Shown: positions 1 through 12,814 of the stretch, in pieces | Layout: every line of letters begins with the position of its first letter | Numbering within the stretch: the first letter of the stretch is position 1 | NCBI GenBank assembly: GCA_018260755.1 | Contig: JAGTWP010000011.1 | Coordinates: 1-12,814, forward strand | From: Candidatus Altarchaeum sp. | Lineage (GTDB): Archaea; Altiarchaeota; Altiarchaeia; Altiarchaeales; Altiarchaeaceae | Reading direction: 5' to 3' | DNA: 12,814 nt | Program-made: the position numbers and the translations under genes | Notes under the pieces: generated by a model | Database searches by the model: none | The model's input: only the letters and a program-made list of their open reading frames with translations | What the model was told of the DNA's origin: nothing

Positions 1-2
1 TT

Positions 3-45
3 CAAATATAATTTATAACAAATATAATTTATAACAAATATAATT
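3..45. repeat. 16-bp AT-rich tandem repeat upstream of cas6
   Basis: Two full 16-bp units (3-18 and 19-34, each CAAATATAATTTATAA) are followed by an 11-bp partial third unit (35-45). Each full unit carries a TTTATAA TATA-like string, so the block may hold the promoter of the cas operon, or duplicated promoter elements. The repeat may extend left of the window. The remaining bases to the cas6 start at 80 show no clear ribosome binding site. The repeat is read directly; the promoter role is inferred. Confidence 0.7.
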
Positions 46-79
46 AATCACTCCTTAAGAAATGTGAGCCAATTTCAAA

Positions 80-838
80 ATGCGTCTCATTATTAAAATT
101 TTGCCAAAGGAAATTTTTGCATACGAAGAAATAAGCAAATACTTTATTCACTCGTTTATATGGAATTTGCTTAAAGATACGGAATTTTCTAAATTTCACG
201 ATACGAAGAAATTTAAATTTTTCACATTTTCAAATATATTTCCTGTCCGCGAGTTTAAATTTAACGAAGAAAAGCTGCTCATTATTTCTTCTCCGAATGA
301 TTACTTTGTAGATACAATTGCAGAAAAATTACAGAACATCAGATATTTAAAGTTTGGAATTCATGAATTTGAAGTGAAGGAATTTAAGAAATTTTCAATG
401 GAATTAAAACAACGATGGGAAACATCTACGCCTATTGTTTTGTATGAAAATAATAATACGAACACATATTATTCAACAAACAGGAATCCAGATTTAAATT
501 TCTTTCTTGAACGACTAAAGGATAATGCGCTGAAAAAATTTAACGCTTTCTATAATAAAAATTTCGGTTTTGAGGAACCAATATTTGACAGATTGTTCTT
601 CAAAAGGCAGGTTGCTGTCCATATGAGAAAAGATATGACTGACTTTTTGTTTTTGGGAACATTGTGGGAGTTTGAGCTCAATTTATTGCGGATGAATGAA
701 GAAAAAAGAAGGTTTTATGAATTCATAATGGACTCAGGACTAGGAGAAAAAAACAGTTTAGGATTCGGGTTCATAAACATGAAAAGAGAAAAACAAAAAA
801 ACACCGAAAAAGCATTAATAACACACGAATATGATTGA
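80..838 (+). CDS. cas6: CRISPR pre-crRNA endoribonuclease Cas6
   Basis: Cas6 is the metal-independent RNase that cuts the repeat RNA to make crRNAs with an 8-nt 5' handle. The 252-residue protein has the two-ferredoxin RAMP layout. Near the N-terminus, residues 40-51 (H-D-T-K-K-F-K-F-F-T-F-S) resemble the conserved 'LHD..gFK.fTFS' stretch of Cas6, making H40 the likely catalytic histidine, with H24 as an alternative. Near the C-terminus, residues 220-230 (GLGEKNSLGFG) form the family's glycine-rich RNA-binding loop. An upstream in-frame start is not available, because the ATG at 64 runs straight into TGA. The gene is first in the effector operon and overlaps cas8b by 8 bp. Its substrate is presumably the array at 10674 onwards, whose repeat 3' end (ATGGAAAC) matches a typical handle. 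The family call is strong; the choice of catalytic His is inferred. Confidence 0.95.
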   Translation: MRLIIKILPKEIFAYEEISKYFIHSFIWNLLKDTEFSKFHDTKKFKFFTFSNIFPVREFKFNEEKLLIISSPNDYFVDTIAEKLQNIRYLKFGIHEFEVKEFKKFSMELKQRWETSTPIVLYENNNTNTYYSTNRNPDLNFFLERLKDNALKKFNAFYNKNFGFEEPIFDRLFFKRQVAVHMRKDMTDFLFLGTLWEFELNLLRMNEEKRRFYEFIMDSGLGEKNSLGFGFINMKREKQKNTEKALITHEYD

Positions 839-2279
839 AGCGATTAAAGAGATTGGGAAATATGAACTTAAAAATAAAGGTAAAAATATTGATAATTCTT
901 TAGACCTCTTACACATATTAATTGATGATCCCGAAAGTAATCCAAAAAAACCAACATATAAGAAAATATTAGTTATTCTCATAAAAAAAGTAGGTGAAAA
1001 ATATGAGTATAGTGGTGTTGAGATTGAGGAATATGATGGAGAAAAGATAAATAAGTATTTATACAAACAAGGTAGTCCAAAAGGTACTGACATAACCCCC
1101 ACCTCAAGAGTAACCACAATTGATTCTACCTTTGAAAAGACGAAAATTTTACCTTGGTTTAATAATCTCCAAGAAATTAATTTAGATGAAGGAATTAATT
1201 TAGTTAATATTGGGGATTGCATCAGGAACAATAAAGAACAAATTCTGAACGATTTGAATGAAAAACACTCAGAGATTGACAAAAAAGAAAAATCCGTTAT
1301 TACTTTAAAAATTGATGGCAAGTATGTTGGAGAGTACAATATTTTTAAAAGAATCCTGGTTGAAGAATCTAAAAAAGGGCTTTACTCAAAATATGGAAAA
1401 ATCTCAAAGGCAGAAAATGAATTTTGCTATGTGTGTAATGAAAGAAAAAAAGATGTTTATGGTTTTGTAGATACTTACAAGTTTTATACCGTAGATAAAC
1501 CAGGATTTGTCAGCGGGGGTTTTCATCAAAAAGACGCTTGGAAGGTTTATCCTGTGTGTTTAAATTGTGCATTGGTTCTTGAGGTGGGGAAGAAATATGT
1601 TAATGATAATCTGAATTTTAATTTTTATGGATTTAACTACTTTTTGATTCCGAAATTCATTAACAAAGAAGGTTATGAGAGCAAAAAGGAAATTTTTAAA
1701 TTGATAGAGAATCAGCAGGATCCAAAATTTGCGAAAAAAGAAGTGAAACGCTTCACACAAGACGAAAAAGAGATATTAGAGGTTATGAGTGAGCAGAAAA
1801 ATTATCTGAATATGAATTTTATGTTTTATGAAGCACCAAAAGGACTCGGTGGTTCTGTGTTTAATATTCTTTTGTATGTTGAGGATATTTTGCCATCGCG
1901 ATTAAAAAAACTCTTTGATGAGAAGAGAGAAGTTGATAAGATGGATATCTTCAAAGAATGCATGGCGCCTGTTTTCAAAGATAAAAAGAAAATTGGTGAG
2001 GTTTCATTGGAATTTAATTTCGGTATTTTACGAACATTTTTACCAAAAATAAGCAAGAATAGGACATACGATAAATATTTTTTGGACATAGTAAATAAAA
2101 TATTCACAAACAAGCAGGTTAATTATGACTTTTTGATGCAGTTTATCATGCAAAAAATAAGAGACGAGTTTGTTAATGGTTATTCAACTGATTCAACTAA
2201 GATATCAACTCTTAAAGGATTCATGCTTTTAAATTATCTCAATAATATAAACATTTTAAAAACCAATAAAAAGATATGA
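831..2279 (+). CDS. cas8b: Type I-B Cascade large subunit Cas8b (Csh1/TM1802 family), lacking its C-terminal small-subunit domain
   Basis: Cas8b recognises the PAM and anchors crRNA and target in type I-B Cascade. The 482-residue protein carries the Csh1/TM1802 hallmark zinc-binding block: C199-x2-C202 and C243-x2-C246, separated by a segment with F-Y-T-V-D-K-P-G-F (218-226) and followed by V-G-K-K-Y. The zinc block lies at about 199-246. The protein is shorter than the roughly 550-650 residues usual for fused Csh1 proteins. The missing C-terminal part is found in the next gene, whose ATG overlaps this stop codon (ATGA, 2276-2279), so the split looks like a stable two-gene arrangement rather than decay. 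It overlaps cas6 by 8 bp, implying coupled translation. No frameshift signature such as a long homopolymer is seen at the junction. Family is clear; the split is seen directly. Confidence 0.93.
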   Translation: MIEAIKEIGKYELKNKGKNIDNSLDLLHILIDDPESNPKKPTYKKILVILIKKVGEKYEYSGVEIEEYDGEKINKYLYKQGSPKGTDITPTSRVTTIDSTFEKTKILPWFNNLQEINLDEGINLVNIGDCIRNNKEQILNDLNEKHSEIDKKEKSVITLKIDGKYVGEYNIFKRILVEESKKGLYSKYGKISKAENEFCYVCNERKKDVYGFVDTYKFYTVDKPGFVSGGFHQKDAWKVYPVCLNCALVLEVGKKYVNDNLNFNFYGFNYFLIPKFINKEGYESKKEIFKLIENQQDPKFAKKEVKRFTQDEKEILEVMSEQKNYLNMNFMFYEAPKGLGGSVFNILLYVEDILPSRLKKLFDEKREVDKMDIFKECMAPVFKDKKKIGEVSLEFNFGILRTFLPKISKNRTYDKYFLDIVNKIFTNKQVNYDFLMQFIMQKIRDEFVNGYSTDSTKISTLKGFMLLNYLNNINILKTNKKI

Positions 2280-2743
2280 ATAATTCAAAAATGGAAACAA
2301 ATCCAATAAATGTATCAGGGAGCGAAACTTCGGAAAAAGGAGAAGAAATAAAACAAAAAACAGAGGTGTTCTTTGAGCAATTTGCTGACTTCTTTGATAG
2401 CGACGCTAAAAGGGCAATATTTTTAGAAGGTGCTTTGACACAATTCTTATTGAAAATTCAGTATCAAGAAAGAAAAGCAACACCATTTAGAGTTAAACTA
2501 AAGGGATTAAACCTGAATGAAAAAGAGATAAAAACCCTTTTGCCGGAAATACAAAACAAGTTAGAGGAGTATAGAAAAAATTATTATAGAATATTAGAAT
2601 CCATAATATCAGAGTATTTCGTCTCATCAGGAAATGGGTGGAAATTAACAAACGATGAAATAAGTTTCTATTTCATGCTTGGGATGAATTTATCTTATAA
2701 ATTTAAATCTAAAAAGGAGGAAAATAAAAATGGCAACGAATGA
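2276..2743 (+). CDS. cas11b: Stand-alone Cas11b-like small subunit, equivalent to the C-terminal part of Csh1
   Basis: The 155-residue protein begins with a polar, low-complexity segment (about 1-30) and then has a helical region (about 42-150). This resembles the C-terminal region of fused Csh1/Cas8b proteins: residues around 43-60 (A-K-R-A-I-F-L-E-G-A-L-T-Q-F-L-L), then I-Q-Y-x-E-R, L-N-L-N-E-K-E-I-K, L-L-P-E-I-Q-N-K-L-E-E-Y, and finally D-E-I-S-F-Y-F-M-L-G-M-N-L. In type I-B systems this region is known to be made as a separate Cas11 small subunit by internal translation of cas8b. Here it has its own gene. The start ATG lies in the ATGA overlap with cas8b. An alternative start is the Met at residue 6 (2291). 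The end overlaps cas7 by 14 bp and carries the cas7 ribosome binding site. Assignment rests on remembered family consensus; a fused pseudogene is less likely because both junctions are tidy. Confidence 0.78.
   Translation: MNNSKMETNPINVSGSETSEKGEEIKQKTEVFFEQFADFFDSDAKRAIFLEGALTQFLLKIQYQERKATPFRVKLKGLNLNEKEIKTLLPEIQNKLEEYRKNYYRILESIISEYFVSSGNGWKLTNDEISFYFMLGMNLSYKFKSKKEENKNGNE
2714..2720 (+). promoter_or_regulatory. Strong Shine-Dalgarno site for cas7
   Basis: AAGGAGG lies 9 bases before the cas7 ATG at 2730, inside the last codons of the small-subunit gene. It is the only near-perfect ribosome binding site I see in the operon; the other genes rely on overlapping stops and starts or on weak sites. 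Cas7 is needed in several copies per Cascade, so a strong site here makes sense. Confidence 0.8.
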
Positions 2744-3701
2744 AATTATAAAAAACAGGTCGGAAATCGTATTTCTATACGATATAAAGGATGCAAATCC
2801 CAATGGTGATCCGCTGGATGAGAACAAACCAAGAATAGACGAAGAAACCGGAATAAATATTGTAACTGATGTTCGGTTAAAAAGAACAATAAGAGATTAT
2901 CTGAAGGATTTTAAAGGGTATGATGGGGAGAAAGAGAAAGATATTTTTGTAAGAGAAATTCATGATGAAAACGGATTTATTCAAGACGGTAAGACAAGGG
3001 CAAAAGATTTTAAAGACAAAGAAGAGGTATTAAAAAACTGTATTGATATAAGGCTTTTTGGGGCAGTAATACCCTTAGAAGAAAAGAAGAAAAACAAAAA
3101 GGAAGATAAAACAGAAGAAAAACAAAAAGAGGATGGTAAAGAAAGATCAATAACATATACAGGACCTGTTCAATTCAGAATAGGAAGATCTCTCCATAAA
3201 GTAGAAATGAAACACATCAAGGGTACTGGAGCATTTGCTTCAAAGTCAGGAGCAACACAAAAAACATTCAGAGAAGAAGACATTTTGCCTTATTCACTAA
3301 TCTCTTTCTATGGAATTATTAATGAAAATGCAGCAAAATATACTAACCTTACAGAAGACGATGTAAATCTACTTTTAGAAGGTATGTGGAATGGGACAAA
3401 AAATCTAATTTCAAGAAGCAAAGCTGGACAGATGCCAAGATTGCTTTTAAAGGTAAATTACAAGGAAAGCAATTATCATATTGGTGACTTGGATAAGATG
3501 ATTAAATTAAAGTCAGAAAAGAATGATGAAGAAATTAGAGATATTTCAGAAGTAACTTTTGATGCGAGCGAATTAATAGAAACTTTAAATAAGAATAAAA
3601 ACAAGATTGCAGGTGTTGAGTTTAAAATTGATAACAGAGTAAAGATTGACTTAAGTAAATTAGATAAAGAAATACAAATGAAGGAAATACAAATTACATA
3701 G
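2730..3701 (+). CDS. cas7: Type I-B Cascade backbone protein Cas7 (Csh2 family)
   Basis: Cas7 polymerises along the crRNA spacer to form the Cascade backbone. The 323-residue protein has the Csh2/CT1132 signature near its N-terminus: Y-D-I-K-D-A-N-P-N-G-D-P (17-28), P-R-I-D-E-E-T-G (34-41), and T-D-V-R-L-K-R-T-I-R-D-Y-L (46-58). Further on are D-I-R-L-F-G (106-111) and T-G-P-V-Q-F-R-I-G-R-S-L-H (144-156), also typical. Between them, residues about 116-139 form a highly charged Lys/Glu/Asp insertion that is probably a flexible loop. The start at 2730 is fixed by the AAGGAGG site and by the family's usual distance to the NPNGDP motif. It overlaps the small-subunit gene by 14 bp and is followed 4 bp later by cas5. 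The product is not in doubt. Confidence 0.97.
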   Translation: MATNEIIKNRSEIVFLYDIKDANPNGDPLDENKPRIDEETGINIVTDVRLKRTIRDYLKDFKGYDGEKEKDIFVREIHDENGFIQDGKTRAKDFKDKEEVLKNCIDIRLFGAVIPLEEKKKNKKEDKTEEKQKEDGKERSITYTGPVQFRIGRSLHKVEMKHIKGTGAFASKSGATQKTFREEDILPYSLISFYGIINENAAKYTNLTEDDVNLLLEGMWNGTKNLISRSKAGQMPRLLLKVNYKESNYHIGDLDKMIKLKSEKNDEEIRDISEVTFDASELIETLNKNKNKIAGVEFKIDNRVKIDLSKLDKEIQMKEIQIT

Positions 3702-3705
3702 GAAT

Positions 3706-4500
3706 ATGACTCAAGAGCAACAAGATATAAGAAGGATATTAGTATTTGATGTATGGGGGGATTACGCTCATTTTAGGAGAGGTTATACGACCACTTCCCC
3801 ACTCACTTTTTCCATACCTCCTAGAACTGCTCTGTGTGGTTTGGTTGGTGCGATATTAGGGCTTGAAAAAGAGGATAATGAGTATCTAAAGTATTTTACA
3901 TTAGACAAAGCAAAGATCGGGTTGAAGTTATTGAATCCTGTGAAAAAAACACAGATTGCAGAAAATTTAATTCATACTAAAGATGCAAAAGGAATTGGAA
4001 TGAACATGATTAAAACAAGGACACAAATCCGATTTGAATTTCTAAAAGATCCGAGATATAGGATTTATTTTTGGCATAGTGATAATGAAATATATGAACA
4101 TTTAAAAAATAATTTGATAGAACACAAATCTGTTTATACTCCGTGTTTTGGATTGAGTGAAAACATAGCGAATTTTAAGTTTGTTGGTGAAATAAATGTT
4201 GAAATTAAAGAACCCAATGAAAAAGTTTTAATTCATTCTGTTCTACCTGCTGAAAAAGTAACTGACAAACAGGGGATTAACTTTTACTCTGCCAAAGGAG
4301 AACCCAACGGGGAATATTTTTCATTACGACTTCCCACTGAAATGAATCAAAACCGAGTTATTACAAAATATTCTGACGTCATTTTTGAAAGAAATGGAAA
4401 CGAAAGAAATGAAAACCCAATAGATGCAAATATGAAAGAACCTTATTGTGAAGTAACTTATAAAGATGGAACAAGAGAAAACATCGTTTTTATTGAATGA
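3706..4500 (+). CDS. cas5: Type I-B Cascade protein Cas5 (Cas5h/Cas5b)
   Basis: Cas5 caps the 5' handle of the crRNA and contacts Cas8b and the first Cas7. The 264-residue protein opens with the Cas5 RAMP N-terminus: V-F-D-V-W-G-D-Y-A-H-F-R-R (13-25), then the 'tTSPlTFsiPPRTALcGLvGAILGL' signature seen at about residues 30-53. Type I-B Cas5h proteins share exactly this layout. The ATG at 3706 follows the cas7 stop by 4 bp and a weak AGGA sits within the overlap with that stop codon. The 3' end overlaps cas3 by 35 bp. Cas6 is encoded separately, so this Cas5 is not expected to process RNA as Cas5d does in type I-C. The length is normal for the family. Confidence 0.96.
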   Translation: MTQEQQDIRRILVFDVWGDYAHFRRGYTTTSPLTFSIPPRTALCGLVGAILGLEKEDNEYLKYFTLDKAKIGLKLLNPVKKTQIAENLIHTKDAKGIGMNMIKTRTQIRFEFLKDPRYRIYFWHSDNEIYEHLKNNLIEHKSVYTPCFGLSENIANFKFVGEINVEIKEPNEKVLIHSVLPAEKVTDKQGINFYSAKGEPNGEYFSLRLPTEMNQNRVITKYSDVIFERNGNERNENPIDANMKEPYCEVTYKDGTRENIVFIE

Positions 4501-6961
4501 ACTTAAATCCCATCCAGATAAATACCTATTCAACCATCTAAAAAACGTTGGAGATTTATCAAAGAAAACAATAAAATCAAAAAAATTAAATCTTGGTAAA
4601 TTCATTAATTCTGAAATACTTGAAGACATTTCTTATTTAATTGGCATATCTCATGACTTTGGCAAGGCAACCAACTATTTCCAAGGATACATAAACGAGG
4701 AAAATGAAAAAATAAAATTGAAACTTAAAAATAAACTCGAAACACACCACGCATTTTTATCTTCACTATTTACTTACTATGTTGTTAAAGATTATCTTTC
4801 CAGAAAAGATTTAGTGGAAAAAAAGTATTATAAATACCTTCCTATTATAAGCTTTTTAGTTGTAAAAAGGCATCACGGAAACATAGATAAGAATGCCTCT
4901 GATGAAACTTATGACTGCACTGTTGATGATGATGACAAAAAATTTGAAATTATAAAAAAACAGATTGCCGCCATTGATTTTGATAAATTAAATACCCTCT
5001 ACAAAAAACTTTGTTTTGATTATGAAATAAAGATTCATGACTTTAAGGATAATTATAACAAAATTGTAGACGAGATAAACACCAAACAAAAGAGGTTAAT
5101 AAGAAAGTTGGATGATGAAAATACTTTAGTTTATTATTTCACAACACTGTTGCTTTACTCAGTTCTTTTAGATACAGATAAAACAGATGCTGCAAACTTA
5201 AAACCTATTGAGCGAAAGGACATCGATAAGGATGTTGTTGATAAATACAAAAAAAATAAGTTCGGTGGTTTAGATGAGACAAATAAAAAATCAAAAATAA
5301 ACGAAATAAGAGAAAATATCTACAATGAGGTAATCTCAAGTGGTGATGATTTGAATTTAGATAAGGATAAAATCCTTTCTTTAAATGTTCCTACAGGGAC
5401 CGGAAAAACTCTGACTTCTTTTTCTTTTGCACTTAAGTTAAAAGAACGATTGAAAAAAGAAAACGGATTTAACCCACGGATAATCTACTCTCTTCCTTTT
5501 TTAAGCATTATTGACCAGAACAGCGATGTTTTTAATGATGTTTTAGACAATCCAACAACAGATATTCTTTTAAAACATCATCATCTTTCAGACATATCTT
5601 ACAAAACAGAGAACGAATTTGAGGATGTAGAACTGGAAAGAGACATCAGTAAAAGTTTGCTTTTAATCGAGGGATGGAATTCTGAAATTATTGTAACAAC
5701 ATTCATGCAGTTCTTTCATTCTTTTATTACTAATAGGAATAAAGCAATAAGAAAATTTCATAACATATCAAATTCTATTGTAATTCTTGATGAAGTGCAG
5801 GCGATACCTCATAAATACTGGCTGCTTTTAAAGGAAACGATAAAGTTTTTTGCCGAGCATTTCAACACCTATTTTGTTTTTGTTACCGCAACACAACCTT
5901 TAATTTTTGATGAAAAAAGGAAAGAAATAAAATCCTTAATAAAAAACAAGGAGAAATACTTTAAAATTTTTGACAGAGTTGATTTAATACCAAATTTGAT
6001 TCCATTAGATATAGAAAAATTTAAAGAAGAGTTAAAAAAGGACATTTTTCAAAATTCAGATAAAGATTTTCTGGTTGTTATGAATACAATCAATTCTTCA
6101 AAAGAGATTTATAATTTTATTAAAAGTGAATTAAGTAACGACAAAAATACAAAAATTTATTATCTCTCTACAGGTATTGTTCCAACAGAAAGATTAAAAC
6201 GGATAAAAGAGATAAAGGAAAAAACAAAAGAGAGAAAAATTATTGTCAGCACACAACTTATTGAAGCAGGAGTGGACATAGATGTTGATGTAATTTATAG
6301 AGATTTCGCACCGCTTGATTCGATAAATCAGATTGCTGGAAGATGTAACCGTAATTTTGGAGATAAAAAAGGACAAGTAAAGGTGTTTATTTTGACTGAA
6401 AAAGAAAAGGATAAAAAATATTATTCTTACATATATGACTCTTTTATTACAGGAAAAACTGAAGAAGTTTTTAAAGAAAATGAAATTTCGACAACAAATG
6501 AACCAAAACCAATAAATGAACGACAATTTTTGGAATTGAATAATTCATATTTTGAAAAAGTAAAATCCGGGATGAGCAATAATGAATCAAACGACATATT
6601 GGCCGATGTAAAAAAATTAAATTTTGAAAAGTTATCAAAATTCAAATTGATAGAAGAAGATTCTTATAAAGTTGATGTTTTCATAGAAGTGGATGAAGCA
6701 AAAGAGGTATTACAAAAATACAAGGATATTATGAAGAATGACAAACTGAAAGGGTTTGAAAAGAAAAATGAGTTTCTTAAAATAAAAAAGGATTTTTATG
6801 ATTATGTTATATCTGTTGATAAGAAAAAAATAGAGGCGTTACCGTTTTTGATTGAAGATCAATTGTTATATATATCAAACAAAGATTTAAAATTGTGGTA
6901 TAAACCAGATATTGGTTTTGACCCGTCTCCTGATGCATCTTTCAATTCCCGCTGTTTTTAG
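4466..6961 (+). CDS. cas3: CRISPR-associated helicase-nuclease Cas3 (N-terminal HD domain fused to SF2 helicase)
   Basis: Cas3 is recruited by target-bound Cascade and unwinds and degrades DNA. The 831-residue protein has an intact N-terminal HD nuclease domain: H24, the H63-D64 pair followed by F-G-K, H94-H95, H136-H137, and D236/D238 in an L-L-D-T-D motif. The helicase part has Walker A P-T-G-T-G-K-T (309-315), the DEVQ box (442-445), T-A-T (474-476), S-T-Q-L-I-E-A-G-V-D-I-D (595-606) and Q-I-A-G-R-C-N-R (622-629). A roughly 200-residue C-terminal region follows. The start at 4466 lies inside cas5 (35-bp overlap). No other ATG in this frame is available before the HD domain's first histidines and catalytic pair, so this start is favoured. 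The stop TAG overlaps or abuts cas4. All the motifs I looked for are present, so the enzyme should be active. Confidence 0.97.
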   Translation: MEQEKTSFLLNELKSHPDKYLFNHLKNVGDLSKKTIKSKKLNLGKFINSEILEDISYLIGISHDFGKATNYFQGYINEENEKIKLKLKNKLETHHAFLSSLFTYYVVKDYLSRKDLVEKKYYKYLPIISFLVVKRHHGNIDKNASDETYDCTVDDDDKKFEIIKKQIAAIDFDKLNTLYKKLCFDYEIKIHDFKDNYNKIVDEINTKQKRLIRKLDDENTLVYYFTTLLLYSVLLDTDKTDAANLKPIERKDIDKDVVDKYKKNKFGGLDETNKKSKINEIRENIYNEVISSGDDLNLDKDKILSLNVPTGTGKTLTSFSFALKLKERLKKENGFNPRIIYSLPFLSIIDQNSDVFNDVLDNPTTDILLKHHHLSDISYKTENEFEDVELERDISKSLLLIEGWNSEIIVTTFMQFFHSFITNRNKAIRKFHNISNSIVILDEVQAIPHKYWLLLKETIKFFAEHFNTYFVFVTATQPLIFDEKRKEIKSLIKNKEKYFKIFDRVDLIPNLIPLDIEKFKEELKKDIFQNSDKDFLVVMNTINSSKEIYNFIKSELSNDKNTKIYYLSTGIVPTERLKRIKEIKEKTKERKIIVSTQLIEAGVDIDVDVIYRDFAPLDSINQIAGRCNRNFGDKKGQVKVFILTEKEKDKKYYSYIYDSFITGKTEEVFKENEISTTNEPKPINERQFLELNNSYFEKVKSGMSNNESNDILADVKKLNFEKLSKFKLIEEDSYKVDVFIEVDEAKEVLQKYKDIMKNDKLKGFEKKNEFLKIKKDFYDYVISVDKKKIEALPFLIEDQLLYISNKDLKLWYKPDIGFDPSPDASFNSRCF

Positions 6962-6975
6962 TGAACATGATCAAA

Positions 6976-7470
6976 ATGAAAATCACCGGTGTAATGATGC
7001 AGTATTATAAGGCGTGCAAGCGTGAATTATGGTTTTTTGCAAATCAGATAAACATGAATTATGAAGATGAAAATATAAGTATAGGCAAGTTACTTCACGA
7101 GACATCATATCCGAATGAAAGAAAAAATATAATTATTGATGATACAATTGCGATTGATTTTATTAAAAAAGAAGGTGAACAGTTAATATTTGAGGTTAAG
7201 AAGTCAAGCAAACTGAAAATTCCGACATTATACCAAATTTATTATTATCTCTGGTATCTGAAAAACAAGAAGGGAATCAATATTAAAGGAGCAATTGTTT
7301 ATCCAAAAGAAAAGAGGCGAGAGGAAATTTCATTAACACCAGAAATTGAGAAAGAAATTGAATTTATTGTTCAAGATATTCCAAAAATTTTAGAACAAAA
7401 AACACCTCCAAAAGCCGAGAATAAGAAATATTGCAAGCGGTGCAGTTACTATGAGTTTTGCATGGTTTGA
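6976..7470 (+). CDS. cas4: Cas4, iron-sulfur RecB-family exonuclease of the adaptation complex
   Basis: Cas4 trims prespacers and helps select PAM-containing ends with Cas1-Cas2. From the ATG at 6976 the protein is 164 residues. It has the four cluster cysteines: C14 in Y-Y-K-A-C-K-R-E-L-W, then C153, C156 and C162 in the C-terminal Y-C-K-R-C-x5-C. The RecB nuclease residues are H41 (G-K-L-L-H-E), D61 (A-I-D-F), E73-x-K75 (F-E-V-K) and the Q87-x2-Y90 motif. I chose 6976 because Cas4 proteins usually begin with a short M-K-I-T-G. ATG 6967 or GTG 6961, which overlaps the cas3 stop, would add 3 or 5 residues. It is the last gene before the 112-bp gap, and so sits with the effector operon by spacing although it acts with cas1 and cas2 beyond the AbiE genes. 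Confidence 0.95.
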   Translation: MKITGVMMQYYKACKRELWFFANQINMNYEDENISIGKLLHETSYPNERKNIIIDDTIAIDFIKKEGEQLIFEVKKSSKLKIPTLYQIYYYLWYLKNKKGINIKGAIVYPKEKRREEISLTPEIEKEIEFIVQDIPKILEQKTPPKAENKKYCKRCSYYEFCMV

Positions 7471-7498
7471 TTTTTAATCTGTAATTCATAATTTATGT

Positions 7499-7527
7499 CA
7501 TAAATACTTAAAAAATAAGTAATTATG
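7499..7527. promoter_or_regulatory. Inverted repeat upstream of abiEi, candidate AbiEi operator or transcript end of cas4
   Basis: Two 12-nt arms (CATAAATACTTA at 7499-7510 and TAAGTAATTATG at 7516-7527) are complementary at 11 of 12 positions around a 5-A centre. AbiEi antitoxins studied in other bacteria repress their own promoters by binding inverted repeats, and this is the only clear inverted repeat in the gap before abiEi. It is AT-rich and lacks a GC stem with a T-tract, so a bacterial intrinsic terminator is less likely. The structure is seen; the operator role is inferred. Confidence 0.45.
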
Positions 7528-7543
7528 TGATAAAACAAAGAAG

Positions 7544-7550
7544 TATAAAA
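7544..7550 (+). promoter_or_regulatory. TATA-like box for abiEi-abiEii-cas1-cas2
   Basis: TATAAAA, preceded by purine-rich AAAGAAG, lies 33 bases before the abiEi ATG and 17 bases after the inverted repeat. In an archaeon this would be a BRE/TATA pair giving a very short leader. In a bacterium it could serve as a -10 box, but no convincing -35 is seen. It marks the likeliest internal transcription start of the locus. The assignment is tentative. Confidence 0.35.
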
Positions 7551-7582
7551 AGAATGAAAGCTGAAGAAGATAATAGAATAAA

Positions 7583-8236
7583 ATGAAAAAATCAGAGATT
7601 GTCCTTAAAACATTGTATTACAAAAGAAAAAGGTTTGTATCGAGAAAAGACCTTGAGGAAGTGTGCAAAGAGTATCAAGTAAATCCGTTCAAGATAATAA
7701 AATACTTTCTTGAGCAAGGATATTTTATAAGGGTTTTTAGGGGTATTTTCTATCTCAGAGACCCTTCTGAAATCAAATTAAACCACCTTAACTTTTCCCC
7801 TCATGAAATGATCGCCGAGGGATTGTTGCTTAAGGGCGTTAAAAGATGGTACTTTGGGATATACAGTGGATTAAAGTATAACAACATGACACATGAGTAC
7901 TTCAATACAGATTTCATAGTCAATGATTCGATACATCGCGAAAAGTCGATGAAAATGAGCGGATGCAGATTCAAGTTCATTAAACTGAAGCCAACAATGT
8001 TTGAGTTTGGAATAATTACAGAAAAAACAAAAAATGGCATAACAATTAATTACAGCGATAAAGAAAAAACAGTTATGGATTTTGCATACTTGTGGAAACG
8101 GAATGGGAAAAGCATAGATATTATCAAATCCTATGTTAGCGAGTATATAGAGCATCTTGATAACAGAAAAATAGAGAAATACTCAAAATATTATCCAAAA
8201 TGGATGAAAGAATTGATCGCGAGCCTGAGAGATTGA
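7583..8236 (+). CDS. abiEi: AbiEi-type antitoxin and transcriptional repressor
   Basis: This is the antitoxin half of an AbiE (type IV) toxin-antitoxin pair. AbiEi proteins have an N-terminal winged helix-turn-helix that binds the operon promoter and a C-terminal domain that opposes the toxin. Here residues about 1-58 fit the winged helix: helices around 3-12, 21-29 and 35-45, then a wing reading G-Y-F-I-R-V-F-R-G-I-F-Y-L. Residues about 72-217 form the AbiEi body, including A-E-G-L-L-L (78-83), Y-F-G-I-Y-S-G-L (90-97) and the conserved-looking D-K-E-K-T-V-M-D-F-A-Y-L (159-170). It is 217 residues, normal for the family. The next gene is an AbiEii toxin, which supports the call. It follows a 112-bp gap holding an inverted repeat, and lies between cas4 and cas1, an unusual place. 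No clear ribosome binding site precedes its ATG. Confidence 0.85.
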   Translation: MKKSEIVLKTLYYKRKRFVSRKDLEEVCKEYQVNPFKIIKYFLEQGYFIRVFRGIFYLRDPSEIKLNHLNFSPHEMIAEGLLLKGVKRWYFGIYSGLKYNNMTHEYFNTDFIVNDSIHREKSMKMSGCRFKFIKLKPTMFEFGIITEKTKNGITINYSDKEKTVMDFAYLWKRNGKSIDIIKSYVSEYIEHLDNRKIEKYSKYYPKWMKELIASLRD

Positions 8237-9156
8237 TGGCGTTCATAGAAACTATGCACGATTCTCTTGGCGTTGAAAGAGAAAACAGGTACTTGGTAGA
8301 AAAGGATCTTTATCTGACAATAATTTTAAAGGAACTCCAGAAAACTGATTTTCACAAAAATTTAGTGTTCAAGGGTGGAACGTGCCTGGCGAAAGCGTAC
8401 CTGAATTATCACAGATTTTCAGAGGACATAGATTTCACATGGAAGGACCAGGAAATTTTCAAAGGAAAAAGTATGACGAGTATACGAAAAATTTGTTCAG
8501 GACATATAAACGAGGTTGGTTCTGCTCTGCTCGAAATTTCAAAAAAATATGGATTTTACTTTAAATTTGAGAAGCATAATAGGGACTATGTACAGTTAGG
8601 CGGCAGCAATAAGTTGGTCACCTTTCTTATATGGTTTGATTCAATAGAAGGCAGGCGATCTATGATAAAAATTCAGATAAACTTCTTAGAGCATATAGAG
8701 TTTCCCGTTATGAAGAAGGAACTTAAACCCTTAATAGAAAGATTCCCGAAAAAAGAAGAGGTGTATTTTAGCGATTTTCTTGGGTTTTACAAAGATCTAA
8801 ATTATTTAGTTTATGATATTCGCGAAATTGCGTGTGAGAAAATAAGGGCACTTCTGACGAGAAAGACTATAAACTCAAAAGATCTGGTGGATCTTTATCT
8901 CATTCACAAAAATTTCGGTATTGATGTGTTTAAATTGAACAATTCATGGGTGAAAAAGACGAAATTTGCAATAGAGATCTACGAAAAATACAAAGAGAAC
9001 TTTGAGGCAAGAACGGCGCTAACATTAGAATCTGCTGGATTAGACAAAGTGGAAAACCTTCTTTTGACTGAAATTGACAAAAATGACTTTGAAATTTTTG
9101 TAACCGAACTTCTAAATAAATTAAAGAATGAAACAATCGCTTTATTTAACGAATGA
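8236..9156 (+). CDS. abiEii: AbiEii-type nucleotidyltransferase toxin
   Basis: AbiEii toxins are nucleotidyltransferase-fold proteins; AbiEii binds GTP and the related MenT toxins block tRNA 3' ends. From ATG 8236 the protein is 306 residues. It has V-E-K-D (21-24), the F-K-G-G-T-C-L-A-K segment (45-53), and S-E-D-I-D (62-66) in R-F-S-E-D-I-D-F, the DxD-type metal-binding motif. The C-terminal motif is E-K-I-R-A-L-L-T-R followed by S-K-D-L-V-D-L (K202, R204, R209, D216, D219). All key residues appear intact. I prefer 8236 because TGATG couples it to the abiEi stop; an upstream ATG at 8200 would add 12 residues and overlap abiEi by 37 bp. The 3' end overlaps cas1 by 29 bp, so translation of cas1 is tied to the toxin gene. 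Confidence 0.9.
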   Translation: MAFIETMHDSLGVERENRYLVEKDLYLTIILKELQKTDFHKNLVFKGGTCLAKAYLNYHRFSEDIDFTWKDQEIFKGKSMTSIRKICSGHINEVGSALLEISKKYGFYFKFEKHNRDYVQLGGSNKLVTFLIWFDSIEGRRSMIKIQINFLEHIEFPVMKKELKPLIERFPKKEEVYFSDFLGFYKDLNYLVYDIREIACEKIRALLTRKTINSKDLVDLYLIHKNFGIDVFKLNNSWVKKTKFAIEIYEKYKENFEARTALTLESAGLDKVENLLLTEIDKNDFEIFVTELLNKLKNETIALFNE

Positions 9157-10102
9157 AGGAATTTTAGAACGGGAAGGAAATACTATTTATTTTATTCGCG
9201 AAGGTGAAAAGAAGGCTATTCCGATAAACAATATATCTGAAATACTTTGCCTAGCAAGGGTAAGTTTGCGTTCTGGAGCAATTGCATTTTTGTTTGAGAA
9301 TTGTGTTCCCGTTCACTTTCTTAATATGTATGGGCATTATACAGGATCTTTGTACCCACGGAACTTTCTTATTGCAGGGAAGGTTCTTATGAAACAGGTT
9401 GCTTTTTGTCTTGATAGTATGAAGAGATTGAACATAGCAAAGGAATTTGTGCAGGGAATAAAGTACAATACTTTAAAAACATTAAAATATTACTCAAATC
9501 GCGGAAAAGATATAAATTTTGAAGATGTTGAAAATTTAAATCCAGATAATGCTATTGATATTCCCACGCTTATGTCAATTGAAGGAAAAATCTGGGATAA
9601 TTATTACAAAAATTTTAATGAAATTTTAAAAAATTTTGAATTTACCAAGAGAGAAAGGAGACCTCCTACAAACGAGATAAACGCACTGATAAGTTTTGGA
9701 AATTCTTTGCTTTATTCAACAACGCTTTCTGAAATTTACAATACATACTTAAATCCAGCAATTTCTTTTTTACATGAGCCGCAGGAAAGAAGGTATTCGC
9801 TGGCTTTGGACATTTCGGAAATTTTTAAGCCGCTACTTGTTGAAAGAACCATATTTAAATTAGTGAATAAGCAGATGCTGACGGAGAAACATTTTGAAAA
9901 CGAACTGAAAGGGGTTTATCTGAACGATGAAGGAAAAAGAATTTACCTGAAAGAATATGATGAACGGTTAAATACGACAATAAAACATCCGACACTTGAA
10001 AGAGAAGTAAGTTACAGGCGGCTGATACGGTTGGAATGTTATAAAATTGTAAAACACATTATTGAAGATGAGGAATATAAATGTTTTAAGATGTGGTGGT
10101 GA
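9128..10102 (+). CDS. cas1: CRISPR adaptation integrase Cas1
   Basis: Cas1 is the integrase that, as a complex with Cas2, inserts new spacers at the leader-repeat junction. The 324-residue protein begins with the usual S-L-Y-L-x-N-E-G-x-L-x-R-x-x-N-T-I-Y-F. It keeps V-H-F-L-N-x-Y-G-x-Y-x-G-S-L-Y-P-R (62-78) and the catalytic metal ligands: E152 (M-S-I-E-G), H216 (F-L-H-E-P) and D228/E231 (A-L-D-I-S-E-I-F-K-P). The start at 9128 is set by the family N-terminus and requires a 29-bp overlap with the end of the AbiEii toxin gene. That overlap is hard to explain by a recent insertion and suggests a settled operon. Cas2 follows after 33 bp. The call is certain at family level. Confidence 0.97.
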   Translation: MKQSLYLTNEGILEREGNTIYFIREGEKKAIPINNISEILCLARVSLRSGAIAFLFENCVPVHFLNMYGHYTGSLYPRNFLIAGKVLMKQVAFCLDSMKRLNIAKEFVQGIKYNTLKTLKYYSNRGKDINFEDVENLNPDNAIDIPTLMSIEGKIWDNYYKNFNEILKNFEFTKRERRPPTNEINALISFGNSLLYSTTLSEIYNTYLNPAISFLHEPQERRYSLALDISEIFKPLLVERTIFKLVNKQMLTEKHFENELKGVYLNDEGKRIYLKEYDERLNTTIKHPTLEREVSYRRLIRLECYKIVKHIIEDEEYKCFKMWW

Positions 10103-10111
10103 AATTTAACG

Positions 10112-10123
10112 GATAAATTTATC
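10112..10123. other. Perfect 12-bp palindrome between cas1 and cas2
   Basis: GATAAATTTATC lies in the 33-bp gap between the cas1 stop and the cas2 ATG. It could be a protein-binding site or a chance AT palindrome. There is no ribosome binding site in this gap. Confidence 0.4.
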
Positions 10124-10135
10124 TGCTGTTTAAAA

Positions 10136-10399
10136 ATGTATCTGATTGTGGTTTATGATATAAACGAAAAGAGGGTAAATAAGGTATGCAAATTTTTAAG
10201 GACATATCTTTACTGGATTCAGAATTCGGTGTTTGAAGGAGAGGTTACCGGTGCAAATTTTGAGAAAATAAAGGTTAGATTGAAAAAGATTATCAGGGAA
10301 GAAGAGGATTCTGTTATTTTCTTTAAAATGCCTTCTGAAAAAGGTATGGAAAAAGAAATTTTAGGTGTTGAAAGGAATGAAATTACAAATATTCTTTAA
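10136..10399 (+). CDS. cas2: CRISPR adaptation protein Cas2
   Basis: Cas2 dimers bridge two Cas1 dimers in the spacer-integration complex. The 87-residue protein opens with a ferredoxin-like first strand, L-I-V-V-Y-D-I, placing the conserved aspartate at D8. It continues with R-V-x-K-V-C-K-F-L-R, Y-L-Y-W-I-Q-N-S-V-F-E-G-E-V, the Cas2 hallmark, and ends after S-V-I-F-F. Length is normal. It follows cas1 by 33 bp and ends 274 bp before the first repeat, so the array leader starts directly after it. The first two Met/Tyr codons match family starts, and no better start exists upstream. Confidence 0.96.
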   Translation: MYLIVVYDINEKRVNKVCKFLRTYLYWIQNSVFEGEVTGANFEKIKVRLKKIIREEEDSVIFFKMPSEKGMEKEILGVERNEITNIL

Positions 10400-10673
10400 C
10401 ATACCCCCACCCCCGTCACTTCCTGTATTATTAAAATATTTTTGTTTTGAAATGAAATTCGGACTAAAAATTTCAAAAATTTTGGGAAATTTAGATGTGT
10501 TTTTGGGGTTGACTAATTTTTACCCGTAAGGTATTTTTCTTTTCATCAGTAAAATTTTGTCTATGTATAATAAATGGTTTCCAAGAGAGGGTTCGACTGG
10601 ATTTTAACGATTATTTAAATGTTTAATGTTTAAAATTTAATTATTTATGAAAATTTTCAATCGTAAATTTTTG
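10400..10673 (+). promoter_or_regulatory. CRISPR leader
   Basis: This non-coding, AT-rich 274-bp stretch joins cas2 to the first repeat. It begins with a C-rich patch (CCCCCACCCCC). An imperfect inverted repeat follows: TTTTGAAAT at 10445-10453 against ATTTCAAAA at 10470-10478. A bacterial-style promoter pair is visible: TTGACT (10509-10514), 17 bp, TATTTT (10532-10537). The last 80 bases before the array are almost pure A/T. Repeat orientation (ends in GAAAC, handle-like) puts the leader here, upstream of an array read on the + strand. The leader call is strong; the promoter elements are tentative. Confidence 0.85.
10509..10537 (+). promoter_or_regulatory. Possible -35/-10 promoter for the array transcript
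   Basis: TTGACT and TATTTT are separated by 17 bp, the ideal spacing for a bacterial housekeeping sigma factor. A start near 10545 would give about 130 nt of leader RNA before the first repeat. This is meaningless if the host is an archaeon. Confidence 0.3.
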
Positions 10674-10836
10674 GTTTAAATCGCACTATGTAGTATGGAA
10701 ACACATAAAATTTCAAAATTTACTTCTTATGGGAATATCAGTTTAAATCGCACTATGTAGTATGGAAACAGATATATTGTTCCCAAGCAGACCAAAGACA
10801 TTTGCTGGTTTAAATCGCACTATGTAGTATGGAAAC

Positions 10837-10872
10837 AATTTCATCACGACCTCGATTTGGAAGCAACTGGTA
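10837..10872 (+). repeat. Spacer 3, same sequence as spacer 5
   Basis: All 36 bases are identical to the first 36 of spacer 5 (10966-11003), which has two extra bases (GT) at its leader-distal end. Spacer 4 lies between them. Confidence 0.95.
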
Positions 10873-10965
10873 GTTTAAATCGCACTATGTAGTATGGAAA
10901 CTTCTCCATGAAAAGTTGTAAAATTTAGCAAAAACTGTTTAAATCGCACTATGTAGTATGGAAAC

Positions 10966-11003
10966 AATTTCATCACGACCTCGATTTGGAAGCAACTGGT
11001 AGT
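10966..11003 (+). repeat. Spacer 5, 38-nt version of spacer 3
   Basis: This spacer has the same left end as spacer 3 and carries two further bases at its right end. Being farther from the leader, it is expected to be the older of the two. Confidence 0.95.
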
Positions 11004-11032
11004 GTTTAAATCGCACTATGTAGTATGGAAAC

Positions 11033-11069
11033 CTCGAACTTGATTGTTTCCATACTACATAGTGCGATT
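11033..11069 (+). repeat. Spacer 6, inverted copy of a repeat-spacer junction of this array
   Basis: The last 24 bases (11046-11069) are the exact reverse complement of the final 24 bases of the repeat. The preceding 12 bases (11034-11045) are the reverse complement of the first 12 bases of spacer 21 (12011-12022). Only base 11033 (C) fails to match. The source segment is therefore 11987-12022 of the same array, or an identical copy elsewhere. Confidence 0.93.
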
Positions 11070-12814
11070 GTTTAAATCGCACTATGTAGTATGGAAACAA
11101 TTCTCTCCACTCCAACACCACAGGTGGTAGCAAGTTTAAATCGCACTATGTAGTATGGAAACAATACTGCGTCGCCGTCTATTGCCTTTTCTATTATTTG
11201 TTTAAATCGCACTATGTAGTATGGAAACTTGTTGATGGCAATTATAATGTAGGAGTTTTAACACGTTTAAATCGCACTATGTAGTATGGAAACTAACTAT
11301 CGTCGCGTAATTCTCCCATCTCGTAAGATAGTTTAAATCGCACTATGTAGTATGGAAACGATAAAAAAATAAAGGTTTTAGTAAAAGAAAGACTGTTTAA
11401 ATCGCACTATGTAGTATGGAAACCACTTTATCCTGCTTATTTCTAATGCCCGCTTTTTTGTGTTTAAATCGCACTATGTAGTATGGAAACAACTCAATAC
11501 TTTCAAGTTCTCCCCAAATCCCTTCAAAGTTTAAATCGCACTATGTAGTATGGAAACTGCCGCTTGGATAGTATCTTATTTCCACCCTCGTGGTTTAAAT
11601 CGCACTATGTAGTATGGAAACAAAAAACGATTTAGTGTTTTATTTATAAAGAATTTGTTTAAATCGCACTATGTAGTATGGAAACGTAAATTGGGATGGT
11701 TGGTATTTTCGGATTGTAGATAGTTTAAATCGCACTATGTAGTATGGAAACGATTTAAGTAGGCTGGGATATATGGAACTTGAAGGGTTTAAATCGCACT
11801 ATGTAGTATGGAAACGGATATGATAAAAAGATAATATATACTTCATAATTGGTTTAAATCGCACTATGTAGTATGAAAACATGTAAGAGATATTAGTAAG
11901 GTGTTGAGGGAATTGGGTTTAAATCGCACTATGTAGTATGGAAACTATCCATTTTTTGATGCTTTTCCAATGTATTTCCCAGTTTAAATCGCACTATGTA
12001 GTATGGAAACAATCAAGTTCGACATCAGCAAGTGTGTCAGAGTTACCGTTTAAATCGCACTATGTAGTATGGAAACCATAATAAAAATGAGGTAGGTATA
12101 ATGGAAACAATAGTTTAAATCGCACTATGTAGTATGGAAACTCTAATTCATTTTCAAGCATTTCAATTCTTTTCTTCAGTTTAAATCGCACTATGTAGTA
12201 TGGAAACTCAGTTCTTTTTCTCATAGGATAACTAAACACAGTTTAAATCGCACTATGTAGTATGGAAACAAATGTGTAAAAATGGCAAAACCAGAAATAC
12301 AAAACGTTTAAATCGCACTATATAGTATGGAAACTATATATATTATTGACGAGAAATTTAACCTCTGAAAAGGTTTAAATCGCACTATGTAGTATGGAAA
12401 CAGTCGTTCTGCTCTTTCTGCGGTTTTGTCTTTTTCGTTTAAATCGCACTATGTAGTATGGAAACGTGATAAGAGTATTTACGAGTGAAATTGAATTTTG
12501 AGTTTAAATCGCACTATGTAGTATGGAAACCTTTTTGACGAGTTGATAGCGTCCCATCTTGTGAAAATGTGTTTAAATCGCACTATGTAGTATGGAAACT
12601 TAAGTTGCTGATAAAGCACAACTTTATTATTTTTGTTTAAATCGCACTATGTAGTATGGAAACTTGATGATGTTGTGAATAAATTAAATCAAATATTAAG
12701 GTTTAAATCGCACTATGTAGTATGGAAACGAGGCTAAATTAGACGAGTTTATAAAAAAATTTCTCGGTTTAAATCGCACTATGTAGTATGGAAACTTTTA
12801 GATTGCTTCACCGA

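Follow-up and report, generated by a model that had tools for sequence, protein, structure and literature searches.

What can the sequence of a CRISPR array reveal about events at the array itself, when one of its spacers carries an inverted piece of its own repeat? The question is raised by spacer 6 of a type I-B array in Candidatus Altarchaeum sp. (assembly GCA_018260755.1, contig JAGTWP010000011.1), which we analysed in a window of 12,814 nt, the whole stretch of DNA under study. Its source genome (G000) is a draft of 78 contigs with about 15% missing, and three further genomes (G001-G003) are sisters from the same genus. The original prediction, made from the letters of the window, held that the spacer is the reverse complement of a junction between repeat 21 and spacer 21, that the spacer part of this match excludes chance, and that Cas1-Cas2 had captured a fragment of the host's own array. 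The features on which our analysis rests are collected in Table 1.

Table 1. Features of the window discussed in the text, numbered from its first nucleotide
Feature	Position	Strand	Remarks
cas6	80..838	+	
cas8b (TM1802 family)	831..2743	+	split: ORFs 831-2279 and 2276-2743
cas7 (Csh2)	2730..3701	+	
cas5b (cas5h)	3706..4500	+	
cas3	4466..6961	+	full length, 831 aa, as long as G001 cas3
cas4	6961..7470	+	intact
cas1b	9128..10102	+	intact; without reverse-transcriptase domain
cas2	10136..10399	+	87 aa; assigned from position and size
Leader region	10400..10673	+	last ~110 nt recur before other arrays
CRISPR array	10674..12814	+	29-nt repeats GTTTAAATCGCACTATGTAGTATGGAAAC, spacers 33-40 nt; runs on past the window to C44:14114
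Spacer 1, newest	10703..10740	+	37/38 to nitroreductase-family gene, G000:C62:14837-14874(-); mismatch at base 2
Spacer 3	10837..10872	+	36 nt; equals spacer 5 minus 2 nt at the 3' end
Spacer 5	10966..11003	+	38 nt; same protospacer as spacer 3
Repeat 6	11004..11032	+	perfect copy; transcript predicted to pair with spacer 6 over 24 bp
Spacer 6, putative captured fragment	11033..11069	+	37 nt; 11034-11069 is an exact inverted 36-nt copy; base 11033 (C) unmatched
Repeat 7	11070..11098	+	perfect copy; complementary to spacer 6 over 24-27 bp, gap 5 nt
Repeat 21	11982..12010	+	GTTTAAATCGCACTATGTAGTATGGAAAC, 29 nt
Source (protospacer) of spacer 6	11987..12022	-	3'-terminal 24 nt of repeat 21 joined to 5'-terminal 12 nt of spacer 21
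Spacer 21	12011..12047	+	supplies the 12-nt tag by which the source of spacer 6 is recognised

Origin of spacer 6

A repeat search returns spacer 6 and the repeat 21/spacer 21 junction as inverted arms of 36 nt (11034-11069 and 11987-12022), 100% complementary and with 917 nt between them, in agreement with the original prediction. The repeat accounts for 11987-12010 of the source and spacer 21 for 12011-12022. Spacer 6 reads C followed by TCGAACTTGATTGTTTCCATACTACATAGTGCGATT and the source strand reads GTCGAAC..., leaving a single difference at base 1 (C, not G); measured against the host DNA at 11987-12023, 36 of 37 positions are identical, essentially a self match over the whole length.

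The 12 bases shared with spacer 21 make a chance match very improbable, in line with the original argument. Apart from spacer 21, every spacer has at most 3 leading bases in common with the 13-nt tail of spacer 6; of 20,000 random tails, a single one had a shared run as long as 12, and the analytic expectation for a 12-base run against any of the roughly 52 spacers is 1.3e-5. A search for spacer 21 elsewhere in the genome, which had been proposed along with the prediction, finds its head (AATCAAGTTCGA[C/G]ATC, with at most 1 mismatch) at a single place in the 1.32 Mb assembly, and the repeat core stands in inverted orientation at just one of its 61 places. The length of spacer 6 falls within the array range of 33-40 nt and perfect 29-nt repeats lie on both sides; these exact borders and dimensions argue for integration by Cas1-Cas2. 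Judged by these sequence features, spacer 6 is very likely a self-acquired spacer, a fragment of the array that Cas1-Cas2 integrated, with the reservations that a different array in the population may have been the donor and that the first base is unmatched. In this scenario Cas4-Cas1-Cas2 would have picked up a fragment of about 36 bp across the repeat 21/spacer 21 junction, either from the array of the cell itself or from a sister cell's array, and inserted it next to the leader with duplication of the repeat, at a time when spacer 7 stood first in the array. The intact cas1 and cas4 genes and the ORF of cas2 size also speak for this origin.

Could the match have arisen in another way? A virus or plasmid might have carried a mini-array in which the same repeat preceded a variant of spacer 21 (AATCAAGTTCGAG...), which would account for the first-base difference, and viruses of Altiarchaeum do bear repeat-like elements: one-spacer mini-arrays are reported in two Altivir genomes (PMC8324899), and the first 23 nt of the repeat occur in Altivir_8_HURL (BK059162.1) at 9447-9469 on the minus strand, 57 nt upstream of the start of a viral gene (DAZ85592.1), a candidate for a solitary viral repeat. 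However, this sequence, the only repeat-like one that the viral searches turned up, lacks the 3' part of the repeat as well as the tag from spacer 21, and a viral donor would need to carry the very 12 nt already kept in the host's array. In IMG/VR, 0 contigs contain the 24-nt repeat core or its 20-nt inner part, the core was not found in the plasmid collection, and no record in IMG/VR, phages or plasmids holds the repeat 3' end together with the spacer 21 tag; nor did the viral, plasmid, phage and species-genome collections yield an outside donor of spacer 6. We consider a donor of this kind quite improbable. An artefact of assembly or a DNA rearrangement, in which an inverted segment or template switching mimics a spacer with no integration, seems very improbable as well: the genome is a draft in 78 contigs with a 16-N scaffold gap in the array, and long near-palindromes are hard to assemble, but the inverted piece ends at the spacer borders, has a normal length and is flanked by perfect repeats, whereas an inversion or template switch would ignore such borders. 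The predicted capture of an array fragment by Cas1-Cas2, in reversed orientation, is thus supported, no outside donor with the repeat core having been found in IMG/VR, plasmids or species genomes.

Among species genomes, the repeat core is confined to Altiarchaeum-type arrays. It is present in Candidatus Altiarchaeum MAGs (HURL) and in contigs of a Caldisericum MAG with an isolate name beginning in GA; since Altiarchaeum has been described from Geyser Andernach (GA; PMC8324899), these contigs filed under Caldisericum are probably misbinned Altiarchaeum. Altivir_8_HURL offers no convincing protospacer for any spacer compared, and IMG/VR contains no relative of its major capsid protein.

Array polarity and relative age

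The leader can be placed on the left side of the array, because its last ~110 nt recur before other arrays and the repeats at the opposite end are degenerate. The recurrences precede a second array of the same genome on C60 (98%) and stand at the array end of the sister contig G001:C220 (87%); on the right, decayed repeats extend to about position 14,850 of contig C44, outside the window. Given this polarity, spacer 6 entered the array later than spacer 21 and was itself followed by five further spacers. Spacers 3 and 5, with a shared 5' end and differing 3' ends, are probably two acquisitions of one protospacer.

The array was scaffolded, as a run of 16 N directly past the window end (C44 12815-12830) lies inside spacer 33; this gap is away from both spacer 6 and spacer 21. 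The old end of the array (G000:C44:14107-14600) is interrupted by an RNase H gene whose start codon (ATGGAAAC) comes from a CRISPR repeat. The second array, a short one with the same leader (G000:C60:6150-6800), has a small zinc-ribbon-like ORF between the leader plus repeat start and the end of the first repeat.

The cas operon

By NCBIfam and Pfam matches, the window holds the type I-B set of cas8b, cas7 (Csh2), cas5b, cas3, cas6, cas4 and cas1b. In cas8b, a 1-nt deletion in an A-run near 2268 brings the frame to its end at 2279, and the counterpart in G001:C87 is one intact ORF of 636 aa. The second ORF starts in an ATGA overlap, its frame stays open and the C-terminal domain is kept. Judging from the reading frames, the two halves may be made separately, as large and small subunits, and interference may have been lost, reduced or left intact by the split.

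None of the ten window proteins searched is a reverse transcriptase, and Cas1 matches the Cas1 family alone; the candidate explanation that spacer 6 was derived from RNA through an RT-Cas1 is therefore unlikely. Between cas4 and cas1 (7583-9156) lie an AbiEii-type nucleotidyltransferase gene and a partner gene. The pair is absent at the same place in G001:C220, which implies either an insertion into this cas operon or a loss from that of the sister.

A second self-derived spacer and the side of the PAM

New here is that, besides spacer 6, the newest spacer of the array is self-derived. The target site of spacer 1 is present in all four Altiarchaeum genomes, with 1-5 mismatches, and its geometry resembles that of spacer 6: an exact core of 36 nt, a mismatch at the 5' edge, and TAA directly 3' of the protospacer. 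The six youngest spacers thus include two recognisable self-spacers and the ~46 older ones none; the probability of both falling among the first six of about 52 is 0.011. Among the array spacers of Geyser Andernach, G001 and HURL, no additional self-match was of sufficient quality to derive a PAM from.

The unmatched first base of spacer 6 may reflect a trimming error, an added base, or a later mutation in spacer 6 or spacer 21; for the 5' mismatches of both spacers, a duplication of the repeat's last bases or a mutation in the seed may be responsible. We also considered that the extra C was produced by a shifted integration that copies the first bases of the older spacer. Under that model an A should precede spacer 6 and AG spacer 1, which is not the case.

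On the minus strand, the spacer 6 source is preceded on its 5' side by GAT (12026-12024) and, next to the match, by the mismatched G at 12023, as the original prediction gave it; its 3' flank is TAAAC, equivalent to TTTA upstream on the plus strand. The 5' flanks are accordingly GAT for spacer 6 and AAA for spacer 1, or ATG and AAG when only the matched 36 nt are counted. All four are absent from the published I-B PAMs, which comprise CCA, CCN, CCT, TAC, TCA, TCN, TTA, TTC, TTN, TTTA and TTG; TTA is listed there for Methanosarcina and TTTA for Petrimonas (PMC8482600). The opposite, 3' side of both self-spacers carries TAA, a putative TTA PAM on the other strand, at n = 2. By chance, two given flanks would both be TTA with a probability of 0.001 and would share any trimer with one of 0.026 per side.

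From these flanks we would give about even chances that spacers 1 and 6 were integrated flipped, leaving the PAM on the wrong side for the crRNA, a reading of two cases chosen post hoc. For spacer 6, the flipped insertion would have brought the TTA PAM, located within the repeat (GTTTA|AATCGC), to the 3' side of the spacer. A crRNA from such a spacer would face its target with the PAM on the wrong side and would spare the genome. Against this stand the number of spacers, only two and noticed after the fact, and the shared 5' end and differing 3' end of spacers 3 and 5, which correspond to ordinary acquisition with the PAM at the 5' side. Moreover, the searches turned up no foreign protospacer from which a PAM of this repeat could be derived: a comparison of the array with phages and plasmids, the route to the PAM laid out with the original prediction, gave no believable one, and neither did the cores of spacers 3/5, 7, 8, 10 and 21 in IMG/VR. 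Matches to spacers 7, 8 and 10 in IMG/VR were rejected as protospacers, as they do not extend across the spacer.

Tolerance of spacer 6

How does the cell live with a spacer against its own array? The lineage went on to make at least five later acquisitions, so spacer 6 was tolerated, and this copy appears harmless to its carrier. The usual repeat-based protection does not cover its target, the 5' flank of which lies inside spacer 21, as originally pointed out. The further claim, that survival must then depend on an unsuitable PAM or on the first-base mismatch, was too narrow, since the cas8b frameshift and a hairpin of spacer 6 could also contribute; its PAM argument takes another form, with TTA on the far side of both self-spacers, as in flipped integration. 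The first-base mismatch falls in the seed region of type I systems. We would rank the missing PAM 5' of the crRNA highest among the putative causes, followed by interference weakened through cas8b, by the hairpin and by the first-base mismatch; they are not mutually exclusive.

Tolerance could stem mainly from broken interference, if the frameshift in cas8b disables Cascade, so that selection against self-spacers ceases and they accumulate at the young end, which is compatible with a self-captured origin. The 1-nt deletion in the A-run, set against the single 636-aa ORF of the sister, and the confinement of both recognisable self-spacers to the six youngest (P = 0.011) speak for it. Yet the second cas8b ORF keeps its frame and C-terminal domain, so that separate subunits are possible, no other cas gene compared is decayed, and the deletion is possibly a homopolymer error of the assembly; older self-spacers, in turn, may have become unrecognisable or have their sources in the missing 15% of the genome. 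On balance, we regard broken interference as a possible but somewhat doubtful main cause. The hairpin follows from the complementarity of spacer 6 to the repeats over 24 nt: the transcript of repeat 6, spacer 6 and repeat 7 has a predicted fold of -39.8 kcal/mol with a 24-bp hairpin, compared with -10 to -21 for the other 31 units, and this should, according to the model, hinder the processing of spacer 6 by Cas6. One might go further and assign spacer 6 a regulatory role, its transcript pairing with repeats in cis, through the hairpin, or in trans and thereby limiting crRNA maturation. The exceptional folding energy and the complementarity would fit; however, the pairing follows automatically from the origin of the spacer, there is no sign of selection or conservation, and spacer 6 is absent from the three sister genomes and from the Geyser Andernach array, which makes a regulatory role hardly credible.

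Stray repeats in sister genomes

Repeats also stand outside arrays. In the HURL genome, stray repeats lie beside genes, and in at least three cases an adjacent segment of 33-39 nt is duplicated across the repeat in the order R-X-R-X-gene: G003:C139 (rc 6722-6990), G003:C130 (rc 6380-6600) and G003:C79 (1016-1110). The duplicated segment is the start of the next gene in C139, where this is a TraB-family gene, and in C79. A fragment resembling pth2 is found between two repeats directly upstream of the intact pth2 in G003:C88 (991-1110) and G002:C95 (890-1060), the same place in two species. The stray repeats in G003:C109, G002:C95 and G003:C79 are broken at about the same point (GTTTAAATCGCACTA|TGTAGTATGGAAAC), and the dispersed element that interrupts them contains AATCTCCGAGCG...GAGGTGA or a close variant. 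As a speculation, Cas1-Cas2 of Altiarchaeum might repeatedly capture spacer-sized DNA at its own repeats, with spacer 6 as one outcome and the HURL mini-arrays as another; repeats would then be slowly spreading elements, and only flipped self-spacers, without a usable PAM, would persist. We think this scenario unlikely.

Comparison with known systems

Hotspots of spacer acquisition are known at active CRISPR loci in Pyrococcus furiosus, near CRISPR loci in mating Haloferax volcanii (PMC7521656) and upstream of CRISPR-1 in E. coli (PMC10011333). As in these hotspots, Cas1-Cas2 would here have sampled DNA at or near an active array; they are laboratory counts of acquisition, whereas spacer 6 is one inherited event that was followed by at least five acquisitions. 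Its value lies in being a clear natural record of array self-sampling in an uncultivated underground archaeon, with a source made unambiguous by the 12-nt tag. Within the literature searched, which included few subscription journals, we found no publication centred on array-derived spacers.

Self-targeting spacers occur in nature often enough for a review to have been devoted to them (PMC6990116). Spacer 6 shares with the chromosomal ones that a host-matching spacer is tolerated by its host, but it matches the CRISPR array, including part of the repeat, instead of a gene or prophage. Taken together, spacers 1 and 6 lead to the prediction that, among tolerated self-spacers in type I-B archaea, flipped ones whose PAM lies on the wrong side should be over-represented, which bears on how cells survive autoimmune acquisition.

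Genus and system type are shared with the type I-B system described in Candidatus Altiarchaeum (PMC8324899), and the 24-nt repeat core is identical in the HURL (Horonobe) MAG; the present locus differs in its cas8b, frameshifted relative to the sister G001, and in the AbiEii-containing pair that separates cas4 from cas1. Mini-CRISPR arrays carried by viruses (Medvedeva et al. 2019, PMC6858448), considered above as a donor, likewise have repeats of the host type outside the main array, but the searches gave no element in which the 3' end of the repeat is joined to the spacer 21 tag. Acquisition from the array itself is already documented in laboratory strains; spacer 6 is a natural example of it, and not a new kind of system.
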